64,000 nt of DNA from Glutinoglossum americanum (Eukaryota; Ascomycota; Geoglossomycetes; Geoglossales; Geoglossaceae): positions 229,136 to 293,135 of the forward strand of contig JAGHQL010000004.1 in assembly GCA_020080175.1 (NCBI GenBank). Reading direction: 5' to 3'. The notes below the pieces were generated by a model. The model saw nothing but the letters and a program-made list of their open reading frames with translations, did no database searches and had not been told where the DNA came from. Position 1 is the stretch's first letter. Every line of letters starts with the position of its first letter. Shown here one piece after another: positions 1-64,000 of this stretch. The translations under genes were made by a program, and so were the position numbers.

Positions 1-1384
1 CGGGGATAACCTTTGCTTAGCCAGACGCTCAATCGTCCGTACCAACAACTTTCCTGCCTTGATGGACACGCTTTATCAGATCGTCGATCAATCAAACTTT
101 CCTCCCCTCCTAAGGATTATCAGCGTTCTAGACCCCACACATGCAGAATCGGTGCATTCACACTTGTAACTCCTACGCTCCTTTCCCCTTAAGATCCCTA
201 CCGTCCACCGTGTACGAACACGGGAGAAGATGTGGTCTGATGGCTCCGCTTAAGGAAGGTTCTCGGACCGATGAACGGAGAGAGAATCTGCCATGTTGTC
301 AAAGTCCATCACGAGATCTAAGGGATTCCACTCCCGGGAATCTCCCGTGGGGATGGGAGATAGGGAGGAGAGCGAAACGGCCCGACCACATGGCCGATTG
401 AGCATGCCGACCAACCGGGACCTGTCAGACGAACCCTTGTTGTTTCTCTGTTGGAAATATCCTACATAAGAAATCGCCTAAACCTGAAAGATCTGGGAAG
501 GCCCAATATCCTCCAGCCAACCACAGACCGTCAGTATGTTCTCAGCGCATCTTCCGCATTGTCTCCGAAGTGGCCCAGCCGCTCCCCGCAATTGGGAAAT
601 TTCGAACAGGTTCCTACAAACCCCATGCCACAACATGCCACAACATGCCGTAGCATGCACCAGCACCAGCACCAGCTGCAGGGCGACGCGCGAGCATAGA
701 GTGCCGTCTTGGAAGAATGCTACACGCGTCTCTGTCCTTCGACATGGATATTCTACGTATTACTCTAGTTCAAAGCGTAACTGTAGGGCATAACCATACT
801 CGACATCATAGTTAGGACAACTCTGTACATACACAGCACGTTCCAAGTTTGGCTGCGTGGGCACGTGTCTCTTCGGAGAATATACAACGTGGAGTAGATC
901 ATCCGATGCAAGTTAAAGTACCACCGCAACACATCTTTCCAAACACCCATACCGGGCAAGGTTGCCTCCCGGTAACAGAGTAGGAGAGCACCTCACGCAA
1001 TGTCCCTCTGTCCCTCCGCGAAGTATTCTGTACCCTCTATGCGCAACGGAGGGTGCAACGCCCAACGTTAGCCCGGAGCTCCCACGCGGGTTTCCGTAGA
1101 TCTTTGGTTGGTATTGTTGAAGGCAGACTAACCCCCATGAACTCCAATCTACACGTTTTGTCTTACTCAAATCCACCACTGTTATTCCCCCGCGAACGGG
1201 CCGGAATCGTCACCCGTCTCCACCCGCAGAACCGTTCTTTTTCTTTTTCGCCCTGGAACTCAAAACAACGGGAATATTCCCTCGTTCCACAGAGCTTATG
1301 CCGCACGATCTACACGGCATGAACCCGTGGTTTCCTACGCTAGATAAAACGGGGTAGAGTACATACAAAAAGGAGAAACACGAA

Positions 1385-1400
1385 GTACTCTCGAGAGTAC
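1385..1400. repeat. Perfect 16-bp palindrome
   Basis: The sequence gtactctcgagagtac is its own reverse complement. About 25 bases upstream the string tagagtacatacaaa occurs. The same 15-mer occurs again beside the imperfect palindrome at 29411-29434. Confidence 0.85.
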
Positions 1401-2057
1401 CTGTACCTGCATGAGGCGTTACCCAGACGGGGCCTTAGCTTGCGGGCCGCCGGGCGCGGGAACCCAAAGAGCAGAAACGGAAAGGAAAGAAGGGGCTGAT
1501 ACGATGAAAAGCCCGGAGAGGGGTAGAGAATACGGAGTACATATGTAGCACAAGTGGGGGGGAATCCTCTGGCTCGGCTGCAGCGACTATTAGGAGCGGC
1601 TGAAAGAAGAAAAAAATGGGCGGCAAGGGCGAGGTAGGGCCAGGGCGCGCTATGCATGATACGTATAAGTAAGCAAGGCAAGTAATCCAATGCGAACCAG
1701 AGTTACAGCCCTTCAAATTATAACCTCCCACAGGACACCCCGAGAACAAAAACAAAAAAGGCATTCATCCCGATAAGAACGAGATAGTGGTCGGAATATG
1801 TCATGATACGACGATAGGGATATAAAGTGACTGGCTTCGGGGGAATGGGGGAAAAGCCCAATCAGCGCAAACAGCCACACTTTCTTTCTTTCCTTCTTTC
1901 TTCCTTCCTTTTTTACTTCTCTGCTCTGGTGAGGTGGGTGGAAGGAAAAAAAAAAAAAAACAAAGACCAAGGCGAAAAAATCCCCGTCCTCCTCACGAAG
2001 AATTCCTTTTGGGGCTTGGTGTTGTTGGTGATGTTAACGCACGTAAGTTAAGTTACA

Positions 2058-2103
2058 ACGTACGTATACACACACACGCGCGCGCACACACGCGCATACA
2101 TGC
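2058..2103. repeat. 46-bp alternating purine-pyrimidine tract
   Basis: Every base alternates purine and pyrimidine over 46 positions. The tract mixes TA, CA and CG steps and has a CG-rich core around 2077-2085. Such tracts can adopt Z-DNA under negative supercoiling; whether this one does in the cell is not shown by the sequence. Confidence 0.8.
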
Positions 2104-2994
2104 CTACATGCCTACATGCAACATAAATACGTGGCGCCTTGCAGCGTTGAGAGAAAAGAAAGGAAAGGAGACCAGCAAACGAAAGAGAAAAAAACGAAAC
2201 ATAGGGAGAGGGAGGGTTCTACTTGAGGTACGTGCTCTTGCGGAGTATTAAAAATAAGAATAAAAAAAAAGAACTCAACCTTATGGGAATGGCCGACGCC
2301 AAACCCAAGAAGCCCTTTTTGTCGGGATTGCGTAGCTTGGCGTTGGGAAACCCAAAAAAGAAAAAAAGGACAAAAAAAGAAAAGGACGACATGTAACCTC
2401 ATAAACCTTATAATATTTCCTATACTCTTTTTTAATTTCATTTTTTTTTCTTTTTACGGGGGGATGTGGGCTCAGGCTCTTATTTTTATTTTTCTTCTTT
2501 TGTTTTTTCTCTCGGTTTTGGAAAAAAAAAAAAAAAAAAAACTTGCTTGTTTCGGCATTTAACTGTGGTGTTATTGCTTGCCCAGGATAGCAGATATGGT
2601 GGGAGGGGCGCCGAAAGCGGATGTGGGGGAGTGGGGGCAGAAAAAAGTGATAAGGGAGAGAGGGTGAGGGGCGTTGGATACGAGAATCTAGGGTTTTTTG
2701 GGGTTCTGTGCTACGTACAAGCGTGATGCGGCGGTAGGAAGGCCGACGGATATGTACCAGAAATGCGTCTGCGGGAGACGGGGTCTCTCCGACGGGAGGA
2801 ATAAAACGCTCGTAGTAATTACATCATTGATAGGGGGCGGCGTTGAAGTACACGGTCGGAGATCTGCTCGTTCCTGCATAAACGCATACACATGTCCGCG
2901 GAAAACAAAAGCGGGAATCTACTCCGGGCAATCCGAGGGAGGATGATCTTGTCCGTTTTGAGGGGAATTATGTTCGCTGCCTAGAGATGTCACT

Positions 2995-5900
2995 TTACAG
3001 TCTACTCTCGATACCGGCCAGGTGGTGCTGCTCCCCGGGCCAAGTTACGTTTGGCCAAACATGCCGCATGGCCTCCCAGATATGTCTGGAGAGAAGATAG
3101 GGAAGAAGTAAGACGTTAGTTCCGAACTGACTTGTTGGGGAAATGATGAACGGATGAGCGGGAGAATATGTGCATAGGGGTTAAGAGAACTGGTGGGCGA
3201 GAACCGGGTAACGTGCATATGTGTGTATATGTGTATGTAAATGTCGCGGAGAGCAGCATACCTGACAAAGATAATGTCCAAGCCACCCTTAACTTCTGCA
3301 GGAAGATCTTTGGCATCTTTCTGGTTGTGAGCCGGTAGCAGCACGGTCTTGACGCCCGCCCTCAGCGCGCCAATAAGCTTCTCTTTGATACCACCAACAG
3401 GTAGGATGCGGCCTCTCAATGAGATCTCGCCCGTCATTGCGAGCGTCGGCGACACAGCCTTCCCGGAGAAGAGAGAGATCAGTGCGATGGTGTGAGCAAG
3501 CCCCGCGGATGGACCGTCCTTCGGTATTGCACCCGAGGGGCAGTGGACGTGTACGCTGCGGTTCTTCATGATGTCCTCTGTGGGGTCGTGGGTAAGGCCC
3601 AAATCATACGAGTGTGCCTTCACCCACGTCAGGGCGACCTCCACACTCTCCTTCAGGACGTCGCCCAGCTTGCCTGTCAAATGGACACGACCGCTGCCTG
3701 GCATATCGGCGACCTCGATGAACAAGATGCTACCGTTACCTCCGGTGCTGTAGGCCACCAGCCCTGTAACGATTCCGGGCCGACCTACCTTCTCCGCGAT
3801 CTCCTCATCGTATTTCTCAATGCCAAGGATGATTTCTATATCTTCAACAGAAATCTGAGGCTTGTAGCCATCCACCTTCGACGAATCCTTAGCATCTGCA
3901 TATTCTACCGCCTTAAACCGGCAGACAGAGCCTATCTCCCGCTCCAGGTTTCGAACACCAGATTCGCGGGTATATGATGTGATAATTTTGTCAATGACCT
4001 CATCGGGAAGTTGCACCTGCCCTTCTCTCAGACCGTTCGCAGTGAGCTGCTTCGGAATAAGATATTGACTGGCAATATGCCTCTTCTCTAGTGTGGTATA
4101 GCCAGAGAGAGATATCATCTCCATCCTATCTAGTAGTGGCGGTGGAATCGTATCGATATTATTTGCTGTCGCGATGAACAAAACCTTACTTAGGTCAATC
4201 GGGATGTTGACGTAGTGGTCTGTGAATGTATAATTCTGCTCTGGATCTAGCACCTCAAGCATAGCCGCCGATGGGTCACCGTGGAAGTTGGATGTTCCGA
4301 CCTTATCGATTTCGTCCAAGAGGAAAACAGGATTAGCCACTCCAACCTTCTTTAGACCGCCGACAATTAGACCCGGCATTGCGGCGACGTAGGTCCGTCG
4401 GTGACCTCGAATCTCCGCTTCATCGCGGACACCTCCAAGGGAAATGCGGTGGAACTTGCGTCCCAGTGCCGTAGCCACGGATTTTGCAAGGCTCGTTTTA
4501 CCGGTGCCCGGTGGCCCGACTAAGAGGAGAATTGGAGATCTGTCAACCATACGTTTACTTCTCAGGATTTGGACCTTTGCATCGACCGCGTCCGAAGAAC
4601 TATCCGATACGCGGTCTGCCTGTTCTTTCCCTTTACTCTCCAGGGTTGCCGCCTCTTCAGTAGCCTTCGAGATCTGCGCTTCAAGATCTGCGTTCACCTG
4701 TTGTTTAAGTTTTAGCACAGCAAGGTACTCGAGAAGCCTCTTCTTAATATTCTCTAGTCCATAATGGTCGTCATCAAGCTGCTTCCTCGCCCGTGAAAGC
4801 GTATCCGCTCCGAATTGATCGTCGGTAACTTTAGCCCATGGAATCTCAGATAGATTTTCGAGGTAGTTGCGGCAGACCTGGTACTCAGCTTGAGCCGGGC
4901 TCATCCTCTTCAGTCTCTTCAACTCCCTCTGTGCAACCCTATCTGCCTCTGGAGTTAGCTTTGCCTCCACCAGTTTGCGTTTTAACTCTTCCAGCTCATT
5001 GCCTTCCTCCTCCCCATCTTCGCCTTGGCTCGAACCGAAAATCCCCGGAGGCGGTTGCCCCTTGCCCACACCTCCAAGAACCCGACGCATCAGTGCCTCT
5101 TTCTGCTTTCGGGTAAGTTGGCCAACATCCAAGCTTGGCATGGAGCCGGTAGTTGTCGTGATTTTGACATTTCCTTTCACCGCCGAGATCTGTCTTGATA
5201 TCAAGTCTATAGCCTTCTCTAGTCTTCCCTTGATCCCCCACGCTGCCAGCACCTGAAGCTTCTCCTCATAACTTGCCTCTACTATGTTTGACATGAAGTC
5301 AGCAAGCACACCAGCTTCCTGTACCTCCTTACTTGCGATGAAAAATTCGAGGCGGCGTGCAAGTAACGGTGAGATTGCCGTAGAAGAGACACGAGGTAGT
5401 AGTAGGGAAAGACGTAGAAGCGTGAGTAATTCACGAGAAAGCTGCTTGAGGTGCGCAAAGAGACCATGAATCGCAATGTCGGTCGGCTGAGTTACTTGAG
5501 GGTAGACCTCTGTTAGTCTCTAGTCTCACCAAAATCGGAGTTGAGATGCCCACAATCATCATTGACGTGCATGACCTCTGCCTCGAAATATGGCCGGCCC
5601 TGTACGATCTTCTCTATCTTGAACCTACTCACTCCTTCAACGACAATTGCTGGCTCTGTCGTGCGTCTGCCATCTAGACCTGCCACCTTTGCCACAGTCC
5701 CATATCCAAATAAATACTCCTTCGTAGCCTGTGATGGATCAACTGCGGTCCCACCGGGCCCATCCTCAGATCTCTGGCTGTCGGTAAGCTTTTGGCCTTC
5801 GTTACTCAGAAGTGGAGACCTCAGGGGAACGCATCCAATAGCTGTCGTGTCTTCCTTTGCAAGCCGCTCGTTTTGAGTGTTCGCACGACTATAGACCTTT

Positions 5901-6076
5901 GATAGGAGAGCGAGTATATCTGGCCGGTTTGCGATGGGAACACGAATGATTATTCCCGGTAGAAGGACAGTATCATTAGGCAGAGGAATGAGCGGTAGAA
6001 TCTTAGGCTTGTAGAGGCCCATGTTTCTGGGTAAGACGCGGCCAGGACGCGGCGGGCTATGGAATAACTGATTCAA
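2995..6076 (-). CDS. Peroxisomal Lon protease (Lon2-type)
   Basis: ATP-dependent serine protease that degrades damaged matrix proteins, predicted to act in peroxisomes. The first exon (6076 to about 5540) carries the LON substrate-binding domain, with motifs such as [15 protein letters not shown]. The large exon ends at 3262. It carries the AAA+ module with Walker [10 protein letters not shown] and the Ser-Lys protease domain. Its catalytic serine is in PKDGPSAG and its catalytic lysine in [11 protein letters not shown] 176-nt intron (3261-3086) precedes a last exon (3085-2995) that ends in Ser-Arg-Leu, a type 1 peroxisomal targeting signal. Total length is about 930-940 residues, normal for fungal Lon2. 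The splice between exon 1 and exon 2 (about 5540-5480) is not resolved: a branch-like CTAAC is present, but several donors are possible. Either Met at 6076 or the one at 6019 could start. If the terminal intron is kept, the frame stays open to 3045 and the SRL tail is lost. Confidence 0.93.
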
Positions 6077-6393
6077 GGAAGATTTAACGCGGCTAATTTT
6101 TCAAATATGGCGATGGTCCGATGGGGTAGATGGATGGACCGATTAGACCTTCTAGCATGCACGAGAAACCCCGAAGTTATTAACATCGTCATCATGGACT
6201 AGATATGTTCGAACAGCCGAGGCAATCACTAAACGATTTTCTTTCGGTTTCCATACATACACTATAACATACTTATCTCTTTTTTACTCTTTTATTTATT
6301 TATTTATTTCCCTCCATGTTAAAAAAACCTGGTTGAGTGTATTCCGCAAGGGAGCACATGATGTACTACACACTTGATCTTCAAGTGATCAAA
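6077..6393. other. Spacer between Lon start and DBP10 stop
   Basis: Both neighbours are on the minus strand, so this stretch holds the Lon promoter and the DBP10 3' end. It is A/T-rich, with a (TTTA)-like run near 6290-6310. I see no further gene. Confidence 0.6.
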
Positions 6394-9220
6394 TTAGTAT
6401 TTTCCTTTCTTCGAGGGCCTCGCGTTTTTCTCCTTTCTCCTGCCCTTCAGTTGGCGTTCTTTGCACACATCGTCTGCACTCTTTAGTTCCCTTTTCCCCA
6501 CCCCATTCTTGAACTTCCCTATCCTATTTTCCTTGGCCTCTTCGAGCCTTTTTCTCTTCCTGTAGAAGTCGTCCCTGAACTTATCTGGGTTCTTGGGTGC
6601 CCTCTCCAACTTATGTTTAAATCTACTTCCACCACTCAAATGTATTCTGTCGGTTGTGCTTGAGGCAGCTTCTGCTTCTCCAGTGCGCGGTAGTCGATCT
6701 ATTTTGTGAGATTTCCGCCATGCATCAAACCTTCCGCTCCGGAAGCTCGCAGCAATCATTTGCCCGCCCTCCCCTCGGATCATCTTTGCTCCTTTTGAAC
6801 CATCTTCATCGTTAGCTCTAGCGACGTATTTCTTGTTCTTTTTATCCCACCGCACACCGCGAGGCTTGCTGGGCTCGGCGAATGACTTAGCCCCATCATC
6901 ATTGTTGAGGTCCATTGTGGCACCACGTGCTGCCTCTAAGAAGTTTTTGCTCCCCGAACCCCCTGAGTGGACACCATAACCTCGATCTTCCGCTAAGTTG
7001 ATAGATGTAGGGGTGTATGCCATATAGTGCTCAGAGTCCTTCCAAAAGTCCTTCCGGGTCTTGCCCTTAGTGGAATTTGGACGTGAGAAAGTAATATCAA
7101 GTTCCCCTTCTGATGCGGAGTCCATATCGGCATTGTCTTTTGCGGTGATAATTTCAGTATCCCCGTATGTTTGTGGTGAGCTATAGCCACCACCGCCGCC
7201 TTCGGTGAATTGCATCTTATTGCTGGAGTCGCCCTCCTTACTCTGCACGATGACCTTCTCCCTCCGTTTCCTCATTATTTCCGCTGCTTCGGCTCTGCTT
7301 CCTCGTTTCCCTATCTCAAACACAGTCTCCTGCGGTCGAAATCCGCTCACCCTCGCTAGCATCTTTGCTCTTTCGGTTTCCGCGTCGTCAACGCATCCTT
7401 TGAAAAGAGGGCTCAGGGCCATCCAGCTCTTCGAGTTAACGACGTCTTTTGAGCGCTTGGCGCTCTCACTCGAGGCTGCATTGCGAGTCCTGAGGTAGAG
7501 CTTCTCGCCTTTAGCAGCAACCGAACGAAGGGCTGCAAAATCCAAGTCTTCCCCCAGCAGCTTTGTAACCCATTCACAGCTCCTCTCCACGTGATCCCTG
7601 ACTAGACAACCAACGACAACATCTTCTGCAAAATTTACCTTATCATCCGAATCATGCCCGAGAACCAGTCTCCTGCCAAGAAACAGCTGCAAGTCTAGCA
7701 GGTATGGGCAGTCCGAATCCCTGACCAGGCTGTAGCTCCACCCCCGTTGTCCAGCTCTTGCCGTCCTTCCTACCCGGTGAACGAAGATCTTTGGCTGAGG
7801 CGGGAAGTCGTAGTTAACGACATTCGCTAGCACAGGAATATCGATCCCTCTCGCTGCCACATCTGTCACAACCAGAATATTCGTTTGACCTGTTCGAAAG
7901 TCTTGGACTTGGTTCCTACGGGCTACCTGGTCTAGTGCACCATATGCATAAGAGACGGCAAAGCCAGATCGGCGTAACAGAGATGTTAAGTAGTCAACTT
8001 GATGTTTAGTTGCCACGAACACGATAGTTGAGTGTGCAGTAGGGGATTCCTTGGCGCCCAAAATTTCAGATACGCGTTTTCTTTTTTTTTGGTCGTTAGT
8101 TCCCTCTTTCGTTTTATCAGCTGCTTCCGGCATTCCAGTTGGAATCTTGATGATGTCATGTAGAAGATGGAGAAGGGCACCCTCCTTCTCGGCGCTCTTG
8201 ACCGTGAGAAAAGCGCTCTCAAGATCTGGGGATATTTTGCTCTCCGCATCTAGTCGGACGAGGCTAGGTTCCTGTAGGCCAGCTCTTGCAAATTCGACGA
8301 GAGACTTTGGAAGAGTGGCCGAAAATAGCAGAGTTTGTCTCGACGAAGGGAGGGCATGTAGAATTTCCGCTAGCTGGGCGGCGAAGCCCATTTCAAAGAG
8401 GCGATCCGCTTCATCGAATACAACAAAGCGAATTGAAGAGAGATCTAGGGACATCTCGACCTTGAGATGTAGAAACCGACCAGGGGTGGCGATGATAATA
8501 TCTGGGTTTGTTGCCATAAATCCAAATTGGTCCTCCAAACTGTCCCCACCAACAAGAAGCACGCACTTGAGGTCCGTGCCACGTCCAAGCTCCTTTACGA
8601 CCTTTAATGTTTGAAGAGCCAGCTCTCGAGACGGTGACATGATCATTGCTCGAGCACCAACCTTAGCGCTGTGAGCCTTCAATTTCTCAATCATAGGTAT
8701 CACAAACGCTGCAGTTTTTCCCGATCCGGTTCTGGCCATACCCACGACATCCCGGCAATCGAGAGCCAGTGGTATTGTCTTCCGCTGTATGGGAGTGGGT
8801 ACAGAGAAACCTTTCCGAGTGATAGCCTTCAGAAGCTTTAAGTTAAGACCTACAATGGAATTAAAGTCAGCAATAGTTTGCGAAACAACGTCTGGACAGA
8901 GATATGTAGTGCGTACCCATTGCTTGAAACCCCCCCCCCCTCTTCACAGTCCTCCCTTTTAAGTTTGATGCCTTGCGATTTGAGGCAGTTTGCTGAGCAG
9001 CGATGAAAGCTTCATCACCACCTCCATCGCTCCCATTGTCGGTATCAGAGTTCAATATCGTGCTTGCATCCAAAGTTTGAGCTAGCTTTGGCCTTTTCGC
9101 GGGTCTGTTGTATGCCTCCGACAATTCAGAACCATCCGAGCAATTACCCCCATGGAAAAGACTTTTTGAGATGTCGAGCTCATTCTCTGACTCTGTGGGA
9201 GGTGATACTCGGCGGAGCAT
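6394..9220 (-). CDS. DBP10: ATP-dependent DEAD-box RNA helicase Dbp10
   Basis: Nucleolar helicase of 60S ribosomal subunit assembly. Exons are 9220-8917 and 8849-6394, around a 67-nt intron; the spliced product is 919 residues, usual for Dbp10. The acidic, Ser-rich N-terminus is followed by the Dbp10-type lead-in [10 protein letters not shown] and a Q motif (TPIQRKT). Then come Walker A ARTGSGKT, the DEAD box FDEADRLF, the SAT motif, and [10 protein letters not shown] as motif VI. The C-terminal third has the Dbp10 C-terminal region with HYMAYTP and a very basic tail ending in SKKGKY. Exon 1 contains an 11-base G run (C on the plus strand, 8930-8940) that codes for the glycines just before the intron. 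The gene shares a 276-bp promoter with RFA2. Confidence 0.96.
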
Positions 9221-9496
9221 ATCTCAGTAGTTTGGGCCTCACAAGCGGGGACAAATCAATATGTACTCCGATTGTGCATATTTACTCGAAAATTTCGGTG
9301 AGGCTAGAGATTCAATGTGGGGACGCTAAGATTTGCGACATCAAATCTGTAGGCCCTTGTATCCATGCTGCTTTAAAGATAAACTCTCTTCTTTCAGGCG
9401 TGGAGCAAAATACTTAAGAGCAGCGTGAGAAGACAGTCATCTCCACGACGCGAAAACTCGTGACAGATTAAGCAAACTGTACCCCCATAATTCACC
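9221..9496. promoter_or_regulatory. Bidirectional promoter of DBP10 and RFA2
   Basis: This is a 276-bp head-to-head spacer. An ACGCGAAAA element lies at 9448-9456, about 40 bp before the RFA2 start codon. It matches the core bound by MBF/SBF-type G1/S regulators in yeasts (ACGCG and CGCGAAA). A role in cell-cycle control of RFA2 is inference. Confidence 0.55.
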
Positions 9497-10548
9497 ATGA
9501 GTACGTTCCCCAACCTCTGTCTAGACAGGTCATTCTCTAACTCTTATAGGTTACGATTACAATAATCAATATCAAACGACCTCATATGGTGCCCAGGGCG
9601 GGATGGGCGGCGGCGGGTTCATCAGCCAGTATGGTGGCTCACAAGGCGGGAGCCAAAATAGTCCTGGAAGCGCGTCAAAGGCGTGTTTAGCCACTAATTT
9701 TTGCCATATTCTATTACATCCATTAACAGTGTGATTAGACGTATGGCAAGGAGACCCTAAGACCTGTTACGATTAAGCAACTTGTGGAGGCGAAGCAACC
9801 TCATCCGGACGCTGAATTCAAAATAGATGATGTGGAAGTTACCCAAGTATGCGAATTCCAACTGCGTTTCTCACTCGAAACCTTTTGCTAAGCTTGATAG
9901 GTATCATTCATTGGCCAAATCCGCAATATCTCCTCACAAACTACCATGACAATTTACAAAATGGATGATGGTACTGGTACCATCGAAGTAAAGCAGTATG
10001 TTGATTCTGATGCAGCTAGCTTTATGGACACCGATGGTACTTCCTCTAAACCAAGACTTGTGGAGGGTGCCTATGCCAAGGCTTGGGGACGTTTGAGGTC
10101 CTCCAACAACAAACGCTTCGTTGGAACCCACGTGATTCGGCCAATTCAGGATCACAACGAAGTCCAATGCCATTTACTGGAGGCTACAGCAGTTCATTTG
10201 TACTTCACCCGTGGCCCTCCAGAGCAATTTACGAACACAACAGCAGATGGCGTGCATCAAGCACCCGGCGCATTCAAACAAGAATCATCTAGCTATAATT
10301 ACAATGCTGGTGCCGGCGGAATGGCTTCAAATGGCAAGGGTCTCCCACAAATGTCCCCTGTTGCTAGGAGGGTTTATGAGGCATTGAAGTCCGGACCCCA
10401 GAACCACGAGGGGGTGCATGTACATCAACTCGTAACCCAGCTCGGATTACCCTATCCCGAGGTTTTGAAGGCTGGGGATGAACTGTTAGGGCATGGCAGC
10501 ATTTTCACGACTGTTGATGATGAGACGTGGGCAATATTAGAATTCTGA
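9497..10548 (+). CDS. RFA2: Replication protein A 32-kDa subunit (RPA2/Rfa2)
   Basis: Middle subunit of the trimeric single-stranded-DNA-binding complex used in replication, repair and recombination. Four exons join in frame: 9497-9500, 9550-9680, 9739-9846 and 9901-10548, giving 296 residues. The first exon is only ATG plus one base. The Gly/Gln/Ser-rich N-terminus is the usual phosphorylated region. It is followed by TLRPVTIKQ and the OB fold with VSFIGQIRNIS and TIYKMDDGTG. The last 70 residues form the winged helix (VYEALKSGPQ...GVHVHQLV). The second intron appears to begin with GC instead of GT (AAG/GCGTGT), because no GT donor nearby keeps the frame. Confidence 0.95.
9681..9738 (+). other. 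Probable GC-AG intron in RFA2
   Basis: The codons on both sides (SK before, TYGKETLRPV after) match the RPA2 family only if the intron starts at GCGTGT and ends at the AG before 9739. The nearest GT, two bases in, breaks the frame. Confidence 0.6.
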
Positions 10549-10841
10549 AATGATAGGATTATTATTGTTCGCCGAGTCTCCACCTTCGTAGGCTTAATGT
10601 ACATTTGTTTTATAGAGTGGCCTATTTTATTTTAATTCTGCAACTAGACGCACTGACACCTGAACATTATGCGTGGGGCAAATTAACCTCAAATAGCTTG
10701 TCCGAGTTTGTCGCTAATTAATAAAAACTGGTCAATGCGGATTTATTGTGATATTTTTAAATGTTGAATTTGGTATTTGGAGGCTTCGCCAATCCGGAAA
10801 CTTTTTGCGCCTAAGCTGACACAAATAGCAACTATCTCGAG

Positions 10842-12227
10842 ATGGCGGATGCAGACGAGGATAACCCCCGAGCCTTCCAGCCAAACGCCGGTGAAGTGGA
10901 CTTGTCAGACGAAACGGTAGATTGGCGTATCCTCGGTGTATTCTCAAAGTACAAGCCCCCAAAGAGTACGGGGGTGTAGTATAAACGCTACCTTCCCTGC
11001 TTATACCCCATTATATGCTCCTTTCTGTGTATCTACTGTAGGAAACACTAGACTAAACTAACATGATGAAACCCCCATAGGTCAGACCATCCAACCATTC
11101 CTCGACGTGGTGAAAAGGACTTTGAGCCTGATGGAACTAACCACCAAGATCGTATCCTTACCGAGAGTCGACGCGCCATGCATGATGCGCTCTCCTTAGA
11201 ACGCATTCAACCCCCGAAAAGCCATATCAAGGCAATCTGGTACGAAGAACTACGTCGTGCATCGGTCACGAAACTCCGTGGTCATCATTTCCAGACAGTT
11301 GGTAAGCAGGAGAGCAGTGGCAACCTGTGGCTGTTGCCGGAAGAAACCCTATGGCTTCTGGAGAGAGGTACCATAAGTTGCTGGTGGGAGTCTGGATTGC
11401 CGATGAGCCTGCAGGGATGCTACGCTGCCTGTCTTAGTGACGAGTCGGGGTTGACATTGGAGCGTTTACAGGTCTTTACAAACTTAAAGAGGATGGGTTA
11501 TACGGTTATGAGAGCCCCTTCATGGGACTCAGAGGGCGTTGAATGTGAAGGAAGAACAGCAATCCAACAGAGTGGTTTGAATATGCGGGTAGTTGGGCTT
11601 TTCAGATCGATCTTTAGCTTCACATTTGGACCGAGAGTTTCGTCTCCAAGCGGTCCATTAGTTGAATCTGGATTATGGCGCAGCTACAGTAGGTTTTACC
11701 ACGGTATATTCATCATCCCAAGGCTAATATCTATCTTTTTCATAGATGGGATATATAGACGACTCGCCCTTATCCCATATCACAACCCTACCCTAGCCAG
11801 CTTAGAGAGTGTGAGCTCTAAAAGCACAGATCCGCCGTTTCGCATTGCCTACAATGTTTGGAAACCTCGGCCTGGCTTCAAAAAGTCGTCACCAGGAGAA
11901 CCAGACTTCCGTGTCGCTGTTGTCAATGCTCGTGAGACGTCTGTTCCGACGCTCACACAGGTATCTGCACTGCTGGAAAGCGTCCCATATGACCCGCCTC
12001 CTCCAGGGATGCAACGACACAGTTATATGCGGCTGAAACATGGGTATCGTAACGCTATACTTGCAGTGGTAGATCAGGGTGTGACAAGCTATCTACGATT
12101 AGGTGATGCAGGGTTCGGACTCGAGAAGATGTATGGCATGGCCCCAAAGCGGGGCCTAGGTAGCAAAAGAGGTGCTAGGACGCACGGCGGGAATGGCCGA
12201 GGGAGAGGAGACAAGGCGAGAGGATGA
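10842..12227 (+). CDS. SEN54: tRNA-splicing endonuclease subunit Sen54
   Basis: Structural subunit of the heterotetrameric endonuclease that excises introns from pre-tRNAs. Exons are 10842-10975, 11081-11688 and 11746-12227, giving 407 residues. The N-terminal family signature is clear: VDLSDET, then PRRGEKDFEPDGT and SRRAMHDALS. It is followed by the Sen54 N-domain (WLLPEETLWLLERGT) and the C-terminal nuclease-fold remnant with YRRLALIPYH and ILAVVDQGVTSYLRL. The second intron is 57 nt and open in frame, so failing to splice it would insert 19 residues. Splicing is preferred because the family reads SY-xx-IYR-LALIP. The Gly/Arg-rich C-terminus is typical of fungal forms. Confidence 0.93.
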
Positions 12228-13063
12228 GGCTAGAGTCTTGCCATATGTTTCCGTCTAGAATAAAGCCTAGTGACACTTCATGAGATAGAAGAGTGCAGAC
12301 TGAATAGAAGGGTGCTTGATATACCATCATCTTTAGACATTCATCCTGGTGAGGGCGGAAGAATGCATATGCTCAGATGGATCTGAAATATGATTGGACA
12401 TGAATCCCTTAGTAGGTTGTGTGCAGGAAACATGCGACATGACAATAGGCAATGGGTTCGAGCGAATATCCTAAGACAGAGCTGGCAGCCTGAACGCAAA
12501 CGGTTACAAATTAATGAGGTATAAATTAGTACGGTGGAGATGCGCTTCGAATCGGCTTACTTATAAGGCCTTCCAGGCGGTAAGAGGTAGTTAGCAAGTA
12601 GATCCAGCACTAGCAGAAGAACTGAAGTAGATTAAAGAACTCCTGTGTTTGAGGCGCTTGTTGGGACAGCCACACAAAGCCCTCGCTTATACCGAGTAGT
12701 CATAGTGTCAAAACGAGTGCAAAAACAAAGCCAATCGTCTCTCAAGCCTTAAATCGCTTTAACGAAACGCCCCGACCACTTCCAACTTGGTACCGAATAC
12801 GACAACAAAGAGAGCACATGTCCAGGCTAAAATCTGCGAACGATACCTAATACCCTGTCACCGCAGAACAAGGCAACGTCCACCCGACCACTCATTCTGA
12901 TCGAATACACGGACACGGACAAGCACGGGGAGATTGTGTGGAGTACTCGCCACCATCGGCTCAAGATCGTTTGCCTTCACACAGGGTTTACCTAAGGCTC
13001 CAAGCCTAGTTCAAAGCCAGCTGCCTAGTTATCTATCCTAGACCTCCATGACATGCGTCTCAG
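12228..13063. other. Intergenic region, SEN54 to RBR gene
   Basis: This tandem spacer of 836 bp has no open frame worth calling. It should hold the SEN54 3' end and the promoter of the RBR ligase gene. I see no clear element beyond A-rich patches. Confidence 0.55.
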
Positions 13064-16000
13064 ATGGACTACCTCAGGAACCTCTTTGACCGGGAGAACG
13101 ACGATATTCTGGAACATGCCTATCGTGATGCGAGAGGTGATCTTGAACTTGCTATCGACTTAATTCTTCGTTCCAGCTCCGAACCCGAATTGCAACGAAG
13201 CAAAAAGCGACAGCGGGTTTCCACGTCACCGGTGCTGGAACCGTCAGAAGCTCCTCAGTTTGGGCGGATACCAGCACCTGAGCAACACAGACGGGAGAGA
13301 CCAGAGGCTACACCACCAATCTCTGACCCCGCACAGTCGGGTGCTTCAAATGGTAATGACACACTGATAATGATTTCAGACGACGAGGACACACCAATGG
13401 ATTTAGGTGATAAGCTACCGCCTGACTCCCATCTAATGCCGCCAATCTCGCCCGTGAGGAGCACGGAAGACGAGTGCTTAGCAAAGGCGTTGGAGGTCTT
13501 CCCCGATATAAGCAGGGACTATGTTTTGGGGCTCTACAAGGAAGCTATGAACACACCGGATTTACCGGAACAGCTAGTTCTCAAAATCCTGGACGACGGA
13601 GCAAAATACCCCAAGGAATCACAGTGCAGGAAGGAGCTTAAACGCAAACGGCAAGATGATGTCGATACAACCGAAATCAACTATGATGCCGTGGAGCGAG
13701 ACAAAGCGAGCCCGTCGTATACTATGCAAGCGTAAGTTGCACGCATTCCCGTTTAACAAGAAGTTTTGCTCCAACCTCTCGTTTCTTTCTATTTTGCGCG
13801 CGACTGGTGAAGGAGCCCAATCGCTATTTTCGTTAAGATGAGTTTTATTCGTCGCCAATCGGCATCAGGGAAGTGAATCCCCTGTGGAAATTCACCAGCC
13901 TATTTTCGTCCCAAACGAATATATTTTAGACGCGCTCGCCTGGACCCCTACATTCTGCACGGTACAAGGGCACAAATATTAAGATATTTTTGACTCGTTT
14001 CAGAACGCTGACTATTCCACGGATTAATTTACAGTCGCATCTTATTACAAGACGAGTTCGCCTCCATTCCAGTATGGTACATCAATGACATATTACGTCA
14101 GAAACAACATTTGTTCCCCGCCTACTTTGCACTCGAGCTAGTGGACAGAACTTATGCTACCTATAAACCCGCCCCATATTCGAAGCTGAAGTGCTTGCGA
14201 AAACCTAAGGACAGGAGGGTAATGCCGCCGCAAAAGACGATGACCTCGCAGATGCTCCAGCATGGGGACGGGCGAAATGAATTGTTAGCAGAGTTACATG
14301 CAGCCCGAGCGAAGCGCAGACTAGATGAACGTAAGTACTCTTTTCCAAAGTCTTCCTATATGGCTGTGGAGTCCATGTGGGAATTTCAGAGAACGTCTTG
14401 GAACTGCCCCGCTTTGTGTAACTTAATATCGGGAGATAGCGGCTTTGTTGACATGACAACCTTCTTCTCCAGTCAAACGTCAGGCAGAGCTGGACGCCCA
14501 AGTGGCCGCTTCATTGAACGAGAAGGAACACGAAGATACGGGAATGATGATGGAATGGTCAGAAAGCCCCCAAATATCTGCCTGATCCACCGTTACACTA
14601 ACTTAGATTTAGTCAATGCTGCTTCAGCGAATATCCTTTTGATAGGATGACCCACTGCAATGGGGACGAGTGCCACTTCTTTTGTCTCGACTGCGCAAAA
14701 CGCAATGCGGACAATGAAGTTGGCCAGTCCCGGTACAAACTCAGATGCATGGACGGGAGCGGATGTACAGCTGAGTTCTCGAGGCAACAAATTCAACGAT
14801 TCCTCGACGACAAGACACTCTCTGCTCTTGAGCGGATACAGCAGGATGACGAAATAAGGATGGCGGAGTTGGATGGACTGACGAAATGCCCATTCTGTGA
14901 CTTTGGTGCTATTTGCCCCCCAGTCGAGGTAGATAGGGAGTTCCGGTGTCGTAACTCGGATTGCGAGAAGACCAGCTGCCGGTTGTGCCGACAGGAGACG
15001 CATATACCGCTCTCATGCGAAGCCTTTGCGAAAGAAAACAGATCCACAATACGTCACGCCGTCGAGGAAGCCATGACTGAGGCTCTGGTCCGCTCTTGCA
15101 GGTAGGTCAATTTCTCTATTTATTGGTGCCTTCAAAGGGCTAAACGTGCGTAGCAAATGCCAGAATAAATACATCAAGGAGAATGGTTGCAATAAAATGG
15201 TGTGCACCCGCTGCCGTTCTGTTCAATGGTAAGTCTTGTGGCAACCGTGGGGTCAACATGTTGTACCTAACGGAGATCAGTTATGTATGCTCTAAAACCA
15301 TCACCAACGGTTACGGACACTTCGATGACTCGCACCGCGGCGGTGGGAAAGGCAACTGTCCGCTCTTCGATAACACCGATCAACGCCATGAGGACGAAGT
15401 GAAGAATGCGGAGAAGGCCGCACTAGCGAAAATCCGGGCAGAGAACCCAGAAATCACCGATGATGACCTCAAAATCCAGTTGTCCGAGACTGTTCAAAGA
15501 GACGAACAGAAACGGTTGCAGGCGGCGGCGGTGCGACACCCTATGCCAGGACGTCAGGCACCACCACCGCCAATCCAGGTCTACCAACCAATAAACTTCT
15601 ACGTTCCCCAACCAAATGCGATAGGACAGGCCGCTTTTCAATACCGGCCACCTTGGCCTCAGGATTGGTTGCAAGGTGCAGCACATCTTAACCAGATACA
15701 AAACCAAAATCATAATCCATTGTTCCCCCCACAGGTAGCCGCAGCCGCTCCTGCTCCTGCCCCCTACGAACCCCCGGCATATGCCCACCGGTATATACCT
15801 CCAGCGGTACCAGATCCGCTGCACGACCAACACCAACGCCGACGCACCGTGTTGCTAGGCGATCGTGTCGTGGCGGTTCCTCCTCCCCCACGGACACCCC
15901 CACCCAACCCTGCTCGACATTCAGGTTCCCCGCACCAAATAGATGCCCTAGCAAATGCACTACGACATCGGGAGGAGGTAGGAGGGAGAGTCAGAATGCG

Positions 16001-16073
16001 GACACCGGATTTGCAGCTCCGATACGCCTTTAACCAACAGTTAGATTTAGCTCAGCGGTATCACATAGCATAG
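13064..16073 (+). CDS. RBR E3 ubiquitin ligase, RNF216/TRIAD3-like
   Basis: Predicted RING-HECT hybrid ubiquitin ligase. Six exons join in frame: 13064-13731, 14035-14330, 14473-14557, 14613-15101, 15154-15228 and 15281-16073, giving 801 residues. The N-terminus (residues about 1-35) looks like a CUE/UBA-type ubiquitin-binding helix bundle (LRNLFDRENDDILEHAY). RING1 spans exons 3-4, with MMECQCCFSEYPFDRMTHC and ECHFFCLDC. The in-between-RING region follows, with KCPFCDFGAICPP and TSCRLCRQETH. RING2 spans exons 5-6, with CQNKYIKENGCNKMVCTRC and CYVCSKTITNGYGHF. The GCNKM cysteine aligns with the catalytic cysteine of RNF216. The C-terminus is Pro/Gln-rich and probably disordered. Its substrate is unknown. 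The first intron, 303 nt, is long for this window and might hide another small exon. Confidence 0.9.
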
Positions 16074-17232
16074 ACCGCCACCCCCGAGCCATCAGCGACA
16101 GCTAATAGTACCGTAGCGGGCTGCCCTACGATGGCTAAGATTCCCACATGCCCTTAGTCCACCCGTCCTTCAGCTACTGTACGTGGCCTTTGGACGGTGA
16201 GACAGGCTGGGTTTTCGGGTGAATTTTCTTCTATTTGTCCAGCTTCTCCCCTGGAGCCAAACGGCTACAGAAGCTATAACGATCAAAGTCTGTCTCACCC
16301 TTGCTCTCTGTTTGCAAAGGCTTTCTGCCATATGGCTACGAAATTACGTGTCCACATCCTTACGGAAACCCGAGAGCTTCACCTCATGTAGATACCCTTT
16401 GCTATCACCTCTGATATATTTCATTCGAACGGAGATACCCAAATCTTCACATTTAGATTTCTTCCTCTCTCTCCCTCTATCTCTGTCTTTCTTATTCCAG
16501 ATTAAATCGAGTTATTTCGGAGCTTCGCACTAACCGGCGACGGCGCATTGCATACATATTGAGGGGTACCAACGGTTCTGTTATGTAAATAGGATGATAA
16601 ATCACTCTAACAGGTTCGACCTTTGACTTGCTCGCTATTCTTAGCTGCTGGGGCTATCGCCTAAATGCGTAAATCACTCGATATGGTAATATAGGCTCAA
16701 ATTAGGGGTTGTGAAGGACAAAAGGAAAAAACGGGAGATGCAGAGCACCGTTGCATGGCACTAAATGCCGTAACAACAATAACCCCATGCATGCAATCCT
16801 TTCCTCCAGGGCGGCAGCGCGTGTAGTTACACAAATAGGCACCGGCACACCCGATCTATTTTAAAAATAAGCCCCATGCCAACATTAACGCCTGCACACA
16901 CCATAGGGAATATGCATTCGCATCTCGCTTCGAAAACACCCCAGAGCCTGTATTCTGACTATGTTCTCCAACGCGAGACCCGGAGGAGAGGGAAAAGAGG
17001 ATGCGTTAAATATGGAAACAATTGGAGATACGAGGGTTATCTAATTCGTTGTAAGCCGAGGCTCATCCCATCTTTAGAAATGAGAGGGTTTGTTTCGCCA
17101 CTCACCGAGTTCAGCTCGTACGAGAGTCCAGAGGGTATTCTGCATCTGGAGAGCGATGCGGCGAATGTCCGCGGTGTTGCCTGCGGCCGTGTGGGGCTGG
17201 GAGTGAGGTAAGGTGGTGGCGGCGGTGGCGGC
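16074..17232. other. Convergent spacer, RBR gene and REV7
   Basis: The two genes run toward each other, so both 3' ends lie here. I see no independent gene. A 91-bp minus-strand segment at 17106-17196 looks coding and is described separately. A CT-rich run occurs near 16462-16495. Confidence 0.5.
17106..17196 (-). other. Candidate extra exon downstream of REV7
   Basis: On the minus strand a clean acceptor (tcccag) is followed by 91 bases that translate to a helical, charged peptide (ADIRRIALQMQN, TLWTLVRAELG). It ends at a consensus donor, GTGAGT. It does not join REV7's best donor in frame. It could be part of an alternative REV7 3' end, an exon of an unrecognised gene, or chance. Confidence 0.3.
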
Positions 17233-18178
17233 TTACCCGCTAGTGACAACAGGTGGGCCGTTCATTTTCGCTCTGCCCTCCTCGACCCATACTTCTAGCA
17301 CGAAGGACCCTGATTCGACCGCTCGGACAGGCGTGGTTTTTACGCCTCCGAGATCCTTACCAATGCTACTATTCCCTCCGGACCCGCCCAACCCAGAGCT
17401 CTCGCCCTCCGCACCTCCCGCTACAACCGATACAGGCTGTAGCGAAGGCTGCGACGGGATCCACGGGGTCGAAGTCTGACCGATTGGAGCCTCCTCGTTA
17501 GCCTTGAGTTCGATGCAGACGGTGAAGGAGCAATTCTCAGGTAGGGGCGTGAGAGAGGAGCCACAGAATGCGAGTTTCTGCATGACACCGCGGAATTGCT
17601 CCGCTAAGTCAACGAGGGAGACGGTGGCGCTGTTTTCTAAGAATGGAGTTGTGGCCTCGGCGGGGGGGACGGCGGGGAAACTCGATAGGTCGAAGACAAA
17701 GCGTTCTAGTGGTTGGGAGGCGGAAGAGTAGATCACGACGGCTACTCTTGCGACAGTGCCCTTTTGTGATGGCAGTAGTGGTTCAGTATAGTTTAGACCA
17801 AGAATAGCAGGTATATGACACGAAAAGAATCTTCAATTAAAAAAAAAAATTATGAAAGCCCTTTATTTTTGTATCTAGGGAAGAGTAGAGAGTAAAACGG
17901 AGAGAACCCGACAATCGAAATAAAAATTAAAAAATTAGAAAAAAGCCAACAACCTTTAGCAATTCGGTCTCGACAGCGCTCACGGCATCGGCGACCCATC
18001 TGCAGACCTTGGGATGCCTGTTCTGCCTTACAGGGAAGTTGTACTTGCGAGCGCTCAGGAAACTCGCTCGCGGGTAGATATCGCGCTCATATAAGACGGT
18101 GTGGATGGCGACAACCAGGAAGTCAGCAAAGGTGCTGACAAGGCCTTGGTAGGTGTCCAGCGTCGTGTGGGTAGGCAT
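17233..18178 (-). CDS. REV7: HORMA-domain protein Rev7 (MAD2B-like)
   Basis: Rev7 is the HORMA subunit of DNA polymerase zeta in translesion synthesis and also acts in repair-pathway choice. Exons are 18178-17954 and 17760-17233, giving 250 residues. The first exon opens the HORMA fold with TYQGLVSTFADFLVVAIHTVLY and a bulge typical of Rev7 (YPRASF, PVRQNRHPKVCRWV). The second exon continues with VARVAVVIYSS and ERFVFDLSSFP. It ends with the seat-belt strand SFVLEVWVEEG. The intron is 193 nt, AT-rich, and its donor (AAG/GTTGTT) is unusual. A GTAAGC donor overlaps the stop codon (GGGTAA), so a spliced C-terminal extension is possible. The gene is head-to-head with importin-9. Confidence 0.88.
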
Positions 18179-18926
18179 GGTGCGCATGCGTGTGTGGTGA
18201 GACGGTGTTCCTTTGCAGTTTTTGGGTATCGTTTTGGCGGTATGATTCCTATCGCGGGAACGACGCTTGCAACGGCGGTTCCGTAAACGCACTCTGGCCT
18301 GCCTTTTCTTAGCAAGAGCCGCTGTCTTGGCCTGTTTAGGAAATCTCACCGGAATAAGCGCTAGTTAACGCTAGTTAACGCTAGTTAACGCCAGTTAACG
18401 TGAGCACTTCGACCCGTCTTTGCCACGCTGAGAGAAGAGGGTTAGCACGACGTCTATTTTCGCACCGGTTTGTGCTAGCCGTAAGCGTGTGAGCGGTGCA
18501 TCGTCCACAAGCAGCTACAGTGTAGCACAGCGTCAAGATGGATGCAACATACAATATTGCGTGTCTGGAGCGAAACTCCGCACATGCATCGTCCGATGGA
18601 CACGTGACAGGATGTTTCCTGGCTTCTCGCCAAACTGGCATGTTCCGATCGATTGGGATTGGTGGCGTGGAATGCGACTTTCTTCCCAGCCCCAGGCCCA
18701 TGCGACGCCCGTGATACGGGATAAACTCCGATACACACTGCGCGTGTGCATCTTCCGTTTTAAACACGCATCCACGTTCCACGTCTGCGAACTGTCGCGT
18801 ACGCTGCTCTCGAAAACATTTTTCCACCTCAGGCTGCTTAAGAGGCCTTTCTTGCTTTTGGGCTGGGTCCTCCAAGTCACGTAATAGAGTGCGTGTTTGG
18901 CGGCGCTACTGCCCTCAAGAAATATC
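18179..18926. promoter_or_regulatory. Bidirectional promoter of REV7 and importin-9
   Basis: This is a 748-bp head-to-head spacer. It contains the 10-bp tandem array at 18361-18400 and an E-box-like CACGTGAC at 18601-18608. Open frames here overlap each other on both strands and resemble no family. Confidence 0.55.
18361..18400. repeat. Four tandem copies of a 10-bp unit
   Basis: The unit ctagttaacg occurs three times exactly and once with a single change (ccagttaacg). Each copy contains the palindrome GTTAAC. The array lies 183 bp upstream of the REV7 start codon and 527 bp upstream of the importin-9 start codon, in their shared promoter. Spacing of one helical turn would place bound proteins on one DNA face. 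Confidence 0.9.
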
Positions 18927-21900
18927 ATGGAGCAACAGTGAGGATTTAGGAACCTCCCCCTAATGTCTCTGTGGGTGCGGGCTAACGTTAGCGTCTTACA
19001 TACAGACTCTTGCATTTGCTTGCGGAGACCCAATCATCGGCAGAGGGTCCGCGGAAGCATGCTGAAAGCCAGCTGCAGCAATTGTATCATATTGAAGGTT
19101 CGTGTGCACTTTGAGTACTCATCTCCGAGTAGAACCGATATGCACTATTGGCGGCTTGTGGGCATTTTCTATTCGCAATATAAAATGTTGCTCCTGTGTT
19201 TCACCCCCAGAGAGTGGTGGAATATGGAGTACTCTCTTACTTCAGGATGCATTTCGGAGGTTTCTACACAAGACCGACGATCACCGATCCGGCAGAGGGG
19301 AATTGAGGGATGATATCGGCTAACAACGGACCGCCATTAGCATTTCCAATGTCACTGGTCTCTATCGCGTCACATTCATCAGTGCCGCTCAACCTTCGGC
19401 AGTCCGCCCTTCTAATCCTCAAAGTCTTCGTGCTGGCAGCTTGGTCGCCTTCGTTCGACGAGTTTCAAGGCCAGGAGCTTGTTAATCCGGCAAATAAGGA
19501 GCAAGTTCGAATAGCGTTACTTGAGCTAGCTACAAGCCAGGATCACGACAGGAAAGTCAAGAGCGCTGCGAGTTACGTTGTGAGCAAGATCGCAAGCACC
19601 GATTTTCCGGACCAGTGGCCTTCGTTGCTTCCGACACTGCTTCAGCTCATACCGACGGGCCCAGATGCCCAGATACATGGAGCTCTGAAAGTCCTCGGCG
19701 ATATGGTAGAGGATGGGCTGACCGAAGAGCAATTTTTTAAAGTCGCGAGAGATTTGGTCAAAGTGGTTTATGATGTTGCTGTGAACGACTCAAGAAAGCC
19801 TACTCTGCGAGCACTGGCTATATCCGTTTTTCGAGCCACTATTGATACGCTAGACATGGTGCAGGAAGACCACAAGGAGGCAGTTAAGGCGTTCGCAGAT
19901 GAAACACTGAGTGCATGGTCGCCCTTTTTTCTGGATATGATGAGGAAACCTCTCCCAGAGCCCCCGAGTGAAGCTGACGAGGCTGCTGAGGGTGGCCCCG
20001 AGGAGCAGTGGAGGGGGCTTATTGCCTTGAAGTTGCAGGTAGTGAAGGTGAGGAATTCATGCCGTGTTTTCCCGTCGCTATCGAGAGCCTAAATATGACT
20101 ATGGACCCGAGTCTGCGGACTGGGGTATTTAGAGGACACGTTTACTGACCAGCCACCACCTAGACATTGATGAAAATTAGGGGTGTCTTCCCAACACTGC
20201 TTTCGCCCCAGAGCCCAACTCTATTTACAGCGACTTGGCAGGAATTATCTGCTCTGCAAGCCCCCTACCAGGCAATGTACATTAACGATGAGCGACAGGG
20301 TCGCTTGGAAGACGCTGATGGTCTCCCGTACACGCTTGACTTTTTAGTACTCGAAGAGTTGGACTTCATGCAGTCATGCTTGCGCGCTCCTCCAGTGCGG
20401 AAAGAGCTTGAAGGCCAACTCCAGCTTGCTCAGTCTGACGTGAAGGGATCACAGGTAGACACTTGGGTCACTGAGGTGATGAAACTCGCTGTTGCTTATG
20501 CACAGATCACCACGGAAGAAGAGGGCCTGTGGGATATCGATGTCAACATTTTCTTATCTGAAGAAACTAGTGTGACGGCAAATTACACTCCACGGACGGC
20601 TTGCGGCGACCTTGTCATTAAACTGGCGGAATGGCTTAGCAAGCTGACCACCGAGGGTTTGTTTACATATACCAAGACAGTGTTCACAACAGCACAGAGG
20701 TTCGTAAGGACTATGCCAATGTGCGGGTGCATGGACTAACTTTGTCATTGCAGCTGGAAACCGAAGGAATCTGCGTTATACATTCTGAATCAGGTTCTTA
20801 ATGACTTTATGGACGTGGCCCGAAACATAGACCCTGAGATAGCAAAGGGTTACGTTGAGTACATAGAGTACGCTATGCACCAAGGTAAGCTCCCAACTCC
20901 AGTCACGCCCTAGACGTCTTAAACTAAACCTGCCAGATAATGCCTTCCTTCGGGCTCGAGGATATCTTGTTGCAGGCGTGCTCACGAGAACCTCTGGTAC
21001 TACCTTGCACGAACTGGCTAGCGGCTTCCTACAGAAAACTTTGAATGCCGTGACAAATGATCCGTCGGAAGTGGTCAAGGCCTCCTGTGTCAAGGTGTTA
21101 CAAGATTACATGCAGGCTCTTCCTCGAACCGTGACATCGTCTCTACAGGGCCCCATCATTTCGGCCATTTCTGCTTTTCTTGCATCCCAGGATATCTCAG
21201 AACTCGTAGATAGTGATGATGTCATAGTAACCCTGGTTGAGACGCTACGAGATGCAGTACTCATCGATGCCCGGATATGTATAGAGCCTGGATCAGATGC
21301 TCTCAATCTTTTGTTTTCTATAGCGAGCCACAGCGCAAGTAACTTTCAGGTCACAGCGCTCGTCAACGAGACGTTTGAAGAGGTAGCCACTTCTATTAGC
21401 ACATTTGGTGGTGATGCCTATATTCGACTATGCGAGAAGGTTTTGCCTTCACTGGCTGGTGCATTCGACGTCGGTGATATGACCGAAGAGAGCGCCTTAA
21501 GAAACGTGAGTGTTCATATAGATCCCATATCTCACCTTCTACTTACAATATCAAAAGCTCGCTGCGGAGTTGCTCTCTATCCTTGCGGAGCGTGGAACGG
21601 AGCCATTACCACATGGCTTTGTTGCAGCTGTCATGCCGAGATTGAATCGGCTCCTACTCTCTTCGACGGACGCCGAATTCCTCAGGCCCGGTACAGAAGC
21701 TGTTAAGCATATGTTAGCGCATGACCACAAACAAATGTTCGATTGGCACGATGAGAACGGGAAGTCTGGCCTTGAAGTATGCTTGATCATAATCGATCGG
21801 CTGCTAGGAGAGAAAATGGAGGATCACGCAGCAGCTGAAGTTGGGGGGCTAGCTGCTGAGCTCGTAGAGAAAGCGGGAAGCGAGAGACTAGGGCCTTTTC

Positions 21901-22815
21901 TCTTGCAGCTCTTAAAGGCAGTCGCCGTTCGACTAGCTAGTGCCAAGGAGGCCGCCTTCATCCAAAGCTTGATCCTAGTTTTTGCACGATTGTCACTGGT
22001 AGGAGCGAAGGATGTCGTCGATTTCCTGGCCCAAGTGCAGGTTGGCAACGAGAATGGACTACAAGTGGTTATGGGCAAATGGTTGGAGAACTCGATCAAT
22101 TTTGCTGGGTATGATGAGATTCGACAAAAGTAAGCCTTTGACGTTCGTTATTCTCGCTGGATCTGGTCTGACAGCTTACGACCCCAGCGTCATCGCTCTT
22201 TCGAAACTCTTTAGTCTAGAGGATCAGCGTCTAGCAAACATTCTGGCGCAAGGCGACTTGATTGTGCCAGAAAGCGATCGGATAATAACCAGGTCTAAAG
22301 CTCGGAGCAGTGAGTGTGCTCGTCATCCTACGTCGTCGTGGGTTTGAGCCAACAACCTAACCAAAAATGTCTTCAGATCCTGATCAGTACACCATCATCC
22401 CTGTTCCGCTCAAAATCATCAAGGTCTTAATTCAAGAACTCTCTTTTTCAAGCGGTGAAGGTAGATTGGATGCTGCAGCGGCAGCAGACCTGCCCGAGGA
22501 AGGTAGCGATGATGGTGAATGGGAGGATGTCCCCAGTGCACTTGACCTTGGGTCTCCTGTGACAAAGCAAGGTCAGTTCAGCTTAATTTCCATTGTCAAA
22601 TCCCAATCGCTGATGCGCCTGGGGGACCAGAACTAATGGCCTACGGCGAGGGCACAACGAATCAATTCAGTCGCCAACGAGACGATGAGACGCAGGCGTA
22701 TCTCATAGCATTCTTCCATGAGATCTCGTCTAAGAACGTAGGAGGCTTCCAGGACCTCGTACACGCTCTGACCCCGGAGGAACACCAGAAGCTAGCCAGT
22801 CTCGGACAAGCTTGA
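18927..22815 (+). CDS. KAP114: Importin-9 / Kap114-type karyopherin
   Basis: Beta-karyopherin that carries histones, TBP and other basic cargoes into the nucleus, in RanGTP-dependent fashion. Ten exons join in frame: 18927-18937, 19006-19097, 19341-20047, 20164-20699, 20754-20884, 20937-21505, 21558-22129, 22188-22309, 22377-22571 and 22631-22815. The product is 1039 residues, the expected size. The N-terminus shows the importin pattern (LLHLLAETQSSAEG, AESQLQQLYHIE), then HSSVPLNLRQSALLILK. HEAT repeats fill the rest. An acidic insert (EEGSDDGEWEDV) near the C-terminus is typical of Kap114/importin-9. The first exon is only 11 bases. The 243-nt intron after exon 2 is long for this gene. Confidence 0.92.
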
Positions 22816-23975
22816 CCCCCCAATCTTTTTGGTTCAGGAATGCCGAGTTTAGATACGGAGGAGGGGCCCAGTCTAGAATGCGATCTTTTTTTCCATTGTT
22901 CATTTAGCCAGGGTGGAAAAAAATGAAACCGAATCGAATGGAAGATCAGATAAGTCAAAGTTTAGAAGTAAAAATATAAAAAAACCTCGTCGAAAATGCA
23001 TGTGAAATCCCGTGGTCACACGATAAGTTTCCAACACGCCCCTTATAGCCGGGCTGTCGAGGGCATCTAAATAATCCGTGGTAATGCTAACAAGAATAAT
23101 ACCCACCACACTTGGTTGGGATGCCGTTCACCAAACCTTGCCACTTGAACCTTTTTTATATTTTCCAGGGGCCCTGGAAGAATAATCACTTTGGATAAAG
23201 CTCCCAGAACAATCAGCCCCCCGGCATTGGGGAAAAAAAAAGGGGGGGGATTTACAGAGAAGAGAAACCTGCATTTTTTTATATATATAAAGCGCCTCCG
23301 CGCTCCGCAAAAGGAAACGGGCATCTAGGCAAGAGAGAAAACTTTCTACAAGAATGGAGAAAAAAAAGGAGGGGGGGTAGAAAACAAGTTCCGGTGGCCT
23401 GTAACACAAGAACGCCTACTTTGAAGCTGTATGCGTGGAAGGACGGAATGAAACACTCTCGCTCGTGCCGCTAGACCAGCATGTATACGCATACAAGCAA
23501 CTTCACTTGATGGTGATGCTACTGCTTCCGAATCTCCAGACACCCAAAAGGGCCCTGTGTCTAACCTTTATTTGGTGGCCACGTAATCACCAGTTCCAAC
23601 ATGCAACGAGAAAAAAGACCATCGATCCCCCCTACGACTGCGTAGAAGGAAGAAAATAGATCTTGCTCTCTAGTGCAAAATAGTCCAAGAGTCGTTCGGG
23701 AACCTTTGGCAAGTCAAGTGGCACCATTCGTGATGACCGGTCTGTACATTGTTTTTTCCGGTCAGAAACCTGTAGGTCTCCTGATGGTAGCTTCGCAGAT
23801 AAGAGATGTGAGTGAAAATATCTCTTTTAAAAAGGGAAGTGAAGTTCTGTATCCAGGGGGTAATTAGTTCCACTGTAAATGGGACGGCGGGTGTGACGAC
23901 AGCGCTAGAGGGTATTGGGAACGTACGGGCGATAGGATCAATAAGCGGGCGAGTTAGTCGTGCCACCGAGTCCCA
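22816..23975. other. Convergent spacer, importin-9 and Ca2+ carrier
   Basis: The 1160-bp spacer holds the 3' ends of both convergent genes. It contains A-rich runs, a G/A run near 23228-23250, a TA run near 23280-23288 and another purine run near 23356-23378. Open frames here encode low-complexity peptides, and I see no gene. Confidence 0.55.
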
Positions 23976-26201
23976 TCACCTGAGACCCAAGATCCTCTTC
24001 GAATTCTCGTAAACAACGTAGGACTGCTCTATCAGCCTTCTATCGCGGAAAGGTTAACAAACAGAAGGGATGGCTTACGATTGATACAGACGGGACAACC
24101 TTTAGCAGACTCGGGGTCAACCCCTTAAACAGACCCCTGAATCCCTCCCGTCTTAACGTCTTCTCTGTCACATCCCAGACACCCGTGTACGTGGGCGGGT
24201 GCAAAACGGTGCCTTGGGTCTGCAACCTTGTCCTTAGGAGATTGAGCGGATACATGATAGATGCTCCTAAAGCACCACTGACCGCGCCGATCCCTGCGGT
24301 GATGAAACTTCCAGGAGCAGCGTCATCTTCGTGGCAGCCACGCCTCTTGGCGTTCTTGGATGCGATCATCCTCTTGAGATACTCAAATGTCCCAAGGTCT
24401 ATAGCGGAGTAGGGGAAAATGCCAACTAGGCCCATAGGAAGGCCTCGATAATAAGTGCGCACACCGCCAGTGGTCCACATCTTCTTAGCTGTATCAACGA
24501 TAAGTTTATTACCTCTAAGACCGCCTTCAACTGTTGAGCACTGCATGCGGCTAATAGCCTGGTTAGCAGTGGCCGATATTAAAGAGGGCGCACAGGATAA
24601 CATACAATTTAAGGGTGTCAATTGGATATACGGAGAATCTGGGGATCTGTTAGTACAAGCTAGAAGACCTAGTTTAGAGGAGATTGCTAACTGTGATACA
24701 ACCCCACCAATACCACCTGCAATATATTTTGAAATATTGCTAATTTGCTTAGGGTCATTGTGGCCTTCAAACTTCGCAAAAGCTCCCTTCGCAGCCTACA
24801 AGAATAAGTATACAAAGGAAGCGAAGGGGTCTCGAGTCATTTCTCACTTCGTAAGAGCCAAACCGTATAGCCGATTCAGGCATCACTTTAAGGACATTAA
24901 GGCCATTTCCTATTTGGTTTAGCGGAGTTTCCAATATAGAAGTAGAGGAGCATACCGGCAAAGAGACTTCGTACGCCCCCAGCCTTCCATATGGCCTTGA
25001 GGGCGCCGATGAGTGGACGACCCGCACTCTTCACAGCCTGAACGCCCTCACCTTGTTTAGCTGCTCCGATCATTTGTTTACCGACACTGGTCTGAGCAAT
25101 CAGGTAAACTCTTAAACGGTCGAAAGGCGCAGTCGCCGTCCGAGAAACAGCACCTGCGATCCCGCCAGCTAAGAAATAGCCTGATTGAAAAGTGGTTAGT
25201 ACTGCATCCATATTTTCCGCAAAGTCGTCGATTATCAGAGAAATGTCAGTAGGTAGTTCCGCTTGGGGCGATTCCGCAGGCCAAGGCAGCGAGGCTGGAG
25301 CCGTGGGAACGGATCTTGCGGCCTCTTTGTAGAGAGGCGCAAACGCCCTCTTGGGGACCTGGTATGGATTATGAGGTGCATATATGCTTGAAATGGCTCC
25401 CAAAAATGTGCTAGGAAAGTCAATGGGAGTACCTAGTCCCTCGGCTTTCTCGTCACTGATCTGAACATCACCCTCTGGGTTGACTGTGACTGTTGACGAA
25501 AAATAGGATAGAACAGCCTTGAGACCTGGCGTATGTTGGGGGATGAAAAGGAGGAAGTCGCTAGAGGATTGGGTAAGCAAGCAGAAGGTTTTCTCCAGCG
25601 ATCCAATCTCAAGGACACACATACCGCCATTCTTCAAAGCTTATCTCGCCATCGTGATTTGTGTCGACTTCCGAGAAGAACTGGTCTAACTTGGAGTTGG
25701 AGACGACTAAGCCCGCCTTCGCGAAAGCTGCACGAAGTTCATCCTTATCGAGCCTCCCATTGTGGTCACGGTCTATGCTGTTGAATAATATACGAAGCTC
25801 CTTCTCGGTCTCCTCGACGAAGTTGCGGAATTCTTTGTAGGACAAAAAGTTAGAGGTATAGGCTCAGCGTAGCAAATAGACAGTAGCAGACTATCAAATG
25901 GCTAGACATCGCATACCCTCGTATTGTATCCTGCCATCTCCGCTAGTATCCACAGCTTCCAAGATATCCTTTAGCAGAGGATCGGCATTCTTAAGGGCTG
26001 GACGGTCAATCGCACGGATTAGAGTAGAGCAATTGCAGGCCCATTATATCCTAAGCTATTGGGCTTATGCTTACGGTGATCCAGCTTTTTCAGTCCTTTC
26101 TTGAGCGCATTGAGATCCAGCTCGCCTTCTTTGCGGGTATCCAGTATCTGCCATAGACGTTCCACTCGTGAATCAATAGACTTTTGCGATCCGGACTCCA
26201 T
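23976..26201 (-). CDS. Ca2+-regulated mitochondrial carrier (SCaMC / Sal1-like)
   Basis: Inner-membrane carrier of the EF-hand family, which exchanges ATP-Mg or ADP for phosphate under cytosolic Ca2+ control. Nine exons close in frame: 26201-26075, 25997-25917, 25832-25625, 25560-24956, 24909-24848, 24795-24692, 24638-24606, 24550-24079 and 24023-23976. The product is 579 residues. The N-terminal regulatory half has four EF-hand positions. The first (DTRKEGELDLNA) is degenerate. DTSGDGRIQYEE, DRDHNGRLDKDE and DTNHDGEISFEE look able to bind calcium. The C-terminal half has three mitochondrial-carrier repeats with signatures such as TAPFDRLRVY, YPIDTLKFRMQC and YPLNLLRTRLQT. Exon 7 is only 33 bases. 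The substrate is assigned from the family, not from visible residues. The gene is head-to-head with cyclin C. Confidence 0.9.
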
Positions 26202-26603
26202 CTTGTCCGAACAAATGCGCACTATCGCAGTACACTCATGGCTTCTGTTTTAGGGACCACCGTCGGCGTTTAGGAGAAGTAATAGTGTTTCTGAATGCGC
26301 TTCTGAGCCGTTAAATGCAGATGTAGTTGATGTCTGAGAGGCTCTTCGCTTACATGTGGGTTAGCCGTGATGCGAGAGGCGGAGGTAGCGGGGACCTGCC
26401 GGGTAGATTTCCTGTTCGCCTCTACGCCACTTCCGATTTCATCTGATTGCGAACACATCCTGCTACCTGCTTATGCTGACATGTGGCTAGATTTCTTTAA
26501 TCTACCGTCACTGCAACTCACTGGAGGCTCACTTGAATCTATCTGCTATCTCGTTTAACTTTCTTGTTTCGCGACAGCTTCAAAACAGTAAAGCCTCCAC
26601 ATC
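26202..26603. promoter_or_regulatory. Bidirectional promoter, Ca2+ carrier and cyclin C
   Basis: This 402-bp spacer between divergent start codons has no convincing open frame or repeat. It must contain both promoters. Confidence 0.5.
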
Positions 26604-27664
26604 ATGGCTGCTAATTATTGGGCTTCGACCCAGCGACTATATTGGCAATTCTCAAAACAAAAGCTTATTGAGACCCGAAGAAAGCTCGAGGATGACGACC
26701 GAGTCCTTGTCCAGCAATACCCACTCCCAGAACGCCGATTTCTGAGCATATACTTCAACCAGCGTAAGTTCCTAACGATCTTATTCACGATTACTGCTAA
26801 GGACTGTCATGGATTAGAGATCGTTAAGTTAGGCAGGAGAATACAAGTTCGTCAACAAGCTCTTGCAACGGCACAACTATACGTCCGACGTTTTTACACC
26901 AAGATTGAAATCAGGCAGACCAACCCGTATCTCGTTATGGCAACCGCCGTGTATCTGGCATGTAAGATGGAGGAATGTCCACACCATATACGCTTTGTTG
27001 TCAGCGAGGCACGAACATTTTGGCCTGGTATGTTTATTGCCTGGCAGGGTGTCCGATATACAAAAGGTTGACCGTTCTTCGCCGGTGCCTTGCAGATTTT
27101 ATTCCTACAGACATATCGAAGCTGGGGGAATGCGAATTCACTCTCATCTCCGAAATGAATTCTCAGCTGATTGTGCATCAACCGTACCGAAGCCTATCCG
27201 ACTTGCAGAGCACTTTCTCGCTAGCGCAGGACGAGGTGGCCCTGGCCTGGTCCATCATCAATGACCATTATCTGACCGATTTGCCGCTTCTTTATCCACC
27301 CCATATCGTGGCACTGACAGCGGTTTTTCTTGCTGTGGTGCTAAAGCCCACGCAAACGAGCCTGCATGCAGCAGCGACCTCTGCGGCAGCTGCTGCCAGC
27401 GCTGTTCAAGCAGCGGCCAATTCTGTCAATTCATCAGGGAATGGGTTTCAACCCTCCGGTACAGGAGCGAATTCAAGTGGTACACCCCAAACGAAGGTCC
27501 AGGAGCTGGTTAGCTGGCTGGCAGAGAGCGATGTCGACATGGAAGCTATAATTGACTGCACCCAGGAGCTTATCTCTCTCTACGACGTCTGGGATCAATA
27601 CAACGAAAAGGTCTGTAAAGAGCAGATAGCGAGATATGTGAAAGCTCGAGGTATTGATCGGTGA
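26604..27664 (+). CDS. SSN8: Cyclin C (Mediator kinase-module cyclin, Ssn8/Srb11)
   Basis: Cyclin partner of Cdk8/Ssn3 in the Mediator kinase module, which tunes RNA polymerase II transcription. Exons are 26604-26763, 26818-27027 and 27096-27664, giving 312 residues. The start [16 protein letters not shown] is a strong cyclin C signature. The first cyclin box contains [20 protein letters not shown] and [19 protein letters not shown]; the second contains [17 protein letters not shown]. An Ala/Ser/Asn-rich insert of about 55 residues interrupts the region before the last helices ([15 protein letters not shown]). It is probably a disordered loop; similar inserts are common in filamentous fungi. 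Confidence 0.95.
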
Positions 27665-29844
27665 AATCCTGCTTTGATCTGACAGCGCATCCGCTAGAGT
27701 TTGGATTGTTACCTGGTCCGTGGAAGGGGGAATATGGCGCACGGTATACCCAATTGAGTAATTGCTTCGAATCTCTATTAAATGTTCTTCCGGCAAGACG
27801 AGATACCTGAGATTCATCCATTCGACGGATAGAGAAAATGTGTGCTCAAAAAGGCGGTGAGCTAGAGTAACAAGATGAGGAACCGGTGGCGAAATGAGGT
27901 TGGTGGGATCGGTTCGGATCGGTTCGTGTCGCAAATTAACCAGTCTGTGGCTACTGCAGGTCTTTTATCGAACATTGCGTTATCGCCAATCAATTTGGGA
28001 TGTTAATCTGACACGATTGACAAGGTAATGTCGTGGGAATGTAGGCGCGAGAGGGATTGAGCGATCTGGGCCACCAAGCATCTCCGCTCTATGAATATCT
28101 CCGCGCGAAGAAGCAACTTAATCTAGAGGGGAAACCTGGCAAGGGTGTCGACCACGGTTATAGAATAGAACGTTAGCCTAACCCTCGCCGTTGACGTCGG
28201 TATTGTGTTTCGCGAGGCGCGAAAGGGCATTGATCAACGACTGAGCCACCACGATGATTAGTTGGGTCTGAAATAGGACAAGTCCTCGCGTGCAGTTCCC
28301 ACCATGCAGAGTGTCAGCATCGATAGTGGCCTGGACGCCTGACTAGCGCTGGCTGGTCTAGATGCAGCGGTGCTGGGCTGCGGTTGGTCCGACCACAAAA
28401 ACAACCAGCGAAGGATTCGCCGACGTTTCAGCCTTTCTGCCAGCCCTTGCCAGTCCATTTTGCCAAAATTTGATTGACTGACAGGGACGGGGTAAGTGAC
28501 GGAATGCAGGGCAAGAGAGGAGATCCCGAGCGAGTACGAGAACGAAGCAAGAAGCAAGTGCACGACGAGTTCAACGTTGGATTGGCCCATGCAATCAGCA
28601 TTGAGGTTATGTTGCATGAGAAGTGACAAGACGATGGTGCGCCCGACAGATGGTGTGGTTGAGTGGTTGGGCCTTCTCTCGGCAAGGGAAGCCGCCCCAT
28701 CAGAAACGGAAATTTGCGGCACTTGACGTTTTCTCCGGCCGTGTGACTTGGCAGAAAAGCTCGGAATCCACCGAACAATGGATGCAATGAATGCAGGAAT
28801 TTCACTAAGCCGATCTAGGAGAAAGACCGACCAGTGATTTTGACAGAGTTGGGGATGGTGCTGTTGCTGCCGTTAATTATGGAATCGGGTGGTTTAGTCC
28901 AAGTGCTCCACGCCCTCCATCTCACTCCATGCCATGTACGGCTTGCTTTACTCATGTACGCCCTGCCTCACCCTTACAGCGGCACCAGCTTGTTGACACT
29001 TTGATGGCAACAGGTGTCGCCACCACCGTCAGGGCCGCCATGTTCATCTGCGCTCGGTCCCAATGGGCATCGGTCACACGCGATCGGCAGGGCTGGGAGT
29101 ATGCTTGGAGCATGCTGGAAGTGTCTGGTATTTCTCTCTCTTTTTGCTGGGGAGTCTGGCGGCTTTTTGCTGCTCTTGGTTAGAGTGTTTGGGAGTGAAC
29201 GAGGTCCGGCTTCATCTGAGTGGAAGTTTGAGTGCCCGCGGCTTATCCTGATGCGGCCCATCCTCATCTAATTTCCCTTATCCTTGTGCATTCCCGCTGC
29301 TGACCATTCTCACCATCCACACACTTGTCTCCTCGCACTGCCTACTTGTCTGCTTCCGTCCTGCGCCTCTCGCCGCCCTTCGCCCTTCCTACCCTCCTTG
29401 CACTGCATAGTGTACTCTAAAGTACTAGAGTACATACAAACTCTCTCGCCCTCCCACACTTCTTCACACCCACCCTCGCCCCCCCGCCTTCCTCTAAGCA
29501 CCTTCCCTCAGCCCTCGCTTTTTCTCGACTTACCTTTCCCGCTTCCTTTAAGCCTGGCTTACCCTTCTGTTACGAACCGTACCTTCTTCAACATCAGCTC
29601 GCCATAATTTACGACTTCATAATAGGACTTCCGCTTTATTGTTGCAGCTAAACGTCCCGTTTGCTCCCTTCAACTCGACCAGCGTTTCTCCTTTGTTGTA
29701 TTCAAATTGTCTCGGTCGGCCTCCACACCGCCGTTCCACAGCCTGACATTCCTACAACACAACGTCGAATCTGGCTGCTCTACGATAACTCCGCTTCTCG
29801 AGAAAATTTTTACCTTCATCTAAATAAAAATCTTGCGCGAAAAT
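27665..29844. other. Long intergenic region and 5' leader
   Basis: These 2.2 kb lie between cyclin C and the small gene at 29845. I found no supported gene. A 154-codon minus-strand frame (28258-28722) resembles nothing and has no start or splice context. From about 29284 the plus strand is very pyrimidine-rich, as is usual just upstream of or within fungal 5' leaders. An inverted repeat lies at 29411-29434. Confidence 0.5.
29411..29434. repeat. 8-bp inverted repeat with short loop
   Basis: Arms tgtactct and agagtaca flank an 8-base spacer. The right arm continues into acatacaaa, sharing the 15-mer tagagtacatacaaa with the palindrome region near 1354-1368. It lies about 410 bp upstream of the start codon at 29845. 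Confidence 0.75.
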
Positions 29845-30493
29845 ATGTCGAGTTACTATTTTTCAGCTCCTCATGTATCGGCAAATTCCCACTCGTCGTC
29901 GCATAATCACCACGGCGGCCGATCCCGTAGGGCTCCTCGTCTCTCTTCGTCTCATAACTCTCATAAACCATTTAGAGGTGTGCGGAGTATGAAGGAGCTG
30001 ACAGAGGCCGCTTCAGTCACTGCTTTCCGTGCTCGTTTCGAAGCTGGGAGGTCGTTTGACTTGGACGACGACTTGGAATTTTGTCCTGGCTTGTTGACAG
30101 AGGATGACGTGAGTTCTCATAGACTCTGATGACTACGCTTGTTCTATCCAACATCATATGTCTAACGCTGTGTTTGCATGAAAGTTGCAATCGATACATT
30201 CGTCCTCAGATCGATCTTCTCTGTCGAGCGGGTCGCCCGCCTCATCGCCGTTGCAGCAGCAGGTACAACCGGCTCAACAAGTCTCACCTAGTTTCTCATT
30301 ATCAACGCATTCAAACCCATATGGATCATCTCCATCATCTTTCTTCCAGCCGTCACAGATGAAAATGCATCAAACCACGGGGCGACCCAGAAACGCGATC
30401 CCGATTGTGAACCCGAGTACTGGTATGAGAGTACCTAGCCCGCCTCTGTCGATATCGCCTTCCAGGATGCAACATAATTTCGGGAGACGGTAA
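29845..30493 (+). CDS. Conserved fungal protein of unknown function
   Basis: I do not recognise a named family. Exons 29845-30108 and 30185-30493 join in phase 0 and give 190 residues. The N-terminal 45 residues are Ser/His-rich and basic. A compact central segment, FRGVRSMKELTEAASVTAFR followed by SFDLDDDLEFCPGLL, has the look of a conserved motif. I recall closely similar segments in other filamentous ascomycetes, but this was not checked. The C-terminal half is Ser/Pro/Gln-rich and probably disordered. There is no signal peptide and no membrane segment. The long pyrimidine-rich leader upstream suggests a long 5' untranslated region. Confidence 0.75.
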
Positions 30494-31895
30494 GACCGCA
30501 TCCCTCTCGAATCTGAGATTATCTGGGAGGCGTCTTTTCGATCGACTTCCGGCCTTTACGTGTCGCCAAGCACATGTCAATTTTTCTAGCAAGTACCAAA
30601 TTCGCAATATCGACTTCAAACGCCTAATCATCTTCAAATCACAACCACTGCCACCACTCGACGGATCCTCCAATTGTACAAAGAACTCTCAACGCACTCA
30701 ACATCGAACCACATCTATTTGAGCGACGGCGCTGCGATATCCAACAAAATATGAAATCGATTCTGTTCAACATGGCATTTGGTTCTGCCTGCTAGGCTAC
30801 GCCGGCAGACCCGTAAAGGTTTCTCAGGTTCAAGAATAACGATGTCTGGTTTTCACATAAAAAAAAAGGCTTTTACCATACCATATAGGGGTTTTGTCCA
30901 TTATCATGCTTTTTCCACGTATACAGGCGAGCTTTCCTTTGTCGGTTGGGTCTCACATTGTATGAGCGGGTCGTTCTGGTGTCAAGCGGGGCTGTCAGAT
31001 GGAGGAAACGATATGAACCACGAAAAGAAAACAGTAAATATGCAACTCGACGCACACATTTTTTTCTACTGGTTTTGGGAGGTGCAAAGGCTTGACTTGG
31101 ACACCCATCATGGCCGGGGCTTTACGGTGGGGGCGATCTGACATGTCAAACTGGATGATGGTGATCTGATTATTTTGTCATATCGGAGCTTGCGTTGTCC
31201 TTTGACGGTGTCAGCGAGTCTTTTTTGTAATTCCATCTGCTTTGCATATATAATTTACTTTCAGTCATGTATCCGCTTTGGGAGTTCCTTACAAGACCCG
31301 GCAAGGTATTCGTCTTTTTATTTCCCGGGCTTCCAGCATCTTTGCTGTTAGCATCTGCCCATGTTTAGGAGTTGGACTTTTTATTGTTTACTCGTATCAT
31401 ACACCACTCGCTATACCTTCTGTAACCCTTTTATTTATCTCCTTTCCCTGCCAAATTTGGGATCTACTAGACAATGGAAGAAGGCATTGCCGTATCCTTT
31501 ACCCATCACACCCTGCCCCGCAAATAAGTACCAACGCTTTAACAAGATTGACTAATGGTCAATTACTTGACCCTCCTTTCTGCAAGCGAAGATCGACTTA
31601 AACCGAACCCTTGATTTTTCACAGGACGAATCCACACGGATATGACGTCACGCCCATTGAAAAGCATCGGGTATCAAGAACCTCCCAAACACCAAACTCC
31701 CCGCACCATACAATACCCCTTCACGACTTTTGTCCCATTTCCATCCCAGAGACAGGATCTCCTTGCCGTTTCACAATCAAAAGGAAAAGAATCCGGTGAC
31801 ATCTTCGAACCCTCTCGCCGCAATCAATCGATTAATTAATTACATCACAACCCCCTCTTTCGCTTCACCTATAGCACGAAACCGAGAATATTAAT
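30494..31895. other. Intergenic region after the 190-residue gene
   Basis: These 1.4 kb have no supported gene. The open frames are short and T-rich. The 3' end of the upstream gene and the promoter of the gene at 31896 should lie here. Confidence 0.5.
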
Positions 31896-32521
31896 ATGTC
31901 CGCGTCAACGATCCTGCGATGCGTGGCTGCTAGACCCGCAGCATCGTCTCCAATGGTACGAGCCGCGAAGCTTGCGCCGGGTAGGGGAGTATCGACCAGC
32001 AGTGCGTTGTTTGGGTTGAAGGAGTCGGCGAGAGGTGGGAGTTAATTTTTTAGTTTTTTTATTTATTTATTCACCTACCGAGTTGAAAATGTCGATAGAT
32101 CGACTGGGGATCGATTTGACGAGTCTATTTCCGTTCACCTTTTTTTTTTTGGGAATCTTCTCGGTGTTGTCTAAAGGGTTGTTTTGTATGCTGACTCTCC
32201 ATATGTCTAAAAGATGTCGATAACCGCCACATCGAAGTCGAGCGGTACAAGCGAGATCTCCTGCAGAAGCAGAAGCGTGGCGTGGGTCACTGGGAGGAAG
32301 GGTTAGCTTCTGATAGCGAGTCCGCCGTACGTTCATTTTTCTTGGTTCCCTTTCCCCTCCCCTTTACATCGCCCGGATGGTTGACAATGGACGCTGGGGG
32401 TCAGATCAAGGCCGATAGGGGAGAGATGGACCCAAACCAGGAAATCAACAAGCTGCAGGAAGAGGCCGGGAAGCTTGCTGATAAGACTAAGATTGTTAAA
32501 GGGAAGGTGGATAAATTCTAG
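31896..32521 (+). CDS. Small predicted mitochondrial protein, unknown function
   Basis: Exons 31896-32034, 32214-32326 and 32405-32521 join in frame to give 122 residues. The first 45 residues are rich in Arg, Ala and Ser with no acidic residue before about position 42, as expected for a mitochondrial presequence. The middle contains a motif-like segment, KRGVGHWEEGLASDSESA, followed by IKADRGEMDPNQEI. The C-terminus (KLQEEAGKLADKTKIVKGKV) is predicted helical or coiled coil. The overall size and charge recall the ATPase inhibitor IF1, but the IF1 inhibitory motif is not visible. I therefore leave the function open. Confidence 0.75.
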
Positions 32522-32947
32522 AGCTGCCATTGTGATTGGGTGGATAAGGATATCATCTTGTGTATGTGCTTGAGGGAATAGGGAGCCAGACTGTATGAGT
32601 ACACTCGATAAGTAATTACGGAGTAAGATGTCCTTATCGAAACCGGATTAATGGATATAGTACTGGGAAAACTCCTGATGTAAAAAACCATCCCTTTTTC
32701 CTTCTACAGATTCGGGTTGACGATCCCCTGAGACGCGGTGTAAAAAAACAAGCGCTCCCCAATAGGTAAGCGGGGTAGGAACAGAAGGCGGTGGGCCTTG
32801 ACTCCCTAATTTAATGCAATATATAGGAATTTAAGAAAAAAAAAAACTAGAAGCTACCACACTGAGGGGAAAACAAGAAAAAAAAAGTTTGGGCTGCTGC
32901 GGAATCGAAGAGACGTAAGGAAAGCCCATGGCGCCGATTCTTGAATG
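32522..32947. terminator. Convergent 3' ends of small mitochondrial gene and SNARE gene
   Basis: This 426-bp spacer lies between two convergent stop codons and carries several A-rich runs. It must contain both polyadenylation regions. No gene is seen. Confidence 0.45.
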
Positions 32948-33913
32948 TTATGTTTTCAAAATAATAATCAAAAGTACCAATATGACAATCAGAACTAGGA
33001 TGATGGTTAACTGTATGTTGTCCTTCGCCTTTCGCGCCACGATGCCCAGTCTCTTCCTCGCGCCATCGATGCGCGTTTGATGCCGGTCCATATGCTCATC
33101 TACCTCATCTAGCAGCTGCACATGGCTATCCAACTCGTCACCAATCTGAATGCTCAACTCCCGTTGCCGCCCAATGCTCTCGCCTAACCGATCCAGCTGC
33201 TCATCCTGGTTCTGCAGTACCTGCGAGTGATATACATGGATCTGCTGGTTGTCTAGGTGTGAGTGGTCTGGTGGTGCGTCTGGGTCGTCGCGGTACGAGG
33301 ATGGGAAGAGAGCTTCTCTAGCGGCGTCATCGGTATCGGATATGAGAGGGGTGTCGGAGAAACGAACGGACTTTGAGCCGTTGGTTGTGCTGCCAGTGGG
33401 GGACTTCTTGAGGAATGAGGAAGATGATGGATTTCGAGGACGCTGTGGGGTAAAGGATGCATGCGCGAAGTCGGGGGCGAGAGAAGGATTGTTCGGATGG
33501 GAGATAGAGGCAGACGCTGTGGATGTTGGGAAGCCTCGAAATTGGGAGACCAGATCGTCATACTGTGAACGTAGTCTATTCTCTTGATCTTTGAGGGTAA
33601 TAGAGGACCTGCAGTGAAAAAGAGCCCGACCTGTCAGCCCAGCACAAGTGTATCCGCATCTCGGGCCAGACCGTCAAGACGTTAAAGGCTAGAACTTTAG
33701 TCGGTGTGCTTCTTACGGATCAATGCTCTGCTCTAATTTCGTTCGCTCCTTCTCCACGGCTTCGATACCCTCACGCATAGACTCCAGTGACCTTGAGATA
33801 TGCCCATCTTGAGAATTCGGCTCGAGATTGAGTGAGATGGCTCGTTGGCGTTCGAGAAGGGATAGTTTGATGTGGTCAGCCAGAAGAAACAGTTGTGACG
33901 GGCTGGTAGACAT
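32948..33913 (-). CDS. Qc-SNARE, Syn8/syntaxin-8-like
   Basis: Tail-anchored SNARE expected to act in endosomal or vacuolar membrane fusion. Exons 33913-33717 and 33608-32948 join in frame to give 285 residues. The N-terminal region (MSTSPSQLFLLADHIKLSLL) is helical, as in Syn8. A Ser/Pro-rich linker follows. The SNARE motif runs from about residue 195 (QNQDEQLDRLGESIGRQREL). Its central layer glutamine lies in DSHVQLLDEVDEHMD, which marks a Q-SNARE. A single hydrophobic segment (LTIILVLIVILVLLIIIL) ends two residues before the stop. Assignment to Syn8 rather than another Qc-SNARE rests on overall layout. Confidence 0.82.
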
Positions 33914-34482
33914 CTCGTAGCAGTGAGCGCGGGGTCCACAAAGGAACGGTATTGGGTTGGATGTGGGATGAAGCGCGGGAAGAGGACAACTTGGATGTTA
34001 TCGAGGCACGGCTGTGTTGGATGTAAGCCTCCATGCGATTAAGCACGTGACCATTTTAACGATGATTTTCCGATAAATTTAGATGCCGAAGAGAGGCAAG
34101 ATATTTCAAGAAGCTCCTTATCGTGATTTAAGATTTCGCAGCATTCCCAATGGTGGTAATGGCAACATGGAATAGCTCTATGTATAGGCACATATGTACA
34201 CATCAACAAACTTCGCTGATCTTTGCCTGTGGATATCTGGAAGTTTTGGCAGGGAACGGGGATTCTAAAATACGTAAGAACTCCCATTCTTCAGGGATTT
34301 GCGTGTATTGAATTAAGCCAGTATCAACAGAAAAGCACAGCTCATCTGAAGGTGCTGGGGCTGTCTTGGAGCTGAAACCACCTTGCTATGATGCCAACAC
34401 TTTGAAGACGAGTGGAAGATATTATGCTTGCGCAGACAAAGGAGGCAGTGCGGCGACCTTACAATAAGTACAGAACAAGTGC
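33914..34482. promoter_or_regulatory. Promoter region of the SNARE gene
   Basis: This 569-bp stretch separates two minus-strand genes. A CACGTGAC element lies at 34044-34051, about 130 bp upstream of the SNARE start codon. The rest is probably the Svf1 3' end. Confidence 0.45.
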
Positions 34483-35854
34483 TCAACATATGAACGTCGA
34501 TTCGTAGAATAGGGTTCCTGCTTCATCCCTGGTCTCCTCCCCTATTTGAACCTTGATAGTGATAGGAACCGACCACTATAGGTAACCCATGTTAGCCACT
34601 ATTAGCTGCTGAAATCGTTAGGATCACGCACCTGATAAATGTAAGGTCTTGTCCCAGCAACTCCTCCAATGATCGACTTCAAAATTGCGGGCACCTCCGC
34701 CATCACATCTACTCGATCCAACCTCTGCCCTAACGGTCCTTCCCAGGATGCAGTAACATCTTTGCCATCTTTATTCTTGCCGGCCCAAAGGAGCCTTAGC
34801 GCGGTGGGAACTGGCCAGGCGACTTCCTCGTCTTCACTAGTCTCCGTGTGGGTAACCAACTGGGGGGAACCAGCTATAATGATTTCGCCATCTATGACCA
34901 AACCACCGACATTCACGTTAGTTTCGCCATATGACGGTGGGGTCACGAAATCCATCATCACGGCAGAGTAGGTTGGAGACTGGAAATTGATAAAGTTCCA
35001 CTTGGCCGCTGTGCTTCTGTCAGATAAATATTGAGGAGGAATTAATGGTACGGGCGCTTATACCGGCATGGTGTGGCTTCATCCCTTGGAGGGCATGCAC
35101 GAAAAGCCCTCTTCCAGTAAAATCTATAGCTCCAGCCTGTGTTACGATTTTCCCAGTAACTTTGTTCCTGGGCCAAAACGCATGCCTCATCCAACCATTA
35201 GGCGCTTCAGGGTCTGTAGCATAGGTACTGGTACCATCTGTACCTGCCACAAAAGCTGGAGCTAGCTTGGTCATTTTGAGATCTACCAAACTGTTGGGAT
35301 TCACGACCGATTTGATAGTAAATTCATTTCCATCTTCGGAAAGGGTGACTGCAACGTCGTCGGCAAAGAATGAGAGCTTCTCATCGTCAAATCCGTAATT
35401 TTCCAGCGGATTCGTGGACCAGAGATGTGGAGTTGTGCCATCTGGGTGAAAAATTTTGGTATTGAACTGGCAGGTTATGCGGACGCCACTAATCCAAGCG
35501 ATTAGCTAGAACTCGATCTCCGATCATGATGTATGACGACCTGTCTCACGCTACATTACTATAGATAACTTGAGCCATGCCAACATGCCCGTTGTCTGCA
35601 ATAAAATAGAAGGTTTGCGTTTCTACATTAGTCCAGCCCATTGTTTTCCATTTTATACCGTCCTTTGATATTTCTGTGTAAGGAGTAGTCTCCGCTTGTT
35701 TCGTGACGGGTTGAATAGCCTCTGGACCGTAGATGGGCTCGGCAGTGCCGGCCACATTGGCAAGTCTGGTAGTGGAAACTATCATTAGCGTATGACATTT
35801 TGTCTATCGAAGCTGAGAAACTATGCCCTACTGTTGCTTGGCCCAGTTGAACAT
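34483..35854 (-). CDS. SVF1: Survival factor 1 (Svf1) homologue
   Basis: Svf1 is a two-lipocalin-domain protein that protects yeast from oxidative stress and has been linked to sphingolipid (ceramide) transfer. Exons are 35854-35832, 35765-35550, 35488-35064, 35008-34632 and 34575-34483, giving 377 residues, the family's usual length. The start [21 protein letters not shown] matches the family. Further signatures are [63 protein letters not shown] and [12 protein letters not shown]. The first exon is 23 bases. There is no signal peptide; an amphipathic N-terminus is typical. The gene is divergent from the WDR48 homologue. Confidence 0.94.
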
Positions 35855-36337
35855 CTTATGGGTGAGTGCGGAGTGCTTGCAAAGTGCAGTGCGTAGTGAA
35901 TCTAGATGTATGTTTTTTTTCCGCTGCAGAATCGAATAGTTGAAAGGTACTGTAGTAATTGGCTGGCGTGAACTGTGTTGTTGAATAAGCAAGCAAATAC
36001 CAACGTCACCGGGCGTCACGCGCGGCCAATGATGCACCGAAAGGCTTCTCGGTGTTCCGGAGAGTGGGAATTCACTGCTACATGCGTACCGTTCTTCAAA
36101 CTATTAAGTACGTAGGCTGACAGTGTAAGTTCTACAGACACTACTATTTGAATAGTTACTGGCTAGTTATGTAAACGTGAGGCTGTCTAGGATTATCGTA
36201 CGGACTCTAGTTACAGTGGTAATTTAACCAACCCACAACCGGCATCGCCTGTGCGTATTTGCCTAGTATCAAGCTTCTTAATTATCACCTCTACGCCGCT
36301 GACCTTACTTGCATGTCAATTCTGTAATACTACTTGC
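35855..36337. promoter_or_regulatory. Bidirectional promoter of SVF1 and the WDR48 gene
   Basis: This 483-bp spacer lies between divergent start codons. I see no gene, repeat or clear named element. Confidence 0.5.
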
Positions 36338-39300
36338 ATGGCTCGCAAGGCCCGTCAGCGGATAAGCTACGGTTTGTTCTCTACCCAACTGAGTGTAACC
36401 TCGACAGAACTGATATCTCACGGGTGATACTTTGTAGTCTTACCTCTCGCGAACTCTCCAGGCGGCCATAGATTAGGGGTCAATGGGCTCGCTGTTGATG
36501 GTGACCAGTCGGTGCTGTACGCTCATTGTCGATCATCCTCACTGCTGGACCAAAGCTAATGGATATGTTGCAGATACTCCGGCGGCAGAGATGGTGTCAT
36601 TTGCTCGTGGGACCTAGAGCTCGATCTCAACCAAAGCTCTACTGATGCACCTGCAAAAAGTTCTTCCAGCTCGACTAGTGACCCGCCGACTGGTTCGAGT
36701 ACCAAAGCTGCCACAACTTTCCGTTCGCAAGTGCAAGCCCACACCCATTGGGTCAACGACATCACCCTTACCCAGAACAACTCAGCTTTGGTTTCATGCT
36801 CGTCTGACCTCACCGTAAAGGTGTGGCGTCCGCATGCAGAAGAAGGCCATGCACCACACACAATTGGCCTTCACAGTGACTACGTCAAGTGTCTCGCAAC
36901 CCCAAATGCGCAATCGGATTGGGTCGCATCTGGTGGCTTCGACCGCAAAATATACCTGTGGGATCTAAATAGAGGAGGTGAAATACTCCAAATTAATGTT
37001 GGGGACGAGGGAAATGACAAAGGCTCTATCTACGCACTTGGGCTCAGGGGAGGCATTCTTGCAAGTGGAGGTCCGGAAAGTGTGGTGCGCCTTTGGGACC
37101 CCAGAACTGGCAAACGCATCACCAAGTTTGTAGGCCACACAGACAACATCCGTGCCATCCTGATAAACAGAACCGGAGACACGATTATGACGGCATCATC
37201 CGACACAACAGTAAAAGTATGGTCTGTAACGGGTGGTAGATGCATGCATACCTTGAGCATGCATAACGATAGTGTGTGGTCCCTCTATTCAGATCATCCC
37301 GGTTTATCAGTTTTTTATTCTAGTGACCGGTCTGGACTGGTGGCTAAAACCGACGTTCGCGGTACCACTGACATGGATGAGGGTATCTGTGTCGCTGTAT
37401 GTCAGGAGCATGAGGGAGTTAGCAAAATCATTAACCACGGTCGCTATATCTGGACGGCTACATCAAGTTCTAGCATAAATCGGTGGCTAGATGTTGATAT
37501 GGAAACGCATAAGCAGACCCCAGAGTGGTCGCGTCACCACCGAGCAAGTAGCAGCGCTGCGTCACGACAGAAGTTACCACCGTCTCCCCACTCCACGAGC
37601 TTTCCTATGGCAAATAGTGACTGCAAAAAGCAGATTCCGATGAGCGCAATCTTACGTCTCTCTAATACCTCGGCATTCCCAGCAACCAACGTCCGGGATC
37701 CAGATGCCGTTACTGTATATTCGATGAAATCGCTGCGGGAACCTTCAGAAGTCATCATAGATAACGATGTTGGTGTTGCAGTACCCGTCCACAGCCTACC
37801 GGATGAATCAATCGAGGGCCAGAACGGATTGATAAAACATATTATGCTGAACGACCGAAGGAGAGTGCTCACCTTAGATACAGCTGGGGAGGTGGTGATG
37901 TGGGATATACTCAAAGTTGAGGCTCCTTCTTCCAGACCTATGCTCTCATATTTACCCGCCACGTAGTGCGTTCCTGTGCAGTCATACGGAAAATACCACT
38001 TGGAGGATATTGAACCAACGGTAAACACACCGGAAAGTGTTGCCAATTGGTGCACTGTCGACACCAGGACTGGAAGGCTGGCTTGCGTGCTCGAGGAAAA
38101 TTACTCTTTTGACGCTGAAACATATGCCGATGAGCTGGACTTAGAAGAGACGATAGACTTCAGGGAAGATCAGCGAAGTAGGCGCGCCCCCTTACTGCTA
38201 ACGAGATCTCTTTGCACATAAATTGCTTTACCCTGGAATGCTGATATTCGCGCGTCTGCCACGTTAGTAAATCACGGGAAATGGGTACTACGGTATCTAT
38301 TCTCAAACTTGATTGATGAAGAGATAAGACGTGATAATATATACAGAAAGAGTCTCTTGGAGAATCTAGATCAGAGGGAGAGGTCCCAACGATCTAACAC
38401 ACCTCTCTCAATACAGTTGCCTTCATCGACATGGCAAGACCCTTCAGTACGTCCCGGGTCGCCCATGACGCCCAGAGTGGTCAATGGTCACAACTACCCC
38501 CCTGTCACACCTGGCATGGCGATTGGAGTAGCAACACCAGGTGCAGCCCCCCCCGCACAACCTACCCAGTTGGATGGTCATCTCCCTCCGACAGCAGAAG
38601 AAGAGCCAGAAGGCGACAAACACTCTTCATCACATAGCCAACCTAGGTCATCAGGTGATTACTTTTCGAGTGGCCCTGCTCCTAGTTCGCTGGCGCCTTC
38701 CTCAGCAGGATATTTGAAAACCCCTGCGATGCCTGGAGAAGCTCATGACGATAAGCCCCCACAGTCGCCGTCAGATGCTGATAAAGAAAATCACAGCAAG
38801 GAAGGCAGCTCTTTATTTGGGAAAAAATTCCGGGTTTCATTTGGTGGGAAAAAGCTGGGTCGATCTTCTGTGGATACGAAGCAGCCAGTAGTGGTAGACG
38901 AGAAAGCTGAGGATTCCGATGAATCAAAATCCATGGAGAATAAAGCCGATCATGTCCAAGACAACCTCCTAGGGGTTATTGAGAAGATTAGACATGGCTA
39001 CGATGCACAGATACAGGATAATCTAGGCCAAGATATTGTCACCGCTATATCACCCAGTATGCCGAATGAGACGCCTGTCCTGAAGCCGCCTCCAAATACT
39101 ACTGTCATCATCCAAGAAGATCGTCCTGATTCTGGCGGAGTAGCCGATCTTTATAGGGGCACTGTGGGCTCTCTACACGAAGATGCTGATCTGCTTGAAA
39201 TGGTAGTCCCAACGTGGCTTGGGGATCTTCTCCTATTGGCGAGTCAGGCCCTTCCCCCTTGTCTCAGGCGGAGAAATGCTGACAGGCAGCAGAACCAAAT

Positions 39301-39824
39301 TCCGTTCAAGGAGACAGTAAAGGTTTCATTCGTCCTTCAGCCGTGGGGTGATCTTCTTCCTAGTATCGCCAATAGCGATGGGTTAGACGACATGCAATGA
39401 AAACCATAGCCACAGGGCGTAATCTGCTGACATTGAACAACAGAAACTCCCGCTTGAATGCCAATCGCATGCTACGCTCTAAGAAAGTTCTTTCTTATGT
39501 CGCCGAAAGGATAGAGGCGCAGCCTGAGAAACCAGATCCCAACGCACTAAAACCAGAGGAGTATCTCGAGTTGCATTGCCAGAATCAGGTTCGTAGCCAC
39601 ATAGCCTGACACGCAACAACTCAACTAATACTGCATGGTTATCCCAGGTTGTTCCCCCGACTATGACTCTTGCCACACTCCGTGCCCACGTATGGAAATC
39701 CGGCACCGACGTCCTCCTGTATTACAAGAGCAACGGCAGAAAGAAGATCCTTGGAGAGAAAACTCCGGAACAAGTCCTTGAAGAAAGGGAGAGGGCAGCT
39801 GACGTGGAAGAAGAGGACGAATGA
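36338..39824 (+). CDS. WDR48/UAF1-type WD40 protein
   Basis: WDR48 (UAF1; Bun107 in fission yeast) is a WD40 scaffold that activates ubiquitin-specific proteases of the USP1/USP12/USP46 type. Exons are 36338-36371, 36438-36516, 36574-37915, 37967-38177, 38268-39381, 39444-39588 and 39648-39824. The frame closes and the product is 1033 residues. The N-terminus [17 protein letters not shown] and the first repeat [14 protein letters not shown] match the family. Six to eight WD repeats follow ([55 protein letters not shown]). The C-terminal family domain has [20 protein letters not shown] and a ubiquitin-like end with [20 protein letters not shown] and [16 protein letters not shown] segment at about 39238-39290 may be an unrecognised in-frame intron. 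Confidence 0.92.
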
Positions 39825-40165
39825 CGCTTAACAACATTGCAAGCCTTACTATGTTTTGGGTCGCGCCCATATCATGATACATTCATACACTCGCACAATC
39901 AGGCCTGGTCTGCTAGACCGATGGTTTTATAGCTTTCTACTATGGGAGGGACTTTCTAGAGGTCTTTTGAAACTAAATCCATATCTATTCTCCGATCCAA
40001 GAGGCACGGTGTTGGGCTTCTCTTGGAGGAAACATCATGTGATGGTTGGAGTATCTGGCGTTGGCTGCTTCAAGGCCCAATAGGACTAAACCCATGTGTT
40101 GATCCGGTGTCTTTTTAGGTCTATAGATAATACAGTACCTGCCGATCAGGCTTAGAATATTTCAA
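39825..40165. terminator. Convergent 3' ends of WDR48 gene and SAM carrier
   Basis: This 341-bp spacer lies between convergent stop codons. It must hold both 3' ends; no gene is seen. Confidence 0.45.
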
Positions 40166-41118
40166 TTATCTTATGTCCTCTAATGCATTATAAGCCCATT
40201 GGTAGCTACCCAAGAATATTGCCCCCCCAGCCGAGATCCAGAAGACCCTTGGCCCAATCCCAGCGAAAAATGCTCTAGGTCCCGAATCACGCAAGATCTG
40301 CGTTAACAACGACAGCATGTGTTGCTTCTCTCTCGCCAGCATCATCCGCGTCTTTAAGACATCCAGCGGCGTTGTTATACCTGCCGCGATAGCACCCGCA
40401 ACTGAGCCGAACAACCCACTCTCTGTGGCGGATATGACATCTAGCCCCGCTGTTCGTCGCCGATATCCCTTCATGGCTTCCCATAGTGGGAACTGGATCA
40501 TTGTAAACGGCACTTCCCGCATTACTGTGACGGACCATCCACGATATATCTCCCGCCAGACGCCTCCAAACCCAACGGCCGCCCGTTGGGCTAATATATA
40601 TTTCAGTGCAGCCAAGCTTGATGGGTGCTGTAGCGCCTGGGCTCTTTGTTTCACTACCTCCGTTGGGACTCTCACTGAACACGCTGCCACCTCTCCTAGA
40701 CTCGCCGCGAGCATATGCTCAACGGGCTCGCTCCATTCACCTAGTGTGCCTCTCCCTGATCCGCCCGCTAGTAGTTCATCTGCCTGTCGAGCTTCTCTCA
40801 ATAGCCTTTTGGAGCTATCGTACGTAACGAAGAAGAGCGCCGCCCCAGGGGCGGAGCCCACGAGCGCAGAACCAACGCCTTTGTAGATACCTGAGAAACC
40901 ACCCGATCGAGCGAAGCCACTCGATGACTGTAGGCGAGTTTTGAGGGTATCGATAGGAAAGAGGGAGATATCAACCGTGGTTCCTGCTACACCACCCGCC
41001 TAATAGTTGCGTGCAGCTTCTCAGCCAGAAGCTCCAGAGCTCTACTACCAGAGACACTTACTATTAGAGAGCGGATGTATGGAGACTCAATTCTCGTCCT
41101 AGATAGAGATTCAGGCAT
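40166..41118 (-). CDS. PET8: Mitochondrial S-adenosylmethionine carrier (Pet8/Sam5)
   Basis: Inner-membrane carrier that brings S-adenosylmethionine into mitochondria in exchange for S-adenosylhomocysteine. Exons 41118-41062 and 40999-40166 join in phase 0, giving 296 residues. Three carrier repeats are visible with signatures PIDTLKTRLQSS, VPTEVVKQRAQAL and PLDVLKTRMMLA. Family-specific features include AGGVAGTTVDISLFPIDTLK, FSGIYKGVGSALVGSAPGAA and FTMIQFPLWEAMK. It is head-to-head with the TilS-like gene, with 198 bp between start codons. Both may serve the mitochondrial tRNA-modification economy, though that is inference. Confidence 0.93.
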
Positions 41119-41316
41119 ATCCACCACAACTACCTCCTTCCTCCTCTTCAACAGAGAAAATTAATAGGTGCAAAATTGGCCATTTAAAGGTACTACAAGA
41201 TCAGTTGAGAAAGGGGAGTCGTGACAGCTAGCTGTATTATCTAAGCGACTTTGGTGTCAACATGGATATAAAATGTCCAGTTGCCCCAATGCTCACAGCC
41301 AACAAACAATGGGACT
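41119..41316. promoter_or_regulatory. Compact bidirectional promoter, SAM carrier and TilS-like gene
   Basis: Only 198 bp separate the two divergent start codons, the shortest shared promoter in this window. No named element is evident. Confidence 0.55.
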
Positions 41317-43258
41317 ATGCCCGGAGCGGGTACTTCATCTAAAAACGCCCTTCCGATAACGAGAAGGGAATTCTACCGTGCTTTTTTTGCGATATGGCGG
41401 CCACATCAAGGACCCGGTGCAACACATCAGCATGTTGGTGAGTATTTTGAGATTGCCTAAGGATAGGATGATACTAATGTATGCAATGTTAAATACAGGT
41501 CTTGCTATTAGCGGGGGCGTCGACTCGATGGCCCTCGCGACATTGTGCAAGGGCTTTTATCCAACTCCACGATATGAACGGATAAATTTTCGACCATTTG
41601 TCGTGGATCACAAAGCTCGCAGGGGTAGCACTGAGGAGGCTCGTGGTGTTGTTTCTGCTCTCAAGATGCTAGGTATTTCTGTGCTGCTTTCCTACGGTCT
41701 CCTCATGGTGGTCCCCCCTATGAGATCAAGCTGCTGATAAGATCAAGGTTTCTGGAACGCGAAAATTCTCACCGTTCATTGGCCAGAAGGCGTAGAACCA
41801 GCAACGCTCCCAAATTTCGAGAGCCTGGCTCGGAGATTGCGGTATCAGGCTTTAGGCAAGGCTTGTAGACAGTACGGTATAAGTTCGTTGTTGTTGGCTC
41901 ATCACGAAGACGATCAGGCGGAAACGGTGCTCATGAGGCTCACCAATGGACACAGGGGCATGGGCTTAGCGGGCATCAAGCCTGCTTCAAACATTCCAGA
42001 GTGCTGGGGCATGCATGGTGTACATCAGAGTGGTGCTCTGGATAAGCGGGGCCATTTTCTGGGGGCCTCCACGGAATCTACCGACACTTGCAACAGAGAC
42101 ATAAACGGCACGGTACTGGTCGAGGGTGGAGGAGTAACTATCCATCGTCCCTTGCTGCGATTTAGCAAGGATAGGTTAATCGCAACATGTCTCAACGCCG
42201 ACACACCGTGGTTTGAAGATCATACAAATGAAAACCCGACATTAACATTTCGCAATACAATCCGCCAGCTTCTTAAGCCAGGCAACCTACCGCAGGCTCT
42301 CCAAAAGCCCTCATTGCTTGCAATGTCCTGGAAAAAGCGTGAGGAAGAAGTCGCTATGAGAGCCAGGATCGAGAAGAGGTTGTCAGCGTCTGAAGTGAAA
42401 TTTGATATCCGATCCGGTAAGCTCATCATACGACTACGAAGGGACGTGCTTCGGAAAAAGCCTAAATCGGAAGTGCCTGAGGAGTATAAAGAACATTTAC
42501 AGCGATACCTCAGGAATATAGCCACCTTCCTCCTAAGAAGATTCCTTGAGATAGTTAGCCCTCTTGAGAGTATTCCACTAGCGGAGCTAAGGGTGGCGGC
42601 CCGCATCATCTTTCCGGAAGCGTTTGAGAACCCAGAGACCAGAGACCAGCCTGGGATCAACCCAGCGGAAGCCTTCACCATCGCGAGTGTGTCTTGCAGG
42701 AAAATAACACCAGAAAACATAGCCGTAGGGCAACGACGCAAGGAATCTGATTACCAGGAACACGGGTGGGTCCTGATGCGTCAGCCATACAGAAAGTCTG
42801 AGCCTTTTCCCGTGATAGCTATTCCCCCAGAAAAGCGCTTTAAGGAGTCAGATTCGGCTTCAAGGGGGTCCTGGCACCTCTGGGATGGTCGGTACTGGAT
42901 CCGCGTCTACAACCATACTAACAAGCTCGCCATTGTCCGCCCTCTTGAGCCTGCCGACCTCAAGCCGTTTCGGAACTCACTTCCAACATGGTCGCGGCAA
43001 AGTTTCAACAATACGCTATCAGCAGCCGCTCCCGATAAGATACGCTGGACGCTACCAGCTCTAGCAACAGAAAGCGAGGTGGTGGCGCTGCCAACGCTTG
43101 GTTTTGCGGTGCAAAAGGAGGAATACAGGGGGCTACGTTGGCAGATAAGGTACAAAAAGGTTGATCTGGGAAAGAAGGAACCGGACGACCCAGCAAGGTG
43201 GTGGGGAGGACGATACAGCCCACACCTCAAAGCTAGGGGCATAAACAATGAAGTATAG
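41317..43258 (+). CDS. tRNA(Ile)-lysidine synthetase-like PP-loop ATPase (TilS family)
   Basis: TilS enzymes convert cytidine 34 of tRNA-Ile(CAU) to lysidine, so that it reads AUA; a mitochondrial tRNA would be the target in a fungus. Exons 41317-41437, 41499-41672 and 41748-43258 join in frame, giving 601 residues. The PP-loop (LAISGGVDSMALA) starts near residue 42. It is followed by RPFVVDHKARRGSTEEA, then KILTVHWPEG, and SLLLAHHEDDQAETVLMRL, which is the TilS hallmark HHxDDQxET. Further family marks are GLAGIKPAS, RPLLRFSKDRL and WFEDHTNENPT. The C-terminal 300 residues are a poorly conserved extension. A mitochondrial presequence is not obvious, although the first 40 residues contain several Arg and no acidic cluster. 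Confidence 0.88.
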
Positions 43259-43584
43259 CGTTCAGTGAAGATTGTAGAATATTGAAAGGGTCACCATGCA
43301 TGCTGATAACTTTGCTTGTATGGCAATAAACTATGGAGTTCTCCCCCAACATACACAACTATAACAACCCTAAAAAAAAGTCTGAAGACGAATCTCCAGC
43401 TTCCGTACTAGGTTCCATTTTATTGTCGCCTCCCCTAAGAAATTTGGATGATGTAGTGTGAAGCTATTGCAGGACATGTAACTCGAAGTATCTTGTGAGA
43501 CGATTGGTCACGTGCTTGTTCATGCGCATGTTGTTACATCGCCAACCCCAGCCCCCCAAGCTCCACAACCTCCAATCCGTCAAT
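43259..43584. promoter_or_regulatory. Promoter region of the histone H4 variant
   Basis: An inverted CCAAT box (ATTGG, 43503-43507) directly abuts an E-box, GTCACGTG (43507-43514), about 70 bp before the start codon. The E-box resembles sites bound by Cbf1-type bHLH factors. No other gene is seen. Confidence 0.5.
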
Positions 43585-44452
43585 ATGGCGACACCTGGAA
43601 AAACCACTAGGTCTAGTCAGCCTGGTTCGTCCCGTCAAACACTTAGCGGCAAGGGACTGCGAACCGGTGCTGGTGGCAAAGGACTGGGCAAGGGCCTCGG
43701 GAAGGGCCTTGGAAAAGGCATTGGCCATCGTCGTCACCGGTAAGTCGGTCCTAGTTTAGTCGAGCAACACTATTGCTGACCGAGCATTCGCTACAGAAAG
43801 CTCGTGAAAGATACAATTCGCGGAATCAGTAAGTGTTCTGAGCTCTGGGAAGCTTGAACCAAGCGCTAATCCGTGTTCCTAGCCAAGGGTGACATTCGGT
43901 AATATTGCCTGCCTATCCGCACGTCCCAAGACTAAAATTGGATGCTAATGAATCATTGACTTACTCGACCAGTCGTCTGGCGCGTCGCGGTGGCGTCAAA
44001 CGTATCTCCGCTCCCATTTATGAAGACCTGCGTGCTGCGTTGTCCCAACATCTTAGAGAGGTATAAACCCTGATGTTGGCCATGCTTGCTAGGGCTTAGT
44101 ACTGATGGTACCTCTAGATCCTTAAAGACTGTGCCATCTTCCTAGACCACTCCAATCGAAAGACTATCACTGTTACAGATGTGGGTACTGCGTGCCATTG
44201 ATGAAGGTCCTCGTTTTTATTAACTCTTGACAGGTAATCTTTGCCCTCAAACGGGTAGGTTTATCGCTGTTCATCCAAGCTCTACTGCATCCTACTAACG
44301 CGATTCCTGGAACCTATTCAGCGTGGTCGACCGCTGTACGGTACGTATTGTGTCGACCGCTCGCCAGCTAAATGGCTAAACAAAGGATAATGAAACTAAC
44401 TTTCACAGGATTCGACAAAGACACCTATACTGAGAAGCGCAGGCGTCGCTAA
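43585..44452 (+). CDS. Divergent histone H4 variant
   Basis: A core-histone H4 fold with major changes. Eight exons (43585-43739, 43797-43828, 43883-43898, 43973-44060, 44118-44180, 44234-44254, 44322-44340, 44409-44452) join in frame to give 145 residues; canonical H4 has about 103. The fold keeps RRLARRGGVKRIS, the IYE helix start, NRKTITVTDV and ALKR-GR-LYGF. The tail has a 33-residue N-terminal extension and then repeats Gly-Lys-Gly-Leu four times (residues 35-46). The position of Lys16 is Arg49 (HRRHRK instead of AKRHRK), while Lys20 is kept as Lys53. Canonical Lys59 and Lys77 become Ser and Asn. The C-terminus adds DKDTYTEKRRRR after LYGF. Diverged H4 variants are known in some filamentous fungi; function is unknown. 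The open, well-spliced frame argues against a pseudogene. An in-frame upstream ATG at 43495 exists but is less likely. Confidence 0.9.
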
Positions 44453-44860
44453 AGTGCTGGAGATCATACCATCCGTTTCCTATCAAATGGTTATGCTTGG
44501 GGAAGCAGCCCCTCTTCGCTATTTCATCGTTTGTTGCTTCTCAAGCTATCACAAGGCGTAGGGGTAAACAATGTCGTTTCTTTATATCAGTTGGCTTTAC
44601 GGATGCTGGGAGCGTCGTCAAAGGAATCCTGTACATGCCCTCTGGTCTAAAAATGTTCCTATTGTGGATAATGATAAATGACTAAGCCGTTACGTGGATC
44701 ACGTATCCTCACCGAGCCCTCTTCCCTGATTATACTGGCCACTGTGTCCGTCCGCATCCAGATATAATTTCTACTTCTGTGCTTCTGATGAATGCAACTC
44801 GTGCGCTTATCCCCCAAGAAAACCCACCCACAGGATCCGCATCGCCAAGCCACCGTCCGA
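44453..44860. terminator. Convergent 3' ends of H4 variant and pyroglutamyl peptidase
   Basis: This 408-bp spacer lies between two convergent stop codons. I see no gene. Polyadenylation regions of both genes should lie here. Confidence 0.45.
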
Positions 44861-45858
44861 CTACCCCTTAGAAGACATCCCACTGCTCACCAAAGCTCTA
44901 ATGAGATTCATAGTCACCGACTGCCCATGCTGCACAGCCTCAGGCCCCAAACCCTCCCCGGGGACGTGCAAGAAAAGCACGGGCCTCTCCCCCTCGCCGT
45001 TCCCGCCGCCCTTCTCCCAGAAGTGGGCCAGAGAGCAGTAGTAGATGAAATCGCACAGGTAGTGCCCTGCGTCGTCGGAGACGCGGAGATCGACGCCCTA
45101 TTTTGCAGGAAAAGGGGGGAAGGCGGGCACGTCGTCAGCACTAGTTTTTTTGAAATTTGAAAAAAAAAAAAAAAAAAGGAAAAAAAGGAAAAAGCGTTAT
45201 ATGATGAGTGTGTTTTTTTTCTTGGGGGGGGTATGCGCTGCACGCATACGTGCAAAGCAGGGCACGTCCATCCCTCCGGCGGCGACTTACAGGACTCAAC
45301 CCCCTCCACCGCTCCAGGACCCCGTCGACATCCACCGTCGTCCGCAGCACCTCGGGCCACGGCTCCCCCCGCGCGTCCCCCACCACCACCCCGTCGACGT
45401 CCCGGCCCTCGTAGCCCGCCCTGTGCGCCTGCCGCTCCACGGCGAAGTGCTTCCACAGCGGCGCCACGCCGCAGTGGATGACGTAGGAGACGTCGCGGTG
45501 GGCGGAGAGGAGCGGCGGTATCTGGGAGAGGGTGGCCGGGTAGGAGACCGGGAGGGGCTGCGCGGGGCGGAGGAGGCGGATCTTGGGCGTCGTTGGGGTG
45601 CGGGGGATCGCTGGGGGGAGGGAGGAGACTATTTCCCAGGAGGGGTTGGTGGGGATGTCTCCGAAGGGCTACTCCTTTTGGGGATGGGCGGTTAGTTGGA
45701 GTGGTTTTTTCGGTATTATATTGTATTATTTTATCTTATTTTATTCTCTCGGGGGGCAGGGAGAGAGGGTGGAGGGTTTGGCATACCCCGAAGCCCGTCA
45801 GGAGGATTGTGATCTCCTTTTCTTCTCCTCCTTCCGTGGTGAATGCTGGGGGGGGCAT
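44861..45858 (-). CDS. Pyroglutamyl peptidase I (peptidase C15)
   Basis: Cytosolic cysteine peptidase that removes N-terminal pyroglutamate from peptides. Exons 45858-45787, 45668-45291 and 45097-44861 all join in phase 0, giving 228 residues, close to the family's usual 210-260. The N-terminus reads ITILLTGFG/PFGDIPTNPSWEI across the first splice, the C15 signature. The catalytic Glu is in FAVERQAHR, the Cys in AGHYLCDFIYY, and the His in VLFLHVP. All three are present, so the enzyme should be active. The coding part is unusually GC-rich, with codons mostly ending in C or G. The 193-nt second intron instead carries A and T homopolymers on the plus strand (near 45161-45177 and 45215-45222). 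Confidence 0.92.
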
Positions 45859-46518
45859 TTTTCGTGGAGAGATGGTCTGGTGGTGGGGTCGGCGAAGCGT
45901 GCAGAGCCGGGCTTCGGGTTCATGGAGTATTTATCATGGCAACGGGAAAAATATAAACGTTACTGGTTTGACACTGTGACTTGCCGTTATTGATTTGCTT
46001 ATTTATTTCGGGAAGGATCGATGGGTACCCCGCAGGTTATGGAGCCAATATCTTTTGATATCTATGAAACTCCAAGGTGCTGGTGGGAATTTGGTTGTAA
46101 ATAGAGATAATTATGCACCAACTCGGATATCTTCAATAATTCATGATATCGGTAGGCACGACCCATACGATGACCACGAGAGGACTTGACCCCTGTCATG
46201 CGTTCGGTCGCTGCTCGCATCTACATTATATACGCTCGTGGTGGTTTATTTTGCATCCACCGTCGTATTTATACTATTCGGTGTCCTAGGCCGTCCTAAG
46301 GAGCCCATGTGTATTATTTAACATGGAAGATTAATGAAGAACATGCGGGTAATACGCCGAAGGTTCGATATCTCATTTTAGATAGCCTCCGCCGAGGTAA
46401 TCTTCTTCACGGGAAGGATGAGGAACGGCTTTTCTGATTTGAATTGTCGATATATGGTCCTATAAATGAGCTTCTAGGAGGCAGAAATGGATGGAAGGGC
46501 TTCGGACAGGGGCAGTCT
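45859..46518. promoter_or_regulatory. Spacer upstream of pyroglutamyl peptidase
   Basis: This 660-bp stretch between two minus-strand genes contains no supported gene. It should hold the peptidase promoter and the dehydrogenase 3' end. Confidence 0.45.
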
Positions 46519-47714
46519 CTAGGCCAACTTCCCTGGGACAACGGGATGACCAGAGCTCAACCCACCACATACGGCAATCGCTTGACCATTGACGTAGCTG
46601 GACTCATCGCTGCCCAGAAACAGCGCCATTCGCGCCACTTCGTCAGGCTGTGCGCCTCGCCTCGCGGGGTTCAGTTGGCCGACTTTGCCCTCGGAGCCTC
46701 GGGCACGAGCAATTTCGTATATGGATGTGGTCATTCCGGTCTCGATGAGGCCGGGGCAGATGGCATTGCAGCGAATGTTGGTTCCTGTGAGTTGCCACGC
46801 GCATGTTTGCATTATGGAAATAACCGCTGCCTTTGATGCAGAGTAGTCGGCTGTTGGGAGATTTGTCAACTCTAGCTCAATAGTAAGGGGTGGGCGAAAT
46901 CGGGGAGGAATAATCTTAGTATCTTACTTGAACCAGCGTTGGATCGGAGACCAGCCACAGATGCAGTTCCTATAATGGAACCTCCAGATGAGAGTTTACC
47001 TTTATTTGTTTTCATCATTGCAGGAGCGGCATACTTTGCTGCTAGGAAGACGCTATGAACGATGAGTGTTCGTCTCTGTACGCACAAAGCCGCGAGGGTA
47101 AACCACATACCTCAAGACATTAGTTTTCATTGTGTGCATGAAGTTCTCACCCGTGACCTTTGCGAAGATTGCATTCTGCCCGATAATCCCGGCATTTGCA
47201 AAAAAGACATCCAACCTCCCGTATTTCTCGATGGCCTCGTCCACCACCGCCTTCACTGCGGACTCGTCCGACGCATCGAATTTCCGCGGAAGAGCGTCCA
47301 CCGAGGGGTATAGCGACTTTAGCTCACGCTCATGTGCTGCAAGGTGAGTGTCACTGTAATCGCAGAGGAAGACCGCGCGGGCACCATTTCGGGCGAACTG
47401 GTGAGCTGAAGCACGCCCAATGCCGGTTGGAGAGTTCGCCCCTAGAGAGTCGGGTTACTTGGGCGCGCGTGTGGCATAAACTTAGGAAAAGAAATGGTCT
47501 ACCGGTTACGATTACGACTTTCCCTTGTACTCTCCTGAGGAGATAGAGGGCTTAGTAAGATTGTTATAACGAAGGTCGTAAGGTTGGCTTACGGTCCTAC
47601 AGAGTCTTGTGCTACCTCCTTGATCTTAGGAAGTTCTTCAAACGGTGCAACTTCGTTTGGAGACCTTAGGTGCTGGGTGACCTGTTCGAGACGTTGTTTT
47701 GGCACGGAACCCAT
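46519..47714 (-). CDS. Short-chain dehydrogenase/reductase (classical SDR)
   Basis: NAD(P)-dependent oxidoreductase of unknown substrate. Exons 47714-47593, 47534-47503, 47441-47111, 47052-46928 and 46871-46519 join in frame, giving 320 residues. The Rossmann motif [14 protein letters not shown] has a longer glycine loop than usual. The NAG motif (FANAG), [11 protein letters not shown] with the catalytic Ser region, and the catalytic YSASK are all present. So is the downstream [13 protein letters not shown] 50-residue N-terminal lead precedes the fold ([20 protein letters not shown]), found in a fungal subset of SDRs. Exon 2 is only 32 bases. Neighbours do not suggest a pathway. Confidence 0.88.
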
Positions 47715-48158
47715 CGTGTGGTGGTTGCTATAATAATAAATAAGCCGGCCCTTGCTGACAAGTGAAAGATTGAGAAGCTATTCAGGTTTGCATTGCATAA
47801 ATCCGTGGAAGCGGGTACCCGTAGTTCGAGCTAGAAATACTTTGTATATTATGTGTAGAATTGCGGGGGAGCTTCGGGAGCTGGTCTCTTCCTTGGAGTC
47901 AAGAAGCCGAGGTATGTGCATGCATGCACAGCAAAGCAGGGAATATAAATATGGGTAAAGCTCAGCAGAGCCGATTTGGCCACAGCTTGGACAAAATTGG
48001 CATCATGCACGCATCGCTCCTTGACCTGTGGGGAGCTTCCGTGCTACGTGGGGGGCTGAGGAACGCGATGGTGGTCGATGACCCAGGGAACATACACGTA
48101 TCAGGTTGTAGCATGGGCACGCCGTTCGTTTACGTAGAGCATGTCGTATGCAAGGTTG

Positions 48159-48224
48159 TAGGATACTTGCAAGGCACTTGTAAGATACCTGTAAGATACC
48201 TGTAGGATACTTGTAGGATGCTGG
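48159..48224. repeat. Six tandem 11-bp units
   Basis: Units of the form gtaggatactt, gtaagatacct or close variants follow each other six times with exact 11-bp spacing. Units 3 and 4 are identical; unit 2 (gcaaggcactt) is the most diverged. The array ends 367 bp upstream of the TBC gene start codon. Confidence 0.88.
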
Positions 48225-48362
48225 AGATATTCATCAGCGTTTACGGTGTTATTGGTCCCCCGCCCCGTTAAAAAAAAACCTGTTGGCCAACGTCGCGCAG
48301 CGATACATTTTATCTTTTATCCCTGTCGGTCTGCGGATGACGATAGGTATCACTTAACCAGC

Positions 48363-48404
48363 GACTCGCGACTCACGGCTCACGACTCACCACTCACCAC
48401 TCAC
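48363..48404. repeat. Six tandem 7-bp units
   Basis: Units gactcgc, gactcac, ggctcac, gactcac, cactcac and cactcac run without a gap. The array ends 187 bp upstream of the TBC gene start codon. The core resembles half of a bZIP (TGACTCA) site, but no unit has the full site. Confidence 0.88.
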
Positions 48405-48591
48405 AGCCGACACATAAACCGTCGAACTCGCGTCACGCGTGCAGTTGGGGCAAGAGGAATTTGTCGCGCTTCCTCTTTCCCAATCTTGTCAGTTAATAGA
48501 GAGAAATATCTTCACTTCGCTACCTCCTACTCCATCAACTTTTGCTCTCTCTTATCAGCTGTCTACAGATGCTATCGTGGACTGAGCAGAG

Positions 48592-51500
48592 ATGGAGGCA
48601 ACTGGCGGTGGGCCCCTTGAGAGAAAAACTTCTCAAAATTCGTCCAGATCTGGTCATTCTGGCACCGTGCGAGCTAAATCTAGGAGGATTAACACAAATT
48701 CGTCCGTAACGTCTTCAGCACCATCCGACAAGTCTCTTATTTCCTTCCCTTCTCTCTCACCTGCATCTTCTCCAATTTCCTCCCGGCATGACGCGCTGAA
48801 TCATATCCTGTCTTCTCATCCTACCTCTCCATCGCCGGCGCCGCGAAGATCACCCTCTCCGCCGTCGATTGTTGATAGTCTCACGGCGTCGTCGCCTAGC
48901 CAGAAAGTACGAGCTTCGCTGTTCGACGATGCGCCTATGAACAGCCACCACGTTCCTGGCGCCATACACCATGCTAGTGACGAACACATTGAGCGCTTGC
49001 TGGCTCGCACTGGCGCTGTCGCGCTGGTGCGCCAGCTTGCAGAGGACCTGGCCCAGCGGGATGCTCAGATGGTTGCTCGTAGGCGCAGAGCGGAGGATCG
49101 GGAGAGGTTGCTGAAGAAAATGTTATTGGATTGTCAGGTATCGAGCCTTGACATCGAGACTCGCCTACGGAGCCTTGAGGACCCAGGCTCTGGGTTTCGT
49201 GCGGGTGGTAACGTCAAGGATTTAGCAAGGGATAATGGAAGAAAGAGTGAGGGGTCCGACACGAAGGGTGTGAAGATCGACATCAATGAGATGGTAAACC
49301 AGGCTATGAGAGATACGGTGGGATCGGAGGACGAACACGGGGATGATGGCTATCTGGGAGTGGGTACCGCTGATGGCCAGGATCTACATGCTACCATCAG
49401 ACCTGGTAGGAATTTCACACCTTTGGATGATGAGGCAAGGTCGACTGATTCCGGTGGGAACGCCGATAGAAGGTGGAAAGGTACTGTGAGGGGCTGGAAG
49501 GAGTACCTGTGGGGTAGGGCAACAACAAGGAGCGTAAGTGGGGGTAGCAGTATTGCGAGCGACGCAAACGATGACGTAGAAGTGCTTCCGAGATTAAGGG
49601 CTGCCAGTGGGCCCGGACCTAGGAAAGCACTGAAGAATGATCTTTTCCAGCCGCCGGATTACGTGTCGAATGGCAACGGCAGCCGATCCGCGAGCGGACA
49701 GACACTTGCATTGCTGCAGGACGGTGACAACTCAGATTCTCACTCTCAGAAGTCTTCGGCCTCGGTTGCGTCTTGGGCGGTGAAACTGGTTGCGGGGACG
49801 TCACAGATCAACCGTGATGGGGATGGTCAAAGGGCTGTAAGGGGACGAACCACGATGGTGGGAAACGGGCCGCTTAAAGATCCGGAGACGGCGTCTTTAG
49901 CGTCTACAAAGACGTCTAAATCGGTCGTGGCAGGCACAACCAAGCCGGGCAGCGAATCCGTCTCTGGTCATGGAGCTCGCCGCTCTGCTGCATCATTGAG
50001 CGTGGGCTCCTCGCAGCCTACGGTGCGTAGGGCAAACAGTTCTGGACCTGTTGAGATGGACACCATTCTGCCTCCTGGCTCCCGCCCTCCTACATTATCG
50101 CAAACGTACAACGATTACCATCCAACTGATTTCCTAACCGACCGGTTTGGTTTCATCTACGATCAGCGAAGGAGGAAACAACAGAAGGAAGCTTCAGACC
50201 GTGCGCAGGGCCTAGTGCTTGGCGGTGGCAAGGTGGAGATGTTAGCTGGCGTTCTAAGCGATGGCGATGATGATGGTTCGCTGGCTTCACCGGAGTCTAC
50301 GTCGAGGCCGGACACTCCAGGTTCTACGGAGGACCAGGGCCCCAAGACCGCAAAAAGATGGCAGGACTTCCTTAAGATCGCTACTTCTCCTACGGAACTA
50401 CTTTCGGACACACCTTCTCCTGGCGCGCTGTTAACTCCGGAACAAGACAACGGCGAGCCGCCTAAGCCCTCCCAAATCACGATAGCATCGCGTGGCTCTC
50501 TTCCCCCCGCGAGCTCTACTCCCCAGCCATTGGCATCGCCGGTTGTCTCTGGAAACGCTACGTTGGCAAAACCATTAGTTTCGTCTGGGGCATCAACCCC
50601 TGCAAATGCCGCCAAGGACCAAAATGAACCGGTAAAGCTCCTGCTTGAGCAACTCACCGAGCTACATGACTCCCTCCAGCGTGACAAGACGGTTAGGTGG
50701 AATGAGTTTCTACGCAAAGTCCGCGCCGAGCGCCGCAGGGAAATGGAGGCGGCGGCTGTTGCAACAAACGAAGGCCGGCCCGGGCTAACGTCGATGCCGG
50801 AAGTCTCTCTTGCGGACGGCGAGATAATCGGAGTCGCTGGATTAGGAAACAAAGGCAAAGTCGGAAGGGCGAAGTGGAAAGAATTTAAGCAGCTTGTTCT
50901 AGGGGGCATACCCGTTGCTCATAGGGCGAAAGTTTGGGCGGAGTGCAGCGGGGCGTCGGCTCTTCGGGTGCCGGGATATTACGACGACCTCGTCAACAAT
51001 GGCGCCGAAGACCCCCTGGTGGTGGCTCAGATCGCGATGGATATCAACAGGACCCTGACCGACAATATTTTCTTCCGCAAAGGACCTGGCGTTGCGAAGC
51101 TGGAAGAGGTTCTACTCACTTATTCGCGCCGTAACCCTGATATCGGATACTGCCAGGGGATGAATTTAATCGCAGCCTCTCTTCTTCTAATCATGCCCAC
51201 GGCTGAAGACGCATTCTGGGTCATGACAAGCATGATCGAAAATATCCTTCCGCCAAACTACTACGACCATTCATTACTTGGTAGCCGCGCCGACCAGCAA
51301 GTTCTCCGCCAATATGTCAGCGAGATCCTTCCCAAACTGTCAGCTCACCTCGACGACTTGGGGATCGAGCTTGAGGCGCTGACTTTTCAATGGTTCCTTT
51401 CCGTCTTCACCGACTGCCTGTCCGCCGAAGCGCTCTTTCGAGTCTGGGACGTGGTGCTCTGCACGAATGATGGGTCTACATTTCTGTTCCAGCTTGCGCT

Positions 51501-51918
51501 TGCACTTCTTAAATTGAACGAGAAGCAGCTGCTTAAGTGCAGCACTCCCGCCGGCATCTACAGTTACATTAACCATCATATGACCAACCATGCTATCAGC
51601 ATCGATGGCCTGATTCAAGCGAGTGAGGCGTTGAAGAAGGTTATCCGGAGGGAGGAGATTGAGGAAAGGAGAAAACGAGCGTTGGAGATAGAGATGGAGG
51701 CCGTGAGGTTGAGAAACAAGAGGATGATCGAGAGAGAGGGTGAGAGGAACAAGCATCGGGACGAGCAACGGGCAGAGGATATGGGGGGTGGTGGAGAGCA
51801 GCAGCAGGGCGACGTCTCGGATGGGAAGGGCTTGGGTGAGTTGCAGCTGCAACCTCCTGTGCCGGTCGAGGAGGAGGAGATGGTGGTTGGAGATGCAAAG
51901 GAGAGTTTCGTCCCCTGA
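48592..51918 (+). CDS. TBC-domain Rab GTPase-activating protein
   Basis: Predicted GAP for a Ypt/Rab GTPase in vesicle traffic. The gene is a single open frame of 1108 codons, unusual beside its intron-rich neighbours. Residues 1 to about 690 are Ser/Thr/Pro/Gly-rich and largely disordered, with a short helical segment near 140-185 (RLLARTGAVALVRQLAEDLAQ). The TBC domain spans about residues 760-990. It begins with WKEFKQLVLGGIPVAHRAKVW. It has the arginine finger IAMDINRT and the glutamine finger IGYCQGMN, so the dual-finger mechanism is intact. FQWFLSVFTDCL and RVWDVVL are further TBC motifs. A highly charged helix (RREEIEERRKRALEIEMEA) follows and suggests a coiled coil. The target Rab cannot be read from the sequence. 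Confidence 0.92.
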   Translation: MEATGGGPLERKTSQNSSRSGHSGTVRAKSRRINTNSSVTSSAPSDKSLISFPSLSPASSPISSRHDALNHILSSHPTSPSPAPRRSPSPPSIVDSLTASSPSQKVRASLFDDAPMNSHHVPGAIHHASDEHIERLLARTGAVALVRQLAEDLAQRDAQMVARRRRAEDRERLLKKMLLDCQVSSLDIETRLRSLEDPGSGFRAGGNVKDLARDNGRKSEGSDTKGVKIDINEMVNQAMRDTVGSEDEHGDDGYLGVGTADGQDLHATIRPGRNFTPLDDEARSTDSGGNADRRWKGTVRGWKEYLWGRATTRSVSGGSSIASDANDDVEVLPRLRAASGPGPRKALKNDLFQPPDYVSNGNGSRSASGQTLALLQDGDNSDSHSQKSSASVASWAVKLVAGTSQINRDGDGQRAVRGRTTMVGNGPLKDPETASLASTKTSKSVVAGTTKPGSESVSGHGARRSAASLSVGSSQPTVRRANSSGPVEMDTILPPGSRPPTLSQTYNDYHPTDFLTDRFGFIYDQRRRKQQKEASDRAQGLVLGGGKVEMLAGVLSDGDDDGSLASPESTSRPDTPGSTEDQGPKTAKRWQDFLKIATSPTELLSDTPSPGALLTPEQDNGEPPKPSQITIASRGSLPPASSTPQPLASPVVSGNATLAKPLVSSGASTPANAAKDQNEPVKLLLEQLTELHDSLQRDKTVRWNEFLRKVRAERRREMEAAAVATNEGRPGLTSMPEVSLADGEIIGVAGLGNKGKVGRAKWKEFKQLVLGGIPVAHRAKVWAECSGASALRVPGYYDDLVNNGAEDPLVVAQIAMDINRTLTDNIFFRKGPGVAKLEEVLLTYSRRNPDIGYCQGMNLIAASLLLIMPTAEDAFWVMTSMIENILPPNYYDHSLLGSRADQQVLRQYVSEILPKLSAHLDDLGIELEALTFQWFLSVFTDCLSAEALFRVWDVVLCTNDGSTFLFQLALALLKLNEKQLLKCSTPAGIYSYINHHMTNHAISIDGLIQASEALKKVIRREEIEERRKRALEIEMEAVRLRNKRMIEREGERNKHRDEQRAEDMGGGGEQQQGDVSDGKGLGELQLQPPVPVEEEEMVVGDAKESFVP

Positions 51919-52021
51919 GCCGGGCCAGGTGTGGAACTGGCGTCCATATTCAACATATTCTCCTTTGTCGTTTACGGGAAGGTGTCAATGGAGCATTTAC
52001 GAGCAGCACTCGTCGGCGAAT

Positions 52022-52048
<27 letters not shown>
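52022..52048. repeat. (AG)13 microsatellite
   Basis: Thirteen AG units plus a final A, followed by an A run. It lies about 100 bp after the TBC stop codon, so it may be in the 3' untranslated region. Confidence 0.9.
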
Positions 52049-52052
<4 letters not shown>

Positions 52053-52370
52053 AAAAAGAGAGTCGGAACATCATCTTTTTGCGTGATCCTATCTTTGTAG
52101 ATGGAGAGTCCTCTCACCGAGGCGCATTGGCGTGGAGAACGGATGGAGGTGGTTTAGATTGTCTAAAATTTGAAATCATCGGGCTTTTTCTTTTCTTCTT
52201 TTTTTTTTTTTTTCCCTGGGGGTGGTTTGGGAGGCATTGCTGTTGTTGTTGTTAGATAGTGCACAGTCTGTCTGTCTTGTTCTCTTTCGAGACCTAAAAT
52301 AGATATCCAGCCCCCCCTTTTTTTTTTTCTTCTTGCTCCTTTCCTTTCCAAACTTTGTTGGTTCCAGAGG

Positions 52371-52387
52371 TTAGCTAGCTAGCTAGC
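52371..52387. repeat. Short TAGC tandem run
   Basis: About four units of tagc follow one another (ttagctagctagctagc). Confidence 0.8.
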
Positions 52388-52485
52388 CATACGATAAAAT
52401 ACATACGTATATATACACACCATATCGTCATCGCCACCACCATCCGACGTTCTTGGCGCACGTTACGGAGCGGGCGGGGTATTAT

Positions 52486-52487
<2 letters not shown>

Positions 52488-52516
<29 letters not shown>
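52488..52516. repeat. 29-base T homopolymer
   Basis: An uninterrupted T run of 29 bases, the longest homopolymer in the window. Its true length may vary between reads or strains. Confidence 0.85.
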
Positions 52517-52814
52517 GGTCGTTTGTCCGTTGCGGTGTCAGAGAACGGGACGAGTCCTTGGAGGGGAAGAAAAAAAAAACAAAGGGGGAGGGACGACGGG
52601 TGAGCCTCCTCTCCCTCTCTCTCTCCCTCTTTCCGCCTCCGGAGAAGGTTTCACGCGCAGGAATATATACTTCCGTACCCCCTCTCCCTCTCCCTCCCTG
52701 CCTCCCCTTTTCACGTGTTAGGGGCTGCGCGGGTTACGTGCAGATGCATACGACCGAGAAAAAGGAGAGGGGATATATATATTGGGGGGAGCGGAGGTGG
52801 AGAGATGGAAGATG

Positions 52815-52815
<1 letters not shown>

Positions 52816-52850
<35 letters not shown>
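52816..52850. repeat. (AGT)n trinucleotide run
   Basis: About 11.7 units of AGT, followed after one interruption by two more. In one frame it would encode a valine string, but it is not in a supported gene. Confidence 0.9.
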
Positions 52851-53182
52851 AAGTAGTGGACGCTGCGGACGCGGTTCTCTCGCCGTCGTCGTCGGCCTGG
52901 CTGCGTGCGTTCGGGAGGGGATGACGCGAGGGCTTCGCGTTTTCGCGTCGCGCGGACGGGATGGGATGGGATGGGGTGGGTCTCGCACGGATCATCCGAT
53001 CGGGGTTTTGTGCCCTCGCTGTTTGTACGTTATCGCGCTCTCCTCCTGCTGCGCAATCGCGCGATCTCCCGCCTCTTCCTCTCGTTCTTTCTTTCGTTTT
53101 TTCTTGCCCCGTGCAGCGGCTGGCCGAAGCGACTCACCCGACTGGCTGCGTCTTCTCGTCTTCGTCTTTCTCCACCGCGCAC

Positions 53183-53188
<6 letters not shown>

Positions 53189-53214
<26 letters not shown>
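53189..53214. repeat. (AC)13 microsatellite
   Basis: Thirteen AC units, preceded by a diverged ACACACGC start. It is a potential Z-DNA former, like other CA/TG runs. Confidence 0.88.
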
Positions 53215-53892
53215 CACCAGCATCGCACCACCCCCTTTCGTCTTTCGCGCCTCTCCTCTCGGGAGAGAGAGACTGGAGGGAAGGGCTTGGGACGGCGATC
53301 ACATCACTATCACATTTTTTTTTATTTTATTTTCCCCTTCGAGACTCCTTCCGTTTGCCGTGCTGGCTCCGTTTGGCGGGGTTTTTGTATTTTACTGGGG
53401 TGGCTGGTGGAAGAGAGAGACTGAGAGAGGGAGGGCGGGTCAGAAGGCTGCTGTCGGGCTTGGATTTAAAAAAGTATTTATATTATTTATTTTTTTTCTG
53501 TTTGGGAGGGGATGCGTGCATGTTGTTTATCTATTTATTTTTTTATTTTTTGGGATGCGCATCTAATTATTTTTTCCTCACACCCACCGAGCGTCGAGCA
53601 TGTCCATTAGAACTCCCAAATCGAAGCTTGTTTCTTCGTCTTCTGCATCCCAGTGACGGGGTTTCGGAACGGGGATGAACCGCCCACACGTCGCTTGGCG
53701 CTCCCCGGCCCGGTTATGGTTGAACTCTTTGTAGCTCCGCAGACTCCGCAGGGAGAAAAATAAAAAATAAAAAAAGGATCGGACGGTTTTCGCTGCCGAA
53801 CTGCGGCTCTGATTGGCCGGCGACAAAACCAGGCAACGAGTCTGCGAGATGTCGCTCTCTGTGCTGCCTCGCCGGTAAGACAGGACAGGCAG

Positions 53893-53914
53893 AGGTCCAG
53901 GTCCAGGTCCAGGT
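53893..53914. repeat. AGGTCC hexamer repeat
   Basis: The unit aggtcc occurs three times in tandem with a partial fourth copy. Confidence 0.85.
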
Positions 53915-55266
53915 GTATGCGCACGCATCGGAATCGGGAGCGGGGTAATGCACTCCTTTAAGGGTCGCAGGTGCTCTATCGCTGCTTCCAATATAAAAAG
54001 AGTCATCTCTCGCCGTCGGGGGTTCTGGCGTTGGAACGGATGGAATGCGCGACGAGCAGCTTCCAACGTAGCGCGTACCATGTAGTATGTAGAGCTGGCT
54101 TCAGGGGTGCGGTTCATTCGACAACTCTAATCCTTACCCCCCGCGCACCGCGCACCGCACCTCCAATCCCGCGCACCAACCGCCTTCTCCCTTCTCCTTT
54201 GCCGGCCAATTTACCGTATTACGGATTGCGCAGCTGCCAAAGACGACGAGGAGAGAGTTGGTGCTCAGCACTCTGCCCCTCGGAGTGGAGAGAGGATGAA
54301 ATGAAACTTCTCTGGAACGCGTTTCTTCCCCGGCTTCCTCATCCCTCAGCCCGTGCAACTGTATCCCTATCGCTAGATTATCCTATCCGGGCGCAGCAGA
54401 GCACACTCTACGAGCAGGCATAGAATACTCTAGTGCAGTTACGGTACGTACCGGTGTAGTTCCGCGTAGAGTGCAACATGCGATACGCGCTATGCTGGAA
54501 GAGAAAGGAAAAATAAAAATAAAAAAAAAAAAAAAAAAAGAGGAAAAAAGCAAATGGAAGGATTTGGCTTTCGAGCGATGTGGTAGGCGGCTTTAGCTTC
54601 AGGCCCTCTCTTGCTTGGCTCCCGTCTCATTCGAAAGATTGTGCTCCAGAAGATATGCACCTGCAGGTCGGTTCATTCAGGGACGCTTTGGCTGCAGCGT
54701 GAGGCACAGGGCTATCCCCTTCTCGGTCGCGTTCTTGCTTCGGCCTCCCTTGTTCCACCCTGCATGCCCACAACTGAACCAACGGTCCCTTTTCTGTCGT
54801 GGTATCCTGGGAAAAAACACTATATCCTATAGAGGCGCACTCTGCCTCCACCCACGCAACCCTCATATTATCGCCGTCGCCAGCATCGCAAACGCAGATC
54901 GGTAGGCAGGGCAAGAGACAACTGGTGCGGCCTCAGTGACGGGGCGCGACACACCACCTGTTGACCGAAAAAGACGTGGCAGCCGGCATTGGCAGCGCAT
55001 ATTTTACCCTGAGGACTCGCTTGTGTCGAAAGGCGCGCTACTTCGTTATTTCACCACGGCAACCGACCACTTCTTTCGACCCCGTTGCTTCGCGTTTGCG
55101 TTTTGCATGTCAGTCCACACAACTTCACTCCACCTTCCATCTATCGCTTCCACCACCACGCGACGTGAAGTCGAATAGCATCACGTCTCCTGCACGGTAG
55201 AGGCTTCTGAACAATCGCGAAACGCCTCTATAGTTTTGACCGGTCCTAGGGAACAGAGAGAGAGCC

Positions 55267-58200
55267 ATGGCCAGCTCACCCCCTGGCTCACCTCCTGGTG
55301 GTCCGCAACGGCCGATGAGCGCGATGTTTCGCCCGCCGAGGAGCTCCAGCCGAATGAGCACGAGTAGCAAGATAGGCGGCGGAAGCAGAGCGTCCGATGA
55401 GGATGGAAAGACGTCCGTGAAAGTTGGTTCGTACACATATCTCGTTGCACGTTTGAATTTTTTGAATTTTTTTTTTATAAAAAAAAAAAAAAAAAAAAAG
55501 GAAAAAAACAAAAAAGGTTCAGACTCGCCGGATCAAGTCGCTGACATGACCGCTCGTTCGCCATTTTTAGCTGTTCGTGTGCGCCCTCCACTCAAACCTA
55601 CAGATCCGGGCTTTGACCTTATCCCACAACGTTTCCAACGGTCGATGGTCCAAGTGACGTCGCCTACTAGCCTTGCCGTAGATTCTCCCCAGGGCAGAAA
55701 GCTGTTTGTCTTTGATAGAGTCTTTGGAGAGGAGGTTGGCCAGGAGGGCGTCTGGGGCTACCTGAACGAGAGCGTTACCGCGTTCACTCAAGGGTACAAT
55801 GTCTCGTTGTTGGCGTATGGCCAATCTGGCGCCGGAAAGTCGTATACCATGGGAACCTCGGGTCCGGCCGAGCAGAATGACGCCAAGGTTATGGGTAAGT
55901 GGTCTGTGGATGCCGGTTCTAGGTTGCGTGCTGATGACCCTACGATCCCAGGCGTCATCCCTCGTGCTGCAGCTGCACTCTTTGAGAAACTCGGTTCCCA
56001 TCATCGTCACACCGGTTCTGGGCTCAGAACACCCATTCGCTATTCCACCAGTTCCGCACAGGTGCTCTCGAAACCATCGGAGAAGAACTGGTCGATGAAA
56101 GCTACCTATGTCGAGGTAGGAGTCGTCTGAATTCAGTCGTATCGAACGCCGGGTTTCTGACATAGTCTTAGATTTACAATGAGCAGCTGCGAGATTTGCT
56201 TCTGCCGGAGTCTGTCCCGCAAGGCGAGAGAGGCAACGTCACCATACGTGAAGACGCCAAGGGCCGGATCCTCCTGACTGGCTTGCATCAGGTCACCATC
56301 AACTCGATCGATGATCTACTTGGTGCTCTTAACTTTGGCTCTTCTATCCGCCAGACTGATGCTACGGCTATCAATGCCAAGTCCTCCCGTTCTCACGCCG
56401 TCTTCAGCCTAAATCTGATCCAGCGTAAACGTGGGACGAGTTCCGGGATGACTGCGCAGGAGAAACGATTCTCCGTACCTACCGAACTCTTGACCGGCGC
56501 CGAGGGGTTCATTACGGTGGATAGTAAATTTCATTTTGTCGACCTCGCTGGCAGTGAGAGATTGAAGGTGAGCGTGCCGATGGGTACGGGCGTGCGTGAA
56601 CATTCTGACGGTTGTCATTAGAATACCGGGGCACAGGGAGAGCGCGCTAAAGAGGGTATTTCCATCAACGCCGGTCTTGCGAGCTTGGGGAAGGTCATAT
56701 CTCAGCTCTCTTCTCGTCAAGCTGGTTCGCATGTCTCGTACCGAGACTCCAAGCTCACCCGTCTTCTCCAAGACTCCCTTGGCGGCAATGCAATTACCTA
56801 CATGATCGCTTGCGTCACTCCTGCGGAGTTCCATCTCAGCGAGACTCTCAACACGGTGCAAGTAAGTTTAAGTATCCTACCGCTCGCCTTTTGACCTTTC
56901 TGATGCGTTTCCAGTATGCACAACGAGCTCGTGCCATTCAGAGCAAGCCACGCATCCAGCAAGTGTCTGACGACGGTGACAAACAAGCCCTTATCGAACG
57001 TCTCCGTGCTGAAGTTGCTTTTCTCCGTGAGCAGATCCGCAACTCCGATCGGGGAGATCGACGGAGCAACGTGCCGCAAGAGCGCGCGGAACGAGCGAAT
57101 GATCGGGAGAATGAGCTACAGAACCAACTCCTCGACATTCAGGAGAATTATACTGCGCTCAGCCAGCGTCACGCTAAGCTTATCTCCGAGATTACTAAGG
57201 CCGGTAGGGAGGATGCTCAGCCTGGACCTGATTACGAAGGCGCTCTTGGCGATACTGCGGTCGAGAGACTGAAACGCTCAAATTCTTTTGCGGAGGCTGT
57301 GGAGCAGGTTGTCCTGGAATATGAAAAGACCATCCAGACCCTCGAGAGCTCTCTCTCGAGTACCCGGTCCTCTTTGTCTACGTCGGAAAGCATCCTGCTG
57401 GAGAAGGAAACGAAGCTGGCGTACATAGAGACGGTCAACCAACAACTTCAAACTCGCCTGCAGAAGATGATGGATCGGGAATCGAGTACTGAGAATTATC
57501 TTCATGATCTCGAGGCGAAGCTAGATGGCCACACTTCGGGAGAGGAGAAGAATTCAGCTATCGTCGTGGAACTGCGTAAAGAAATCGCGCGGGTTCGAGA
57601 GAATGAGGCTAGCTGTGAAGATTACATATCAACGCTTGAGGAGCGGCTAGCGGAAGCCGATCAAGATGTCGAGCTCATGCAGCGCGAAATAGATCGTTTG
57701 GAACATGTGGTTGAACGCCAGCGGAGTCTTGGAAAACTCGACAACCTCCTTTACGAACTTGACCACATCCAGCAGGATGGGAGGAAGACGAATGGAGAGG
57801 AAGTATTGGTCAACGGGGAGCCAAGCGGTGATCACCAAGTTAATGCCGATGACCACGTCGTCGAGGCGCCGCCTAGCTCACTGGATGGAGGAGATCCAGC
57901 CATATCAGAGCAAGGCGAGCGTCCCCCCAGTATTCACTCGGACCAAGGGATTACCGAGCAAGTTGATGAGACCGAAGCTGCGCAGCAGGGATCGCTGGAA
58001 TCGAGTCCCAGCGATCTTGACTACCCTCCACAGAGCCCAGCTCAATCAAAATTCGTTGCCGACAAGTTGGAAAACGTCACTCAGGAGTTGTTCGACCTCC
58101 GTATGGAGCACGAGTCGACTCTCAATGAGTTTGACCTCCTCTCTGCGAAATATGAGGAAGCCCTACGAACTCTAGGCGAGCTTCAGGATGTTGTCGATGA

Positions 58201-60941
58201 ATCTCGACATACATCTACCATTCGTGACTCTGTTAGCCCGCCACCATCTGCTGGGCCGTCTCATTTTTTAGGCGATGGCAGGGTCAGCGAGCTCAAGGGT
58301 GGGGAAACTGGGTCATCCTCGCGGTCGCTATTGTCGGAATTGTCCTTGGCTGGGGAATCCCCTATTACGGCTGAGACTTCTGAGGTCGAGACGCCCGCGG
58401 AGGTTGCTGAACCTGTGGAGGCTCTTGAGGGTTCGCATAAGGAGACGTTGTCCATCCTCGAGCTAGAAACCATCAAGCAATCCAATGCCGAGAAGGAAGA
58501 AGACCTCAAGGCTCTAGCCCAGCAGTATGAGCAGCTACAGGAGGAACATCAGGAGACGCTCGATGTGGTTGAGGAGCTCAAGGCGGAAGTCCAAAAGGCC
58601 AAGATGAGTGGTCAGGCCGTTCCTGCCCAGCCTATAATCCGCCGCAAGTCAAGCCAGAACGTCATGATCATCGACCGGGCACACAGATCGTTCGCATCTC
58701 TTCGAAACATCGCTGCGGAGAACCTTGAGGACAGGCCGGACGTGATACAGAACTTCGAGCTAAACTTGAACACCGCCATGCACGAGCTGCATACGCGTTC
58801 GGAGCGTATTCAAGAGCTTGAAGCTGACATCGCCAGCGTCAAGAAAGAGATGGAGTCCAAGATGACCATCATTTCTGGGCTTACGAGGGAACGGTCGAGC
58901 ATCAAGAACTCTTCGCCGATGGACATTACAGTTGTCTCCTCCATGCGCGATCAATTGTTACAGAGTGAAAATCAGATTAGAGTGCTTCAGGGCGCGCATG
59001 CTAATCGTGAGGAGGAGCTTCTATCGGAGATTCAAGCTCTGAACGCGGCTCTCGAAGCTCAAATCGAAAAGTCACAACTGGGTATCGAGGAATTGAATGA
59101 GCAACACCGTGAACGCGACGAGTTGCGAGAAAAGACTATCTTTGATCTTCAGGAGGAGCTTGCCCAGTTACGTGATGAACATAAATCTGCTGTGGATTCG
59201 ATGAAGGCTTCTGAGAAGGTGTTGGTGGACCACAACAGCGAGCTGAAAGCTGCTATAGGCCAACTGGAGGCCCTCGGTGTAGAGCGTATTGCCGGGGTCG
59301 AGGCTCAGGAGGCGAAGCCGGAAGCGGATTTTGAGGGTGAAAGATCGAAGCACCGAGGGATTGTTGACAGTCTTCAGAAGGAGATTGGAGAACACAAGGC
59401 CACCATCGAGTCTCATGTTGCAGAGTTAGAGAGCGAGAGATTGAAACATAAAGAGATGGTGAATCATCTTCAGAGGGAGATCGACGAACATAAGGCCGTC
59501 GTTGACTCTCACGCTGGCTGCATCGAGGAGCTGGAGGAGTCTCATGCTGGTGCCCTTGGGCAGTTGGCCGAGATCACTGCTTCTAGAACGGTCACGGAGT
59601 CTGACCTACAGGCTCACCGTGATCTTGTGTCTTCTCTGCAGCAACAGATTGTGGAGCATCAGAGGGCGATTCTAGATCAAGAGGAGAGTGTCCAAGCCCT
59701 CCAAGATTCGCACGCCTATCAGCTGGAGGAGGTTAAGGAGGACGCTTGGAATTCCGCTCGGGCTGATGCCGAGTCTCGACTGGCCGACCAGACCGCGAAA
59801 CACGAAGCTGCAATCAATGCTCTTCATGCCGAAATCCAGGAGAACAAGGACGTGATGGAAACACTACTCCAGCGGTTCAAGAAGCTCGAAGTGTCGTTCC
59901 ACGAACAGTCGACGGTTGTAGACAACTTGCAAGACCAGCTAAAGGCAAAGAGCGAGGAAGTCGTGGCGTCCGAAGCCATCGGTGCAGCCCTACAGACTGA
60001 GGTGGGTGTCGTCCACGCCGAAGCTGAGAAACACCTCGACACCATCAGTGAACTGAAGCGGCTTCACGAGGAATCTCTTGCTGAGATTGAAAAACTGGAC
60101 AAGAAGAACCAGAAGAATTCGCGTCTCGTCGAAGAGCTTGAGCAGGAGCTTTCTTCCACTTTCGACCGGCACCAGGCCGCAACTAATAGGTTGTCTTCCC
60201 TTCAGACGGAGCGCAATGCAATACTCGAGGATGCGAGGGAAACGACAAGACAGGCTCAGGCCGAAGCGGAAGCGCTCCGAGAACAAGTCTCTGCGCTTGA
60301 GGTAAGATTCTCTTTTGCGGCGCCCATTGACGTATGTTAACTAGAAACAGGCGAGACTTGCGGAGTTTCAGCCCAGTACCCCCACCCAAGACCGTGCTCA
60401 ACGGTCCAACTCAACCAGTTCGAATCTGCGCAAGAGCGCCTCAACGGCGTCTCTGCCCTCACCGCCCCCAGCGATTCCTCTTCCGCCTCTACCGAACAGC
60501 ATCCCTCATCTCCCTGCTCTCAATGTGGCTGCGGCCAATAGCGCTCCGGCCCCGCCCACCCCGACGATGTCCCGGCGTCCAAGCAAGGACCTTGCCAATT
60601 CCCAGCTTGCTGAAGACCAGGAGGCTCGCATAAGGACTATTGAGAAGCATCTCTTCGCTGAGAAGCAACTCACCGCAACCCTTGAAGAGGCTCTTACTGA
60701 TCTTGAGAAGCAAGGGAAGAAGGTAGAAGAGGATCTGAAGGAGTGGAAGAAGAAGTGTTGGTCTCTAGAGGATGAGATGGAACGTGTAAAGACCCAGTCC
60801 AGCGCTAGCCGCTATTCTATGCAAGCAGTTGAAGAGGAGCGCAACGCCCGCAGGGAGGCCGAGGCGGCTCGTGCTCAACTTGAGGAGAGGATGAACGCGA
60901 TCAACAAGAGGAAGAAGGGCCGCAGTCTTGCTTGCTTCTAA
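55267..60941 (+). CDS. N-terminal-motor kinesin with long coiled-coil tail
   Basis: Microtubule motor, probably plus-end directed. Seven exons (55267-55426, 55571-55894, 55952-56115, 56172-56567, 56622-56861, 56915-60301, 60351-60941) join in frame, giving 1753 residues. After a Ser/Pro-rich lead of about 50 residues comes the motor: AVRVRPP, P-loop [14 protein letters not shown], switch [13 protein letters not shown], switch [12 protein letters not shown] and [16 protein letters not shown]. The neck-like segment [12 protein letters not shown] leads into over 1200 residues of heptad-rich coiled coil. That is broken by an acidic, Ser-rich patch near residues 700-850. Near the C-terminus is a Pro-rich linker ([14 protein letters not shown]). 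The protein ends in a basic stretch and Cys-Phe ([11 protein letters not shown]). The layout (motor first, very long coiled coil) recalls kinesin-4/KIF21 types, but the subfamily is not certain. Confidence 0.92.
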
Positions 60942-62034
60942 CCTCCCTCCTTTCCTTGAAATATTTCGTTTCTGAAGCTTTGTCTTCGTCTTGGGCCTTA
61001 AAAACTGCGAACTCGATACCCTACGCGCCACCGACACATCACGATTGCCCCTTTGCAATGCCGGTCATGGTTCTTCAACGATGCAAATGTCTTCTTTGTT
61101 TTATATTGTCGATCTTTTCCTTTTTTTTATCCACTCTAACGCTATCGGGTGGCAGGAATATGCATCTCTCCTTCTTGGGTGCCTTTTAGATTTTTAAGCA
61201 GGCGAGCGAAAAAATACCACTGTTGTACCCTTCGAATGTCAATTTGAAACCCTGTGTTATCGTTCCAACTTTGACTATTCTAAATCATGTGGTTAAATAA
61301 ACTATCTTCTTCCATGGCGCCCCTGGAGACTGCTGGTTGGGCTTTTTAAGAATAAAATGGGGACGGGATGCCTGCGGGTCTGTTTTGCGGCCTTGACTTT
61401 CGAACGTACATCCTGCCTTTCCTATTCCTTTAATTCGATTCATCATGCGGTTTATGTGGTACAGATTATGCACTACGGCCGATGGGAGGGAATGAGCTGA
61501 CGTTCGAGAGGTCTGTTGCTACCCGATAAAACTTGGGCCCTTTCGATCACGCCTGTTCGCTCTCACATGATGCGCTGTTACTTATTTCCTTCATCTTCAC
61601 TCTCGGAGGCGTACCTGACCCGGTCTCATTTCATGGAATCAGTTTGTTTCATGGCGCGAAGAATGTCCCCTATCTGTGTCTTTCGGGCGCAATGTTCCAA
61701 TCATCAGTAGGTAGTGCCTCCTTTTCACATACCCTCGGCGAGCATGTAGGTAAACTACGGTGGCTTTGGTGACAAGCTTGATAGGCAATGAATGATAAAT
61801 TATATTGCGGCTTGAATGACCCCGTGGTGGTCCGCATTGTGAGTGTTGGTATGCGATAAGTAAGAAACAGTTTAGAAAGTTGTATAAAAAAGTACCGGGT
61901 AACCGATGTTCTAAGCCGCTTTTGGGTTTGGCCGGAAGACCGGAACTTGCCGACCTTCCCAGGCACGAAGTACATAGTACATGCATCCGATTGTAGCTTC
62001 ATGCCGGTAATATATTTCGCCATCTCATGTTGCC
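60942..62034. other. Intergenic region, kinesin to ALG2
   Basis: This 1093-bp tandem spacer has no supported gene. The first part is T-rich and probably the kinesin 3' untranslated region; the rest should include the ALG2 promoter. Confidence 0.5.
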
Positions 62035-63672
62035 ATGAGGAACATCGTATTCCTCCACCCAGATCTGGGCATCGGAGGTGCTGAGCGCCTGGTCGTCGAC
62101 GCTGCGGTGGGCTTGCAGAGCCTAGGCCACAAAGTCATCATCTTCACAAGCCACTGCGACCCAAAGCATTGCTTCGACGAAGCTCGCGACGGTAGGTCAA
62201 CACGCAAAAGTCCCATGTCGGATCTAGACGGCCGCCGCTGAACACCTCGTGATAGGGACACTCGACGTACGCGTCAGGGGGGACTCGATATTCCCGCCGA
62301 GCGTCCTGGGGCGCTTCTCCATCCTCTGCGCCATCCTGCGCCAGCTCCACCTCGTGCTCCAGGTCTTCCTCTCGGGCGAGCTCTCCGCGCTCGACCCCGA
62401 AGTTTTCTTTCTGGACCAGCTCTCCGCGTGCGTTCCCCTGCTGCGGCTCCTCTACAGCCGACGCACGCGCGTGCTCTTCTATTGCCATTTCCCGGATAAG
62501 CTGCTGGCCACGCGGAAGAGCCTGGTGAGGCGGCTGTACAGGATCCCGTTTGACTGGCTGGAGGCGTGGACGACGGGGTTGGCGGATGCGCTGGTTGTGA
62601 ATAGTCGGTTTACGGCGAGCGTGTTTCACGAGGCGTTTCCGGGCCTTAGGGGGAGGAGGCCGGAGGTGGTGTATCCGTGCGTTGATACTAAGGAGGTGCT
62701 GGGGAAGAAGACTGTTGGCGATGAGAAGGTCGAGATTGCTGATGGAGGGGGGTTTGGGGGTGGGGATAAGAAGGTGGCGTTGAGTATTAATCGGTTTGAG
62801 AAGAAGAAGGATGTTGGGTTGGCTATTAGGGCCTTTGCTGGGTTGACGGAGAAAGAGAGGGAAGAGGCAAGGTTGGTGGTTGCTGGTGAGTTTATTGTAG
62901 CTTTGGCGCATTCAACCTGCTTTTCATCCGGTTGCGGTCTTACTGCCCGTGCTCCATGGACTGACATTAGGACCACTACCGAAAAAGGCGGCTACGATCC
63001 CCGGGTCCAAGAAAACGTTGTCTATCACAAAGAGCTCGTTTCTCTCGCGGACTCCCTGGGCCTGAAATCTGCAACAACCAACAACTTTATCACATCCCTT
63101 TCGGTGCCCGCGGATATTAACGTTCTCTTCTTACTGTCCATCCCGACGTCTCTCAAGTCATCTCTTTTGAGCACCGCGATGCTGCTTGTCTACACGCCAT
63201 CACACGAACATTTTGGGATCGTACCCCTGGAGGCTATGCTCTCCGGTGTAAGCTCCCTCCTTTTACTTGGAAAACCAAAGAAAAGCACACCGGGCTAGAC
63301 ATATTGACACATCCACAGACACCCGTCCTCGCAGCCTCCAACGGCGGCCCCCTAGAAACGATCCTCGACGGGAAAACCGGTTGGCTGCGACCACCAAACG
63401 CAGTTCAGCAGTGGACCGCCGTGATGCGTGACGTCATCTTCGAGCGGCCGGCGGGAGAGCTGCGGGCTATGGCGAAGGCTGGGAGGGAGCATGTGCAGAG
63501 GGAATTCTCGGAGCAGAAGATGGCGGAGAGGCTGGATCGGGAGGTTGAGAAAATGTTTGAGGCGCCCAGACAGAGGGCCTTTACCGGGGTGGATATCGGG
63601 AAGTTTGTGCTCGGGGTGGGGATCTCTGTGGGGGTTGCAGCGTGGGGCATCGTGAGGGTTTGGGGCGGATAG
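62035..63672 (+). CDS. ALG2: Alpha-1,3/1,6-mannosyltransferase Alg2
   Basis: GDP-mannose-dependent enzyme that adds the second and third mannose to dolichol-linked oligosaccharide on the cytosolic face of the ER. Exons 62035-62191, 62256-62885, 62988-63247 and 63319-63672 join in frame, giving 466 residues. The N-terminus [21 protein letters not shown] is the Alg2 donor-fold start. Further marks are [59 protein letters not shown] and [11 protein letters not shown]. The GT-B signature is [19 protein letters not shown] with [16 protein letters not shown] hydrophobic C-terminal segment ([17 protein letters not shown]) fits membrane attachment. Exon 2 is strikingly GC-rich in its first half. Confidence 0.95.
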
Positions 63673-64000
63673 CGCAGCTTGGGGCCCTCCTCTGCGGTTT
63701 CCTGGCGTTTGTTTTTTTTTTTTTTTTTTTCCATAGGTTTCGAGTGCATATGCCATTATCTAGCCCCGCCAATACGCCACCCTGATACGTCGTCGTCACG
63801 GTATTGTGATTCCCTTATTATTACACCAGGTAAAACACCCACAGACTCCACAAACACCGAATATCCCACGTCTACCACACAAGCAGAAAAAAAAAAACCC
63901 CTCCCCCTACCCGTCCGTCACCTCCCCCCCGCCTCATCCTGCCTCATAGTCGCATCCCCCTCCGCATCCTCCTCCCCCGCCCCCTCCTCCCCCCCCTCCT
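63673..64000. other. Right flank, pyrimidine-rich
   Basis: After the ALG2 stop codon comes a T run (about 63711-63730), then C- and CT-rich sequence to the end of the window. No gene is seen; a feature could begin beyond the edge. Confidence 0.5.

Follow-up and report, generated by a model that had tools for sequence, protein, structure and literature searches.

The 64,000-nucleotide stretch of Glutinoglossum americanum DNA analysed here (hereafter the window) contains a gene that, once spliced, reads as a variant of histone H4, raising the question of whether this variant is specific to one fungus or belongs to a known family, and of what its altered residues would do. The original prediction had described a variant of H4 whose tails are rewritten and in which an arginine takes the place of Lys16. 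That description stands, but the gene fits a family already published, the “enigmatic” H4 variant H4E (hH4v), as described in the parts of PMC10878826 drawn on here. We consider it very likely from the sequence comparisons below that the locus is the G. americanum orthologue of ascomycete H4E (Aspergillus nidulans hheA, Neurospora crassa hH4v). This assignment draws on the structure of the gene, the sequence of its domain and synteny rather than on a tree with other fungal H4E proteins; a stable H4 tree was not obtained in PMC10878826 either, according to the parts used.

The gene occupies positions 43585–44452 of the forward strand, and its predicted coding sequence of 438 nt, in eight exons, encodes 145 amino acids. 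The proposed reading frame with seven splices proved to be present and intact: there are no internal stops or frameshifts after splicing, and all seven introns (53–74 nt long) are bounded by GT and AG. Exon 1 (43585–43739, +, 155 nt) carries the start codon, with A at −3 and G at +4, and the extended N-terminal tail, MATPGK...GKGLGKGLGKGLGKGIGHRRHR, before a phase-2 donor. The end of the basic patch and the start of the fold, including K53 (the K20 equivalent), lie in exon 2 (43797–43828, +, 32 nt, phase-1 donor), followed by the short exon 3 (43883–43898, +, 16 nt, phase-2 donor). Exon 4 (43973–44060, +, 88 nt, phase-0 donor) encodes RLARRGGVKRISAPIYEDLRAALSQHLRE and is recovered by the fungus’s own canonical H4 in a six-frame search of the unspliced genome (61% identity, E = 1.5e-4). 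Exon 5 (44118–44180, +, 63 nt, phase-0 donor) contains the replacement of K77 by Asn and the conserved K79, and lacks the insertion of 5–16 amino acids found in Eurotiomycetes. Exons 6 (44234–44254, +, 21 nt, phase-0 donor) and 7 (44322–44340, +, 19 nt, phase-1 donor) lead to exon 8 (44409–44452, +, 44 nt), which encodes the LYGF end, the tail DKDTYTEKRRRR and a TAA stop. The intron phases are thus, in order, 2, 1, 2, 0, 0, 0 and 1. Retention of any single intron would introduce a premature stop for introns 1–5 (five of the seven) or an altered C-terminus for introns 6 and 7; a CTRAY branch-point-like site is present in six introns, intron 5 having YTNAY matches only. The H4 fold core is kept at the level of sequence, as had been claimed: in addition to the recovery of exon 4, the spliced protein has 97 distinct sequence matches among solved structures (E ≤ 0.001), the best at E = 7.3e-33.

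The published gene model provides a test of identity. In the portions of PMC10878826 used here, H4E is reported throughout Pezizomycotina with some losses, and also in basal Taphrinomycotina and in Glomeromycota; the family is characterised by seven introns, long tails and lost modification sites, with Arg or a non-polar residue at the K16 position in many members. Outside Eurotiomycetes, the 5′ part of the model runs from a phase-2 intron through 29–32 nt, a phase-1 intron, 16 nt and a phase-2 intron to 88 nt, and the 3′ part has a 63-nt exon between phase-0 introns, with a 21-nt exon given in the figure legend; early-diverging classes and Lecanoromycetes have a phase-1 intron 19 nt past the last phase-0 intron (PMC10878826, same portions), and exon 7 of the G. 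americanum gene is this 19-nt exon. When the main-text statements on the 63-nt and 19-nt exons are combined with the 21 nt of the legend, the model agrees with our gene in six of six internal exon sizes and seven of seven phases. The series of 60, 18 and 21 nt in the legend of figure 1 of that source, all phase 0 (i4–i7), does not fit the G. americanum gene, and we read it as the Aspergillus arrangement. Neither the insertion nor the intron characteristic of Eurotiomycetes is present. Exon borders had been set before the comparison with the published model, and lengths and phases were tabulated afterwards; a chance exon chain was rejected, since independently set borders agree with the published sizes and phases (PMC10878826, in the parts cited).

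The protein also shows the H4E traits of a longer N-terminal tail (by 32 residues), a longer C-terminal tail (by 10), a changed distribution of Lys and Arg in the tails, and Arg at position 16. The statement that divergent H4 variants are known in some fungi is likewise supported by the publication of H4E (PMC10878826, in part). The variant, its K16 change and its gene structure are already in print, and their discovery here adds little. Searches of collections of genome contigs (395 stretches matched) and viral contigs (22) confirmed no relatives of the variant, and a lack of bacterial, archaeal or viral-collection relatives is as expected for an intron-rich fungal gene.

Gene order offers a further line of evidence. 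In Eurotiomycetes and Dothideomycetes the order is nudA–hheA–svf1 (PMC10878826, from the parts used). In G. americanum an Svf1-family gene (PF08622) lies at 35086–35626 of the window on the reverse strand (C252:264221-264761), about 8 kb from the H4 variant; it comprises two above-cut-off stretches in one place, the sole such place found in the genome. The sole genome match to a dynein heavy chain (DHC_N2) shares this 293-kb contig with the variant and lies some 125 kb from it. Under random positions, Svf1 would fall within 8.5 kb with a chance of about 0.00066, and dynein on the same contig with a chance of about 0.011. Linkage is thus seen but direct adjacency is not kept, at least three genes (including those for a WD40/DUF3337 protein, a mitochondrial carrier and a PP-loop ATPase) standing between Svf1 and the variant; synteny with svf1 and dynein is loosened in this fungus. 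The intron pattern, taken with this looser synteny, would be in keeping with a Lecanoromycete or a similar host.

The surroundings of the gene can be described briefly. The PP-loop ATPase gene (PF01171, 41837–43258, +), which we take to be tRNA-lysidine-synthase-like, runs in the same direction, with its stop codon some 327 bases ahead of the variant’s start codon; the promoter of H4E is therefore likely to be short. Further upstream, WD40 repeats are followed by DUF3337 at 36731–39400 (+), presumably a WDR48-like arrangement. Downstream of the variant are low-complexity runs at 45145–45232 (T, a long A-rich run, then T and G), and two open-reading-frame pieces at 46522–47454 (−) match short-chain dehydrogenase/reductase (PF13561, PF00106) and are possibly one intron-bearing gene. 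Beyond these lie a TBC RabGAP frame (48592–51918, +), a kinesin motor frame (55267–56130, +) and an open frame of 1176 amino acids (56810–60340, +) with no Pfam match at E ≤ 0.001.

We next consider the residues themselves, compared with the fungus’s own canonical H4A in an alignment anchored on RHRK and gapless to LYGF. Identity over K20–F100 is 46 of 81 positions (56.8%). The predicted changes at individual lysines hold in this alignment: the Lys16 equivalent is Arg (R49), Lys20 is kept (K53), and Lys59 and Lys77 are replaced (K59 by S92, K77 by N110). The broader claim that most sites used for H4 signalling are altered was overstated, since the span K16–K91 has eight lysines, of which three are replaced and five (K20, K31, K44, K79 and K91) are kept. 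None of K5, K8 and K12 can be matched to a single residue, their stretch being filled by Lys–Gly units, and other modifiable residues are changed, for example Y72 to F, Y88 to F, T71 to I and T73 to L. The basic patch reads RRHRKLVK, and its six basic positions (16–20 and 23) stay basic. All four of the canonical DNA contacts R36, I46, K79 and T80, as listed in the parts of PMC10878826 used, are kept.

The tails also depart from those of canonical H4. The N-terminal tail is indeed longer than canonical, by 32 residues rather than the 33 first proposed, when K20 serves as the anchor (residue 53 in the variant, 21 in canonical H4, Met included). Four 12-nt units at 43675–43722 (+) encode residues 31–46; the count of four had been predicted correctly, but the units are not all Gly-Lys-Gly-Leu, being three GKGL and one GKGI. 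Since canonical H4 already contains GKGLGKG, about two units are extra in the variant. A hand count found 5 of the 12 nucleotide columns varying among the units, four of them third codon positions, and the sole amino-acid change is Leu to Ile; because the differences fall almost only at third codon positions, the repeat would seem to be old and under selection at the protein level, as this small sample of four units suggests. The ladder lysines are residues 32, 36, 40 and 44, spaced by four. Across the 49 residues before RHRK there are six Lys and four Arg and no acidic residue. At the other end, the basic 12-residue tail after LYGF was found as described, with a net charge of +3, and makes the C-terminal tail 10 residues longer than canonical. 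PMC10878826 calls it striking how few Lys and Arg the terminal tails contain (2 Lys and 2 Arg in A. nidulans), which does not hold for the G. americanum gene; the same source, in the parts used, notes sequence variation among H4E tails, and we do not take this scarcity as a defining trait of H4E. Because the G. americanum tail is Lys-rich and that of A. nidulans Lys-poor, function may differ between members of the family.

The ladder bears on how the protein might be acetylated. The HAT1 consensus GxGKxG (PMC10092946, from the part of that paper used) occurs twice in H4A and not at all in the variant, since each ladder lysine is followed, two positions on, by Leu or Ile. Moreover, with ladder lysines four apart, the three-residue K5–K8 spacing is absent from the variant. 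The K5–K8 pair is read by BET bromodomains. If the consensus holds in fungi, the variant would be a poor Hat1 substrate. The apparent particulars of the Glutinoglossum member, as judged from its predicted protein, are a regular lysine ladder together with the lack of a HAT1 consensus.

What the family does is best approached from A. nidulans. There, H4E is nuclear and pairs with H3 by bimolecular fluorescence complementation (BiFC); expression of hheA is good during nitrogen starvation at 37 °C and low in mycelia, and the protein level is low. Deletion of hheA or its alcA-driven overexpression gave no phenotype, placing it under the canonical H4 promoter gave a mild growth change only, and H4E did not replace canonical H4.1 (PMC10878826, in the parts cited). 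These functional results argue against a large effect of H4E in A. nidulans, and the absence of a published phenotype is no positive support for the chromatin-compaction mechanism put forward in the original prediction, in which loss of an acetylatable Lys16 would permanently mimic the unacetylated charge. In the open-licence literature we found no functional study of H4E beyond PMC10878826, and in the parts consulted the family’s function is still unassigned, as is that of hH4v (PMC10878826, PMC6703697).

The likeliest mechanism, which we regard as possible rather than probable and draw by analogy with A. nidulans, is that H4E would act at low abundance as a replacement for canonical H4 in some nucleosomes, non-acetylatable at K16 and dispensable in the laboratory. 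H4E would pair with H3, as BiFC shows for the A. nidulans protein, and would take the place of canonical H4 in a minor fraction of nucleosomes, chiefly when conditions such as starvation prevail. The patch RRHRKLVK would keep the charge that binds the neighbouring acidic patch, with position 16 no longer acetylatable, and the N-terminal ladder without a HAT1 consensus would let H4E bypass the usual Hat1-dependent acetylation on its way into chromatin. The outcome, as we envision it, would be a small number of nucleosomes that do not respond to K16 acetylation and are dispensable under laboratory conditions. An extension of this idea, which we think unlikely, is that the H4E tail was rebuilt in this lineage into a regular lysine ladder, with Arg at position 16, such that H4E would wholly escape both the deposition acetylation by Hat1 and K16 acetylation and would mark a small class of nucleosomes with deposition and reading factors of its own.

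A different role, which we regard as quite improbable, would be that of a DNA-condensing histone, with the ladder and the RRRR of the C-terminal tail forming a small protamine-like clamp when cells are dormant or starved. The composition of the tails is consistent with this, with ten Lys or Arg and no acidic residue before RHRK and the net charge of the C-terminal tail, as is the rise in hheA expression that A. nidulans shows on nitrogen starvation at 37 °C. However, in that species no fluorescence was reported in conidiophores or ascospores, and conidial viability and survival of UV and H2O2 were normal without the gene (PMC10878826, in the parts used). As the A. nidulans tail is Lys-poor, only members like that of G. 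americanum could fit.

It is very unlikely that the locus is instead a recent or decaying, functionless H4 paralogue specific to this fungus. The identity of only 56.8% to the fungus’s own canonical H4 would be in keeping with decay, as would the lack of a deletion phenotype for the A. nidulans orthologue and the loss of the family in several lineages, such as Penicillium (PMC10878826, in part). Set against these, the frame is intact across eight exons and seven GT–AG introns, the gene structure fits that published for the subphylum (same parts of PMC10878826), and the tail repeats, small sample as they are, differ almost only at third codon positions. Decay of the gene, which the original prediction had raised, found no support in the single genome examined.

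Profile searches give a less clear picture of identity. The variant passes the TAF model of Pfam only (28.2 bits, cut-off 21), which is also its best hit, and falls below the cut-offs of CENP-T_C (26.7 of 28.1 bits) and Histone (24.4 of 26.4). Canonical H4A passes CENP-T_C (34.4, its best) and TAF (23.5) and also falls below Histone (25.2 of 26.4), and Pfam models do not cleanly separate H4 variants. CENP-T and TAF are encoded by genes of their own, on contigs C190 (112 bits, PF15511) and C285 (90 bits, PF02969) respectively, and a PF15511 search of the genome did not list the variant at E ≤ 0.001; a CENP-T or TAF identity was rejected, given these far better matches elsewhere. That the gene encodes some other histone-fold protein, of CENP-T, TAF6 or CENP-S type, has a very small chance, for although TAF is the sole model passed and the best hit, and CENP-T_C is the best even for H4A, canonical H4A itself passes both models and misses Histone, the genome holds separate CENP-T and TAF genes, RRLARRGGVKRIS, RHRK and LYGF are common to the variant and its own canonical H4, and the 60 matches listed of the 97 solved structures are all named histone H4. 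With the variant, read as H4E, as query, a search of the genome returned seven matches: three belong to this gene itself, another three are spread over the two canonical H4 genes, and a single weak match (E = 0.016) is to the TAF gene; H4E is single copy in the G. americanum genome.

The locus is therefore best read as a new H4E member with a tail more Lys-rich than the A. nidulans example. H4E has been kept across most of a subphylum without an assigned function (PMC10878826, as far as the parts used go), and a member with a lysine ladder and no HAT1 site yields a clear prediction, namely that it would be neither a Hat1 substrate nor sensitive to K16 acetylation. This biochemical prediction could help to find the function of H4E.

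Two known systems frame this reading. The canonical H4 of G. americanum, encoded by two genes (H4A, L003 on contig C39, and H4B, L004 on C24), shares with the variant the H4 fold, K20, K31, K44, K79 and K91, the charges of the basic patch and LYGF, and differs in having K16, K59 and K77, short tails, HAT1 consensus sites and other intron positions. H4A has exons of 10, 138, 138 and 26 nt with introns all in phase 1, after G2, A48 and G94; H4B has a first exon of 10 nt and its second intron placed as in H4A, and a comparison by hand found no intron position common to the variant and either canonical gene. The A. nidulans H4E (hheA, AN12228) likewise has seven introns, longer divergent tails, a conserved fold, a basic patch with a changed K16 position and lost modification sites, and the svf1-family and dynein heavy-chain genes adjacent to it are linked to the variant in G. 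americanum; hH4v of N. crassa is named as an H4E orthologue in the same source. Compared with hheA, the G. americanum gene is without the TIPSS-type insertion and the Eurotiomycete-specific intron, has a 19-nt exon and a last intron in phase 1, and carries an N-terminal extension of 32 residues, Lys-rich, against 5, Lys-poor, and a C-terminal extension of 10 residues against 7 (PMC10878826, in the parts used here).
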